A stretch of DNA of 46,842 nucleotides from Kineococcus sp. TRM81007 (GTDB lineage Bacteria; Actinomycetota; Actinomycetes; Actinomycetales; Kineococcaceae), in contig NZ_JALBVB010000050.1 of NCBI RefSeq assembly GCF_022669155.1, positions 56,318-103,159 on the forward strand, in the 5' to 3' direction. The position numbers were made by a program, and so were the translations under genes. Numbering within the stretch: the first letter of the stretch is position 1; each line of letters starts with the position of its first letter. Positions 1 through 46,842 of this stretch are shown here, piece by piece. The notes under the pieces are model-generated. The model did no database searches. It was not told the DNA's origin and worked only from the letters and a program-made list of their open reading frames with translations.

Positions 1-55
1 CCGCGCAAGGTCACCGCGGGTGGGGGCGGGTCCGGGGGCGGGTCAGGGGACGGGG

Positions 56-1993
56 TCAGGGGACGGGGGCCGGAGCGGGGGACGCGTCGCTGACGACGGT
101 GCTGACGACGGTGGTGTTCCGCCCGGCCTCCTTGCCCTCGTACAGGGCCAGGTCGGCCAGGGCGATCACCTCGGCGGCGCTCAGGCCCGGCTGCCACTGG
201 GCGACGCCGATCGTGCAGGTCTGCCCGCGCGGCACCGCGGCGCGGATGCGGTCGGCGACGGCACGGGCGCCGGCGACGCTGCACCCGGGCAGCGCCAGGA
301 CGAACTCCTCCCCGCCCCAACGGGCCAGGGTGTCCACCTCGCGCAGGCACCCGCTCGCGGCGACGGCGAACTCCTGCAGCAGGTCGTCGCCGGCCAGGTG
401 CCCCTGCGTGTCGTTGTAGCGCTTGAAGTGGTCCAGGTCGATGAGGCAGAACGACAGCGGCAGTCCGCTGCGCACGGTGCGGGCGATCTCCTTGGAGGTG
501 GCCTCGTCCCAGCGGCGGCGGTTGGCCAGGCCGGTGAGCGGGTCGCGCTCGGCGGCCACGGCCAGCTGGGCCAGCAGGTCTGCGCGCTCGATGCCGTGCG
601 CGGCCTCCTGGGCCAGGGTCGCCAGGACGACGCGGGCCTGTGCGGGCAGCTCCTGCACCCGGGTGCGCCAGACGCTGGCGAGCAGGCCGGCGGTCTGCCC
701 GTCGGCCGTGGTGATCGGCTGGTAGGCGACCGAGACGGCGCCCAGCGCGTCGCGCAGCCGCGCCGCCGCGCCGGTGCACCCGGCGAGGTCGCTGACGAAC
801 AGGGGTTCACCGCGCCGGAACGCGTCGGCGAGCACGGTGGGCTCACCGACGGGGACGCTCACGGGGACCATCCCCTCGCCCCAGACCGCCCGGCTGACCA
901 GGGCGCCGCGGCCGTCGGGCTCGGCGAGGTACACCCCGTCGGCGCCGGTGATGCGGGCCGTGGCCTCGCACAGCGCCTCGCGGGTGTCCGCGGCGGCGTT
1001 GAGGGAGCGCAGCGCACCGGTGAGCAGCTCGGCGGTCTCGGCCTGCCGCTGCGCGTCGGCGGCCTGGCGGCGCACCTCCGCCAGGAGCGCGTCGCGCTCG
1101 TCGCGGCCGAGCGCGAGCACGAGGCCGATGACGGCGGCCACGGCGGCGTGCCCCTGCACGAGCAGGGCCCGCGCGGTGTGGTCGGCCACCGCCGCGAACG
1201 GCCCGTGCCCGTGCAGCGTGAAGACGACGGCGCAGGCGCCGGTGAACAGGCAGTGCAGCACGACGGTGCGGCTGCGCAGGCGCAGCGCCACCCACACGGT
1301 GAGCACCGGCAGCAGGAACGTCACGGGCAGGCTGCCCAGCAGCGCGAACTGGGCGGTGTAGGCGGCCCCCGAGACCGCGAAGGCGAGCACGGTCTCCGCG
1401 GTGCGCGGGCGGCGGGTGCGCGCCGTCACCAGCCGCAGGCCCGCGCAGCCGACCAGCAGCACGGCCAGGCCGTTGCGCGCCACCCACGTGAGCAGGTCGA
1501 CCCACCCGGTGCGGTCGGTCTCCCAGGCGGCGGCGGAGGCGGCGAGGACACCGCCGACGCTGACGGCGATGCCGCACGCGGCGAGCAGGCGCGCCAGCTG
1601 CAGCACTCCGCGCAGCGGCTGCCCGGGCCCGGCGCCGGGGCACCAGCGACGCAGCAGCGCCGTGAACAGGAGGGTCTGGACGAGGGTGGCCACGGTGGCG
1701 GCGACGGCCAGGAGGGGGGTCGCGCCGGTCGCCAGGTGCACGAGGACGCCGGGGACCACGAGCAGGGCGGCGTCGAGCGCGCGACCCGCGACGCTGCGCG
1801 GGGCGTTGAACCAGACGGCGGCGACCCCGGCGCAGGGCGAGACGAGCGCCAGCGCGCTGCCCTCGGGGACCGTGTGGCGGCCCACCACCATCGTGGCGGT
1901 GAACAGCGCCGCGAACAGGACGCTGGCCCGGGTGGGGTTCGCGAGCGCGCGGAGCGCAGCGGCACCGGGTGCCCGGGCGCCTGGGTGGTGCAC
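56..1993 (-). CDS. Membrane-bound GAF-GGDEF diguanylate cyclase
   Basis: Predicted to make cyclic di-GMP from two GTP at the membrane. The 645-residue product has about eight hydrophobic segments in residues 1-290, a short coiled linker, a GAF-like sensor domain (about 320-470) and a C-terminal GGDEF domain starting at DPLTGLANRR (about 484). The active-site motif is intact GGEEF (about 560-564). An REVD inhibitory-site motif (RxxD) sits five residues before it, so product inhibition is likely. The GTG start at 1993 follows a purine-rich stretch; no better start is visible. It is divergent from the response regulator/hybrid kinase genes. The ligands of the membrane and GAF parts are unknown. 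A cyclic-di-GMP riboswitch occurs 8 kb away, so the signal is probably used locally as well as globally. Confidence 0.93.
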   Translation of the reverse strand: MHHPGARAPGAAALRALANPTRASVLFAALFTATMVVGRHTVPEGSALALVSPCAGVAAVWFNAPRSVAGRALDAALLVVPGVLVHLATGATPLLAVAATVATLVQTLLFTALLRRWCPGAGPGQPLRGVLQLARLLAACGIAVSVGGVLAASAAAWETDRTGWVDLLTWVARNGLAVLLVGCAGLRLVTARTRRPRTAETVLAFAVSGAAYTAQFALLGSLPVTFLLPVLTVWVALRLRSRTVVLHCLFTGACAVVFTLHGHGPFAAVADHTARALLVQGHAAVAAVIGLVLALGRDERDALLAEVRRQAADAQRQAETAELLTGALRSLNAAADTREALCEATARITGADGVYLAEPDGRGALVSRAVWGEGMVPVSVPVGEPTVLADAFRRGEPLFVSDLAGCTGAAARLRDALGAVSVAYQPITTADGQTAGLLASVWRTRVQELPAQARVVLATLAQEAAHGIERADLLAQLAVAAERDPLTGLANRRRWDEATSKEIARTVRSGLPLSFCLIDLDHFKRYNDTQGHLAGDDLLQEFAVAASGCLREVDTLARWGGEEFVLALPGCSVAGARAVADRIRAAVPRGQTCTIGVAQWQPGLSAAEVIALADLALYEGKEAGRNTTVVSTVVSDASPAPAPVP

Positions 1994-2114
1994 GTCCTCC
2001 GCCCTCCCGTCTGTTGATCGGCGGAGCGCGACCGGGGCTCACTGCCGAACCGCGCCGTGGTGGTCATCGGCACCGGGGCAGCCGCCTTGAGCCCGGGATG
2101 GTGACGGTGCGTGA

Positions 2115-2154
2115 CCGTCCGCCCGTCCGGGGGCGTCGCCGGACGGGCGGACGG
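2115..2154. repeat. Perfect 16-bp inverted repeat between divergent signalling genes
   Basis: Arms 2115-2130 and 2139-2154 are exact reverse complements with an 8-base spacer. It lies in the gap between the divergent diguanylate cyclase and response regulator genes, where a terminator is not expected. It may be a regulator site or an RNA hairpin in the 5' leader of the response regulator operon. Confidence 0.6.
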
Positions 2155-2288
2155 ACGACGCTTCACCCCAGCGCCACCGCTGCCGATGACTGGGGCGTCA
2201 GGTGCACCCGATCGCTGCGGCGGTGGTGCACGGGCCGGTGCGGGGGCGTGACCCCGGCACCGCCGAACCGCCGAAGGAGGACCCGGTC

Positions 2289-2675
2289 ATGGCCAAGGTG
2301 CTGGTCGTCGAGGACGACGCGGACATCCGCACGCTGCTCGACCTGCGGCTGCGCGCCGCGGGGCACCGGGTGATCGGGGCGGAGTCGGCGCCGGCGGCCC
2401 TGGCGGTCATCGCCGAGCGCGGCGCCCCGGACGTCCTGGTCAGCGACGTGTCCCTGCCGGGCACGACGGGCCTGGAACTGGTCGCGGCCCTGCGCGCCCG
2501 GGAGGACTACGCGCACCTGCCGGTGGTCTTCCTCAGCGGCCGGGTGCAGCCGGCGGACATCGAGGCCGGCCGGGCGCTGGGTGCGGTCTACCTCACCAAG
2601 CCCGTCGTGCTGACCGCCCTGTGCACCGCCATCGAGCAGGCGCTGGCGACCACCGGCGCCGGCGCCACCTGGTGA
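2289..2675 (+). CDS. Single-domain response regulator (CheY-like receiver)
   Basis: A 128-residue receiver domain with no output domain. The acidic pocket EDD is at residues 8-10, the phospho-acceptor Asp is residue 53 ([10 protein letters not shown]), and the conserved Lys is in LTKPV near residue 105. The ATG at 2289 is preceded by GAAGGAGG at good spacing, so the longer reading from 2202 is rejected. Its TGA overlaps the GTG of the hybrid kinase by 4 bases, so the two are translationally coupled. It probably acts as a phosphorelay or diffusible partner of one of the two kinases that follow. Confidence 0.92.
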
Positions 2676-5575
2676 CCACCGCCCCGCGCGCGACCAGCAC
2701 CCCGCGCGCACCGCGCACCCGGTCCTCGATCGCGCGGATGCTCACGGCGGGCCTGCTGCTGACGATCACGACGGTCCTCGTCCTCGGCGGCAGCTCGTAC
2801 GCGCGCATCGAGACGCTGCTGGCCGAGCGCGCCGACGTCGACGCCACCTACGCGGTGCTGGACGACATCAGCGCCCTGCGGGTGCTGGTGCGCGACGCCG
2901 AGCGCGGTCAGCGCGGGTACGTCATCACGGGGCGCGAGTACTACCTGGAGCCGTACGAGCAGGCCGTCGGCGACCTCGGCGACCTCGTGGGGGTGCTGGA
3001 GGGCGAGACCGGCACGAGCGCCGCGGCCGCGGCCGCGCGGGCCGAGCTGCGCAGCGCCGTGGCGACCAAGCTGTCGGAGATGCAGAACACCATCGCCCTG
3101 CGCCGCGGCGCCGGCTTCCCGGCCGCGCAGGCGCTGGTCAGCACCGACGACGGTCGCCGGGCGATGCAGCGCATCACCGCCGCGCTGGACGTCCTGGAGG
3201 CCGGCGAGCGCGCCCTGCTCGCCGAGCAGCAGCGCACCGCGACGCTGAACGCCGCCCGCACCCGCGCCCTGATCCTGGCCGGCACCACCTGCCTCGTCCT
3301 GCTGCTGGCCGCCGGGGCCCTGTGGGTGGACCGGCGCATCGTGCGGCCCGTGCAGCGCGTGGCCGCCGCCGCCCAGCAGCTCGCCGCCGGGGAGACCACC
3401 GAGCCGGCCGCCGTCACCGGCCCGGCCGAGGTCGTCGCCGTGGGCGAGGCCGTGAACACCGCGCTGGCGGTCCTGGTGGACTCCCGCGACAAGGCCGTCG
3501 AGGCGGACCGGGCCAAGTCGGCGTTCCTGGCGACGATGAGCCACGAGATCCGCACGCCGATGAACGCCGTGATCGGCATGACCGACCTGCTGCTGGACAC
3601 GCCCCTGGAACCGCACCAGCGCGAGCTGGCCGAGACGGTCCGCGACAGCGGCGAGACCCTGCTCGTCGTCATCGACGAGGTCCTGGACTTCTCCCAGCTG
3701 CAGGCCGGCAGCCTGCGCCTGGCCGACGAGCCGTTCGACGTGCGCGACTGCGTCGCGGGCGCCGTGGCGCTCGTGCGCCACGAGGCGGGCGCCAAGGGCC
3801 TGGAGCTGGTCGTCGAGGTCTCCCCCGCCGTCCCCGCGGCGCTGCGCGGCGACGCGCCCCGCCTGCACCAGGTGCTGGCGCACCTGCTGCGCAACGCCGT
3901 GACGTTCACCTCCCGCGGCGAGGTGGCGCTGAGCGCCGTCATCGTCCCCGGCGGGCGCGGGACCGTGCAGCTGGTGCGCTTCTCGGTGCGCGACACCGGG
4001 ACGGGCATCCCCCCCGAGCGCATCGGCCAGCTGTTCCGCTCGTTCGCGCCGCTGGACCCCTTCACCCGCCCGCAGGGCGGTGTGGGCCTGGGCCTGGCGA
4101 TCTGCTCGGGCCTGGCGGGTGCCATGGGCGGCGACCTGCGGGTCGACAGCACCCCCGGCATCGGCTCCACGTTCACCCTGGACGTCCCGCTGGCCGAGGC
4201 CACCGGCGCGGTCGCCGCACCGGCCCGCCCCGTCGACGACCTGACCGGGCGCGACGTCCTCGTCGTCGACGACAACGCCACCAACCGCCGCGTGCTGCAG
4301 CTGCAGCTCCAGGGCTGGGGCGCCACCTGCACGGGTGTGGCGTCCGCCGGCGAGGCGCTCGCCCTGGTCGCGGGCGGCCGGGCCTTCGACGCCGCGCTGG
4401 TGGACATGCACATGCCCGGCACCGACGGCGAGCAGCTGGCGAACGCGCTGCGGGCGCTGCCCGCCGGCCGCGACCTGCCCCTGGTGCTGCTGAGCAGCGG
4501 GCAGCGGCATCCCTCCGCCACGGCGGACGGCGTCGTGGACGCCGTCCTCAGCAAGCCGGTGCGCACCGCCCTGCTGGAGGGTGCGCTGCGCGGGCTGCTC
4601 GGCGCCGCGCGACCCGCCACCACCAGCCCCACCACCACCGGCCCCACCACCACGGGCCCCATCACCACGGGCCCCACCACCACGGGCGCGGCCGCGGCGA
4701 CCGCGGCGCGCGGCACCGCCCTGCGCGTGCTGCTCGCCGAGGACAACGCGGTCAACCAGAAGGTCGCCCAGCTCCTGCTGGCGAAGTTCGGCCACGAGGT
4801 CGACACCGTCGACGACGGCCTGCAGGCCGTCGAGGCGGCGCGCGCCTCGCGCTACGACGTCGTCCTGATGGACCTGCACATGCCCGGGATGGACGGCCTG
4901 CAGGCCACCCGGCTCATCCGCTCCGAGGTCCCCGCGGAGCTGCAGCCGCGCATCGTCGCGCTGACCGCCAGCGTCCTGTCCGAGGACCGCGAGGCGTGCC
5001 GCGAGGCCGGCATGGACGACCACCTCACCAAGCCGGTGCGGGCGCGCGAGCTGGAGAACGCGCTCGCCAGGGTGCTCTCGGCGGTGCGCGACGACCCCGC
5101 CGGTGCGTGGTCGTCGCAGGGCACAGGGGCACCGGTCCCGGAGGCCCGGGTCCCGGTGACGGTCCCGCTGGAGGTGGCCGTGCGCGCCCGCATCGCCGAC
5201 CTCGGCGGCGCGGACACCGACGCCGACCGGGCCCTGTTCGCGCAGCTGCTCACCTCGTTCGTCGAGCGCGCCCCCGCGGCCGTCGCCGACCTGGAGGACG
5301 CCCTGGCGGCCGGGGACGCGCGTGAGCTGGAGACCCGCGCGCACAGCCTGAAGGGGTCCGCGGCCAACCTGGGCGCGGAGGTCCTGGCGCAGCTGTGCGC
5401 GGACCTGGAGGCGCGGGCGCGCGCCGGCGAGGCGCCGGTCGGCCGGTCCCTGAGCGGGTTGCGCGAGGAGCTGGAGAGCACGTGCCGCACCTTCAGCGCC
5501 ATCGCCGGGGAGTTCACCGCCGCCCTGCGGAGCACCACCGGGGCGGTGCCGGTCGACGAGAGCGCGGGGTGGTGA
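2672..5575 (+). CDS. CHASE3 hybrid histidine kinase with two receivers and an HPt domain
   Basis: A 967-residue phosphorelay sensor. Order: short cytoplasmic tail, TM1 (about 20-42), CHASE3 extracellular sensor (about 43-205), TM2 (about 208-230), HAMP, HisKA with phospho-His 291 ([12 protein letters not shown]), HATPase_c ([16 protein letters not shown]), receiver 1 (Asp 578), a PTTTG-repeat linker, receiver 2 (Asp 734 in [11 protein letters not shown]) and a C-terminal HPt domain with His 891 ([13 protein letters not shown]). All the phosphotransfer residues expected of a BarA/EvgS-type relay are present. The GTG at 2672 overlaps the preceding stop; a later ATG at 2738 is possible but would leave the first membrane helix with almost no leader. 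It overlaps the next kinase by the same GTGA arrangement. Confidence 0.93.
4628..4687 (+). repeat. Four 15-bp tandem repeats in the inter-receiver linker
   Basis: Four copies of a 15-base unit encode Pro-Thr-Thr-Thr-Gly, one with Thr changed to Ile. They form a flexible linker between the two receiver domains of the hybrid kinase. Copy number could vary by slippage without breaking the frame. Confidence 0.85.
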
Positions 5576-7785
5576 GCCGGGTGAGCGGACAGGTGGGCAC
5601 CGGGCCCGCGCAGACAGGACACGGGCGGACAGGACACGGGAAGGTGGTTGGAGCGGACGTGCAGGAGGGTTCCGCGGTGGTCCCGCGCACCGCTGCCGGC
5701 CCGGGGCGGGCGCTGGCCGGCACCGAGCGGGCGGAGCTGGAGGCGCTGCGGCAGGCGCTGGCCTGCGCCCCGGACGCGTTCGTCTCCATCGACGACGACG
5801 GGTCGCTCACCGACTGGAACCAGGCGGCCGCCGACCTGCTGGGCTGGGAACGCACCGAGGTGCTGGGCCTGCCGATGACGCAGGTCGTCGTCCCGCCGGA
5901 GCTGCGCGGAGCGCACCGGGCGGGCCTGGCCCGCTACCGCGCCACCGGCGAGCGGACGGTGTCCGGGCGCCCCGTGGAGGTCGAGGCGCTGCACCGCGAC
6001 GGGACCCGCGTGCCGGTGGAGATCACCGTCTGGCCGACCTGGGTGGCCGGTGAGCGGCGCTGCCACGCGTTCCTGCGCGACCTGCGCCCGCGCCGCGCCG
6101 CCGAGCAGGCGCTGGCCCGCAGCGAGGAGCTGGCGCGCGCCGAGCAGGAGCGGACCCGCCGCCGCAGCCGCGTGCTGCTGACGACGGTGCAGGTGCAGCA
6201 GGCGGTCGCCGCCGCCGGCACCGACCGCGCCGCGGTGCTGCAGGCCGTCGCCGACGGTGCGGTGGCCGCGTTCGAGGCCGCCGACGGGGCCGTCGTGGAG
6301 CTGCTCGAGACCGGGCAGCTGCGCTACGCCGCCACCGCCGGCGCGCTGGTCGCCCACGCGGGGCTGCGGCTGCCGGCCGCCGGGTCGCTGTCGGGCACCG
6401 CGATCGAGCAGGGGCTCCCCGTGCTGTGCGAGGACACCGCGACCGACCCGCGGGTGGACGCCGAGGCGTGCGAGCGCATCGGCGTCCGCGCCACGTGCAC
6501 CGCCCCGCTGGTCAGCGGAACCCGGACGGTGGGCGTGCTGAAGGTCTCCAGCGGCACCACCGGCGCCTTCACCGCGGAGGACGCCCAGCTGCTGCAGCTG
6601 CTCGCCGGCAGCCTGGCCGCGGGGCTGCGCCACGCCGACGACGCCGCGCGCAACGCCACCCTGCTGGCCGAGTGCACCGCCGCGCTGGAGGCGCTGGAGA
6701 TGAGCGAGCAGCGCTTCCGCATGATGTTCGACGGCTCCCCGCTGGGCATGGTCCTGACCAGCCTGGACGCGGCCGACGCGGGCGACCTCCTGCAGGCCAA
6801 CGCGGCCATGGCCGAGATCACCGGCCACTCCCCCCAGCGCCTGTCGCGCATGGGGCTGCGCGACCTGCAGCACCCCTGGGACGCGGCCGACAGCGCCGAG
6901 CTCACCGCCCGCCTCGTCGCCGGGGAGCTGGACACCGCGACGACCGAGACGCGCTTCGTGCACGCCGACGGGCGCACCCTCTGGGTGCGTCTGCGCAGCG
7001 CCGTGGTCCGCGACGAGCACGGGGCACCGCTGTACCTGGTCGCGCAGGTGGAGGACGTCACGCAGCGGCTGGCCGAGCAGGCGCAGCTGGCCGAGCGCAA
7101 CCGGGAGCTGGAGGCCGCCAACCAGCTCAAGCTGGACCTCATCGGCATGCTCGGGCACGAGATCGCCAACCCGCTCGCCTCGATCCAGGGGTACTCGGAA
7201 CTGGCCGTGCAGTGCTGGGACCAGCTGGAGGAGGCCGACCGGCGCAGCAGCGCCGAGGCCGTGCACCGCGGCGCGCAGCGCCTGGACACCATCCTGCGCG
7301 AGGTGCTGACGATGGTCAGCGTGGACGCCGGGCAGCTGAGCGCCACCCCGGAGCGGGTGCGCGTGCGCGCCGTCGTCGAGGCCGCCCTGGCCAGCGTGCC
7401 GGGCGCGGCCCCGGGCGTCCACTGCCCGCCGGGCCTGGCGGCGTCCGTGCAACCGGGCCACCTGGAGCAGGTGCTCGTGAACCTGCTGTCCAACGCGGCG
7501 AAGTACGGCGGGGGTGCCACCGCGGTGCGCGCCGGGACGGTCGGCGACCGGGTGCTCGTGAGCGTGGAGGACGCCGGCCCCGGCGTGCCGGAGGAGTTCC
7601 GCGACCGGCTGTTCGAGCGGCTGGCCCGCGCCGACGCCACCGCCGGCACGGTGCGCGGCACCGGCCTGGGGCTGTACATCGTGCGCGAGCTGCTGCGCGC
7701 CAACGGCGGGGACGTGCGCCACGCCCCGCGCCCCGACGGCGGCTCGGTGTTCACCGTCGAGCTGCCGGCCGCGCCTCTCGGCTGA
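5572..7785 (+). CDS. Soluble PAS-GAF-PAS histidine kinase
   Basis: A 737-residue kinase with no membrane segment. After a low-complexity N-terminus come PAS 1 (about 65-170), a short coiled coil, a GAF domain (about 205-350), PAS 2 (about 375-500), HisKA with phospho-His 529 ([12 protein letters not shown]) and HATPase_c ([30 protein letters not shown]). The GTG at 5572 overlaps the stop of the hybrid kinase; a second GTG at 5581 is equally possible. No DNA-binding regulator follows, so the single-domain receiver at the start of the operon is the obvious partner. The signal is likely cytosolic (redox, light or a small molecule), but no haem or flavin ligand can be called by eye. Confidence 0.9.
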
Positions 7786-7831
7786 GCGAGGGGGCGGTTT
7801 CAGCCGGGGCCGGGCGGGGCACCTGTCCTGC

Positions 7832-8278
7832 ATGAGCCTGAACATGGCGGGGAAGGTGTCCGTGGAGCGCCCGCGCACCACCGCGGGGCAGCACCTGTCG
7901 CTCCTGGTCGGCGCCCTGCTGATCGTCCTGGGCCTGGCGGGGTTCGTGGTGACCGGCTTCGGCGACTTCACCGGCGGTACCCACGAGCAGCAGGTGATCG
8001 GTTTCGCGGTGAACCCGCTGGCGAACGTGCTGCACCTGGTGCTGGGCGCGCTCGGGCTGCTGGCGCGCACCGGTGCGCGCCGGGCGCGCTGGTACGGCGT
8101 CCTGCTGGTCGCCGCCGGGGCCGGGTTGTTCGCGTACTCCAACAACGCCGACGTGAACGTGCTGAACGCGAACTGGCCCACCAGCGCGCTGCACCTGGTG
8201 ATGGCGTTCGCCGGCCTGGTGATCGCGTTCGTGCCGGTGCGGGCGGGGAAGCGCCCCGACACCGCGGAGCTGCGCTGA
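7832..8278 (+). CDS. DUF4383 four-helix membrane protein
   Basis: A 148-residue integral membrane protein with four hydrophobic helices and the family signature around GFAVNPLANVLHLVLG. This family is common in actinobacteria and its function is unknown. It ends in front of a strong hairpin shared with the convergent aldo/keto reductase gene. The start ATG at 7832 was chosen because the N-terminus then matches a short polar tail before helix 1; no strong Shine-Dalgarno is visible. Confidence 0.85.
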   Translation: MSLNMAGKVSVERPRTTAGQHLSLLVGALLIVLGLAGFVVTGFGDFTGGTHEQQVIGFAVNPLANVLHLVLGALGLLARTGARRARWYGVLLVAAGAGLFAYSNNADVNVLNANWPTSALHLVMAFAGLVIAFVPVRAGKRPDTAELR

Positions 8279-8294
8279 CCCGAGCGGTCCCGGC

Positions 8295-8337
8295 CCGTCC
8301 CGGCCGGGTGCCCGTGCGGGGCGCCCGGCCGGGACGG
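8295..8337. terminator. Bidirectional terminator hairpin
   Basis: Perfect 14-bp arms at 8295-8308 and 8324-8337 enclose a 15-base loop. It lies between the convergent DUF4383 and aldo/keto reductase genes. There is no U-tract, as usual in such G+C-rich genomes. Confidence 0.75.
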
Positions 8338-8344
8338 TGCGCCG

Positions 8345-9385
8345 TCAGGACGCCGTGTCGCCCGCCTGCCGGGCCTGCGCCCACAGGTCGACGCCGGAGT
8401 CGACCGCGAACTCGTCGATCGCGCGCAGCTCCTCGTCGGTGAAGTCGAGCTTCGCGACGGCGGCGACGTTGTCCTCCACCTGCTGCACGCTGCTGGCCCC
8501 GATGAGGGTGGTGGTGACCCGGCGGTCGCGCAGCACCCACGACAGCGCCAGCTGCGCCAGGGTCTGCCCGCGGCCGGCGGCGATCTCGTTCAGGCCGCGG
8601 ATGCGGCGCAGGTTCTCCTCGGTGAGGATCCCCGGGTCCAGGGACTTGCCCTGCGCGGCGCGCGAGTCCGCCGGGACGCCGTCGAGGTAGCGGTCGGTGA
8701 GCAGCCCCTGGGCCAGCGCGGTGAACGGGATGCAGCCGACACCCTCGGCCTCCAGCACGTCCAGCAGCCCGGACTCGATCCAGCGGTTGAACATCGAGTA
8801 CGACGGCTGGTGGATCAGCAGCGGCGTGCCGAGGTCGCGCAGGATCCGCGCCGCCTCCAGGGTGCGCTCGGGGCCGTAGGAGGAGATCCCCACGTACCGG
8901 GCCCGCCCGGAGCGCACGATGGTGTCCAGCGCACCCATCGTCTCCTCCAGCGGCGTCCCGGGGTCGGGCCGGTGGTGGTAGAAGATGTCGACGTGGTCGA
9001 GGTTCATGCGCTCCAGCGAGGCGTCGAGCGAGGCCATCAGGTACTTGCGCGAACCGCGGTCTCCGTACGGCCCGGGCCACATGTCCCACCCCGCCTTGGA
9101 GGAGATCACCAGCTCGTCCCGGTAGGGGGCGAGGTCCTCCTTCACCAGCCGGCCGAAGTTCGTCTCGGCCGCGCCGTAGGGCGGCCCGTAGTTGTTCGCG
9201 AGGTCCATGTGCGTGATGCCGAGGTCGAACGCGCGCCGGACGATGTCGCGCTGCGTCTGGAACGGCTTGTCGTCGCCGAAGTTGTGCCAGAAACCCAGCG
9301 AGAGCGCGGGCAGTTCCAGGCCGCTGCGGCCGCAGCGGCGGTAGGGCATGGAGTCGTAACGTCCAGCGTCTGCGGTGTAGGTCAC
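8345..9385 (-). CDS. Aldo/keto reductase, YghZ (L-glyceraldehyde 3-phosphate reductase) type
   Basis: A 346-residue NADPH-dependent aldo/keto reductase, the same length as E. coli YghZ as I recall it. The N-terminus YRRCGRSGLELPALSLGFW and the context WHNFGDD match that subfamily. The catalytic tetrad is visible: Asp and Tyr in MDLANNYGPPYG, Lys in ISSKAGWD, His in YHHRPDPG. The GTG at 9385 was chosen because it gives the YghZ-like N-terminus; the 69 residues upstream are proline repeats with no family match. A TAGAGT hexamer lies 8 bases before it, so the transcript may be nearly leaderless. The likely role is detoxification of reactive aldehydes such as methylglyoxal. It is a monocistron. 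Confidence 0.92.
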   Translation of the reverse strand: MTYTADAGRYDSMPYRRCGRSGLELPALSLGFWHNFGDDKPFQTQRDIVRRAFDLGITHMDLANNYGPPYGAAETNFGRLVKEDLAPYRDELVISSKAGWDMWPGPYGDRGSRKYLMASLDASLERMNLDHVDIFYHHRPDPGTPLEETMGALDTIVRSGRARYVGISSYGPERTLEAARILRDLGTPLLIHQPSYSMFNRWIESGLLDVLEAEGVGCIPFTALAQGLLTDRYLDGVPADSRAAQGKSLDPGILTEENLRRIRGLNEIAAGRGQTLAQLALSWVLRDRRVTTTLIGASSVQQVEDNVAAVAKLDFTDEELRAIDEFAVDSGVDLWAQARQAGDTAS

Positions 9386-9488
9386 GACCGGCGACTCTAG
9401 GGCAACGGCTGAGGCGTCGCGCGGTGCCCGGGCGGGGAGTTCCGCCGGGGGCCCGGCGCAGCTCGTGGCGGCGGCGCGCGGTGGACGC

Positions 9489-10157
9489 TCAGGCGGTGGT
9501 CGTGGCGGTCGGCTCGGCGGTCGGGCTGGCGGTCGGCTCAGCGGTCGGCTCAGCGGTGGGCTCAGCGGTGGGCTCAGCGGTGGGTTCGCCACCCTCCTCC
9601 CCGTCGCCCTCGCCGCTGTCGGCGCTGACGCGGGTGGCGGTGGGGCCGTCGGTGCCGCGGGTGCCCTTGAGGTTGACGTGGTCGCCGACGGCGATCCCGG
9701 CCAGTTCGGCCGGGGCGTCGTCGCGGACGATCTTCGCGCCCTCGGCGACGGTCACGGTGAACTCCGTGCCGCGCAGGTCCTTGGCGCGGCCGCCGCGCAC
9801 GGTGATCGTCAGGGTGCGCGCGGCGGTGTCGACGGCGCTGACCGTGCCGTGGACGACGAGGACGTTCTTGGCGCCGCGGGAGCCGCGGGTGATGCGCGGG
9901 GCCGGGGCGCTGGTGCTCGTGGCGGTCGGCGTGGCGGTGGGGGCGCCGGTCGGGGTCGCCGTGGGCTCCGCGGTGGCGGTGGGCTCCGCGGTGGCGGTGG
10001 GCTCCGCGGTGGCGGTGGGCTCCGCGGTGGCGGTGGCCGTCGCGGTGGGGCTCGCCGTCGGCTTCGCCTTGGGTGCCGCGAGCGCGGCGCCGGTGGTGGG
10101 CACGGCCAGGGCCGCGGCGAGGACGGCGGTGAGGGTGAGGGTGGTGGTGCGGCGCAA
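9489..10157 (-). CDS. Secreted Pro/Thr/Glu-repeat protein with a DUF5666-like core
   Basis: A 222-residue exported protein. It has a Sec signal peptide (about 1-28, ending near GAALAAPKA), an AEPTAT-repeat stalk, a folded core of about 75 residues (VLVVHGTVSAVDTAARTLTI... VGDHVNLKGT) resembling DUF5666/OB-type beta domains, and a C-terminal AEPT repeat tail. No sortase motif or membrane anchor is seen. The start is TTG at 10157, preceded by AGGAGGA at 7 bases; this is the only start that gives a clean signal peptide. The Shine-Dalgarno lies directly against the 3' end of a cyclic-di-GMP riboswitch, so expression is likely tuned by that second messenger. A matrix or surface role is plausible. 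Confidence 0.82.
   Translation of the reverse strand: MRRTTTLTLTAVLAAALAVPTTGAALAAPKAKPTASPTATATATAEPTATAEPTATAEPTATAEPTATPTGAPTATPTATSTSAPAPRITRGSRGAKNVLVVHGTVSAVDTAARTLTITVRGGRAKDLRGTEFTVTVAEGAKIVRDDAPAELAGIAVGDHVNLKGTRGTDGPTATRVSADSGEGDGEEGGEPTAEPTAEPTAEPTAEPTASPTAEPTATTTA
9535..9582 (-). repeat. Four 12-bp tandem repeats (AEPT tail)
   Basis: Four 12-base units, the last three identical, encode the Ala-Glu-Pro-Thr tail of the secreted repeat protein. Copy number changes would keep the reading frame. Confidence 0.85.
9963..10034 (-). repeat. Four identical 18-bp tandem repeats (stalk)
   Basis: Four identical 18-base units encode the six-residue Thr-Ala-Glu-Pro-Thr-Ala repeat of the N-terminal stalk. 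Perfect identity suggests recent expansion. Confidence 0.88.
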
Positions 10158-10170
10158 CGTTCTTCCTCCT

Positions 10171-10245
10171 GGGTAGCCGGGCCGCCTCAGCGGGTGAGGC
10201 CCCTGTGCTTTGCGTCCCCGCCTCGCGGCGGGTTTGCCCTTGTCC
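10171..10245 (-). promoter_or_regulatory. Cyclic-di-GMP-I (GEMM-I) riboswitch
   Basis: The minus-strand leader holds the GEMM-I landmarks in order: GGGCAAACC, a GC-rich P2 hairpin, GGGACGCAAAGCACAGGGGCC, a second hairpin (CCTCACCCGCTGAGG), and GGCCCGGCTACC, which closes the aptamer. The AGGAGG of the downstream TTG gene begins immediately after it, which favours control of translation initiation. A further 9-bp hairpin (10246-10269) lies just upstream. The call rests on motif recognition; covariance-model scoring would settle it. Confidence 0.85.
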
Positions 10246-10309
10246 GGTGGGCACGTGGAGGTGCCCACCGCCCACCGTGCGGGACGGGAGGGGGTGGTGT
10301 CGAGCGGCC

Positions 10310-11392
10310 TCACCCGGTCGGGGGTGCGTCGTGCTCCGGGGGCACCGCGTCGCCGCTGCCGGTGGCCGCGCGCACGGCGGCGGCGCGGCGGACGGGGTCG
10401 ACGAGCACGTCGACGGCGTCGACCCACTGCTCGACGGCCCCCACGCCCGGCGGCAGCGCCCGCGCGGCCGCGTCGCGCACCGCGCCCAGCACCGCGGGGA
10501 CCAGGCCGGGGTCGACGCACCGGAACGGGCGGTCGTGGAAGGGGACGGTCGCGGTGGGGGTGGTGGGCAGGCCTGTGGTGCGCTGCAGGTGCAGCAGGTG
10601 CTCCAGCGCTTCGCACAGCGCGGCCTGCCGCTGCGGCCAGTCGCCGGCGGCGAGGGCCGCCGCCAGCGCGGGTACGGCGACGGACGCGCGGGGCAGCGCC
10701 GTGAACGCGGTGCCGGCCCACTTGGGGTACGGCGGCCAGCGCTGTTCGAGGAGGAAACCCAGGTGGACGGCGGTGCGCACCAGCCGGGCGGTGACCACGC
10801 GGGAACCGAGGTCGTCGCCGACCTGCCCGGTGCGGCCGACGAACGGCAGTTCCTGGTCGAGCCGCTGCCAGTCGCAGGCCACGACGTGGTGCTGCACGTC
10901 GTCCGGGTAGCGGGCGAGGCGTTCGCGCAACCGGGTGGTGCGCCCGTCGGTGTCGGCGAACAGCGGGCCCGCGGTCAGTTCCAGGACGGACTGGCCGGTG
11001 GGGACGAGCCAGTCGGCCGGGCTCCAGGGGCGGGTGACGTCCACGCCGAGGCGTGCGGTGGCGAACGCGTCGGGGTCGGCGACCTCGACGCGGTGCGCGG
11101 GGCGCGGGTCCCAGGTGGTGGGGAACCGGGTGGGCAGGCCGGCGAACTCCTCGGGGAGCTCCGCCGCGAGGAACTCGTCCACCTCGGCGACGCGGGCGGC
11201 GGGCACCAGCAGCGTCAGCCGCAACCCCCAGTCGTGGTCGCGGGAGGTGGCGTCGTCCAGGCCGAGGACGTCGGAACCGGTGCCGAGGCGGCCCGCGGCG
11301 TGCGGCAGGCCGGGGAACGAGCGGTGCAGCAGGGGGCCGACGGCCCGCTCCCAGTAGGCGCGGGCGAGGTCGGCCCCGTTCGCGACGGTCAC
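10310..11392 (-). CDS. DUF4037-family protein (nucleotidyltransferase-like)
   Basis: A 360-residue soluble protein. The region GTGSDVLGLDDATSRDHDWG near the N-terminus has the GSD...DxD pattern of nucleotidyltransferase-fold proteins, and the length and C-terminal helical part fit DUF4037. The substrate is unknown; some relatives resemble aminoglycoside nucleotidyltransferases, but resistance cannot be inferred. The GTG at 11392 overlaps the stop of the acetyltransferase upstream (GTGA), so the two are co-translated. A reading that starts further upstream only shadows the neighbouring gene. Confidence 0.85.
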   Translation of the reverse strand: MTVANGADLARAYWERAVGPLLHRSFPGLPHAAGRLGTGSDVLGLDDATSRDHDWGLRLTLLVPAARVAEVDEFLAAELPEEFAGLPTRFPTTWDPRPAHRVEVADPDAFATARLGVDVTRPWSPADWLVPTGQSVLELTAGPLFADTDGRTTRLRERLARYPDDVQHHVVACDWQRLDQELPFVGRTGQVGDDLGSRVVTARLVRTAVHLGFLLEQRWPPYPKWAGTAFTALPRASVAVPALAAALAAGDWPQRQAALCEALEHLLHLQRTTGLPTTPTATVPFHDRPFRCVDPGLVPAVLGAVRDAAARALPPGVGAVEQWVDAVDVLVDPVRRAAAVRAATGSGDAVPPEHDAPPTG

Positions 11393-11820
11393 GCCGGGCG
11401 GGGCGGCGGGTCGAAGCGGCCCAGCCAGCGCCCCACGACCCGACTCATCCCGCCCTCCTGCGGGGAGAACCCCAAGCCCCCGTAGAACTCCCCCGCGTCG
11501 TCGGTGAACAGGGCGACGTGCTGCCCGGGCACGGTCTGCACCAGCCGCCGCACCACCTCCGAGCCGATCCCGCGGTGCCGGTGCGCGGTGGCGGTCCACA
11601 CGTCGACGAGGTAGGCGTTGCCGACCCCGTCGCTGAGCAGGCGGCCCATCGCCACGACGCGCCCGCCGTCGAGGGCGAACACCGTCGCGTGGGAGTTCTC
11701 GCACGAGCGCCGCAGCTCGTCGGGGGTGCGGCCGTTGTGGAAGCCGTCCTCGCGCAGCGCCGCGTCCAGGGCGCCGAAGTCGACGCGGGCGAGGTCGGCG
11801 GTGAGCTCCGGGTCGGTCAC
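11389..11820 (-). CDS. GNAT-family N-acetyltransferase
   Basis: A 143-residue GCN5-type acetyltransferase. The acetyl-CoA pyrophosphate-binding loop is HRHRGIGSEVV, followed by the FYGGLGFSP element usual at the end of the fold. I chose the GTG at 11820 because CACGCT lies 6 bases before it, matching other apparently leaderless genes in this window; an alternative GTG at 11868 would add 16 residues. Its stop overlaps the start of the DUF4037 gene. The acceptor substrate is unknown. Confidence 0.85.
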   Translation of the reverse strand: MTDPELTADLARVDFGALDAALREDGFHNGRTPDELRRSCENSHATVFALDGGRVVAMGRLLSDGVGNAYLVDVWTATAHRHRGIGSEVVRRLVQTVPGQHVALFTDDAGEFYGGLGFSPQEGGMSRVVGRWLGRFDPPPRPA

Positions 11821-11886
11821 GACGCGAGCGTGGCGGCCGCGCGGCGGGGTGGCAACCGGGTTTCCCACCCCGGGTGCCGGGCCGCG

Positions 11887-12234
11887 TCACCCCGCGGCCA
11901 CCACCCGCACCACCCCGGTCATGTGCGGGTGGACGCTGCACACGTAGGGGTGCTCACCGGCCGCGGTGAAGGTGTGGCGGAAGGTGCCGCCCCCGACGAT
12001 GCCGCTGTCGAAGCCGTCACCCCGCACCTGGTGCAGGATCCCCCCGTCGTCGAAGACCCACTCGACCGCGTCGCCGCTGCGGACCTCGACCTCGGCGGGG
12101 TCGAAGGCGATGTCCCGCACCACGACGCTGACCGCCGGCGGTGCCGGCGCCGCCGCGCTCCCCCGCCCGCAGGACGCGGCGGCGGCCGCGCCCGGGGCCG
12201 TCAGCAGCGCTCCCAGCAGCGCCCGGCGCCTCAC
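11887..12234 (-). CDS. Amicyanin-like cupredoxin, copy 2
   Basis: A 115-residue exported type 1 blue copper protein. Copper ligands are visible as His 68 (ILHQV), Cys 99, His 102 and Met 105 in YVCSVHPHMTG. The Arg-rich N-terminus and the Cys at position 22 suggest an exported lipoprotein, though the lipobox (AASC) is weak. The GTG at 12234 overlaps the stop of cupredoxin copy 1 by 4 bases. The two share the WVFDDGG...H core and are clear paralogues of the same length. In mau systems amicyanin (MauC) accepts electrons from methylamine dehydrogenase, which is the likely role here. It appears to be the last gene of the mau transcription unit. Confidence 0.88.
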   Translation of the reverse strand: MRRRALLGALLTAPGAAAAASCGRGSAAAPAPPAVSVVVRDIAFDPAEVEVRSGDAVEWVFDDGGILHQVRGDGFDSGIVGGGTFRHTFTAAGEHPYVCSVHPHMTGVVRVVAAG

Positions 12235-12578
12235 CCCTCGACGGTGACCGTGCCGGTCATGTCCGGGTGGGGGGTGCAGTGGTAGCCGAACTCCCCCGCC
12301 TCGGTGAACGTGTACGTGTAGGTGCCGCTGGTCAGCAGTTCGCTCTCCAGGCCGGGCAGGTCGTCGCCCACGACGTCGTGCGGCATGCCGCCGTCGTCGA
12401 AGACCCACTCGACGGTCTGGCCCTCCTGCACGGTGATCTCCGCGGGCGTGAACCGCATGTCCTTCACCTCCACGCGCACCACCGGCTGGCCGTCGCCGTC
12501 GGCCACGGCGTCGCTGCCGCCGCAGGCGGTCAGGGACGCGGCCAGCAGCAGGGCGGGGAGGAGGACGGGCTTCTTCAC
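12231..12578 (-). CDS. mauC: Amicyanin-like cupredoxin lipoprotein, copy 1 (MauC-like)
   Basis: A 115-residue lipoprotein cupredoxin. The signal peptide ends in the lipobox LTAC (Cys 19). Copper ligands are His 67 (GMPHDV), Cys 101, His 104 and Met 107 in YHCTPHPDMTG, which is almost the amicyanin signature. Amicyanin carries electrons out of methylamine dehydrogenase. I prefer the GTG at 12578, which follows GAGAGG at 7 bases; an ATG at 12593 that overlaps the oxidase stop is an alternative adding five residues. It sits directly after the multicopper oxidase and before its paralogue. Lipid anchoring suits an organism with no periplasm. Confidence 0.88.
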   Translation of the reverse strand: MKKPVLLPALLLAASLTACGGSDAVADGDGQPVVRVEVKDMRFTPAEITVQEGQTVEWVFDDGGMPHDVVGDDLPGLESELLTSGTYTYTFTEAGEFGYHCTPHPDMTGTVTVEG

Positions 12579-12589
12579 GTGGGGACCTC

Positions 12590-14215
12590 TCATCGGACGT
12601 AGCGCATGTTGGCCGTCATGCCGGCCTCGAAGTGGTAGACGTTGTGGCAGTGGAACATCCACTCACCGGGGTTGTCGGCGTCGAAGTCGATGCTCATCGA
12701 CTGCCCCGGCAGCACGAGGGCGGTGTCCTTGCGCAGCCCGCCGTACTCGGGGATCGCGAAGGTGTGCCCGTGGGTGTGCATCGGGTGCCACATGGACGTG
12801 GTGTTGTTCATGGTGATGCGGACGCGCTCGCCCTCGCGCATGACGAGGTTCCCGGCGTCGGCTCCCGCCATGCCCCAGGCGTACCGGCCCTCGACCTCGA
12901 TGAGGTCGATCGAGTAGGAGCGGTCGGGTTCGCGCTGCTCCAGCACGGACCGGGCGGCGGGGCGCATCGCGCTCTCCAGCACCAGCCGGCCGGACAGTTC
13001 CGGCAGGTCCGGCACCGTGGCGAGGGAACCGGCGGAGCCGGTGGCGTCCCGGGTGCGCAGGACGGCGGCGGCGTGCCCGCTGCGGCCCTCGACCACCGCC
13101 ACGACGGGCCAGGCGCCCGAGCGCGCCGTGACGAGCACGTCGTAGCGCTGCGCCGACCCGATGACGAGGGCGTCGGTGACCACGGGTTCCACGTCGAAGC
13201 CGTCCGCCGCGATCACGGTCATCTCGTGCCCGGCCACCGCGACGCGGTAGGCGGTCTCGGCGGCGGCGTTGACCAGGCGCAGGCGCACGCGGGCGCCCGG
13301 TGCGGCCTCCAGGACGGCGGGGTCCTCGGGGGGACGGCCGTTGACCAGGTGCAGCGGGTAGGTGATGTGCCCCGTCATGCCGCCGAGCGCGTCGGAACGG
13401 CCGTGGTCGCCCGCGACGAGGCCGGCGGCGGTCGCGGCCTCGCTCGCCGAGGGGGTGGCCGGCGCGGCGGCGCCGTGACCGGCGTGGCCGGCGTGGCCGC
13501 CGTGCCCGCCCGTGAGCGCGGGGTTCAGCGCCTGCAGGACGGCGTCCGGGGTGGTCCCCAGCCCGTCGACCCAGTCGTCGAGGACGACGACGAACTCCTC
13601 GTCGGCACCGGAGGAGTCCTCGGGGTCCTCCACGACCAGCGGGCCGAGCATCGCCCGGTCGGACTGCATCCCGGAGTGCGAGTGGTACCAGTAGGTCCCC
13701 GGGTCGGGGACGATGAAGTCGTACGTGAACTCCGCGCCGGGGGCGATCGCCTCCTGGGTCGCGGGCGCGGCGCCGTCCATGTCGTTGCGGCAGGCGATGC
13801 CGTGCCAGTGCACCGTGGTGCTCTCGGCGAGCTCGTTGCGGACGACGGCCCGCAACCGGTCACCGCGCCCGACGCGGATCTCCGGGGCGGCCAGGCCGTC
13901 GCCGTACACCCACGTGTCCACGGCGCGTCCGGCGAGGTCCACGGTCGCCGCCCGCGCGACGAGGCCGACCTCGACGGTGCGCCCGGAGGCGCTGCGGCGG
14001 GCCTCGGCGGCGGCGACCTCGGGGTCGGTCGCGGCCACGAGGTCCAGGGCGGGTGCGCTGGGGCCGGGATCGGCCCGTCCCTCGCTGCCGCAGCCAGCGA
14101 GCGCGACCCCGGTGCCGGCCGCCCCGGCGAGCAGCAGGCCGCGACGGCCCACGAGGGGTCCTGCCGGCAGCAGCGGGGAGCGTCCCCACCGCTGCCGGCG
14201 GGCGGCTGCCCTCAT
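12590..14215 (-). CDS. Tat-exported multicopper oxidase lipoprotein
   Basis: A 541-residue laccase-like oxidase that should couple one-electron oxidation of a donor to reduction of O2 to water. All four copper motifs are present: TVHWHG, TYWYHSH, HPMHTHGH and HCHNVYHFEAGM, the last giving the type 1 Cys, His and axial Met. A twin-arginine signal (GRRGLLLAG) and lipobox LAGC (Cys 42) predict export folded and lipid-anchored. A His-rich loop (GGHGGHAGHAGHG) may hold extra copper. The ATG at 14215 overlaps the mauB stop by 4 bases. Lying between mauB and two cupredoxins, it could be the terminal oxidase for electrons leaving MADH, or could take part in TTQ maturation. Both are inference. Confidence 0.92.
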   Translation of the reverse strand: MRAAARRQRWGRSPLLPAGPLVGRRGLLLAGAAGTGVALAGCGSEGRADPGPSAPALDLVAATDPEVAAAEARRSASGRTVEVGLVARAATVDLAGRAVDTWVYGDGLAAPEIRVGRGDRLRAVVRNELAESTTVHWHGIACRNDMDGAAPATQEAIAPGAEFTYDFIVPDPGTYWYHSHSGMQSDRAMLGPLVVEDPEDSSGADEEFVVVLDDWVDGLGTTPDAVLQALNPALTGGHGGHAGHAGHGAAAPATPSASEAATAAGLVAGDHGRSDALGGMTGHITYPLHLVNGRPPEDPAVLEAAPGARVRLRLVNAAAETAYRVAVAGHEMTVIAADGFDVEPVVTDALVIGSAQRYDVLVTARSGAWPVVAVVEGRSGHAAAVLRTRDATGSAGSLATVPDLPELSGRLVLESAMRPAARSVLEQREPDRSYSIDLIEVEGRYAWGMAGADAGNLVMREGERVRITMNNTTSMWHPMHTHGHTFAIPEYGGLRKDTALVLPGQSMSIDFDADNPGEWMFHCHNVYHFEAGMTANMRYVR

Positions 14216-15537
14216 CCGCGGGCCTCGGGCGCGAGCAGGCCGGACACGTCGTCGACGTTGCCGGTGACCTCGACCGAGCTCTTCTCGGTGCCGGTGGCGG
14301 CGTCGAACCCCTTGAGCAGGGTCGGTGCCTCCCCGTCGGCCTCGGGGCCCTCCCCCAGCACGTAGAGGGTGGTGCCGGCGGTGTCGAACGCGAAGGAGTC
14401 CAGGGAGCTCATCCCCAGGGACTCCAGCGTCAGGGTCGCCACCGGGTCCAGGCCGGCCGCGTCGCGCAGCTGCACCTGCACGACGTCGCCGCCGCGGGCG
14501 GAGTGCGGGTGGACGGCGCTGTCGGTGTAGGCGACGGCGATGCGCGTGGCGTCCGCGTTCACGGCCGTGTCCGCGAACCGGCCGGAGTCGACGCCGACGT
14601 TGCCCAGGGGCGCCTGGGGCTGCTCGGGCAGACCCCGGGAGAAGTCGAACAGGTAGGCGTCGCCGTTCGCGCCCACCAGCAGCCCGGCGTCCACGGCCCC
14701 GGCGGTGCTGGCCTCCCGGTTGCTGACGAAGTCCTCGGGCAGGACCTCGGCGCGGCCGGCTTCGACGGGCACGCCGTCCTCGCCGATGGTGATGCGCACG
14801 AGTTCCCGGGAACCCTCGCAGACGGAGTAGACGTCGTGGCCCACGACCCACGTGAAGGGGCCGCACCCGACGAGCGGCAGCATGCCGCTCTGCTCACCGG
14901 CCGCCAGGTCCACGACGCGCAGGCCGTACATGCCGTCGTCCCAGGTCACGAAGTACTGGCGGTCGGCCGTGACGGCGTGCGAACCGTCGCGGGAGTGGAC
15001 CCGCGCGGTGTCGGGCAGCTCGATCTCCTGCGGGTCCAGGAGGTCCCCGGAGTAGCGCGAGACGACGAAGTCGGCCTGCCCGCGGTTCCCGCGGGGTCGC
15101 CACACCTCGGCGGCCAGCACCGCGGGCTCGTCGGAGGACTCGGTGACGAAGGCGTGCACGACCGGGTCCCAGATCCCGGGGCCGGTGGCGATGCGCGACT
15201 CCACGACACCGGTGGCCGGGTCGACGACGTCCCACACGTACTCCAGACCGCCGGAGCCGCTCTCCCGGGTGACCATGCGGTCGGCGGGGACCGGGGGGAT
15301 CTCGCTGACGTGCAGCGGTTCGGGGATCGTGTCGCCGATCTCCTGGTCGTTCGCGCCGAGGGAGATCCCCTCCCCCGGCGTGGTGTACGGCGGCGGGCTG
15401 AACGTCGGTTCGCCGGCGGCCGGCGCGGCCGCCGCGGCGGATCCGGCCGGTTCGTCGTCGCCGGTGCAGCCGGTCGCCAGGACCACCGCCACCAGGGGCG
15501 CGGCCAGCGCCGCGGCGCGTGCTCTGCTGAGCTTCAC
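14212..15537 (-). CDS. mauB: Amine dehydrogenase large subunit (MauB-like lipoprotein)
   Basis: A 441-residue exported beta-propeller protein resembling the heavy chain of methylamine dehydrogenase. Supporting stretches include WDVVDPATGVVESRI and a Cys pair in GCGPFTWVVGHDVYSVCEGS, which matches the equivalent propeller blade of MauB as I recall it. The length is close to that of known heavy chains. The N-terminus is a signal peptide with a lipoprotein-like Cys 24 (VLATGC), so the enzyme is probably tethered to the outer face of the membrane. The GTG at 15537 has AAAGG upstream. A 14-bp hairpin separates it from the mauF-like gene. Substrate (methylamine or a larger amine) cannot be told from sequence by eye. 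Confidence 0.85.
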   Translation of the reverse strand: MKLSRARAAALAAPLVAVVLATGCTGDDEPAGSAAAAAPAAGEPTFSPPPYTTPGEGISLGANDQEIGDTIPEPLHVSEIPPVPADRMVTRESGSGGLEYVWDVVDPATGVVESRIATGPGIWDPVVHAFVTESSDEPAVLAAEVWRPRGNRGQADFVVSRYSGDLLDPQEIELPDTARVHSRDGSHAVTADRQYFVTWDDGMYGLRVVDLAAGEQSGMLPLVGCGPFTWVVGHDVYSVCEGSRELVRITIGEDGVPVEAGRAEVLPEDFVSNREASTAGAVDAGLLVGANGDAYLFDFSRGLPEQPQAPLGNVGVDSGRFADTAVNADATRIAVAYTDSAVHPHSARGGDVVQVQLRDAAGLDPVATLTLESLGMSSLDSFAFDTAGTTLYVLGEGPEADGEAPTLLKGFDAATGTEKSSVEVTGNVDDVSGLLAPEARG

Positions 15538-15566
15538 GTGGGGGACACCTTTCGTCGGTCGAGGGG

Positions 15567-15600
15567 CCGCGGCCGGCGGGTGGTCGCCCGCCGGCCGCGG
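15567..15600 (-). other. Strong hairpin inside the mau operon
   Basis: Perfect 14-bp arms (15567-15580 and 15587-15600) with a 6-base loop lie between the mauF-like stop and the mauB start, 2 bases past the stop codon. It may act as a partial terminator or an RNA stabiliser that sets the ratio of accessory to structural proteins. Confidence 0.65.
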
Positions 15601-15601
15601 T

Positions 15602-16423
15602 TCACAGCACCGCTGCCGCTGCGGCGCCGGCCAGCAGCGCCAGGGCCGCCCCGCCCAGCAGGCGGGCGGGGTTGTCCAGCAGGAGCGTGCGCCCCAGGTG
15701 CCGGTCGAGCTCCCCGCGGCGGGCGCTGGGGAGCGCCGCCCAGGAGGAGACCGTGCGCCCCAGGGCCATCAGGGCCCAGCCCAGGGCTCCCCACCACGGG
15801 GAGCCGGCGAGCAGGACGGCGAGGGTGAGCAGGTAGAAGGCGGTGGTGCGGATGAAGATGAGGTACCCGGGGCCGATGAGGGCACCGAACCCGAGGGCGA
15901 CCAGGCGCGGCTGGTACCGGCGCCGCCACCCCGCCGGGACCTGCCGGGAGCGCTGCGGGTGGGGCAGGGTGACCAGGCGCATCTCGTGCAGCGCGTACGC
16001 GGCGGCGACCGCGGCCCAGCCGAGGAAGCCCCACGACGTCGGGACGCGCGCGACGAGGTCCTGCAGGACCCCGCCGAGCGCACCGACCGCGGCTCCCGTG
16101 GGGATCGCCGTGAGCAGCAGTCCCAGCGTGTACCAGAGGATCCGTCGTGCGGGTGTCGAGCGCCCGCGGACCGCGGGCTTGGGCGCCACCGTGGTGGCGA
16201 CCAGCGAGTAGCCTCAAGGCGACCAGCTGGCCCCGATCCCCGAGAGCAGCGCGGCGGGCAGGACGAGCAGTCCCCACGAGGGGTGCGGCTCCACCAGCGC
16301 CGCCAGGACCAGCCCCGCCACCAGCGCCGACGCCCACGCACCGAGCCTGGCCCGGCGGCCGTACGCCGCCGCGACGGGGGGTTTCGAGAACGCCTGCGCC
16401 GGGCGCGTGCCGGAGGGGATCAC
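15602..16423 (-). CDS. mauF: MauF-like membrane protein interrupted by one in-frame TGA
   Basis: One reading frame of 273 codons holds a single TGA at codon 70 (16214-16216). Codons 1-69 start with GTG overlapping the mauA stop and encode two membrane helices. Codons 71-273 continue in the same frame with about five more helices and no other stop. The context is GASWSP-TGA-GYSLVATT. The CcdA/DsbD-type redox membrane family has 'SPC' at this kind of position, so the missing residue is plausibly Cys or selenocysteine. Place in the operon, length and topology fit MauF, needed for MADH maturation, although I cannot align it. Alternatives are a nonsense mutation, a sequencing error, or two cistrons with re-initiation at GTG 16189, which has no Shine-Dalgarno. 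Confidence 0.7.
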
Positions 16424-17103
16424 GCCCCGGCACCGACCTTGGGCCGGGCCGCCGGCCGGGGGGTGCAGTCCTCACCGATGATCGGCGCCATGGTGCAGGT
16501 GTAGGACTGCGACTCGTCGGAGACGCACCAGATGATCTCCTGGTCGTAGCTGCCGGAGACCGGGTTGTACATGACGGCCTGCGCGTCGGGTTCACCGCAG
16601 TAGTTCGTCGAGCACGAGGAGGCGCCGCAGCAGTCGTAGTAGGCGATGAGGTACGTCTTGCCGGTGGTGGGCTCGGTGCAGCACCCCACCCAGAACTCCG
16701 CGCCCGGCTTGCTGCCGGGGGCGCAGGTGGTCACCCCCCCGCCCGTGCAGGAGGAGCACGGGCGGCCGTCCATGTTGCACCAGCGCCAGTACTCGCACTC
16801 GGCGGGGTTGCCGCCGTCGTAGACGGGCAGCAGGGGCTCGGTGCCCGGTGCGGCCGGTGCCCCCGGTGCCGCCTGCGCGGACCGGGTGACGGGCAGCGCA
16901 CCGATCATCGCCACCCCCGTCAGGCCCATCGTCCAGGCGCCCAGCTTGCCCAGGGCCGAGCGGCGCGAGACGCGCTCGGACAACCGCCGGGCCACCCTGC
17001 TGGTGCGGGTGCCGCCCTGGCCCGCCAGCCAGTCCGCCTGCTCCTGCACGGTCCTCTCGTCGACGGCGAACTTCTTCTCGTGGGTCTCGTCGGGGTCTCG
17101 CAC
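16420..17103 (-). CDS. mauA: TTQ amine dehydrogenase small subunit (MauA)
   Basis: A 227-residue precursor of the catalytic beta subunit carrying the tryptophan tryptophylquinone (TTQ) cofactor. A long Tat leader (VSRRSALGKLGAW, ending near AQAAP at 80) is typical of MauA. Aligned by eye with Paracoccus MauA, Trp 138 and Trp 192 match TTQ-forming Trp57 and Trp108. Asp 112 (CNMDG) matches Asp32, Asp 157 (YYDCCG) matches Asp76, and Thr 204 (YTCTMAPIIG) matches Thr122. The mature part has 14 Cys against 12 in Paracoccus; the extras are the second Cys of GCC and the one in GEDC. The GTG start at 17103 follows AGAGGAG. It is downstream of mauE and mauD and overlaps the mauF-like gene. Confidence 0.93.
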   Translation of the reverse strand: MRDPDETHEKKFAVDERTVQEQADWLAGQGGTRTSRVARRLSERVSRRSALGKLGAWTMGLTGVAMIGALPVTRSAQAAPGAPAAPGTEPLLPVYDGGNPAECEYWRWCNMDGRPCSSCTGGGVTTCAPGSKPGAEFWVGCCTEPTTGKTYLIAYYDCCGASSCSTNYCGEPDAQAVMYNPVSGSYDQEIIWCVSDESQSYTCTMAPIIGEDCTPRPAARPKVGAGA

Positions 17104-17161
17104 GGTTCTCCTCTCATCGGTCCTGCCGCTGGTCCCCGCGGGAGCGCGGGTGTCGCCGGGT

Positions 17162-17770
17162 TCAGCCGGCGAGCTCCACCCGGGCGTCGCGGTGCAGGTG
17201 CTGCACGGAGGGGGTGCCGGTCTCCAGGGCGTTGAGCAGGCTCTCCACCTGCTGCAGGTGGTTGCACAGGCCCTTGGCCCGGATGACTCCGTGCTCGTCG
17301 AGGACGACGCCGTAGGGGGTGGTGCCCACCTGGTAGGCGACGCCCACGTCGCGGGCGTCGACGTAGCTGAGCTCGTCGGAGATCCTCCCGGCGGCGAGGA
17401 ACGCGGCGTGCTCCTCGGGCGTGCCGTCGGAGACCATGACGACCTCCAGGTCCCGCTCGGCCCGCGCCAGGGCGCGGATCCCCGGCAGCAGGCTCTTGCA
17501 GGTCGAGCAGTTGGGCCCGGTGAACATCAGCAGCTGCGACTTGCCGCGGTGACCGCCGACGCTCACGGTGCGGCCGAGGTGGTCGGTCAGCCCGCTGAAC
17601 GCCGGGCCGGTCTCCTCGACCTTCGGGCCGGAGTCCATCATCCGGGCGCCGAGCGGCCCCAGGCGAACCTGCACCCGGCCGACCTCGCGGGCCAGCGCGA
17701 GCACCATCAGCAGCAGCCCGGTCACCGCCAGGGTCAGCACGCCGGTCATCACGAGCAGGAACGTGGTCAT
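17162..17770 (-). CDS. mauD: MauD-like membrane-anchored thioredoxin-fold protein
   Basis: A 202-residue protein with one N-terminal membrane helix (about 3-28) and an external thioredoxin-like domain. The redox motif is CSTC (Cys 88, Cys 91) in TGPNCSTCKSLLPG. In known mau clusters MauD and MauE are needed for export and disulfide formation of the cysteine-rich MauA subunit; with seven possible disulfides in this MauA such help is to be expected. The ATG at 17770 has GAGGAAG upstream; the longer reading to 18142 is only a shadow of mauE. It lies between mauE and mauA, the usual E-D-A order. Confidence 0.9.
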   Translation of the reverse strand: MTTFLLVMTGVLTLAVTGLLLMVLALAREVGRVQVRLGPLGARMMDSGPKVEETGPAFSGLTDHLGRTVSVGGHRGKSQLLMFTGPNCSTCKSLLPGIRALARAERDLEVVMVSDGTPEEHAAFLAAGRISDELSYVDARDVGVAYQVGTTPYGVVLDEHGVIRAKGLCNHLQQVESLLNALETGTPSVQHLHRDARVELAG

Positions 17771-17831
17771 CGGGGTCTTCCTCGTCTCGTCGCGCCCGCC
17801 GAACGGGCCGGGGAGTGGGGTTTCGGGAACC

Positions 17832-18422
17832 TCAGCGGGCGGTGCGGGCCAGGGCGGCGCGGTAGCGCACCGACGCGTCGGCGAGGTGGGTGTCCGCACG
17901 GGTGGGCCGGCGGTCCACGACGCGGGCGACGCGGGCCACCACCAGCGCCAGCAGCAGGACCACCACCGCCAGGCACGCGCCCTGGAACCTGTCGGCCGCC
18001 GCGGGGGCGGTGGGGGCTGCCAGCAGCAGAGCCGCGGAGGCCGCTGCGAGGGCAGCGGCGCGCAGGGCGTGCCACGGGCCGATGCGAGCCACCTCACCGG
18101 CGGGCGGGTCCGTGAAACCGAAGCAACCGCAGTCGATGTCACGACGCCCGCGGGCGAGGTTCACGACCAGCCCGGCGGTGAACGCCGCGAACAGGGCGGT
18201 GGCGGCCGCCGCGGCCGCCGGGGCGGCGACGCCGGCGACGAGGGCCGTTCCGGCGAGCACCTCTGCGACGGGCACGACGCGCGCCACGGGGCGGGTGAGG
18301 GCGCCCGGCAGGACGCGGAAACCCCGCACGACGCGCGAGAAGGCCCGCGGTGCGAGGAGTTTCGGGGTTCCGGCGAGGACGAGCACCAACCCCACGAAGG
18401 CGCTCACAGCGCTCCAGGCCAC
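17832..18422 (-). CDS. mauE: MauE-like DoxX-type membrane protein
   Basis: A 196-residue protein with four to six membrane helices and the MauE/DoxX-type redox motif CGCFG (Cys 98, Cys 100) in RDIDCGCFGF. MauE is thought to supply oxidising or reducing equivalents to MauD during MADH assembly. I chose the GTG at 18422 because AGAGGAGGG stands 6-7 bases before it and because the TetR-type palindrome (18439-18454) then falls just upstream. A GTG at 18470 would place the operator inside the gene. It is the first gene of the mau operon, divergent from the TetR regulator. The C-terminal 60 residues form one more helix and a basic tail. Confidence 0.88.
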   Translation of the reverse strand: MAWSAVSAFVGLVLVLAGTPKLLAPRAFSRVVRGFRVLPGALTRPVARVVPVAEVLAGTALVAGVAAPAAAAAATALFAAFTAGLVVNLARGRRDIDCGCFGFTDPPAGEVARIGPWHALRAAALAAASAALLLAAPTAPAAADRFQGACLAVVVLLLALVVARVARVVDRRPTRADTHLADASVRYRAALARTAR

Positions 18423-18438
18423 GGCTGCCCTCCTCTTC

Positions 18439-18454
18439 TTGAGCGATCGCTCAA
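18439..18454. promoter_or_regulatory. TetR-type operator of the mau operon
   Basis: TTGAGCGATCGCTCAA is a perfect 16-bp palindrome of the form often bound by TetR repressors. It lies immediately before the mauE Shine-Dalgarno and faces the divergent TetR gene, so binding should block mau transcription. Confidence 0.8.
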
Positions 18455-18509
18455 CACGCGGAACTCTCACGGCCCGGGGTTTCCCGACAGTGTCCCGTGT
18501 GTAAGGCCT

Positions 18510-18537
18510 GTGTTAACACCCGGAGCCGTCGTAGGAT
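18510..18537 (+). promoter_or_regulatory. Leaderless promoter of the mau-linked tetR
   Basis: A TAGGAT -10 hexamer (18532-18537) lies exactly 6 bases before GTG 18544, placing transcription start at or beside the start codon. A perfect GTGTTAACAC palindrome (18510-18519) covers the -35 area and may be an autoregulatory site. Confidence 0.55.
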
Positions 18538-18543
18538 CCGGTG

Positions 18544-19200
18544 GTGCCCCGCGCGGTGGACCGGCAGCAGCGCCGTGACGAGTTCGTCGACGCGTTCCTG
18601 GCGATCGTCGCCGACGGCGGTCTCGAGGCGGCGACCTCCCGCGCGGTGGCTGCGCGCGTGGGGGTTTCGGTCGGGGCGCTGTGGCACTACTTCGGCACCT
18701 TCGACGAGCTCCTCGCCGAGGCCGCCCAGCGGGTCAGCCGCCGGGCGGGGCAGCGGCGCGACGCCCGGGTGGCGGGCAGGCGCGGCCTCACCGCTCTGCA
18801 GGTCCTGCTGGAGGAGTTCTTCCCCCTCGATAGGACCACGCAGGACGAGGCGAGGGTCCTCATCGCCTTCTGGGGGCGCGTCGCCCACCACGAGCACCTG
18901 CGCGACGTCTACGAGGCGGACTCCGACGAGTGGTTCGGGTGCGTGCGCAGGTGCCTGCGCGAAGCCGTGGAGGACGGCGAGCTCGTGGCCTCCGCCCCCG
19001 TCGACGAGCTCACCGCCGTGGTGTGGCACCTGGGCGTCGCCGGCCAGACGGACTCCGTGGTGTTCCACCCGGACGCGGACCCCGTCCAGCGCCTGCGGGT
19101 CGTGCGGACCGTCCTGGCCCCCCACCGTCCGGGCCCGGGTCCCGCCGGCGGAGCCCTCACCCGTGCCGCCCGCCCGCGCGGGCCCCGTTCCACGCGGTGA
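18544..19200 (+). CDS. TetR-family regulator, probable repressor of the mau operon
   Basis: A 218-residue TetR-type regulator. The N-terminal helix-turn-helix is clear (AATSRAVAARVGVSVGALWHYF), and the rest is the all-helical ligand and dimer domain. It is divergent from mauE with a perfect 16-bp palindrome between them, which makes control of the mau operon very likely; an amine or its aldehyde is the natural guess for the inducer. GTG codons at 18541 and 18544 are both possible; I chose 18544 for its spacing from TAGGAT. The last 44 bases overlap the end of the convergent ABC transporter gene. The Gly/Pro/Arg-rich C-terminal tail is unusual and may be disordered. Confidence 0.88.
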   Translation: MPRAVDRQQRRDEFVDAFLAIVADGGLEAATSRAVAARVGVSVGALWHYFGTFDELLAEAAQRVSRRAGQRRDARVAGRRGLTALQVLLEEFFPLDRTTQDEARVLIAFWGRVAHHEHLRDVYEADSDEWFGCVRRCLREAVEDGELVASAPVDELTAVVWHLGVAGQTDSVVFHPDADPVQRLRVVRTVLAPHRPGPGPAGGALTRAARPRGPRSTR

Positions 19201-20905
19201 CACCGGCGGGACCGAACAGCCGCGCGGTGGGCCCGTCGCGCCCCAGCAGTTCCGCGGGGGTCCCCGTCTCGGCGACCCTGCCACCGGCCAGGCACCAGAC
19301 CTGGTCGGCGCGCTCGACGAGCGCGCGGCGGTGGGTGACGACGACGGCGGTGCCGCGGTGGTCGGCCAGGACGCGGTCCACCACGTCGGCGGCGGCGGCG
19401 TCCAGGTGGGCGTCGGCCTCGTCCAGCACGAGCAGCGGCGGGCGGCCCAGCGCGGCGCGGGCGATGACGACGCGGGCACGCTGCCCGGCGGACAGGCGGG
19501 AACCGCCCTCGCCGACGTCACCGTCCCAGCCGCCCGGCAGCTCGGCGGCCAGCGCGTCCAGGTCGCACAACCGCGCCACCCGCCGCAGTTCCGCGTCCTC
19601 GCAGCGCGGCAGCCGGTAGGTGACGTTGCGGCGCAGGCTGCCGCGCAGCGGCGGCAGGTCGGTCGCGGCCGTGCCGACGGCGCGGCGCACCGAGGCGGGG
19701 TCCACGTCGCGCAGGTCCTGGCCGTCGACGAGGACGGCGCCGGTGTCGGGGTCGGCGAGGCGGGCGAGCAGCGCCACGAGGGTGGACTTGCCGGCGCCGT
19801 TGGGGCCGACCACGGCTGTGAACACGCCGGGCGCGGCCCGCAGCGTGACGTCCCGCAGGGCGCCGCGAACGCCGATGCGTTCCAGGCGCACCTCCCCCGC
19901 GGTGACCTCCAGGTCGCGGGCACCGCGGGCGACGGGGAGCGTCGGCACGGCCAGGAACCGCAGCGCCGCCTCGCGCGCCACCCGGGCGCCGGTGGCGAGC
20001 TCGGCGACCCGGCCGAGGTCACGCAGGTGCCCGGCGAGCAGGCCGGCGACGGTGGTGGCGGCCACGACGCTGCCCGGTGTGGTGTCGCCGGCGCGCACCG
20101 CGAGCGCGCCGGCGCCCAGGGCGGCCACGGTCGCGAGGGCCGCGGTGGCCTCGGCGGTGCCGCGGGCGGCGCCGACCGCCGCGGCCCGGCCGGTGGCGGC
20201 GTCCACGGCCCGCTCCCCCAGGCGCCGCACGCGACGCTCCTCGCGCCGCTCCTGCCCGGCGGCCTGGACGACGGCGATGCGCCCCAGGCGCTCGGCGACC
20301 TCCCCGGTGAGCTTGGCCCGCCGGTCCCGGGCGGTGCGGGTGGCCGCCGTCAGGCGCGGCTGCACCCACCGCGTGCCGGCGGCCCCGACGAGCAGGACGG
20401 CGCCGACGGCGACGCCGAGGCGCCGGTCCAGCACGCACAGCGCCGCGGTGGACAGCACGACGACGCAGCCGCCGACGAGCAGGCGCGCCAGCCCCAGGCT
20501 GACCCAGCTGCGCAACGCGGACAGGTCGCCGACGAACCGCAGCAGCATGCCGCCGCGGCCCAGCCGGCCCACCTCGCGGGCCGGGACCCGCACGAGGTGG
20601 GCGAACAGGGCATCGCGCACGTGCAGGGCGTAGTCCTGCCCGAGACGCTCGGCGGTGACGCGCTCGGCGGCGCGCAGCACCCCGGCGGTCACCGCGCACA
20701 GCACCAGCCCGGCGAGGAGGACGAGCACGGCCGCGGGCCGCACGGGCACGGCGGCCTGGTGGACGAGCACGTCGAACGCCCGGCGCACCAGCAGGGCCGT
20801 CGAGATCGTGCACGCCGCCTGCCCGACGCCGACGGCGAGCAGTTGCGCGAACAGGCGCCGGCGGGCGCCGGTGACCAGCGGGGGCAGGACGGGGGTGCTG
20901 CTCAC
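19157..20905 (-). CDS. Half-size ABC transporter (permease-ATPase fusion)
   Basis: A 582-residue ABC exporter half with six membrane helices in about residues 15-300 and a nucleotide-binding domain after about 345. Walker A is GPNGAGKST, the signature is SRLSAGQRARV (SAGQ in place of the usual SGGQ), Walker B is LLVLDEAD and the switch His is VVVTHRR. It should work as a homodimer. The GTG at 20905 overlaps the stop of the P-loop gene upstream, so the two are coupled. The substrate is unknown. The 3' end overlaps the convergent tetR by 44 bases. Confidence 0.9.
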   Translation of the reverse strand: MSSTPVLPPLVTGARRRLFAQLLAVGVGQAACTISTALLVRRAFDVLVHQAAVPVRPAAVLVLLAGLVLCAVTAGVLRAAERVTAERLGQDYALHVRDALFAHLVRVPAREVGRLGRGGMLLRFVGDLSALRSWVSLGLARLLVGGCVVVLSTAALCVLDRRLGVAVGAVLLVGAAGTRWVQPRLTAATRTARDRRAKLTGEVAERLGRIAVVQAAGQERREERRVRRLGERAVDAATGRAAAVGAARGTAEATAALATVAALGAGALAVRAGDTTPGSVVAATTVAGLLAGHLRDLGRVAELATGARVAREAALRFLAVPTLPVARGARDLEVTAGEVRLERIGVRGALRDVTLRAAPGVFTAVVGPNGAGKSTLVALLARLADPDTGAVLVDGQDLRDVDPASVRRAVGTAATDLPPLRGSLRRNVTYRLPRCEDAELRRVARLCDLDALAAELPGGWDGDVGEGGSRLSAGQRARVVIARAALGRPPLLVLDEADAHLDAAAADVVDRVLADHRGTAVVVTHRRALVERADQVWCLAGGRVAETGTPAELLGRDGPTARLFGPAGVTAWNGARAGGRHG

Positions 20906-22056
20906 GCCGGGACCGGGAGGGACGCGGCCGCCGCCTCCGCGCGCTGGAGCGGGGCCGGGTTCCGGGCCGGGTCCGAGGCCGAGTCCGAGGCCGGGTCCGG
21001 CACCAGGTGCGGGACCAGGCGCGCGGCGGTCGCGAGCGCCTCGGCGGGGTCGGTGAGGTGCGCGAGGTCCCACACGGGCACGCCGGTGGCCACGCGCGCC
21101 TCGCGCACCGCGAGCGGGCTCGCGGTCAGCACCCCGGAGACGGCGAGCGGCGGCAGGGCGTGCCGGCGCATCCACTCCACGCCGGCCACGGCGCCGAGCG
21201 CGTCACCGGCGGCGAAGACGACGGCGCCGACGCGCTCGCGGAAGAGGGGGTCGGTCACCAGTCGGGCGGTCTCGTCCTGGAAGACGCCGTCGGCGATCTC
21301 CACGACGCCGAGGTCGCAGCCGGCGAGGGCGTCGGTGACCTCGGTGAACACGCGCAGCACCTCGGGGTGCCCGGCGCGGTAGGTGCTGGGCAGGCCGGCG
21401 TCGGTGAAGTCCACCACGGGCCGGGCCCCGGAGTCGGTGAGCAGCCACAGGTCCCCGCCGGCGCCGGTGCCGGTGGCCTTGGCGGCGCCGACGCGCAGGT
21501 CGGCGGCGGTCAGCCCGCGCACGAGCGCTGCCGCGGTGGTGGTCTTGCCGGAGTTCATGGACGCGCCGACGACGGCGATGAGCGGCGGCAGCGCGCCGGT
21601 GCCCGCCGGGCGCGGGGGCCGGTGCCCGCGCAGGTTCAGCACGTGCCCGCCGGCGTCGGCGAGCAGGCCCACCGGTTCCAGGGAGGTGGCCGGCTGCACG
21701 GAGGTGTGCGCGCACTGCACGCGGGCGGCGAGACCACCGGCGGCGACGAGTTCGCAGGGGCCGAGGTCGCTCGGGACGACGGCCTCGAACTGGTCGGGGG
21801 CGTAGCGGTGGCCGTAGGCGACGACGACCTCGTCGCCGGGGAACAGGACCGCGCGGCGGCCGTGCGGGCTCTCCAGGCGCTTGTGCTGGCCGACGGCGCT
21901 GACGCGGGCGAGGACGACGTCGCCGGGGAGCGGGCCGGTGTCGCCGACGACGCGGTGGGCGGCGGTGAGGTCGACGTGGCGGGTGCTGAACGCCCGCTTG
22001 GCGTGCAGCAGCCGCTCGGCGAGGGCGCCGGCGGGACGTTCGGTGAGAGCGGTCAC
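20902..22056 (-). CDS. P-loop NTPase resembling DUF1611/MobB-type proteins
   Basis: A 384-residue soluble protein with two parts. Residues 1-140 are a beta-rich region with no family I recognise. Residues 145-350 form a P-loop domain with Walker A GASMNSGKTTTAA, then DLGVVEIADGVFQDET and FAAGDALGAVAGVEWMRR. The fold looks like the dethiobiotin synthetase/MobB/DUF1611 group. The GTG at 22056 is preceded by AGGAGGA at good spacing. It is translationally coupled to the ABC half-transporter, so it may process or ligate whatever that exporter moves. Function is unknown. Confidence 0.75.
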   Translation of the reverse strand: MTALTERPAGALAERLLHAKRAFSTRHVDLTAAHRVVGDTGPLPGDVVLARVSAVGQHKRLESPHGRRAVLFPGDEVVVAYGHRYAPDQFEAVVPSDLGPCELVAAGGLAARVQCAHTSVQPATSLEPVGLLADAGGHVLNLRGHRPPRPAGTGALPPLIAVVGASMNSGKTTTAAALVRGLTAADLRVGAAKATGTGAGGDLWLLTDSGARPVVDFTDAGLPSTYRAGHPEVLRVFTEVTDALAGCDLGVVEIADGVFQDETARLVTDPLFRERVGAVVFAAGDALGAVAGVEWMRRHALPPLAVSGVLTASPLAVREARVATGVPVWDLAHLTDPAEALATAARLVPHLVPDPASDSASDPARNPAPLQRAEAAAASLPVPA

Positions 22057-22186
22057 GGGGTCCTCCTGGTGGGTGGGGGCCGGCGGTCCTGCCGGCACCG
22101 ACCACGTTGCCCGGGCCGCGTGAGAGGCCCGTGAGGCGCGGGTGAGGGCGTTCCCACGTTCCGCTCCCCGGGGGTTCACCCGTGGT

Positions 22187-22678
22187 TCAGCGGTGCGTCA
22201 CCCCGGCTCGGGGAGGGGTGGCGAGGTCCCGCGCGTAGCAGACGGACAGCGGTTCGCCCGCGTACGGGCCGAACCCCTCGATGCGCTCGTACCCCTCGCG
22301 CTCGTAGAAGCGCACCGCCTCGGGTTGCGCGGTGCCGGTCTCCAGCAGCAGGCGCGTGACGCGCAGGCCGGTGGCGGCGCGTTCCAGTTCGCGCAGCACG
22401 GCGGTGGCGACGCCGCTGCCGCGGTGCTCGGGGCGCACGTACATCCGCTTGACCTCGGCGGAACCCGGCGCGAGGGGGCGCAGGCCGCCGCAGGCGATCG
22501 CGGTCCCGCGCTCGTCGCGGGCGACGAGGAACACCGCGACGTCCGCGGCGGTGGGGGCGGTTCCGGGTTCGTGGTCGTCCGAGCCGTAGCGCGCGTCCAG
22601 CTCGGCGCGCTGCGCGGCGCGCAGGGCGGCGCCGTCCGGTGCGTCCCAGTCCTCCACGTCGATCCGCCAGCTCCCCAC
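22187..22678 (-). CDS. GNAT-family N-acetyltransferase
   Basis: A 163-residue GCN5-type acetyltransferase. Key elements are VKRMYVRPEHRGSGVATAVL (beta 4 and the acetyl-CoA loop) and AVRFYEREGYERIEGFGPY near the C-terminus. The GTG at 22678 follows GGAGGAG. It is divergent from a TetR gene with an operator-like inverted repeat in the 68-bp gap, so it is probably the regulated target. The substrate is unknown; some relatives act on small amines or antibiotics. Confidence 0.88.
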   Translation of the reverse strand: MGSWRIDVEDWDAPDGAALRAAQRAELDARYGSDDHEPGTAPTAADVAVFLVARDERGTAIACGGLRPLAPGSAEVKRMYVRPEHRGSGVATAVLRELERAATGLRVTRLLLETGTAQPEAVRFYEREGYERIEGFGPYAGEPLSVCYARDLATPPRAGVTHR

Positions 22679-22702
22679 GGGAACTCCTCCGCTCAGTCCG
22701 CT

Positions 22703-22718
22703 CGTAACGGTCGTTACG
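22703..22718. promoter_or_regulatory. TetR-type operator between acetyltransferase and tetR
   Basis: CGTAAC and GTTACG half-sites separated by four bases form an inverted repeat in the divergent intergenic region. It covers the -35 area of the tetR promoter and lies just upstream of the acetyltransferase ribosome-binding site. Confidence 0.65.
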
Positions 22719-22734
22719 GTAACACCCGTTCCGG

Positions 22735-22740
22735 TACGGT
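22735..22740 (+). promoter_or_regulatory. -10 hexamer of a leaderless tetR transcript
   Basis: TACGGT stands exactly 6 bases before GTG 22747, matching the TANNNT promoter of leaderless actinobacterial genes. Confidence 0.55.
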
Positions 22741-22746
22741 GGGCCG

Positions 22747-23331
22747 GTGCCCAGGCGACGCGACGTGGACTCCCAGCGCGAGATGCTCTCCGAGGCCGTG
22801 TGGTCGGTGCTGGCCGAGCAGGGCCTGGACGGGTTCACGGTGCGCGCCGTCGCCGAGCGGGCCGGTTGCACCACCGGCCTGGTCATGCACGCCTTCGCCG
22901 GCAAGCGCGAACTCCTCGTCCACGCCCGCCGCCTGCTGCACGAGCGCGCCGCCGCGGCCTTCGACGCCGCCGAGGCCTCGGCGGACGCGCCGGCGGAACG
23001 GCTGCGCGCCGTCCTGCGCCGGGCCGCCTGCCTGACGCCGGCCGAGCGCGACGGCGCCCGCGTGTGGGTGGCGTTCCTCGCCGCCGCGGCCGCCGACGAG
23101 GAACTGGCCCGCGTGCACCGGGAGAACAACCGCGCGTTCGTCCGCCGCGTCGAGCGGCTGCTGGGGCGGGTGGCCCCGGACCTGCCCCGGGCGCAGCGCG
23201 CGGTGCGCGCCCGCGGCCTGGTCGCGCTCGTCGAGGGCTTCAACGCGCTCGCGGCCGCGGACCCCACCACCTACCCCGCGCGCACGCAGGGGACGGCGAT
23301 CGACGACGCGGTGCGCGCCGCCGCGCTGTGA
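22747..23331 (+). CDS. TetR-family transcriptional regulator
   Basis: A 194-residue TetR-type regulator with helix-turn-helix FTVRAVAERAGCTTGLVMHAF and the conserved KRELL following it. The C-terminal domain resembles the BetI-like group, but the ligand is unknown. The GTG at 22747 lies 6 bases after a TACGGT hexamer and has no Shine-Dalgarno, so translation is probably leaderless. The CGTAAC/GTTACG inverted repeat upstream suggests it controls itself and the divergent acetyltransferase. Confidence 0.9.
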   Translation: MPRRRDVDSQREMLSEAVWSVLAEQGLDGFTVRAVAERAGCTTGLVMHAFAGKRELLVHARRLLHERAAAAFDAAEASADAPAERLRAVLRRAACLTPAERDGARVWVAFLAAAAADEELARVHRENNRAFVRRVERLLGRVAPDLPRAQRAVRARGLVALVEGFNALAAADPTTYPARTQGTAIDDAVRAAAL

Positions 23332-23411
23332 GGTGCGGCCCGGGTGCGCCATCGCCGGTGCGGAGGCAGGCTGGGCACGACCGCATCCGCGAAGCAGGAG
23401 GAGGAAGACAC

Positions 23412-23642
23412 GTGCAGATCCCCAAGGAGATGGTCCTCCAGCTCATCCGGGAGAAGTTCAACGACGACGGCAAGGCGCAGGAGGCCGACTCCCAGCTCCC
23501 GGGCCAGGTCGACACCGAGCAGCACTCCGGCCTGCTGGAGAAGTTCGGCATCAACCCCTCCGAGCTGATCGCCAAGTTCACCGGCGGTGGCGGTGGTGGG
23601 GGCGGCGGCCTGGGCGGCATCGCCGGCAAGATCGGCCTGTAG
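23412..23642 (+). CDS. Small conserved protein with a glycine-rich C-terminal tail
   Basis: A 76-residue soluble protein. The first 55 residues are charged and probably helical (PKEMVLQLIREKFNDDGKAQ, then GLLEKFGINPSELIAKF). After that come nine consecutive glycines and a short hydrophobic end. GTG 23412 is preceded by a strong AGGAGGA. Similar small proteins occur in actinobacteria, but I cannot name a function. It is followed at once by a strong terminator, so it is a monocistron and likely well expressed. Confidence 0.8.
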   Translation: MQIPKEMVLQLIREKFNDDGKAQEADSQLPGQVDTEQHSGLLEKFGINPSELIAKFTGGGGGGGGGLGGIAGKIGL

Positions 23643-23649
23643 CGGCACC

Positions 23650-23696
23650 GCGACCCCCGCACCCCGGCGCACGTCCGCCCGGGGTGCGGGGGTCGC
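23650..23696. terminator. Strong terminator hairpin
   Basis: Perfect 18-bp arms (23650-23667 and 23679-23696) around an 11-base loop follow the small glycine-tail gene by 8 bases. It also lies beyond the end of the convergent DUF2993 gene, so it may serve both strands. Confidence 0.85.
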
Positions 23697-23744
23697 GCCG
23701 TCCAGCCGGGCCCAGCCGGGTCCGGAAGGGCTCAGCCGGGTTGT

Positions 23745-24482
23745 TCAGCCGAGTTCCGCGGACGTGGCCAGCACCGACCCGCGCAGCGCGACGCCGTCGT
23801 CGGTGACCGCGAGGTCCTGCACCCGCACCTGACCGGGCAGCTCGTCCAGGGTCACGGTCCACCCGTCCAGGACGTCCACGCCGGCCGAGCCCAGCAGCTG
23901 GCGCGCCCGGCTCAGCGGCACCTCGCGCCCGGCGGCCTCCGCGGACACCGGCACCAGCCGCACCTCCTCGCCCGCCAGGCGGGGCTCGACGGTCAGCCCC
24001 ACCTCGACGCCGAAGCCGAGCACGCCCACCGTGGTCACCGCCCGCACGTCGTCACCGTCGCGCGTCAGCGTCACGTCCAGCGACCCGGCGTCCACCCGGG
24101 TGACGAGCTCGTCGAAACCCACCTCGGCGCGGAAGGTGCCCGCCGCCACGTCCACGGTGCCCGCCCCGCCGGCCAGCGCACCCAGGGGAGCCCGCACGGC
24201 GGGCAGGTGCACCCGCACGTCGTCGAGGACGAGGTCGTCGGTGGGCACCTGCTGCGCGGTGACGGTGACGTCCTCGTAGCGGCCGCGCAGCGCCTGCCAC
24301 AGGAAGGAACCGCCCGCCAGACCCACCTCCGGCGGCTGCGGCAGCGCCAGGCGCTCCTGCAGCTCCCGCTCGGCCCGGCCCACGGCCCAGCTGCGGGCGG
24401 CGAGGTCGGCGGCGACGAGGACCACCGCCAGCGCCACGAGCGTGACGACGACGCGAACGAGGGTGCTCCGGGACCGCGCCAC
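23745..24482 (-). CDS. DUF2993 (LmeA-like) lipid-binding envelope protein
   Basis: A 245-residue protein with one N-terminal membrane anchor or signal (about 8-33) and an extracytoplasmic DUF2993 domain. Typical features are LPQPPEVGLAGGSFLWQALRGRYEDVTV and a series of short beta strands alternating with VDAG and LDVTL. In mycobacteria LmeA of this family takes part in lipomannan elongation in the envelope; the role here is inferred only from the family. The GTG at 24482 lies 6 bases after CACAGT, so the transcript may be leaderless. It is divergent from the 2H phosphoesterase gene, only 51 bp away. Confidence 0.85.
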   Translation of the reverse strand: MARSRSTLVRVVVTLVALAVVLVAADLAARSWAVGRAERELQERLALPQPPEVGLAGGSFLWQALRGRYEDVTVTAQQVPTDDLVLDDVRVHLPAVRAPLGALAGGAGTVDVAAGTFRAEVGFDELVTRVDAGSLDVTLTRDGDDVRAVTTVGVLGFGVEVGLTVEPRLAGEEVRLVPVSAEAAGREVPLSRARQLLGSAGVDVLDGWTVTLDELPGQVRVQDLAVTDDGVALRGSVLATSAELG

Positions 24483-24521
24483 ACCCCCACTGTGCCGCAG
24501 GCGGGCACGCGCCGGGCCGCC

Positions 24522-24527
24522 TACCCT
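24522..24527 (+). promoter_or_regulatory. -10 hexamer of a leaderless 2H phosphoesterase transcript
   Basis: TACCCT stands exactly 6 bases before GTG 24534, the same spacing as at the two tetR genes. Confidence 0.55.
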
Positions 24528-24533
24528 GCCCGG

Positions 24534-25097
24534 GTGGGCGGCGGAGCCGGGGCGCGCGAGCGCACGCTGGTGGTGTGCGCCGCCTTCGACGCCCCCCTGG
24601 GCGCCGCGCTGGAGCAGGTGCGCCGGCGGTTGCGCGCCGCCGGGGTGCGCGCTCCGGCGGCCCCCCGGCACCGCCCGCACCTGACCGTCCTCGGCGCCCC
24701 CTGCCCGCCCGGGGGCACGGCGGCGTTCGCGGACGCGGTGGCGCGGGCCGCCGCGGAGGTGCCCGCGGTGGACGTGGTCCTGGACGAGGCGGGCACGTTC
24801 GGGCGCGGCGCCGTGCTGTGGGCGGGCTGCCGCGAACCCGGCCCCCTGCGCGACTGGCACGCCACCGCGAGCGCCGCCCTGGCGTCGGCCGGACTGGTCA
24901 ACACCTTCGCCACGGCCGCGCCGGGGCGCTGGGTGCCGCACTGCACGCTGGCGCGGCGGGTGCGGCCCGCGGCAGCGGTGGCGGCGCTGCGCGAGCACCT
25001 GCCGGTGGCCGGGCGGGTCGAGGCGCTGGCGGTCGTGGAGGTCGGCGGTGCGGGCGACGTGGCGCTGGCACCGCTGCGCGACCGGCCGCCCGGATGA
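24534..25097 (+). CDS. 2H phosphoesterase / 2'-5' RNA ligase-like protein
   Basis: A 187-residue protein with the two HxT motifs of the 2H superfamily: RPHLTV (about residue 46) and VPHCTL (about 138). These act on 2',3'-cyclic phosphates or 2'-5' linkages in RNA, though the biological substrate of the bacterial enzymes is often unclear. The second motif has Cys between His and Thr, which the HxT pattern allows. The GTG at 24534 was chosen from its TACCCT promoter spacing; the N-terminus then starts just before the first beta strand. Divergent from the DUF2993 gene. Confidence 0.85.
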   Translation: MGGGAGARERTLVVCAAFDAPLGAALEQVRRRLRAAGVRAPAAPRHRPHLTVLGAPCPPGGTAAFADAVARAAAEVPAVDVVLDEAGTFGRGAVLWAGCREPGPLRDWHATASAALASAGLVNTFATAAPGRWVPHCTLARRVRPAAAVAALREHLPVAGRVEALAVVEVGGAGDVALAPLRDRPPG

Positions 25098-25153
25098 GAG
25101 TCCTCTCACGCTCGCCTCACGTCCGGTTCACGCTCGGGTGCGAGCCTCCCGGC

Positions 25154-25660
25154 ATGCGAACTCCACTGGTCGTGACCGCGCTCACGGTCAGCGCCGCGGG
25201 TGTCGCCGCCCTGGGGCTGTCGATGGCCTGGGCGGATCGGCCCGGCGAGGACCTCGGCGACGCCGTCGTCGTCGCCTCGCCCAGCGCGCCCGCGAGCACC
25301 CCGCCCCCGGAGCCGTCCGCGTCGCCGTCGCCGTCGGACGTCCCCGCGACCGGCACCGCCCCTCCCCCGGCGCCCGCCCCGCCCGCGCCCGCTCCCGCCG
25401 GCGGCGGCAGCAGCGGTGGCGGTGGCAGTGGCGGTGGCGCTCCCGCCGGTGGCGGCGGCGACGTACCGTCGGTCCCGGACCCCGCCCCGCGCGCGGGAGG
25501 CGGCGAGAGCGTGGTCCCGGTGGCTCCGCCGGGCCCGGTCGTCGTCGGTGGCGACGACCGGCAGGACGACGACGGGGACGACGCGGGTGACGACCAGGAC
25601 GACGACGGGGACGACGGGAACGACGACGGCGGCGGGGACGACGACGGCGACGACGGCTGA
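25154..25660 (+). CDS. Secreted low-complexity protein with an Asp-rich tail
   Basis: A 168-residue exported protein with a signal peptide (about 1-27), a Pro/Ala/Ser/Thr region, a glycine-serine stretch, and a C-terminal run of DDGDD/DDQDD-type repeats that makes the end extremely acidic. Such Asp/Gly tails can bind calcium or other cations. The ATG at 25154 gives a clean signal peptide. It directly precedes, and may overlap, the sensor kinase gene, so it may be a sensed or accessory partner of that two-component system. I recognise no domain. Confidence 0.75.
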   Translation: MRTPLVVTALTVSAAGVAALGLSMAWADRPGEDLGDAVVVASPSAPASTPPPEPSASPSPSDVPATGTAPPPAPAPPAPAPAGGGSSGGGGSGGGAPAGGGGDVPSVPDPAPRAGGGESVVPVAPPGPVVVGGDDRQDDDGDDAGDDQDDDGDDGNDDGGGDDDGDDG

Positions 25661-25715
25661 GGGGGCGCCGCACCGGCGCGCGCCGCTGCACCGGGCCCGG
25701 GCACTGCTGCGCCCG

Positions 25716-27191
25716 GTGCGGGCGAAGGTGGTGCTCGCCGTGGTCGGGGCGACCGCCCTGGGCCTGGGCCTGACCGGTGTCGTCTCGCACGTCGTGCAGC
25801 GCGACGCCACCGAGGCGCGCGTGCACGCCTCGATGCGCCAGGAGGTCGCCGAGCTGCGCGAACTGGCCGCCCGCGGCTTCAACGGGCAGCAGTTCACGTC
25901 CGTGGACACCCTGCTGGCGGCGAGCATCCGCAACGACATCGCCGACGCGCACGAGTCCGCCGTGGGGATCGTCGTGGGTGGCAACACCTACGTGCCCGGT
26001 CGGCGGCCGCCGTTCGCGCTGCAGGAGAACCCCCGCGTGCAGGAGCTGGTGCGGTCCACCACGCCGGACAGCGCCCCGGTGCAGGAGACCGTGGAGACCG
26101 AGGCGGGCCCCACCCGGATCATCGCGGTGCCCGTCTCGCTGCCCGGCGCGGCACCCGGCGAACCGGCGCTCGGCCTGTACGTGGTGGGTCACGCGCTGGA
26201 CCCGGAGTTCGCGGTCGTCGACGAGAACGCCCGCACGTTCGCGGTGCTGAGCCTGGCCGCGCTGCTGGTGGTGGGCACCGCCGGGTGGCTGACCGCGGTG
26301 CGGCTGCTGCGCCCCCTGGACGACCTGCACGCCACGGCCGTCGGCGTCGGCGCCACGGAGCTGTCGCGGCGGGTCCCCGTCCACGGCGACGACGACGTGG
26401 CGGACGTGGCGCGCAGCTTCAACGCGATGCTGGAGCGCCTGGAGACGTCCTTCGACACGCAGCGCCGGTTCCTCGACGACGTCGGCCACGAGCTGCGCAC
26501 ACCGCTGACGATCGTGCAGGGCCACCTGGAGCTGGTGGACGACACTGACCCGCGCGACGTCGCGGAGACCCGCGCGCTGGTGCTGGACGAGCTGACGCGC
26601 ATGACGCGCCTGGTGGACGACCTGACGCTGCTGGCGAAGGCGCGCCAGCCGGACTTCGTGCACCCGCAACCCGTGGACGCCGGCCGGCTGCTGGACGACG
26701 CGTTCGACAAGGTGGTGCCGCTGGGCGACCGGGGGTGGCGGGTGGACGCGCGTGCCGACGTGGAGGTCGTGGCCGACCCGCAACGGGTGCAGCAGGCCCT
26801 CATCCAGCTGGTGTCCAACGCCGTGAAGTTCTCCGCCGCCGGTGACGTCATCGCCCTGGGCAGCGCCGTCCACGACGGCGAACTGCTGCTGTGGGTGCGC
26901 GACAGCGGGCCCGGCATCGCCCCCGAGGACGTCGAGCGCGTCTTCGAGCGGTTCGGCCGGGCGGACTCCGGCCGGGGCGTGGAGGGCTCCGGTCTGGGGC
27001 TGTCCATCGTGGCCGCCATCGCCGAGGCGCACGGGGGGCGGGTGGAGGTGGCGAGCCTGCCGGGCGCGGGCGCCACCTTCACCCTGGCGCTACCGCTACC
27101 GCTGCCCGTGGAGGAACTCCCCGGCGACCCCGAGGCGGCCGGCCCGATCCCCGCCGCACCACCCACCGAGCACGCCCGGGAGGGCCGTTGA
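25716..27191 (+). CDS. Two-component sensor histidine kinase
   Basis: A 491-residue membrane kinase: TM1 (about 5-25), an extracellular sensor of about 140 residues, TM2 (about 175-195), HAMP, HisKA with phospho-His 258 (DVGHELRTPLTIVQGH) and HATPase_c (LVSNAVKFS, DSGPGIAPED, GSGLGLSIV). The start is uncertain. GTG 25716 gives a normal TM1 but no Shine-Dalgarno is seen; an in-frame GTG at 25587 would overlap the acidic protein gene and add a Thr-rich tail that looks like a shadow. It is coupled to the response regulator by a TTGA overlap. Confidence 0.92.
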   Translation: MRAKVVLAVVGATALGLGLTGVVSHVVQRDATEARVHASMRQEVAELRELAARGFNGQQFTSVDTLLAASIRNDIADAHESAVGIVVGGNTYVPGRRPPFALQENPRVQELVRSTTPDSAPVQETVETEAGPTRIIAVPVSLPGAAPGEPALGLYVVGHALDPEFAVVDENARTFAVLSLAALLVVGTAGWLTAVRLLRPLDDLHATAVGVGATELSRRVPVHGDDDVADVARSFNAMLERLETSFDTQRRFLDDVGHELRTPLTIVQGHLELVDDTDPRDVAETRALVLDELTRMTRLVDDLTLLAKARQPDFVHPQPVDAGRLLDDAFDKVVPLGDRGWRVDARADVEVVADPQRVQQALIQLVSNAVKFSAAGDVIALGSAVHDGELLLWVRDSGPGIAPEDVERVFERFGRADSGRGVEGSGLGLSIVAAIAEAHGGRVEVASLPGAGATFTLALPLPLPVEELPGDPEAAGPIPAAPPTEHAREGR

Positions 27192-27856
27192 CCAGCATCC
27201 TGATCGCCGAGGACGAGGCGCGCATCGCGGCGTTCGTCGAGAAGGGCCTGCGCGCCGGCGGGTACGCCACGACCATCGCGTCCGACGGGCGCACCGCGCT
27301 GGACCTGGCGGGCAGCGGCGCGTTCGACCTGCTGCTGCTGGACGTGGGGCTGCCGGAGCTGGACGGTTTCTCGGTGCTGCGCCGGTTGCGGCAGGCCCGC
27401 AACTCCCTGCCGGTCATCATGCTCACCGCCCGCGACGACGTCACCGACACCGTGGCCGGCCTGGAGGGCGGTGCGGACGACTACGTCACCAAGCCGTTCC
27501 GGTTCGAGGAGCTGCTGGCGCGCGTGCGGTTGCGGCTGCGCCCGGGCGAGGACCGCAGCGGGGAGGTGACGGTGCTGGCGTCCGGCGAGCTCCAGCTGGA
27601 CCTGCTGACCCGTACCGTCGCGGTGGCGGGGCGCTCGGTCAGCCTGTCCAGCCGGGAGTTCTCCCTCGCCGAGGCGTTCCTGCGCCACCCCGGCCAGGTG
27701 CTCTCCCGCGAGCAGCTGCTGAGCTCGGTGTGGGGGTACGACTTCGACCCCGGTTCGAACGTGGTGGACGTGTACGTGCGCTACCTGCGCAAGAAGCTGG
27801 GCGCGGAGCGGTTCGAGACGGTGCGCGGCATGGGCTACCGCCTGCGCACCGGCTGA
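27188..27856 (+). CDS. OmpR-family response regulator
   Basis: A 222-residue regulator with a receiver domain (acidic EDE at 8-10, phospho-Asp 52 in LLLLDVGLPELDG, Lys in YVTKPF) and a winged-helix DNA-binding domain (SLSSREFSLAEAFLRHPG, VDVYVRYLRKKLG). The start is TTG 27188, whose last two bases are part of the kinase TGA stop. This coupling and the immediate ILIAEDE strand leave no better start. Targets are unknown; the adjacent acidic secreted protein is a candidate. Confidence 0.94.
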   Translation: MTSILIAEDEARIAAFVEKGLRAGGYATTIASDGRTALDLAGSGAFDLLLLDVGLPELDGFSVLRRLRQARNSLPVIMLTARDDVTDTVAGLEGGADDYVTKPFRFEELLARVRLRLRPGEDRSGEVTVLASGELQLDLLTRTVAVAGRSVSLSSREFSLAEAFLRHPGQVLSREQLLSSVWGYDFDPGSNVVDVYVRYLRKKLGAERFETVRGMGYRLRTG

Positions 27857-27859
27857 CGG

Positions 27860-27865
27860 CACCCT
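27860..27865 (+). promoter_or_regulatory. Possible -10 hexamer for the WYL regulator
   Basis: CACCCT lies exactly 6 bases before GTG 27872 and only 3 bases past the response regulator stop. It keeps the invariant A2 and T6 of TANNNT, so a separate leaderless transcript is possible. Confidence 0.4.
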
Positions 27866-27871
27866 GGGCCG

Positions 27872-28867
27872 GTGCGTGCGGCCCGGTTGCTGACGATGGC
27901 GATGCTCCTGCAGACGCGACCGCTGGTGACGGCGCGGGAGCTGGCCGAGCACCTGGAGGTGTCCGAGCGCACCGTGCAGCGCGACGTCGCCGAGCTCGTC
28001 GCGGCGGGGATCCCCGTGGTGTCGGTGCGCGGCACGGCGGGCGGCTACCGCATCGCCGACGGCTACCGGCACCGGACCAGCGGGCTGTCGGCGGCGGAGG
28101 CGGAGGCGGTGACGTTCCTCGGCCTGGGCGGCGTCGCGCAGGACCTGGGGTTCGCCGACGTGGTGGGCGGGGCGCAGCTGAAGCTGCTGGCGGGCACCAC
28201 CCCGGAGGGCCGCGAGCGCGCCCGGCGGGTCGCGTCCCGGTTCCACCTGGACACCGACCGGTGGTTCGGCACGGCCGAGCCGGCGCCGGCGCTGGTGGCG
28301 CTGGCGCGGGCGGTGTGGGACGACCGCCGGGTGCGGGTGCGCCACCACCGCCGCACCGGGGAGACCACCGAACGCGTCCTGGACCCGCTGGGTCTGGTGC
28401 TGAAGGGCGAGTGGTACCTGCTGGCGCAGCGGGAGGGGGAACTGCGCACCTACCGGGTGTCGCGGCTGGACGCGGTGCGGGTGCTGGACGAACCGGTGCG
28501 GCGGCCGGCGGGTTTCGACCTGGACCGGGCCTGGCGCGAGCACCTGGCGCGGGCCGAGGCGGCGCGCGAAGCGCTGGAGGTGACGGTGCGCGCGCACCCG
28601 TGGGCGCTGCCCGGCCTGCGGCGGGTCGCGTCGGCGGCGGCGCAGCCGCACCTGCCGGTGGTGGCGGACGGCCTGCCGCTCGACGCGGCGGGCCGGGTGG
28701 AGCTGCGGGTGGCCTTCGACGCGCGCGAGTGGGCGCTGACGACGCTGCTGGGTTTCGGTCCCGACGTGGAGGTCCTGGCACCCGCGGACGTGCGGGAGGC
28801 CGTCGCCGCGAGAGCGCGGGCGACGGCCTGCCTGTACGAGCAGGGCCCCTCACCGCTGCTGCGGTGA
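27872..28867 (+). CDS. HTH-WYL transcriptional regulator
   Basis: A 331-residue regulator: N-terminal winged helix (RELAEHLEVSERTVQRDVAELV, then GGYRIADGYR), a WYL ligand-sensing domain (about 130-220, with the WYL itself in KGEWYLLAQREGELRTYRVSR split as EWYLL) and the WCX C-terminal extension. WYL domains often sense nucleotides or nucleic acids and regulate stress or defence genes; no defence genes are adjacent here. The GTG at 27872 fits the leaderless pattern. The stop codon lies inside a strong bidirectional terminator. Confidence 0.9.
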   Translation: MRAARLLTMAMLLQTRPLVTARELAEHLEVSERTVQRDVAELVAAGIPVVSVRGTAGGYRIADGYRHRTSGLSAAEAEAVTFLGLGGVAQDLGFADVVGGAQLKLLAGTTPEGRERARRVASRFHLDTDRWFGTAEPAPALVALARAVWDDRRVRVRHHRRTGETTERVLDPLGLVLKGEWYLLAQREGELRTYRVSRLDAVRVLDEPVRRPAGFDLDRAWREHLARAEAAREALEVTVRAHPWALPGLRRVASAAAQPHLPVVADGLPLDAAGRVELRVAFDAREWALTTLLGFGPDVEVLAPADVREAVAARARATACLYEQGPSPLLR

Positions 28868-28876
28868 GGGGCCCTG
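28841..28876. terminator. Perfect 16-bp terminator hairpin overlapping a stop codon
   Basis: Arms 28841-28856 and 28861-28876 are exact complements with a 4-base loop. The left arm is inside the WYL coding sequence and the right arm covers its stop. It separates two convergent genes and can serve both. Confidence 0.85.
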
Positions 28877-28886
28877 GCGGCGTGGA

Positions 28887-29384
28887 TCAGCTGCGGGCGG
28901 CGCGGTCCATCCCGGGGCGGACGTCGACGGTGTCGTCGTCACCCTCGACCTCCTTGGCGAGCAGACCGGAGCCGATGGCCCAGATCGCCGCACCGAGGAT
29001 GCCGACGTAGACGCCGATCTCCGGGGTGAGGGCGTCACCGCGCTCCAGCCCACCCATGGGGTGCACGGCGAAGGCGATGCACTGCAGGGTCGTGGCCAGC
29101 GCCACGGCCATGGAGGCCAGGGTCAGGCCGCGGTGCTGACCGCGGCGGGCGCGCTTGTGGGCGTACGCCAGCGCCAGCAGGAAGCCGATGCCGAGGTAGG
29201 CGGTGAAGGGCACGAGGGAGTCGGTCTCGTAGCCGACGCGCCCCTGGGCGGTGCCCTCGAACTGCACCCAGTCCAGGAACGGGGAGATGTTGAGGACGAC
29301 GACGCCGAGGGCGGCGACACCGAGGCCCTTGCCGCTGGCGCGGCGGGTGTCGCGGGCGAGGTCGTTCGGTCCAGTCGTTGCCAT
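28887..29384 (-). CDS. Four-helix integral membrane protein of unknown function
   Basis: A 165-residue protein with hydrophobic segments at about 22-38, 58-74, 86-108 and 125-147, a polar N-terminus and an acidic cytoplasmic tail (KEVEGDDDTVDV). I recognise no family motif. The ATG at 29384 has GGGAGA upstream. It ends at the shared terminator with the WYL gene and appears monocistronic. Confidence 0.78.
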   Translation of the reverse strand: MATTGPNDLARDTRRASGKGLGVAALGVVVLNISPFLDWVQFEGTAQGRVGYETDSLVPFTAYLGIGFLLALAYAHKRARRGQHRGLTLASMAVALATTLQCIAFAVHPMGGLERGDALTPEIGVYVGILGAAIWAIGSGLLAKEVEGDDDTVDVRPGMDRAARS

Positions 29385-29727
29385 GTGGTCTCCCGTGGTT
29401 CGTCGTGCGGAGCCCTCGTCTGCTGACGGGGGTCTTTCGTCAGTGGGGAGCGCGTTCCCGCGGCGCGGTGGGCGCCGTGGGCCGTCAGCCCGGCGTTTCG
29501 ACTACGGCGGTGCGCGGCGAGTGAGCCGCCCGGCGCGGCACCTGCTCGACCGCGGGCGGGAACGCTCGCTCCGGGGACAGTCGATCACCGCACGGGCGGG
29601 TCGGCAACTCAGGATCCGGCCGGTGCGTCGGCGGGACCCGTCCCGAAGCCCGACACGCCCTGACGCCTTTCGTCCCTAGCGTGGCGATCACCGCACTGCG
29701 GAGCACCCCATCGACGAGGAGGACACC
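29385..29727. other. 343-bp intergenic region, no gene seen
   Basis: It separates two divergent genes. Readings here are short and lack ribosome-binding sites. GAGGAGGACACC immediately before GTG 29728 is the Shine-Dalgarno of the next gene. The region should hold promoters for both sides, but none could be assigned with confidence. Confidence 0.6.
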
Positions 29728-30366
29728 GTGACCGGGACGACCACCCCCCAGACCACCACCGCCCCCGCGGGCACCGACGAGCGCACCGTCTTCGTGCTGG
29801 CGGACGAGGCGCTGCTGGCCGTGGTCCGGCAGGTCCGCGAGGACCAGTGGGACCTGCGCACCCGGGGCACCGTGACGACAAGCGACCCCGACGGCGACCC
29901 GACGCTGCGCGAGCTCGTGAACTACCACGCCTACGACGACGCGTGGGTGCCGGCGATGCTGGCCGGGCGCACGATGGCGGAGGTCGGCCAGGACGCGCAC
30001 ACCGGCGACCTGCTGGGCGCGGACCCGGTGGCGGCCTTCGAGCGGATCGCGCAGGACGCGATCGCCGCCGCCCAGGGCCTGGACGACCTGGACCGCACCG
30101 TGCACTGCTCCTTCGGCGACTACAGCGCCCGCGACTACCTGTGGCAGGTCATCGCGTTCCGCGCGCTGCGGGCGGTGGAGATCGCCCGGCTCATCGGCGT
30201 GGACGACCGGCTGGAGCCGGAGCTGGTGGAGCCGCTGCTGGCGCACCTGCGGGTGCACGCCGAGGAGTGGCGCTCCTACGGCGTCTTCGGTCCCGCGCTG
30301 CCCGCCCCGGACGGTGCGACACCGCAGGAGGAGCTGCTCGCGCTGACCGGGCGCCGCCCCCGCTGA
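29728..30366 (+). CDS. TIGR03086-type DinB-like metal-binding protein
   Basis: A 212-residue helical-bundle protein of the mycothiol-dependent/DinB-like group common in actinobacteria. The typical pattern is visible: a W near VREDQWDLRT, TLRELVNYHAYDDAWVP with a potential metal His, FGDYSARDYLWQVIAFRALRAVEIARLIG, and the C-terminal bundle. Known relatives bind a divalent metal through three His residues; here only some candidates are clear. GTG 29728 follows GAGGAGG. Function is unknown beyond the fold. Confidence 0.82.
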   Translation: MTGTTTPQTTTAPAGTDERTVFVLADEALLAVVRQVREDQWDLRTRGTVTTSDPDGDPTLRELVNYHAYDDAWVPAMLAGRTMAEVGQDAHTGDLLGADPVAAFERIAQDAIAAAQGLDDLDRTVHCSFGDYSARDYLWQVIAFRALRAVEIARLIGVDDRLEPELVEPLLAHLRVHAEEWRSYGVFGPALPAPDGATPQEELLALTGRRPR

Positions 30367-30411
30367 GGGGCGCCGGGAAGGTCTCCGGCGGCGCCGTGGT
30401 TGGGTGCAGGC

Positions 30412-30867
30412 ATGAGCACTCAGGCGCTGACCCTGGAGACGCACGACGAGACCGTCAAGGACGGCATCGTCCTGATCGACTTCTGGGCGGAGTGGTGCGG
30501 GCCGTGCCGCCAGTTCGGCCCGGTCTTCGAGCGCGCGTCGGAGAAGCACACCGACATCGCGTTCACGAAGGTGGACACCGAGGACCAGCAGCAGCTCGCC
30601 GCCCGGTACGGCATCACGTCGATCCCGACGCTGGTGGCCTACCGCGACGGCATCCCCGTGTTCGGTCAGCCCGGCGCCCTGCCGGAGACCGCGCTGGAGC
30701 AGCTGATCGAGCAGGTCCGCGGGCTCGACATGGACACCGTGAAGCAGCAGTACGCCCAGGCGCTGCAGCAGCAGCAGGCCCAGCAGCAGGCGCAGGCCGC
30801 CCGCGGGGCGCAGACCCAGCGCACCGGCACCGCGGTGCGCGCGGGCACCGACCCGGCCGCCTTCTGA
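30412..30867 (+). CDS. Thioredoxin with a glutamine-rich C-terminal tail
   Basis: A 151-residue thioredoxin. The active site WAEWCGPC (Cys 29, Cys 32) and the cis-Pro loop GITSIPTLVAYRDG are intact. The fold ends near residue 110. A 40-residue tail rich in Gln and Ala (LQQQQAQQQAQAARGAQTQ) follows; it is not part of normal thioredoxins of about 105-110 residues and is probably helical or disordered. I chose the ATG at 30412 rather than a GTG 12 bases earlier, because the fold then starts normally; no strong Shine-Dalgarno is seen. General protein disulfide reduction is the expected role. Confidence 0.9.
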   Translation: MSTQALTLETHDETVKDGIVLIDFWAEWCGPCRQFGPVFERASEKHTDIAFTKVDTEDQQQLAARYGITSIPTLVAYRDGIPVFGQPGALPETALEQLIEQVRGLDMDTVKQQYAQALQQQQAQQQAQAARGAQTQRTGTAVRAGTDPAAF

Positions 30868-30890
30868 GCCCACCGCTCCGCGACACGATG

Positions 30891-30925
30891 ACGGCCCCGT
30901 CCCTCTGCGCGAGGGGCGGGGCCGT
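30891..30925. terminator. Bidirectional terminator hairpin
   Basis: Arms 30891-30905 and 30911-30925 pair over 15 bp with one T-G wobble and a 5-base loop. It lies between the convergent thioredoxin and amino acid permease genes. Confidence 0.85.
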
Positions 30926-30953
30926 CGTCGTCCCGGTGGAACGCCGGGCCGGG

Positions 30954-32297
30954 TCAGCGGCCGGCGCGGGCCCGCTGGTCGGCGGGCACGGCGCGGCGGG
31001 CCACCGCGTACAGCAGCGCGCCGACGGCGAGGAGGATCGCGGCGCGCAGCCACACGCCGGCCTCCTGCTGGGTCAGCAGCGCCACGCAGGCGACGACGCC
31101 GAGCACCGGCAGGACGGTGGGGGCCCGGTAGTGCCGGTGACCGACGCGGTCGCGGCGCAGGACCAGCACGGCGACGTTCGTGCTGATGAACACGAACAGC
31201 AGCAGCAGCACGACGGTCGCGGCGAGGTCGGCGAGGTCGCCGGTGAGGACCAGCGCCATCGACACCAGGGTGGTCACGACGATCGCCACCCACGGGGTGC
31301 GGCGGTTCGGCAGGACGCGGCCCAGCACGCGCGGCAGCAGCCCCTCCTCGGCCATGCCGTAGGTGAGGCGGCTGCACATGATCGCGGTCAGCAGGGCGCC
31401 GTTGGCGACGGCGATGAGCGCGATCAGCGAGTACAGCCACCCGGGCAGGCCGACGTCGGCGACGCGCACGACCTCCAGCAGGGGCCCCGAGGACGAGGCG
31501 ATCCGGTCCGGCGCCACCGCGGTGGAGACCGCCAGGCCGACGAGCACGTACACGACGCCGGCGACGGCCAGGCCGCCGAACAGGGCGCGCGGGTAGGTGC
31601 GCGAGGGGTCCACGGCCTCCTCGGCGACGTTCGCGGAGGTCTCGAAGCCGACGAAGGAGTAGAAGGCCAGCACCGAGGCGGCGAGGATCCCTGCGACGGC
31701 CGACTGACCGGGCGCGAACTCCAGGGTGCGGCCCGGGTCGCCGTCACCGCGGCCCAGGATCACGGCGGCGAGCGCCACGATGAGCAGCAGACCGCCGACC
31801 TCGATCACCGTCATGGCGACGTTGGCGCGCAGCGAGTCCTTGATGCCGCGCATGTTGAGCAGCGCCACCAGGGTCAGGAAGACCAGCGCGGCCGGCAGGG
31901 CCGGCACGTCCACGAGCGCACCGAGGTAGTCGCCGGAGAACGCGATCGCCAGCCCGGCGACGCTGGTGACACCCGCGGCGAGCATGGAGAAGCCGACGAG
32001 GAAGGAGACGACCGGCCGCTTGAAGGCGCGCTGCGCGAAGACCGCCGCTCCCCCGGCCTTCGGGTACTTGGTGACCAGCTCCGCGTAGGAGGTGGCCGTC
32101 AGCGTCGCCAGGACCAGGGCCACGGCGAACGGCACCCAGATCGCGCCGCCGACCTCCCCGGCCAGCACGCCGACGAGGGCGTAGATGCCGGCGCCGAGGA
32201 CGTCGCCGAGGATGAAGAGGAACAGCAGCTTGCCGCTGATCGCGCGTCTGAGGCCCGTGGTCTGGACCTCCGGGGTGGTCCCCGCCTGTGTGCTCAC
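30954..32297 (-). CDS. APC-superfamily amino acid permease
   Basis: A 447-residue transporter with 12 predicted membrane helices. The unwound helix 1 motif GDVLGAGIYALVG and the sequence SYAELVTKYPKAGGAAVFAQRAF near helix 3 are typical of APC amino acid/polyamine/cation transporters. The substrate cannot be told. The start GTG at 32297 is preceded by TAGGGA a few bases upstream; no Shine-Dalgarno is clear. It is monocistronic, ending at a shared terminator. Confidence 0.9.
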   Translation of the reverse strand: MSTQAGTTPEVQTTGLRRAISGKLLFLFILGDVLGAGIYALVGVLAGEVGGAIWVPFAVALVLATLTATSYAELVTKYPKAGGAAVFAQRAFKRPVVSFLVGFSMLAAGVTSVAGLAIAFSGDYLGALVDVPALPAALVFLTLVALLNMRGIKDSLRANVAMTVIEVGGLLLIVALAAVILGRGDGDPGRTLEFAPGQSAVAGILAASVLAFYSFVGFETSANVAEEAVDPSRTYPRALFGGLAVAGVVYVLVGLAVSTAVAPDRIASSSGPLLEVVRVADVGLPGWLYSLIALIAVANGALLTAIMCSRLTYGMAEEGLLPRVLGRVLPNRRTPWVAIVVTTLVSMALVLTGDLADLAATVVLLLLFVFISTNVAVLVLRRDRVGHRHYRAPTVLPVLGVVACVALLTQQEAGVWLRAAILLAVGALLYAVARRAVPADQRARAGR

Positions 32298-32361
32298 CCC
32301 AGATCCCTACCCCACGGCCGCGGGCGCGGCACGTCGGCGCGTCCTCCCGGGCGCGGGGCGT

Positions 32362-33771
32362 TCACAGCTTGAAGGCCTCCCGTGGGCGGGCGAGGACGAG
32401 GTCGACGGCCGTCTCCGCTGCCTCGTCCAGAGTGAGGCGGTGCTGGGCGACGAGTTCGGCGAGGTAGCCGCACTCGACCCGGCGGTTGGTGTCGTGCCGG
32501 GCGGGGATGGACAGGAAGGCGCGCGTGTCGTCGATGAAGCCGGAGGTGCGGGCGAACCCGGCCGTCTCGGTGACCGCCCGGCGGAAGCGGGTGATCGCGT
32601 CGGGGGCGTCGATGAACCACCAGGGCGCCCCGACGTACACGGACGGGTAGAAACCGGCCAGCGGCGCCAGTTCCCGCGAGTACGCCGTCTCGTCGATCGT
32701 GAAGAGGACGAGCTGGAAACCCGGTGAGGCGCCGAAGGCGTCGAGCACCGGGCGCAGGGCGCGGGTGAACTCCACGGTGGTGGGGATGTCGGCGCCGACG
32801 TCGGTGCCGTACCGCTGCGCGGTGGCGCCGTGGTGGTCGCGGCACACCGCCGGGTGCAGCGTCATGACCATGCCGTCGTCGGCGGCGAGACGGGCCTGCT
32901 CGAACAGCAGGTGCCGGCGCAGCGCGTCCCCCTCGGCCGGGGTGACCCGCCCCGCGCGGGCCGCGGCGTAGAGGCGTTCCGCCTCGTGGGGCTCGAGCGG
33001 TTCGACGCGGGCGTCGGCGTGCGCGTGGTCGCTGGAGACGGCGCCGTGGGCGCGGAAGTGGGCGCGGCGCTCGGCCATCGCGGCCACCCAGCCGGCGAGG
33101 GTGCCGGTGTCCACACCGGCGGAGGCGCCGAGCGCCTCGACGCGCTCTCCCCAGCCGGGGCGGCCCGCTTCGAGGTACGCGTCGGGCCTGAAGGTGGGGA
33201 CGACCCGCCCGCGCCAGTCCGGGTCGTCGAGGAGGGCGCGGTGGTGGCGCAGGCCGTCGCACGGGTCGTCGGTGGTGGCGAGCACGTCGATGCCGAAGCG
33301 CTCGAAGAGCGCCCGCGGGCGGAACTCGGGGGTGCGCAGCCGCTCGGCGATCGCGTCGTACACGTCGTCCGCGGTCCGGGCGGAGGGGACGACGTCGATG
33401 CCGAAGACCTCGACGAGCTGCGCCTCCAGCCACGTCTTGACCGCCGTGCCGCGGAAGACCGGCCAGTGCGCGCACAGCAACCGGAACGCCTCCCGCCGCT
33501 GCTGCGGCGTCGGGTCCGCCACCCCCACCCCCAGGTCGCCCAGGCTCACGCCCTGCGCGTGCAGGAGCCGGGTGACGTAGTGGTCGGGCGTCAGCAGCAG
33601 CGACGTCGGGTCCTCGAACGCGGCGTCCTCGGCCAGCCACCGCGCCGGCACGTGACCGTGCGGGGAGGTGATCGGCAGGTCCCGGACCTGCTGGTACAGC
33701 TCGCGCGCGATGCCGCGCGTCGTCGGGTCGGCCGGCAGCAGGCGGTCCGGGTGCAGGGTGAGCGCGGTCAC
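32362..33771 (-). CDS. uxaC: Glucuronate isomerase
   Basis: A 469-residue enzyme matching the usual length of UxaC, which converts D-glucuronate to D-fructuronate (and galacturonate to tagaturonate). The metal-site N-terminus ITSPHGHVPARWLAED and the region DVLATTDDPCDGLRHHRAL are characteristic, as are TLHPAVCRDHHG and SFIDDTRAFLSIPARHD near the C-terminus (as GFIDDTRAFLS). The GTG at 33771 lies 6 bases after CAGGAT, so the transcript may be leaderless. The other uronate catabolism genes (uxuA/B, kdgK) are not in this window. Confidence 0.95.
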   Translation of the reverse strand: MTALTLHPDRLLPADPTTRGIARELYQQVRDLPITSPHGHVPARWLAEDAAFEDPTSLLLTPDHYVTRLLHAQGVSLGDLGVGVADPTPQQRREAFRLLCAHWPVFRGTAVKTWLEAQLVEVFGIDVVPSARTADDVYDAIAERLRTPEFRPRALFERFGIDVLATTDDPCDGLRHHRALLDDPDWRGRVVPTFRPDAYLEAGRPGWGERVEALGASAGVDTGTLAGWVAAMAERRAHFRAHGAVSSDHAHADARVEPLEPHEAERLYAAARAGRVTPAEGDALRRHLLFEQARLAADDGMVMTLHPAVCRDHHGATAQRYGTDVGADIPTTVEFTRALRPVLDAFGASPGFQLVLFTIDETAYSRELAPLAGFYPSVYVGAPWWFIDAPDAITRFRRAVTETAGFARTSGFIDDTRAFLSIPARHDTNRRVECGYLAELVAQHRLTLDEAAETAVDLVLARPREAFKL

Positions 33772-33881
33772 GCGGCCATCCTGGGCGGGGCACCGAGGCC
33801 GAGCAAGCGTTTACCGGGCGGGCCGACCGGGCGCCACCGTCCCGGTGGGGCGGCTAGGCTGCCCGGTGCGGGCGACCGCGA

Positions 33882-33954
33882 GGGCCTCTAGCTCAACTGG
33901 CAGAGCAGCGGACTTTTAATCCGCGGGTTCAGGGTTCGAGCCCCTGGGGGCCCA
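33882..33954 (+). tRNA. tRNA-Lys (anticodon TTT)
   Basis: A full cloverleaf can be drawn: acceptor GGGCCTC pairing with GGGGCCC, D arm GCTC...GAGC, anticodon arm CGGAC-TTTTAAT-CCG with anticodon TTT, and T arm CAGGG-TTCGAGC-CCCTG. The 3' CCA is not encoded (ACCT follows). TAGGCT at 33855-33860 may be its -10 element. Confidence 0.95.
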
Positions 33955-34098
33955 CCTGCTGCGGCAACGCATCCGTCACCTCGCCCCTCGACGAGTTGAT
34001 GCCCTCCACCTGAGGGGCGTACCGCCGTGTGGGTGACCCTCTACCGCATGCGTCCGCTGTGGGCAACCGGTCCGCAGCGGACCATGGGGGGAACCATC

Positions 34099-34988
34099 GT
34101 GAACAGGAAGGCCTGTGCCGCCGTCGCCGGCGGCGCACTGCTCGGCAGCCTCGCACTCACGGGCCCGTCGCAGGCCGCGACACCGCGCCCGGACCTGGCG
34201 GTGACGTCGGTGGGTTGGGGGACCCAGTCCGTCGTCGCCGGCCAACCGCTGACGTTCCAGGCGACCATCACCAACAAGGGGACCGCCGCCACACCGGAGG
34301 GCACCATCCACGGTGTCGGCTTCCGCGTGGGCGGCAGGACCGTCACTTGGCACGACGCGTCCACCACCAGCCTGGAGCCCGGCGAGTCCCGCACCGTCCG
34401 CGCCAACTGGGGACCCACCGGTGTCGCGCAGTGGCCAGCGCAGACCGCCACCGTCACCGCCTACGTCGACGACGCCAAGCGGATCACCGAGTCCAACGAG
34501 AGCAACAACACCCGTGACGTCAAGGTCACGGCCCAGCCGAGCCTGTCCGCCAGGCTCTTCGGCGACGCCACCGTCGCCGTGTACGCCACCCCGATGAACC
34601 AGGACACGGGTGTGTCGAACCTCGTCACCGGGGACGTGTACGGCGCCTGCACCGACGGCCCCGCGGTGGTCGTCGGAACGGAGCAGTACCTCGGCACCTG
34701 GTCCGCCGGCGGCAGCACCTACGACGACGGTGGCCCGTTCACCGGGGCCGGCGACACGTTCGTCCCCGCGTCCGGGGCGGCGACCCGCACTCTTCGAACG
34801 TCATCGACGTCAACGAGATCATGAAGTGGAACTACTACGAGGCCCTCAACATGCCGTGCCCCGGCGGCAACGGTGGCGTCTTCACCCACATCAACGTGAA
34901 GGAACTCACCACCGCCCGCTACGACATGGCAGGCAAGCACCTGGCCACCGTCAAGACCCCGGTGGACATCGACCTGCCCTTCAACTGA
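34099..34988 (+). pseudogene. Secreted CARDB-domain protein with a frameshift near its end
   Basis: An exported protein with a signal peptide (about 1-30, ending SQAATPRP) and one CARDB adhesion-type beta domain (about 32-145: PDLAVTSVGWGTQSVVAG to ITESNESNNTRDVKV). A further beta-rich region of about 100 residues follows. In the starting frame it stops at 34824, after turning into Thr/Ser/Arg noise from about 34790. The adjacent frame then reads sensibly (SNVIDVNEIMKWNYYEALN... to VDIDLPFN) up to TGA 34986-34988, just before a terminator. A single missing base near 34780-34795 would explain this. It could be a real mutation or a sequencing error. GTG 34099 follows GGGGGGA. Confidence 0.75.
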
Positions 34989-34996
34989 CACCGGCA

Positions 34997-35024
34997 GCCC
35001 CCGTCCTCCCCGGAGGGCGGGGGC
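34997..35024 (+). terminator. Terminator hairpin after the CARDB gene
   Basis: Arms 34997-35009 and 35012-35024 pair over about 13 bp with a T-G wobble and a tight loop. Its place just after 34988 supports that codon as the original end of the CARDB gene. Confidence 0.7.
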
Positions 35025-35174
35025 GCTGTCGTCGTCCACCGCTCGGCCGGGCATCCTCCGGGCATCGCGCGACCGACAGCCGCCACGCCCTGTCGGGCTG
35101 GTCCCGGTGCCAGGTCCACCACTCCGACCGCTCGCCGTCGGCGCACGTGCCGCCGCGCTCGAGCCCCGGTCGAG

Positions 35175-35474
35175 TCAGTCCTGGTCGTCCTGCTCCTGCA
35201 CGAGGACCTTCAGACCCAGGTCCTGGGCCGCGTCGGACTCGGCCAACCGCACCCGCAGCGCCTCCTGCGCGGCCGTCATCTCCTCGATGCCCACCTGCAT
35301 GCTGGCGACCACGTGGTCGAGCCCCAACGCCCTCGCCTTCTCCTGCAGCTCGACCATCTGCTGCAGAAGCGCAGCTCGTCGAGGGTCGTCGAGATCAGCC
35401 TGCCCACCCGCGCTGCTCGCCTTAGCCTCCCGCAGGACACGTTGGAGGCGCTCCCGGGTCGCTTCATCGCTCAC
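35175..35474 (-). CDS. Small helical protein of unknown function
   Basis: A 99-residue acidic protein predicted to be almost fully helical, with heptad-like stretches (TRERLQRVLREAKA, LLQQMVELQEKARALG, QEALRVRLAESDAAQDLGL) that suggest a coiled coil. The start at 35474 is a GTG with a GAACAT hexamer 6 bases before it. No family is recognised. The opposite strand reading here is less protein-like, so this strand is preferred. Confidence 0.6.
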   Translation of the reverse strand: MSDEATRERLQRVLREAKASSAGGQADLDDPRRAALLQQMVELQEKARALGLDHVVASMQVGIEEMTAAQEALRVRLAESDAAQDLGLKVLVQEQDDQD

Positions 35475-35663
35475 AGCTCGATGTTCGCAGATCGGGCTTC
35501 GGAGGTCGTGGCCCTGCTCGGCGCCCCGCTGGTCGACGACCTGGGCACCGGCCTGCGCCGTGTCAGCAACACCGGCAACCGCCTCACCTTCGCTCCAGCC
35601 ACGGTGAGGCGCTCTTCAGCCGTCTCGCTGCGCCAACCGGGGGGACGGGGACAGGCTGGGGGC

Positions 35664-36827
35664 ATGACCAGCACGGTTCACCCCGAGGACGAGGGTTGCT
35701 TCGTCGGCATCGACCTGGGCTGGGTCGAGAACTCCCCCACCGGCCGGACCGGCCTGGCTGCCGTGGACGGCAGCGGCCGGCTCCTCGCCTGCGACCGCGT
35801 CAAGAGGGACGAGGAGATCGCCGCGTGGCTGGACGCGCAACCGGGGCGCCTGGTGGTGGCAGCGGTGGACGCGCCGCTCGTCGTGCCCAACGCGACCGGC
35901 TCGCGGCCGGCCGAGAAGCTCGTGGGTACGCACTTCGGCAGCTTCGGCGCCTCCGCCTACCCGTCCAACCACCGCCTGGTGGGTGAGCGCCCGCGCGCGC
36001 AGGGGCTGGCGGAGCGGTTCAGCTGGGCGGTCGATCCGTCCACTCCCACCGGCGGTGCGCAGGGCGTGTGCATCGAGGTCTACCCCCACCCCGCCATGAT
36101 CGGACTGTTCGCGCTGAACTACCGGCTGGACTACAAGAAGGGCGGCACCGAGCGACGCGCACCGGCGTTCGCCGAGCTGGCCAGGCACCTGGAGTCGATC
36201 GCTGTGCTGCAGCTGGCCGAGCACCCGAGGTGGCAACAGATCCGGCAGACGATCGCTGCCCCCGGACCCGGCGACCTCAACCGCATCGAGGACGAGATGG
36301 ACGCTGTCCTGTGCGCCCACCTCGCCTGGCTCTGGCACCACCAGCCCCAAGCCCTGCACGTGTACGGCAACGTGGACGAGGGGTACATCGTCGCCCCGCC
36401 GCCCCCGTCGCACCGGCCGGTACGCCCCGCGTCCGAGCAGCGCCCGCCAACTCCCTCCAGCCGACGGCACAGCTTCCGGCGCGTGGTCGTCGGCCGACCG
36501 ACCGGGTTCACCGGAGAGCGGAACGAGCAGGAGTGGAAGAGGGCCGTGGCGTCGGCGTTCACGGGGTGCGTCCTGCCGGCGGACGCGCGCGTGCAGGTCG
36601 AGGTGGACTTCCTCCTCGGCCCCGGGCAGAGCGGCAACGACGAGCCCGACCTGGACAACCTCCTCAAGTCCACCATCGACGCGCTCGTCGACGTCATCGG
36701 AGCGCGCCCGCTCAAGGGGCCGAGGCAGGCGGACGACGTCCGCGTGGACCGCATCGTCGCCACCAAACGGTTCGCCAGTGACGGTGAACCCGCCGGCGCT
36801 GATGTACGGGTGTCGGCGCTCGCGTGA
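35664..36827 (+). CDS. DUF429 protein fused to a RusA-like resolvase domain
   Basis: A 387-residue two-domain protein. Residues 10-245 match DUF429, an RNase H-fold predicted nuclease family (GIDLGWVENSPTGRTGLAAVD, VAAVDAPLVVPN, GVCIEVYPHPAMIGLF, NRIEDEMDAVLCAHLAWLW). After a Pro-rich linker (about 250-275), residues 280-387 look like RusA Holliday-junction resolvase: VEVDFLLGP, then EPDLDNLLKSTIDALVDVIG with the metal-binding DLDN, then ADDVRVDRIVATKR with the second acidic pair. The ATG at 35664 lies 6 bases after CAGGCT (leaderless pattern). A longer in-frame start at 35481 is possible. I do not know this fusion as described; a role in branched-DNA or DNA-RNA processing is inference. Confidence 0.82.
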   Translation: MTSTVHPEDEGCFVGIDLGWVENSPTGRTGLAAVDGSGRLLACDRVKRDEEIAAWLDAQPGRLVVAAVDAPLVVPNATGSRPAEKLVGTHFGSFGASAYPSNHRLVGERPRAQGLAERFSWAVDPSTPTGGAQGVCIEVYPHPAMIGLFALNYRLDYKKGGTERRAPAFAELARHLESIAVLQLAEHPRWQQIRQTIAAPGPGDLNRIEDEMDAVLCAHLAWLWHHQPQALHVYGNVDEGYIVAPPPPSHRPVRPASEQRPPTPSSRRHSFRRVVVGRPTGFTGERNEQEWKRAVASAFTGCVLPADARVQVEVDFLLGPGQSGNDEPDLDNLLKSTIDALVDVIGARPLKGPRQADDVRVDRIVATKRFASDGEPAGADVRVSALA

Positions 36828-36911
36828 TCGCTGGGTCGCAGCAGGTGGCCTCCACCGTCCCGAGGCCACCACGTCCGCGGGACGACGACCCACACGGTGC
36901 CGGCGGCCCCT

Positions 36912-37760
36912 TCAGTCGTCGGACGCACCACTGCCTGCGAGGAGGAGCCGCGCGAGGGCGAGCGCGTCGAACGGGGCACGAGCGGCCATGGTGTTGTCGA
37001 AGTAGACGAACACGTCGCGCTCGCCCGCCGACCACGCCTGGACCCGCGTCGCCCAGTCCTCGAGCGCCGCGTCGCCGTAGCCGCTGACGTACAGCTCGGG
37101 TGATCCGTGCAGCCGCACGTAGGAGAAGTCGGCGGTCTGCTCCAGCAGCAGCGGCCAGCGGCCGCCGGTGTCGGCGGTGACGAGCGCGACGCCGTGCGCG
37201 CGCAGCACGTCGGCGAGCTCCGGGCTCTCGTGGCTGCGGTGGCGCACCTCCACGGCGTGCCGCAGCGGGCGCTCCTCGACGGTTCCGGGCGACGTCGCCG
37301 TGCCGGGTGCGATCGCGCGGGAGGCGGCGAGTTCCGCGGCGGCGGTCGTGGTGCGCGGCAGCAGGGCGCAGAAGCGCGCCATCACCTCGGGGTCGAAGCG
37401 CAGGCTCGGCGGCAGCTGCCACAGCACCGCACCGAGCTTCTCGCCCAGGGCCAGCACCCCGGAGCCGAAGAAGCCCGCGAGCGCTCCCTGCACGTCGACG
37501 AGGCGGCGTTCGTGGGTGACGGCCCGCCAGCCCTTGACGCTGAAGCGGAAACCCGGCGGGGTGCGCTGCGCCCACGACAGGTAGCTCTGCGGGCGTTGCA
37601 GCGCGTAGAACGAGGCGTTCAGCTCGACGGTCGGCAGCCGGGCGGCGACGTGCTCCGGTTCCAGGCGTTGCGGCAGACCGGGCGGGTAGAAGACCCCGCG
37701 CCACTCGGCGTAGGTCCAACCGGACGTGCCGACACGAACGCGTCCCACGAGTTCGCCCAC
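36912..37760 (-). CDS. DUF72 (YecE-like) TIM-barrel protein
   Basis: A 282-residue DUF72 protein. Family landmarks are RVRVGTSGWTYAEWRGVFYP at the N-terminus, VELNASFYALQRPQSYLSWAQRTP, FRFSVKGWRAVTHERRL, AVLWQLPPSL, YVRLHGSPELYVSGYGD and VFVYFDNTMAARAPFDAL. The biochemical function of the family is not established. I chose GTG 37760, with GGAG upstream; GTG 37748 is an alternative. It follows the methionine aminopeptidase gene by 10 bp and is probably co-transcribed. Confidence 0.88.
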   Translation of the reverse strand: MGELVGRVRVGTSGWTYAEWRGVFYPPGLPQRLEPEHVAARLPTVELNASFYALQRPQSYLSWAQRTPPGFRFSVKGWRAVTHERRLVDVQGALAGFFGSGVLALGEKLGAVLWQLPPSLRFDPEVMARFCALLPRTTTAAAELAASRAIAPGTATSPGTVEERPLRHAVEVRHRSHESPELADVLRAHGVALVTADTGGRWPLLLEQTADFSYVRLHGSPELYVSGYGDAALEDWATRVQAWSAGERDVFVYFDNTMAARAPFDALALARLLLAGSGASDD

Positions 37761-37770
37761 CTGGCTCCGG

Positions 37771-38553
37771 TCAGGGGGCGGTGAGCACCACGGGACCGTC
37801 CTCGGTGACGGCGACGGTGTGCTCGGCGTGCGCGGCGCGGCGCTTGTCGAGGGTGACGACCGACCAGCCGTCGCGGGCGGTGCGGTAGCCCTCGCCGCCG
37901 GCCAGCAGCATCGGCTCGATCGCCAGGGTGCTGCCGGGTTCCAGGCGCACCTCGGCGGCGCCGGGCATCGGGCGGTTGGGCACGAACGGCGCCTCGTGCA
38001 TGCTGCGCCCGATGCCGTGACCGCCGTGGTCGGGCAGGTGGGAGTAGCCGTGGCGGCGGGCCACCTCGTCGACGGCGCTCGCCACGTCCAGCAGGGTCGC
38101 GCCGGGGCGGGCGGCGGCGATGCCCGCCGCGAGGGCCTCCTCGGTGGCCCGCACCAGCCGCACGTCGTCCTCCTCCCGGTGCCCGACGTGGACGGTGATC
38201 GCCGAGTCGCCGTTCCAGCCGTCCAGGATCGCGCCGGCGTCGATGCTGAGCAGGTCCCCGTCGTCGAGGCGGCGGCCGGTGGGGCGGCCGTGGACGACGA
38301 CCTCGTTGACGGACAGGCACAGCACGCCGTTGAACGGCCGCGGCGCCCAGGAGGGGGCGTAGCCGAGGAAGGACGGCAGGGCGCCGGCCTCGCGGATGCT
38401 CGTCTGCGCGATCTCGTCGAGGTCGCGCAGCTTCGCGCCGGGCACGGCCGCGGCGCGCACCGCCTGCAGCGTGCGGGCCACGACGCGACCGGCCTCGCGC
38501 ATCGCGTCCAGTTCGGTGGCGGTCCGGACGGGGAAGGCGGGTGCGTCACTCAC
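37771..38553 (-). CDS. map: Type I methionine aminopeptidase
   Basis: A 260-residue metallo-aminopeptidase that removes N-terminal Met from new proteins. The five metal ligands can be placed: Asp in LLSIDAGAILDGWNGDSAIT (two Asp), His in HGIGRSMHEAPFV, Glu in LAIEPML and Glu in AAHAEHTVAVTE. The substrate His is in HGYSHLPDHGGHGIG. The GTG at 38553 lies 6 bases after CATACT, so it appears leaderless. Actinobacteria often have two map genes, and this one lies outside a ribosomal protein operon, so it is probably the second copy. Confidence 0.95.
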   Translation of the reverse strand: MSDAPAFPVRTATELDAMREAGRVVARTLQAVRAAAVPGAKLRDLDEIAQTSIREAGALPSFLGYAPSWAPRPFNGVLCLSVNEVVVHGRPTGRRLDDGDLLSIDAGAILDGWNGDSAITVHVGHREEDDVRLVRATEEALAAGIAAARPGATLLDVASAVDEVARRHGYSHLPDHGGHGIGRSMHEAPFVPNRPMPGAAEVRLEPGSTLAIEPMLLAGGEGYRTARDGWSVVTLDKRRAAHAEHTVAVTEDGPVVLTAP

Positions 38554-38593
38554 CGGACGAGTATGGCGCCGCGCCGGGTCCGGCTGCGGCCGG

Positions 38594-38923
38594 TCACCCC
38601 GGTGGACGACGTGCCGGGTGGGCACGGGTGGGAGCCTCGCCCGGGGCGGCGCTCCGGAGGCGCTGCCGCGTCGCGTCGGGCACCGCGGGGCGCGCGTGCC
38701 GGGGCATACCCGCCACCACGAGCGCGTAGGCGTCCAGCACGAGTTCCTCGACCAGCTGCGCGGTGACACCGGGGCCGCCGGCCACGGAGATCCAGTGCCG
38801 CTTGTTCACGTGGTAGCCGGCGGTGACGGCGGGCAGCTCCATCGCCACCCCGGCCGCGACCTCCTGCACCGCGGCGCCGTCCAGGGGCGCACCGTCCGGG
38901 GTGGAGGGGGTGGGGCCGCTCAC
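38594..38923 (-). CDS. MmcQ/YjbR-family protein
   Basis: A 109-residue protein of the MmcQ/YjbR DNA-binding-like fold. The sequence AGYHVNKRHWISVAGGPGVTAQLVEELVLDAYALVVAGM is characteristic (the YHVNKRHWI stretch and the helix before the end). The GTG at 38923 lies 6 bases after CACGGT, consistent with a leaderless transcript. The first 25 residues are low complexity. Function of the family is not firmly known. Confidence 0.8.
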   Translation of the reverse strand: MSGPTPSTPDGAPLDGAAVQEVAAGVAMELPAVTAGYHVNKRHWISVAGGPGVTAQLVEELVLDAYALVVAGMPRHARPAVPDATRQRLRSAAPGEAPTRAHPARRPPG

Positions 38924-39070
38924 CCGTCCACCGTGCCGCCCCGGGCGGGCGCGGAGCAACGCACCCCGGCCGGCCGGCGGGGACCTTCGGTGAGGCGCGG
39001 TGGGTAGGATGCGGTTCGCCTCCGGCGGCACCGTCCTCCGGGTGATCCGCACCGTTGAAGGGCTGACCTC

Positions 39071-39922
39071 GTGATCTTCCTCTCCGTCCAGTCGGCGGTG
39101 GCCTTCGGTCACGTCGGCAACTCGGCCGCGGTGTTCCCGCTGCAGCGCATCGGCGTGGAGGTCGTCCCCGTCCACACGGTGAACTTCTCCAACCACACCG
39201 GGTACGGCGCCTGGCGGGGTCCCGTCATGGCCGCGGACGACGTCCGGGACGTCATCACCGGCGTGGAGGAGCGGGGGATCTTCCCGCAGGTCGACGTCGT
39301 CCTGTCCGGTTACCAGGGGGGCACCGGCATCGGTGACGTGATCGTCGACGCCGTCCGCCGGGTGAAGGCCGCCAACCCCTCGGCCGTCTACGCGTGCGAC
39401 CCCGTGATGGGCAACGCGAAGTCCGGGTGCTTCGTCGCCCCCGAGATCCCGCACCTGCTCCGGGACCGGGTCGTCCCCGTCGCCGACATCATCACGCCCA
39501 ACCAGTTCGAGCTCGGCTTCCTGACGGGCACCGAGCCGACGACGCTGGAGTCCACCCTCGCCTCCGTGGACCTCGCCCGCGCGATGGGCCCGTCGACGGT
39601 GCTCGTCACGAGCGTGGAGCGGCCCGAGCTGGGCGACGACAGCATCGAGATGCTCGCCACCGACGACGCCGGCTCCTGGATCGTGCGCACGCCGCGCCTG
39701 CCGTTCAAGGCGAACGGTTCGGGGGACGTCACCGCGGCCCTGTTCGCGGCGCACTACCGGTCCACCGGGAACGCCGCGACCGCGCTGGAGCGCACCGCCT
39801 CCAGCGTGTTCGACCTCATCGAGCTCACGTACCGCTCCGGGGAGCGGGAACTGCAGATCGTCCGCGCGCAGGACTCCTTCGCCGACCCGAAGATGCAGTT
39901 CACCGCCGAACGCGTCCGCTGA
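39071..39922 (+). CDS. pdxY: Pyridoxal kinase
   Basis: A 283-residue ribokinase-superfamily enzyme that phosphorylates pyridoxal in the B6 salvage pathway. The PdxY signature is present: SVQSAVAFGHVGNSAAVFPLQ at the N-terminus, the TGYGAWRG substrate region, YACDPVMGNAKSGCFV, TPNQFELGFLTG and the anion-hole KANGSGDVTAALFAAHY with catalytic Asp. The length agrees with PdxY. GTG 39071 starts right at the first strand. A TAGGAT hexamer at 39005-39010 may be its -10 element. Confidence 0.95.
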   Translation: MIFLSVQSAVAFGHVGNSAAVFPLQRIGVEVVPVHTVNFSNHTGYGAWRGPVMAADDVRDVITGVEERGIFPQVDVVLSGYQGGTGIGDVIVDAVRRVKAANPSAVYACDPVMGNAKSGCFVAPEIPHLLRDRVVPVADIITPNQFELGFLTGTEPTTLESTLASVDLARAMGPSTVLVTSVERPELGDDSIEMLATDDAGSWIVRTPRLPFKANGSGDVTAALFAAHYRSTGNAATALERTASSVFDLIELTYRSGERELQIVRAQDSFADPKMQFTAERVR

Positions 39923-39953
39923 GCCCCGCGGGCCCCTCAGCGCCCGGGCCGGG

Positions 39954-41255
39954 TCACACCTCGACCTGCACACGGGGTTCTGGGCCCGGTGCACGCTCGT
40001 CGCGCTGCGCGAGGGCGACGACGAGCACCAGGACCAGCAGGACGGCGGCGAGCCCGTCGAAACCGGCCCGAGCCAGGACGGGCCCGGCGAGCGCACCCCC
40101 GGCGGCCCCGGCGTAGCCCATGAGCGAGTCGGACACCCCCTGCAGGCGGGGCCGCTGCACGGGCGCGACCGCGGAACCGACCAGCGTGGAACCGGCCACG
40201 ATCGACGCCGACCACCCCAGCCCCAGCAGGATCAGGCTGATCGTCACGAACGTCGCGTCCTGCGACCCCAGCAGGGCCAGCAGCAGCGCGGCCAGGTACA
40301 GCGCCTGCCCCGTGAGGACGACACCGCGGGCGCAGACGCGGTCGCTGAGGGCGCCGAAGACGGGCGACAGGGCGTACATGCCGGCCACGTGCAGGCTGAT
40401 CGTCAACCCCACCAGGCTCAGTGAGGCGCCGTGCCCGGTCAGGTGCACCGGGGTCATCGACATCAGCGCCACCATGGCCGCGTGGCTGCCGGCGACGGTG
40501 AGCACGGCGCGGCGCGCGGTGGGGTTCGAGCGCAGGACGCTCAGCCCACCGGGGTGGCGCCCGACGGCCGTGCTGCTGCCGGGGCTGTCCGGCCCCGCAC
40601 CGGCGAGCGCGGTCGCCGTCAGGAGCGGGTCGGGACGCAACCCCAGGAGCAGGACGACGGCGCCGAGACCCTGCGCGCACGCGGAGACGACGAAACCGCC
40701 GCTGAGCGGCGGCAGGCCCAGGGCCCGCCCGACGGCCTCACCGGGTTCGAGGAGGTTCGGCCCGGTGACCGCCCCGACCGTGGTGGCCCAGACGACCAGG
40801 GAGAGGTCGCGTCCGCGGGTGTCCGCGTCCGCCAGGTCGGTGGCGGCGAAACGGGCCTGGAGGTTCAGCGCCTGCGCCGACCCCATGAGCAGGATGCCCG
40901 CCAGCAGCAGCCCCAGGCTGCCCAGCACGGCGGCGGAGACGACCACCACCCCGCCCAGCACGGCGATGAGCGCACCGGTGCTCAGCGAGGTGCGCCGCCC
41001 CCGGGCCTGCGCGAGCCGGGCCAGCGGCACCGCGAGCAGGGCCGCGCCCAGGGTGGCCGTGGTGGCGGCCATCCCGGACCAGGCCGAGGAGCCGGACACC
41101 TCGGTGATGAGCAGCGCACCCAGGCTGAGGGTGGCGCCGGTACCCAGCCCGCCCAGGACCTGGCCCGCGGCCAGGACGCGCAGGACGCGCCGTTGCAGGT
41201 CGCGGCGCTCCGGGGCGCTGCTCCCGGGGCTGCCCGGGGTGGTGTTCACGGACAC
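39954..41255 (-). CDS. MFS transporter
   Basis: A 433-residue major facilitator superfamily protein with 12 predicted helices. The loop 2-3 motif appears in modified form as LARLAQARGRRTSLSTGA, and the second half has the matching GALSDRVCARGVVL. The N-terminal 30 residues and C-terminal end are polar. A multidrug or metabolite exporter is likely, but the substrate is unknown. The start is GTG 41255 with no clear Shine-Dalgarno. It is convergent with pdxY, leaving a short gap. Confidence 0.9.
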   Translation of the reverse strand: MSVNTTPGSPGSSAPERRDLQRRVLRVLAAGQVLGGLGTGATLSLGALLITEVSGSSAWSGMAATTATLGAALLAVPLARLAQARGRRTSLSTGALIAVLGGVVVVSAAVLGSLGLLLAGILLMGSAQALNLQARFAATDLADADTRGRDLSLVVWATTVGAVTGPNLLEPGEAVGRALGLPPLSGGFVVSACAQGLGAVVLLLGLRPDPLLTATALAGAGPDSPGSSTAVGRHPGGLSVLRSNPTARRAVLTVAGSHAAMVALMSMTPVHLTGHGASLSLVGLTISLHVAGMYALSPVFGALSDRVCARGVVLTGQALYLAALLLALLGSQDATFVTISLILLGLGWSASIVAGSTLVGSAVAPVQRPRLQGVSDSLMGYAGAAGGALAGPVLARAGFDGLAAVLLVLVLVVALAQRDERAPGPEPRVQVEV

Positions 41256-41325
41256 GTGCGGCCTCTGATCGTCTCTGCTCGGTCGACGGGCGGGGGGCTG
41301 TGCTGGAGTGTGCCGCTCCCGGGGC

Positions 41326-41500
41326 TCAGAAGCTCAGGGTTTCACCGTCCTGGGGCACGAGCACCTGCTCGCCGGTGCCGTTCTCGCGGGCCAGGGTCCG
41401 CACCTGCTCACGAGTGACGGTGCAGTGGTTGAGGGCTTCCGTGTGCACCGCGACGATGCGCGCGTCCGGGGCGGCCCGGTGCTCGGTGAGGACGTCGTCG
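41326..41500 (-). pseudogene. C-terminal remnant of a metallo-beta-lactamase-fold hydrolase
   Basis: The last 55 or so residues (DDVLTEHRAAPDARIVAV, HTEALNHCTVTREQVRTLA, GEQVLVPQDGETLSF) resemble the C-terminal end of MBL-fold hydrolases that carry an AVHTEALNH motif. The metal-binding HxHxDH part is missing. The recognisable sequence ends at about 41500, where the opposite-strand zinc-finger remnant begins. Boundaries are approximate. Confidence 0.55.
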
Positions 41501-41505
41501 CCCAT

Positions 41506-41892
41506 CTCACCGCCCTGCGCGTGCACGTGCGTGAGGTCTTCGCCGCCGTGGAGGATCGGGCACCGGCGCCCTCCGCGGTCGAGGCGCTCAACCACGCCCT
41601 GACGCGCACCCCCACCGCGCACCTGCTGACCCGGGAGGCGACCGCCGGTTTCCGCAGCGAGGCCACCCACCCCACCACGCGCGTCGTGGAGCACGCCCTG
41701 GCCGCTCTGGCCGCCGACACCGTGGCGCTGCTGACCGGCCCGGACGCCGTGCTGCTGGCCGCCTGCGCCGCCGAACCGTGCAACCGGTACCTGCTGCGCA
41801 CCCACGCGCGCCGGCACTGGTGCTCCACCCGTTGCGGTGACCGCGTGCGCGCGGCGCGCTCCTACGCGCGCCGCAACCAGCGGACCGCCTGA
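41506..41892 (+). pseudogene. C-terminal remnant of a CGNR zinc-finger (ABATE) regulator
   Basis: About 128 residues match the C-terminal part of ABATE/CGNR zinc-finger proteins: LTALRVHVREVFAAVEDR, the helical middle (VVEHALAALAADTVALL), and the zinc finger AAEPCNRYLL... HWCSTRCGDRVRAARSYARR. The usual CxxxxF/Y...CsxxxCGNR pattern is changed to CGDR. The N-terminal ABATE half is missing, and no start codon or Shine-Dalgarno suits the truncated reading. A longer reading to 41308 is antisense to the MBL remnant. Confidence 0.6.
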
Positions 41893-42005
41893 GGACCGGG
41901 AGCGCGATCAGCGCTGGGGCGCCACCGCCTCCCGGCCCGCGTCCCCGGCGTCGCGCCGCGGGCGAACCGTCGTCGCCCACCACGACGCCGTGCGTGCGTG
42001 CGACG

Positions 42006-42431
42006 TCAGGGGCACACCGTCGAGCGGATCGCGTCCACGAGCTCCTGAGCCTGCTGCTCGGTGAGCTGCCCGACGTCGCCGCCGCTGAAGAGCTGCTGGG
42101 TGTTCGAGGTGACCGTCGCCTCGTCCGTGCCCTGCTCGATGTCCGCGCAGACCTCCTCTGCGCGCTGCTGCAGCTGCTCCGCGTCGGCCGCCAGCTCCGG
42201 CTGCACCGCCGCCGCCAGGCCCGCGAGGCGGTCACCCGCGCCCTCCGCCGCCTCCGTGGCCGCGTCCAGCGCGGCGTCGGCCTCCCCGCTCGCCGAGGCG
42301 ATCGCGCTGCTCGCCTCCGACGGCACGCTGATCGTGACGTCGGGCGACGACACGTCCTCCGTGGTGGCGCTGCAGCCGGCCAGCAGGCCGATCAGCGCGG
42401 CAGCGGTCAGGCCGGCGGCTGTGGTGCGCAC
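42006..42431 (-). CDS. Small lipoprotein of unknown function
   Basis: A 141-residue exported lipoprotein: signal peptide VRTTAAGLTAAALIGLLAGC with lipobox LAGC, then a Ser/Thr linker and a helical Ala/Glu-rich domain (about 45-130) containing two Cys (EEVCADIEQG and STVCP) that could form a disulfide. The GTG at 42431 is preceded by TGGAGGA. No family is recognised. It is isolated, next to the decayed region. Confidence 0.75.
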   Translation of the reverse strand: MRTTAAGLTAAALIGLLAGCSATTEDVSSPDVTISVPSEASSAIASASGEADAALDAATEAAEGAGDRLAGLAAAVQPELAADAEQLQQRAEEVCADIEQGTDEATVTSNTQQLFSGGDVGQLTEQQAQELVDAIRSTVCP

Positions 42432-42589
42432 GGGGTCCTCCAGGTCGGGTGACGACGGTTCGCGGTCGTGCGGGGACGGTCGAGCGCTACCCCCCGCCCC
42501 CTCGCTCCAGCCTGCCACCCGACCCGGCTCCACGCACCGGCGCGCCCGGTGCACCCGGACGGCCGCCCGCGTCCTCGGGGGTTCCCCGA

Positions 42590-43150
42590 TCAGCCTCGAC
42601 CCGCGGCGCGGGCGGCGCAGTCGCGCAACCCGGCCAGCAGCCGCTCCACGTCGGCGGACGGCCGGACGATCCTCGCCGTGAGCGCCGGGTCGGCGACCAC
42701 GGGACCGAACCGGGTGCCGTGCAGCCCGAAGTTCCCGCCCGGGCTCTTGAGCACGACGACGTCGTGCCGCACCGCGACCTCGGCGGCGACCGAGCACTCC
42801 GGTTCGGCGTCCACGAGGTCGAGGAAGGACTCGTCGACCTCGACCAGGTCCAGGTCGTGCAGCTCGTCCAGCATCCGCACGGTGCGCTCGCGGACGAAGC
42901 GCACGTGGTCGTCGACGTCGAGGGCGGAGCCGTCCTCCTCGCGCAGCCGGTGCGCGTCCACGCGCTCGCCGGCCGCCAGCAGGTGGTCGATCCAGGTGAC
43001 CAGCTCGGTCGAGCCGTTCGCCATCGCCACCGCCTGCGGGTTCAGGCCGAGCAGGCGCGCCAGCCGGCGCGTCGTCGCAGAACTGTCGCTCGGGTAGCGC
43101 TTCAACAGGGTCGGCAGTTCCCGGGAGAGCTGCTCGAACGTCCCGGGCGT
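42590..43150 (-). pseudogene. Decayed PLP aminotransferase (HisC-like)
   Basis: The frame carries pieces of a histidinol-phosphate aminotransferase-like enzyme in order: an N-terminal part (LSRELPTLLKRYPSDSSATT, LARLLGLNPQAVAMANGSTE) and a middle part (LHDLDLVEVDESFLDLVDAE, then VVVLKSPGGNFGLHGTRFG) where the PLP Lys would sit. The CNPNNPDG section that should lie before the DESF motif is absent, so an internal deletion of tens of residues is likely, and the C-terminal domain is cut short. The start is lost; 43150 marks where similarity begins. The stretch from 43150 to 43446 has no gene; 43260-43342 on the plus strand reads like the end of another lost gene. Confidence 0.65.
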
Positions 43151-43446
43151 GGGGAGACAGCTGTTGGTGGGGGTGCAGAAAGCCCCGACGGCCAGCAGGT
43201 TCTCCCCCGCCGCGCGCAGCAGTGCGACGGCGTCAGCCTGCAGGAGGTGGACGGCGCCCAGAAGGCCACCGCGGTCGAGATGGCGAAGATCCGCGACCAC
43301 GGGAAGTCGCTGCTGGCGCTGGACCTCGCGCTGGACCACTGAGCCCCCTCGACCGCTCCGCGCCCGTCCGCACGTCCCGGGACCCACGTAGCATCGTCGC
43401 CGGAGTCCGCCCGGAGAACCGCGACGCCCCCGGAGGAGGAGCACGG

Positions 43447-43521
43447 ATGAGCAGTGGCCGCGGCTGCTGCGGCCCCACCGCCCCGGCCGGCCCGCACCGG
43501 GCGACGGGGGCCGTGGCGTGA
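43447..43521 (+). CDS. 24-residue Cys-Cys mini-ORF coupled to DUF202 gene
   Basis: ATG 43447 is preceded by a strong GGAGGAGG. The peptide MSSGRGCCGPTAPAGPHRAT plus four residues ends at TGA 43519-43521, which overlaps the GTG of the next gene by 4 bases. Tandem Cys codons in a short upstream ORF recall cysteine-sensing leader peptides described in actinobacteria. Translation of the DUF202 gene, which lacks its own Shine-Dalgarno, would depend on ribosomes finishing this ORF. Confidence 0.6.
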   Translation: MSSGRGCCGPTAPAGPHRATGAVA

Positions 43522-43907
43522 GCCGGCAGGCACGAGGCGACGCGGAGGAGCGCACCCGTTTCCCCGCGTCGGTCTACCGGCACGGGTCCGAACCGGACCC
43601 GCGCTTCTCCCTGGCCAACGAGCGCACCTTCCTGGCGTGGATCCGCACCTCGCTGGCCCTGCTGGCCGCCGGGGTCGCCCTGGAAGGGCTGGCCCTGCCG
43701 CTGCAGCCGCACCTGCGCCTGGCCGCCTCCGTCGTCCTGATCGCCCTCGGGCTGCTGGCCCCCCTGCAGGCCTGGCGCGGCTGGGCGCGCGACGAGCGCG
43801 CCATGCGGCTGGGCCGGCCGCTGGCCGCTCCGGCGCTGGCCGCACCGCTGACCGCCGGCACCGCCGTGGCGGGGGTCCTGGTGCTGCTCGGGCTGCTGCT
43901 GCGGTGA
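43518..43907 (+). CDS. DUF202 membrane protein, first copy
   Basis: A 129-residue protein with three membrane helices and the DUF202 signature FSLANERTFLAWIRTSLALLAAGVALEG. The family is found next to other DUF202 members and its function is unknown; a role in ion or redox homeostasis has been proposed only loosely. GTG 43518 overlaps the mini-ORF stop, and its own stop overlaps the next DUF202 gene. These three readings form a tightly coupled operon. Confidence 0.88.
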   Translation: MSRQARGDAEERTRFPASVYRHGSEPDPRFSLANERTFLAWIRTSLALLAAGVALEGLALPLQPHLRLAASVVLIALGLLAPLQAWRGWARDERAMRLGRPLAAPALAAPLTAGTAVAGVLVLLGLLLR

Positions 43908-44299
43908 GCGGCGCACCCGCCGACGACCCCGGCGGCGGCCCGGCGGAGCCGCAGCGGATCTTCGACGCCGGCCTGCAGCCGGAACGCACCGCCCTGGCCT
44001 GGCGGCGCACCGCGCTCTCGCTCGTGGTGGCCGGGCTGGGCGCCGCCCGGCTGCTGCTGCCGCAGCTGGGCGCGGGGGCGGTGGTGCTGGGGCTGTTCAC
44101 GGCCGCCACCGGGGCGGTGGTGCACGTGCTGGCCTCCCGGCGGGCGCGACGCACCACCGCCCGGCTGCTGGCCAGCGGTGACCTGGACCACCCGGCAGCC
44201 TCGGCGCACCTGATCGCCACCACCGCCGCGGCGTGCGCGCTGATCGGCCTGGGGGGCCTGGCGCTCGTCGTCTCCCAGGGCCTCGCCGCCCTGGGCTGA
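43904..44299 (+). CDS. DUF202 membrane protein, second copy
   Basis: A 131-residue protein with three helices and a weaker DUF202 signature, DAGLQPERTALAWRRTALSLVVAGLGAARLL. It shares the R-T-x-L-A-W core with the first copy but little else, so the pair probably form a heteromer. GTG 43904 overlaps the preceding stop by 4 bases. A terminator follows within 11 bp. Confidence 0.86.
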   Translation: MSGAPADDPGGGPAEPQRIFDAGLQPERTALAWRRTALSLVVAGLGAARLLLPQLGAGAVVLGLFTAATGAVVHVLASRRARRTTARLLASGDLDHPAASAHLIATTAAACALIGLGGLALVVSQGLAALG

Positions 44300-44309
44300 G
44301 ACCGCAGGA

Positions 44310-44339
44310 CCGGGCGGCGGCACCGGGGCCGCCGCCCGG
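44310..44339. terminator. Terminator hairpin between DUF202 operon and GH3 gene
   Basis: Perfect 12-bp arms (44310-44321 and 44328-44339) with a 6-base loop separate two convergent units. Confidence 0.78.
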
Positions 44340-44346
44340 GTGCCGG

Positions 44347-46842
44347 CTACTTCACGGTGATGCTGCCCACGAGGTCGACGTCGGCCGCGGAACGGCCCAC
44401 GTACACGGGGACCTCACCGGTCGGGGTGACCCACCGGTCGGCGTCCTCGTCCCAGTAGGAGAGGGCCCGGCGGTCCAGCTCGATGCGCACGTCGCGCTTC
44501 TCCCCCGGCCGCAGCGCGACCTTCGCGAAACCGGCCAACGCCTTCTCCGGCGTGTCCACCGCGTCGGTGGGCAGGTGCCCGACGTACACCTGCACCACGT
44601 CCGAGCCTGCGCGCTGACCGGTGTTGCGCACCCGAACGCGGACGGACGCGGTCTCGTGCTCGCCCTTGCGGGTGTCCAGCTTGCCGGTGCGCAGGTTGCG
44701 GTGCTCGAAGGTCGTGTAGGACAGGCCGTGCCCGAAGGCGAACAGGGGTTCCTCGTCCTGCTGGTCGTACCACTTGTAGCCGACGTGGATCCCCTCGTCG
44801 TACTCGACGCTGGCGCCGGTGTCGTGGGTCGGTCCCTGCCCCTCGGCTGCGGGGAACGTCACGGGCAGCCGCCCGCCGGGCTCCGCGTCGCCGTACAGGA
44901 CGTCCGCGGTCGCGGTGCCCACCGCCGCACCCTGGTACCAGCTCTGCACGACACCCTCGACGTCGTCCAGCCACGGCATCAGCACGGGCCCGGGGGTGTT
45001 CAGCACGACGATCGTGCGCGGGTTCACCGCGGCGACGGCCTCGATGAGCGCGTCCTGGTCGCCGGGCAGGCGCAGGCCCAGCCGGTCGACCGCCTCACCG
45101 GTCAGCTCGTTCACCACGACCACCGCGGTCTCGGCCTCCCTCGCCGCCTCCACCGCGGCCGGGATGAGCGATTCGGGCTGCCAGCCGAGCGTCAGTCGCG
45201 GGCCGAAGAACCCGGCCTCGCGGGTCGAGTACTCCACGGTGATCGGTACCGGCTCCCCCGCGGTGAGCGGGACGGTGCCGCCCAGGGTGTACTCCTGCGG
45301 GGCGAAGAAGAAGTCCCAGATGAAACGCGATCCGTCGAAGACCGTCTCGCCGCCGATCGTGACCTTCGCCGATCCGGACAGCAGCGACGAGAACCGCGCC
45401 AGCCCGGTGGCGGTGGGGGTGATCGTCCCGCTGAAGCGCGCCGACCACTGCGCGGGCAGGCCGTCGACGGGAGCGGCGCCGCTGAAGTCGACGTTCGGGG
45501 TGGTCGTGGTGGCGACGGGAGCACCCTGGAAGTCGGGGTTGGCGAAGAACTCGGCCTGCAGGCCCTGCTCCCCGCCGGGCGCGGTGAACGCGGACGCGGG
45601 GACGGTGGGCAGCGCCACGTCGCCGAGCGACCCCTGGGAGACCGTCGTGCGCTCGGCGCCGACCTTCTCCCGCACCGCCTCGGCGAGGGTGGTGAAGTCG
45701 CCCGGGTCCACGTAGGAGGAACCCTCGATGCCGGTGATCGCGTCGCTGCCCGCGGGACCGATGACGGCGACGCTGTCCCGCTTCGACAGCGGCAGCGCAC
45801 CGGAGTTCTTCAGCAGGACGCTGGCGGCGGCCCCGGTCTCGCGGGCGAGGCGCTGGTGCTCGTCGGTGGTGACGACGTCGGGGATCGCGGTGGGCAGCGG
45901 GTTGTCGTAGGCGCCGGAGTCGAACAGGGCGACGAGGATGCGGCGCGCCGCGTCGTCGGTCCGCTCCTGGGGGATCCGGCCGTCGAAGAACGCCTCGCGG
46001 GGCGTGCCGGGGAACAGGGACTGCGAGTCCACGCCCGCGTTGACGCCCGCCACCGGGTCCGTGCGGGGGTTGAAGTCGGTGGCGACGTACCCCTCGAGGC
46101 CGAGGTCCTGCTTGAGGTCGGCGAGCAGTTCCTCGTTCTGGCAGACGAACTCGCCGTTGACCTTCGGGTAGGCGCACATCACCGAGTCCGCGCCGCCCTC
46201 GCGGATCGCCTTCTCGAACGCCGGGTAGTGGACCTCGCGCAGCGCCCGCTCGGAGACGTCGACCGCGAGGGTCTCGCGCGGGCCGCTCTCCTGGTTGTAC
46301 ACGGTGAAGTGCTTGAGCATGGCGATCACGTCGTTGCTCTCCAGGCCGCGGGCCACCGCAGCGCCCATCTCGCCGTTGACGAGGGTGTCCTCGCCGTACC
46401 CCTCGGCGGCCCGGCCGGAGAGGCCGTTGCGGTCGACGTCCACGGTGGGGCCGAGCACGACGTTCCACCCCTTGGCGCGGGCCTCGGCGCCGACGGCCTG
46501 CCCGTAGCGCTCGGCCAGGGCGGTGTCGAACGTGGCTCCCAGGGCGTTGGGGGCGGGGAACGCGGTCACCCCGGTGTCCCCGCGCAGCCCGCCGGAGGCG
46601 TCCACGCGCCGCATCTGCGGGATCCCCAGGTGGGCCAGCGGGTCGAAGTCCTCGTCGTTCGTGGCCAGGACGAGGGTGACCTTCTCGTCCATCGTCATGG
46701 CGCGCAGCAGCGCGTCCGCGCGCCACGCCGGGGACCGCGTCGCGTCGCGCCAGGGCTGGGCGCGCTCGCCCGGGTGCGTTCCCGTGGACGCCTCGGCCGG
46801 CGGCTGCGCGGCGTGGGCGGCGGTGCAGGGCGTCAGGGCGGC
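44347..46842 (-). CDS. Secreted GH3 beta-glucosidase with PA14 domain (5' end outside window)
   Basis: At least 831 residues of a family 3 glycosidase. The frame is open to the window edge; an internal ATG at 46698 would remove conserved sequence (PWRDATRSPAWRADALLRAM), so the gene is partial. The end of a signal peptide (TAAHAAQPPAEA) appears at the edge. Domains in order: GH3 N-terminal barrel (KHFTVYNQE, candidate nucleophile Asp in YVATDFNPRTDP), GH3 C-terminal domain (VAVIGPAGSD), a PA14 insertion (LQAEFFANPDFQGAP), the rest of the C-terminal domain, and a fibronectin III-like end (GHGLSYTTFEH, VRVRNTGQRAGSDVVQVYVG). The nucleophile context TDF in place of SDW is slightly unusual. It should release terminal glucose or similar sugars from plant or glycan oligosaccharides. 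Confidence 0.92.
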   Translation of the reverse strand, partial: AALTPCTAAHAAQPPAEASTGTHPGERAQPWRDATRSPAWRADALLRAMTMDEKVTLVLATNDEDFDPLAHLGIPQMRRVDASGGLRGDTGVTAFPAPNALGATFDTALAERYGQAVGAEARAKGWNVVLGPTVDVDRNGLSGRAAEGYGEDTLVNGEMGAAVARGLESNDVIAMLKHFTVYNQESGPRETLAVDVSERALREVHYPAFEKAIREGGADSVMCAYPKVNGEFVCQNEELLADLKQDLGLEGYVATDFNPRTDPVAGVNAGVDSQSLFPGTPREAFFDGRIPQERTDDAARRILVALFDSGAYDNPLPTAIPDVVTTDEHQRLARETGAAASVLLKNSGALPLSKRDSVAVIGPAGSDAITGIEGSSYVDPGDFTTLAEAVREKVGAERTTVSQGSLGDVALPTVPASAFTAPGGEQGLQAEFFANPDFQGAPVATTTTPNVDFSGAAPVDGLPAQWSARFSGTITPTATGLARFSSLLSGSAKVTIGGETVFDGSRFIWDFFFAPQEYTLGGTVPLTAGEPVPITVEYSTREAGFFGPRLTLGWQPESLIPAAVEAAREAETAVVVVNELTGEAVDRLGLRLPGDQDALIEAVAAVNPRTIVVLNTPGPVLMPWLDDVEGVVQSWYQGAAVGTATADVLYGDAEPGGRLPVTFPAAEGQGPTHDTGASVEYDEGIHVGYKWYDQQDEEPLFAFGHGLSYTTFEHRNLRTGKLDTRKGEHETASVRVRVRNTGQRAGSDVVQVYVGHLPTDAVDTPEKALAGFAKVALRPGEKRDVRIELDRRALSYWDEDADRWVTPTGEVPVYVGRSAADVDLVGSITVK

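Follow-up and report, generated by a model that had tools for sequence, protein, structure and literature searches.

A predicted selenocysteine form of MauF, widespread in Actinomycetota and followed by an unusual two-hairpin SECIS candidate

The window analyzed here, a stretch of 46,842 nucleotides from Kineococcus sp. TRM81007, carries a mau operon on its reverse strand with the gene order mauE, mauD, mauA, mauF, a mauB-like gene, a multicopper oxidase gene, and two small cupredoxin-like genes. The mauE gene (17832–18470, −; its start may be 18407) encodes a membrane protein with a CGC motif that matches PF07291 at E 2.1e-25. It is followed by mauD (17162–17779, −; a start at 17770 is equally likely), which encodes a membrane-anchored thioredoxin-like protein with a CSTC motif and is matched by TIGR02661 at E 9.1e-51 and 172 bits, below the cut-off of 188.6. 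The product of mauA (16420–17103, −), the methylamine/amine dehydrogenase light chain, has 14 Cys and a twin-arginine-like start, and it matches PF02975 (E 2.9e-29) and light chains of the PDB down to E 1.6e-33. Two of its Trp residues have Trp counterparts in the alignment with the known light chain, and we take them to form TTQ. Among 394 genomes of the class, PF02975 is found in only one, Kineococcus sp. TRM81007 itself. Downstream of mauF lies the mauB-like gene (14212–15537, −), which has a lipoprotein-like start and whose possible role as the heavy chain is read from its place alone; its product matched no Pfam, NCBIfam, or PDB sequence, and its single-sequence model is poor (pLDDT 42.1) and made mostly of strands. 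The multicopper oxidase gene (12590–14152, −; PF07732, E 9.1e-33) stands at the cluster end together with the two small cupredoxin-like genes (11887–12578, −), which were named from sequence. Elsewhere in the window, a c-di-GMP-I riboswitch (10169–10248, −; Rfam RF01051, 48.4 bits) lies directly upstream of a called gene (9489–10157) that has long low-complexity tracts.

The mauF gene (15602–16423, −; 273 codons and a stop) starts with a GTG that overlaps the mauA stop and is followed by the mauB-like gene, an operon place that an earlier note on this DNA had taken to fit MauF, and rightly so. As that note had also described, the frame from 16423 to 15602 is interrupted only by a TGA at 16214–16216 (−), codon 70, in the context SWSP-TGA-GYS, and this in-frame TGA is real. 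Codon usage is coding-like on both sides, with log-odds of 19 for the 69 codons before the TGA and 86 for the 195-codon piece after it. With a family profile from which the window sequence was left out, the C-terminal half scored E 2.9e-32 and the read-through product E 2.2e-38, and the N-terminal half, with E 2.2e-4, is weak alone (each E for a database of one). The view that the pieces on either side belong to one protein is borne out by the codon usage and by the score of the read-through product. This product, taken here as Sec-MauF, has no Cys at all besides the predicted selenocysteine (Sec).

When 72,556 plasmid records were searched by tblastn with the read-through product, 14 matched, every one of them annotated as MauF (E 3e-6 to 3e-2), and a profile made of MauF only matched the window product at E 4e-22 (database of one). 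Codon 70, whose counterpart in homologues the earlier note had wished to see, falls on the Cys of TWSPCGYS when six MauF proteins of Paracoccus, Methylobacterium, and Indioceanicola are aligned with it, and the Cys/Sec column is invariant in an alignment of 48 family members. The MauF proteins of these three genera are similar to the window protein along the chain, share the SPC/SPU-GYS motif, and have mauA, mauB, mauD, and mauE as neighbors, as in the window, where the light chain, MauD, and MauE are all present. They differ in having Cys where the window has the predicted Sec, with approximately 25%–28% identity to the window protein, and in the order of their operons, F-B-E-D as against E-D-A-F-B in the window. 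The Methylobacterium cluster also has a MauG gene, whereas no MauG family match was found in the genome of Kineococcus sp. TRM81007. In the MauF of Indioceanicola, the Cys of TWSPCGYS is the only Cys; as the window MauF has none, this site would hold the only thiol or selenol in the protein. Taking homology and operon membership together, the window gene is in all likelihood mauF, whose product is a membrane-bound helper in bacteria that use methylamine.

The search for selA, selB, selC, and selD proposed in the earlier note was fruitful: SelA, SelB, and tRNA-Sec were found in the genome, together on one contig (C59), along with a SelD-like ORF that is recognized by sequence only. Approximately 7 kb from this group lies fdhA with an in-frame UGA, and 18 nt past that UGA stands a hairpin loop of GGUCU.

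MauF-like genes with a TGA at the aligned position were found in 76 distinct genomes, the window genome included; for each TGA-form genome counted, the retrieved DNA was inspected to read the codon at this position. A first scan of genome contigs with the window protein found no relative, and a second one with alignment A1 gave eight loci. When 149 relatives (own genome included) were searched with the window protein, 14 other genomes were matched, 13 of them with TGA in the motif WSP-U-GESMLSS. The remaining match, 288 bases without TGA (L023 in G063), was dropped, as the A1 profile does not recover it. In the class, a profile search matched 43 of the 394 genomes, namely, 14 with TGA, two with Cys (WSPCG), and 27 weak ones that were excluded; 14 loci of the latter were fetched, of which 12 align as CcdA-like FFSPC. 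A wider profile matched 69 of 396 genomes of the phylum, comprising 56 with TGA, seven with Cys only, and six that were excluded owing to a run of N at the site (G758), as fragments (G687 and G776), or as weak matches (G540, G579, and G619). The members by name include Janibacter melonis, Phycicoccus, Kineosphaera limosa, and Pedococcus bigeumensis. In a quick tree of 63 members, four Sec/Cys changes are required, two of which follow of necessity from well-supported branches; the tree places the window weakly beside classical MauF (support 86). Sec-MauF, a family predicted from its recurrent TGA, is widespread and diversified in Actinomycetota.

SelA is present in 74 of the 76 TGA-form genomes, with an end fragment only in G697, and in none of the nine genomes that have the Cys form only; the two TGA-form genomes with no SelA match, G735 and G748, are 68% and 73% complete. 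Fisher tests, which carry no correction for shared ancestry, gave 2.0e-7 for the relatives, 3.7e-7 for the class, a figure that counts every above-cut-off SelA match with distant enzymes included, and 1.3e-10 for Sec versus Cys forms. One genome with SelA (G605) has a Cys MauF-like copy together with a Sec copy of another subfamily (L133, L157).

Sec insertion had been called attractive in the earlier note, which also allowed for a nonsense mutation or a sequencing error, leaving either a pseudogene or a true codon TGC or TGG. A draft assembly of 60 contigs and window hairpins that are off the published spacing would suit such an accident, but 75 other genomes share the TGA at this position, a recurrence that is not chance, and outside this codon the frame is unbroken and coding. 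Since SelA presence also tracks the Sec form, this reading is practically excluded and must be held very unlikely. The Cys alignment, the Sec machinery, the 75 other TGA genomes, and the co-occurrence with SelA argue instead for insertion, and UGA codon 70 almost certainly inserts selenocysteine; that the gene is mauF and that this codon inserts Sec is, as a joint claim, very probable. It is highly improbable that the UGA ends a short protein and that the GTG at 16189, nine codons past it, starts a separate C-terminal protein. ORF callers do give two such pieces, but MauF elsewhere is a single chain with Cys at the junction, the Cys forms of the family run unbroken through the site, and the TGA form accompanies SelA.

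Two hairpins follow the TGA in the window, and both were found as described in the earlier note (6 bp with CACG and 7 bp with GUC). Hairpin 1 (16182–16202, −; +12 to +32 after the TGA), composed of GG-bulged U-CGCCAC, the loop CACG, and GTGGCG-CC, was folded; it has a 6-bp stem with its CACG loop 20 nt after the TGA and is the counterpart of hairpin 1 of the family. Hairpin 2 (16162–16178, −; +36 to +52), the predicted SelB-binding SECIS, has a 7-bp stem of GCCCGCG and CGCGGGC with the loop GUC, lying within GGUCC, 42 nt after the TGA, and its GGUC core recurs in the loop of the fdhA hairpin of this genome. According to the available text of the source, the bSECIS rule comprises a spacing of 16–37 nt, a G in the first two loop bases, a loop of 3–9 nt, and an energy of ≤ −7.5, and some bSECIS elements depart from it (PMC13188914). 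In place of the bSECISearch suggested earlier, this published rule was applied in a script (82 rows for 81 loci, the window being entered twice). The rule is passed by 74 of the 81 family loci; of 1632 control positions taken downstream in these stretches, 401 pass it. The window itself fails it, the loop of hairpin 2 lying at 42 nt and hairpin 1 lacking a G among its first two loop bases, the same outcome as in the earlier note. Among the 74 passing loci, 71 have a spacing of 29–33 nt, and the commonest loops are GGUC (18), GGU (17), and GUC (14); the GUC loop of the window is 9 nt further from the TGA than in relatives with the same loop.

The arrangement recurs in 21 loci of group 2 (17 distinct sequences), in which the TGA precedes two hairpins, the first of 6 bp with a 4-nt loop and the second of 8 bp; the foot pair of this hairpin 2 is G-C in nine, C-G in seven, and A-U in one of the 17 sequences. 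Alignment A6 is restricted to the 59 distinct sequences with the PUG.SM motif, one row each, and lacks the most divergent loci as well as group 3 and the window. One base pair of hairpin 1 never mismatches in this alignment, being C-G in 39 sequences and G-C in 20. The covariation score of hairpin 1 is 0.245, compared with 0.083 for shuffled and at most 0.120 for slid versions, and pairing is found in 96.3% of cells for hairpin 1 and 76.9% for hairpin 2. In the ISPVGE part of the family, the sequences and the rule check give hairpin 2 in a shifted register with the loop GGUC. Synonymous codon identity after the TGA is 0.313 over 13 columns versus 0.077 over 59 others (permutation p 0.0002), and the Gly codon of the loop is GGT in 13 of 20 rows versus 47 of 511 background Gly codons. 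Folding energy is unexceptional: of 1000 synonymous variants of the stretch in the window, 35 are equally stable, and in L031, L032, L037, and L040 about half or more of such variants are. These energies being of little help, the case for the hairpins rests on covariation and codon conservation, by which the two predicted hairpins are kept across the family with compensatory changes. That the UGA is decoded as Trp or Cys by suppression, with no SECIS, finds support in the unusual spacing of the window hairpin and in nothing else found, and it is scarcely credible beside the compensatory changes in the paired hairpins and the presence of SelA in 74 of 76 TGA-form versus none of nine Cys-only genomes.

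Under Sec insertion, SelB with Sec-tRNA would bind the hairpin that carries the GGUC loop, and hairpin 1, standing in between, may help to bring this hairpin within reach of the ribosome. A two-hairpin SECIS of this kind, in which hairpin 1 places the SelB hairpin within reach while the spacing varies, is rated as fairly likely jointly with the maturation system proposed below.

The neighborhoods of the Sec loci bear on the role of the protein. A MauE- or MauD-like gene lies close to 30 of the 33 Sec loci read with wider flanks (the window, L065–L067, L068–L072, L073–L077, L080, L081, L162–L166, L169–L175, L176, L177, and L179–L181), L178 on a 3.1-kb contig of G738 being excluded from this count. 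The loci with no such neighbor are L069, L176, and L177, and the match in L173 is weak (E 1e-3). The MauE and MauD profiles were built from nine of the counted loci and the Cys locus L078, so that the independent count is 21 of 24. The Cys loci L078 and L079 keep the cluster, and the Cys loci L167 and L168 have no MauE- or MauD-like neighbor. In L166 (5936–7141, −), the C-terminal part of a Sec-MauF-like protein and a MauE domain (PF07291, E 2.2e-19) share one frame, a fusion that hints that the two may work together. Many Sec loci also encode a protein with 6 to 32 Cys and a twin-arginine-like start, the latter judged by eye with a single Pfam Tat match below the cut-off; examples of these Cys-rich partners have LGFP repeats, a peptidoglycan-binding domain, or a CWB2-like match below the cut-off. 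A conserved cluster of MauE-like, MauD-like, and Sec-MauF-like genes, a small protein of approximately 160 residues, and a Cys-rich protein, often with LGFP repeats, was seen in L065–L067, L073–L077, L080, L081, L163, L165, L170, L174, and L175; its protein of approximately 160 residues, tested in L074, has no Pfam match. In several loci of the MauE-like/MauD-like/Sec-MauF-like cluster, selA/selB are close by.

The AlphaFold2 model of MauF is helical with several membrane helices (pLDDT 84.8, pTM 0.80), and in this model a helix break falls at residues 67–68, directly before Sec70. Foldseek found no solved-fold match to the model at E ≤ 0.001, the best VIA-align match has Z 6.0 and an rmsd of 6.6 over 178 residues, and CcdA is not among the matches listed by either; no fold match thus backs a redox role. 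The likeness to DsbD/CcdA consists of the membrane nature of the protein, SP[C/U] at a helix break, and a weak match to PF13386 (DsbD/CcdA transmembrane), which is E 0.013 and 15.8 bits for the window, below the cut-off of 24.9, and E 2.2e-7 and 31.4 bits for the relative L013. In addition, 12 weak matches have a CcdA-like FFSPC whose Cys falls in the Sec column. CcdA needs a pair of Cys, whereas the window MauF has one redox residue only, other partners, and no solved-fold match found; with no Cys besides Sec, it lacks a redox Cys pair of the DsbD/CcdA type.

Two functional readings can be set against this background. In the first, which is possible on a tentative footing, Sec-MauF would move electrons inward-to-outward like CcdA/DsbD, for example, reducing a cofactor-making partner or an apo-protein; the weak PF13386 likeness, the aligned FFSPC Cys, and a genome with no MauG family match speak for it. 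Against it stand the single conserved Cys/Sec of MauF and the partners in other subfamilies, which are Cys-rich, some with cell-wall domains, and which suggest the handling of disulfides as a common task. In the second reading, rated as somewhat probable, MauF would form or shuffle disulfides of exported Cys-rich proteins. Sec70, in the membrane just behind the helix break (SP-U), would act as a lone selenol, since the window MauF has no Cys, and would join a Cys in MauE (CGC) or MauD (CxxC) through a mixed selenenyl-sulfide. MauF with MauE and MauD would then make or rearrange the numerous disulfides of MauA, relatives of MauF would perform the same task on other exported Cys-rich proteins, and Sec may speed up the MauF step or protect it against over-oxidation. 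In the disulfide reading, it is reasonably likely that Actinomycetota possess an unrecognized selenium-dependent maturation system made of Sec-MauF and MauE-/MauD-like partners. With similar moderate confidence, this system would serve disulfides of exported, Cys-rich, and partly cell-wall-binding proteins, the maturation of methylamine dehydrogenase being one branch.

Sec-MauF is a predicted Sec form of a known family, widespread and equipped with an unusual two-hairpin SECIS candidate, and it shares with known bacterial selenoproteins the UGA with a downstream hairpin, the Cys homologues, and SelA in the same genomes. In the available text of an inventory of 119 prokaryotic selenoprotein families and subfamilies, whose table includes the families of Haft and Tolstoy 2025 as reference 64, MauF is not in Table 1 (PMC13188914). 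The entry nearest by name in that text, TsoB (rhodanese/DsbD-fusion-like), has a UxxxxU motif, which MauF lacks. The inventory probably misses Sec-MauF because the UGA cuts the gene in annotation. Two NCBIfam scans found no model for Sec-MauF, and a literature search gave no MauF selenoprotein among the matches listed, including the available portions of PMC13188914, PMC5029168, PMC1794560, PMC12013277, PMC9312934, and PMC7794033.

In Streptomyces, decRiPPter clusters have MauE/MauD homologues beside Cys-rich precursors, for which a disulfide role was suggested, and the available text reports no other mau orthologues in them (PMC7794033). They resemble, as far as that text goes, the Sec-MauF loci in having MauE/MauD homologues next to Cys-rich proteins, and by analogy, a Sec-MauF hidden by its UGA could explain the missing orthologues. 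The findings may likewise explain why mau-like clusters look incomplete. They would add to Actinomycetota a widespread selenoprotein family, its TGA form being found in 56 of 396 sampled genomes of the phylum, give the little-understood MauF a precise active residue, and connect selenium with the way in which exported Cys-rich proteins of unknown function mature. A two-hairpin SECIS with differing spacing would also bear on the reach of bacterial SelB.

The five loci of group 3 (L037–L041) have a different Sec site, GSV-U-[ST]xNS in place of SP-U-G. The idea that Sec is shifted there by approximately eight residues was dropped because the MAFFT alignment has a shorter loop there and Sec in the common column; this stretch is ambiguous. 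MauE/MauD-like genes and small Cys-rich exported-type proteins adjoin four of these five loci, and L040 lies approximately 5 kb from selA.
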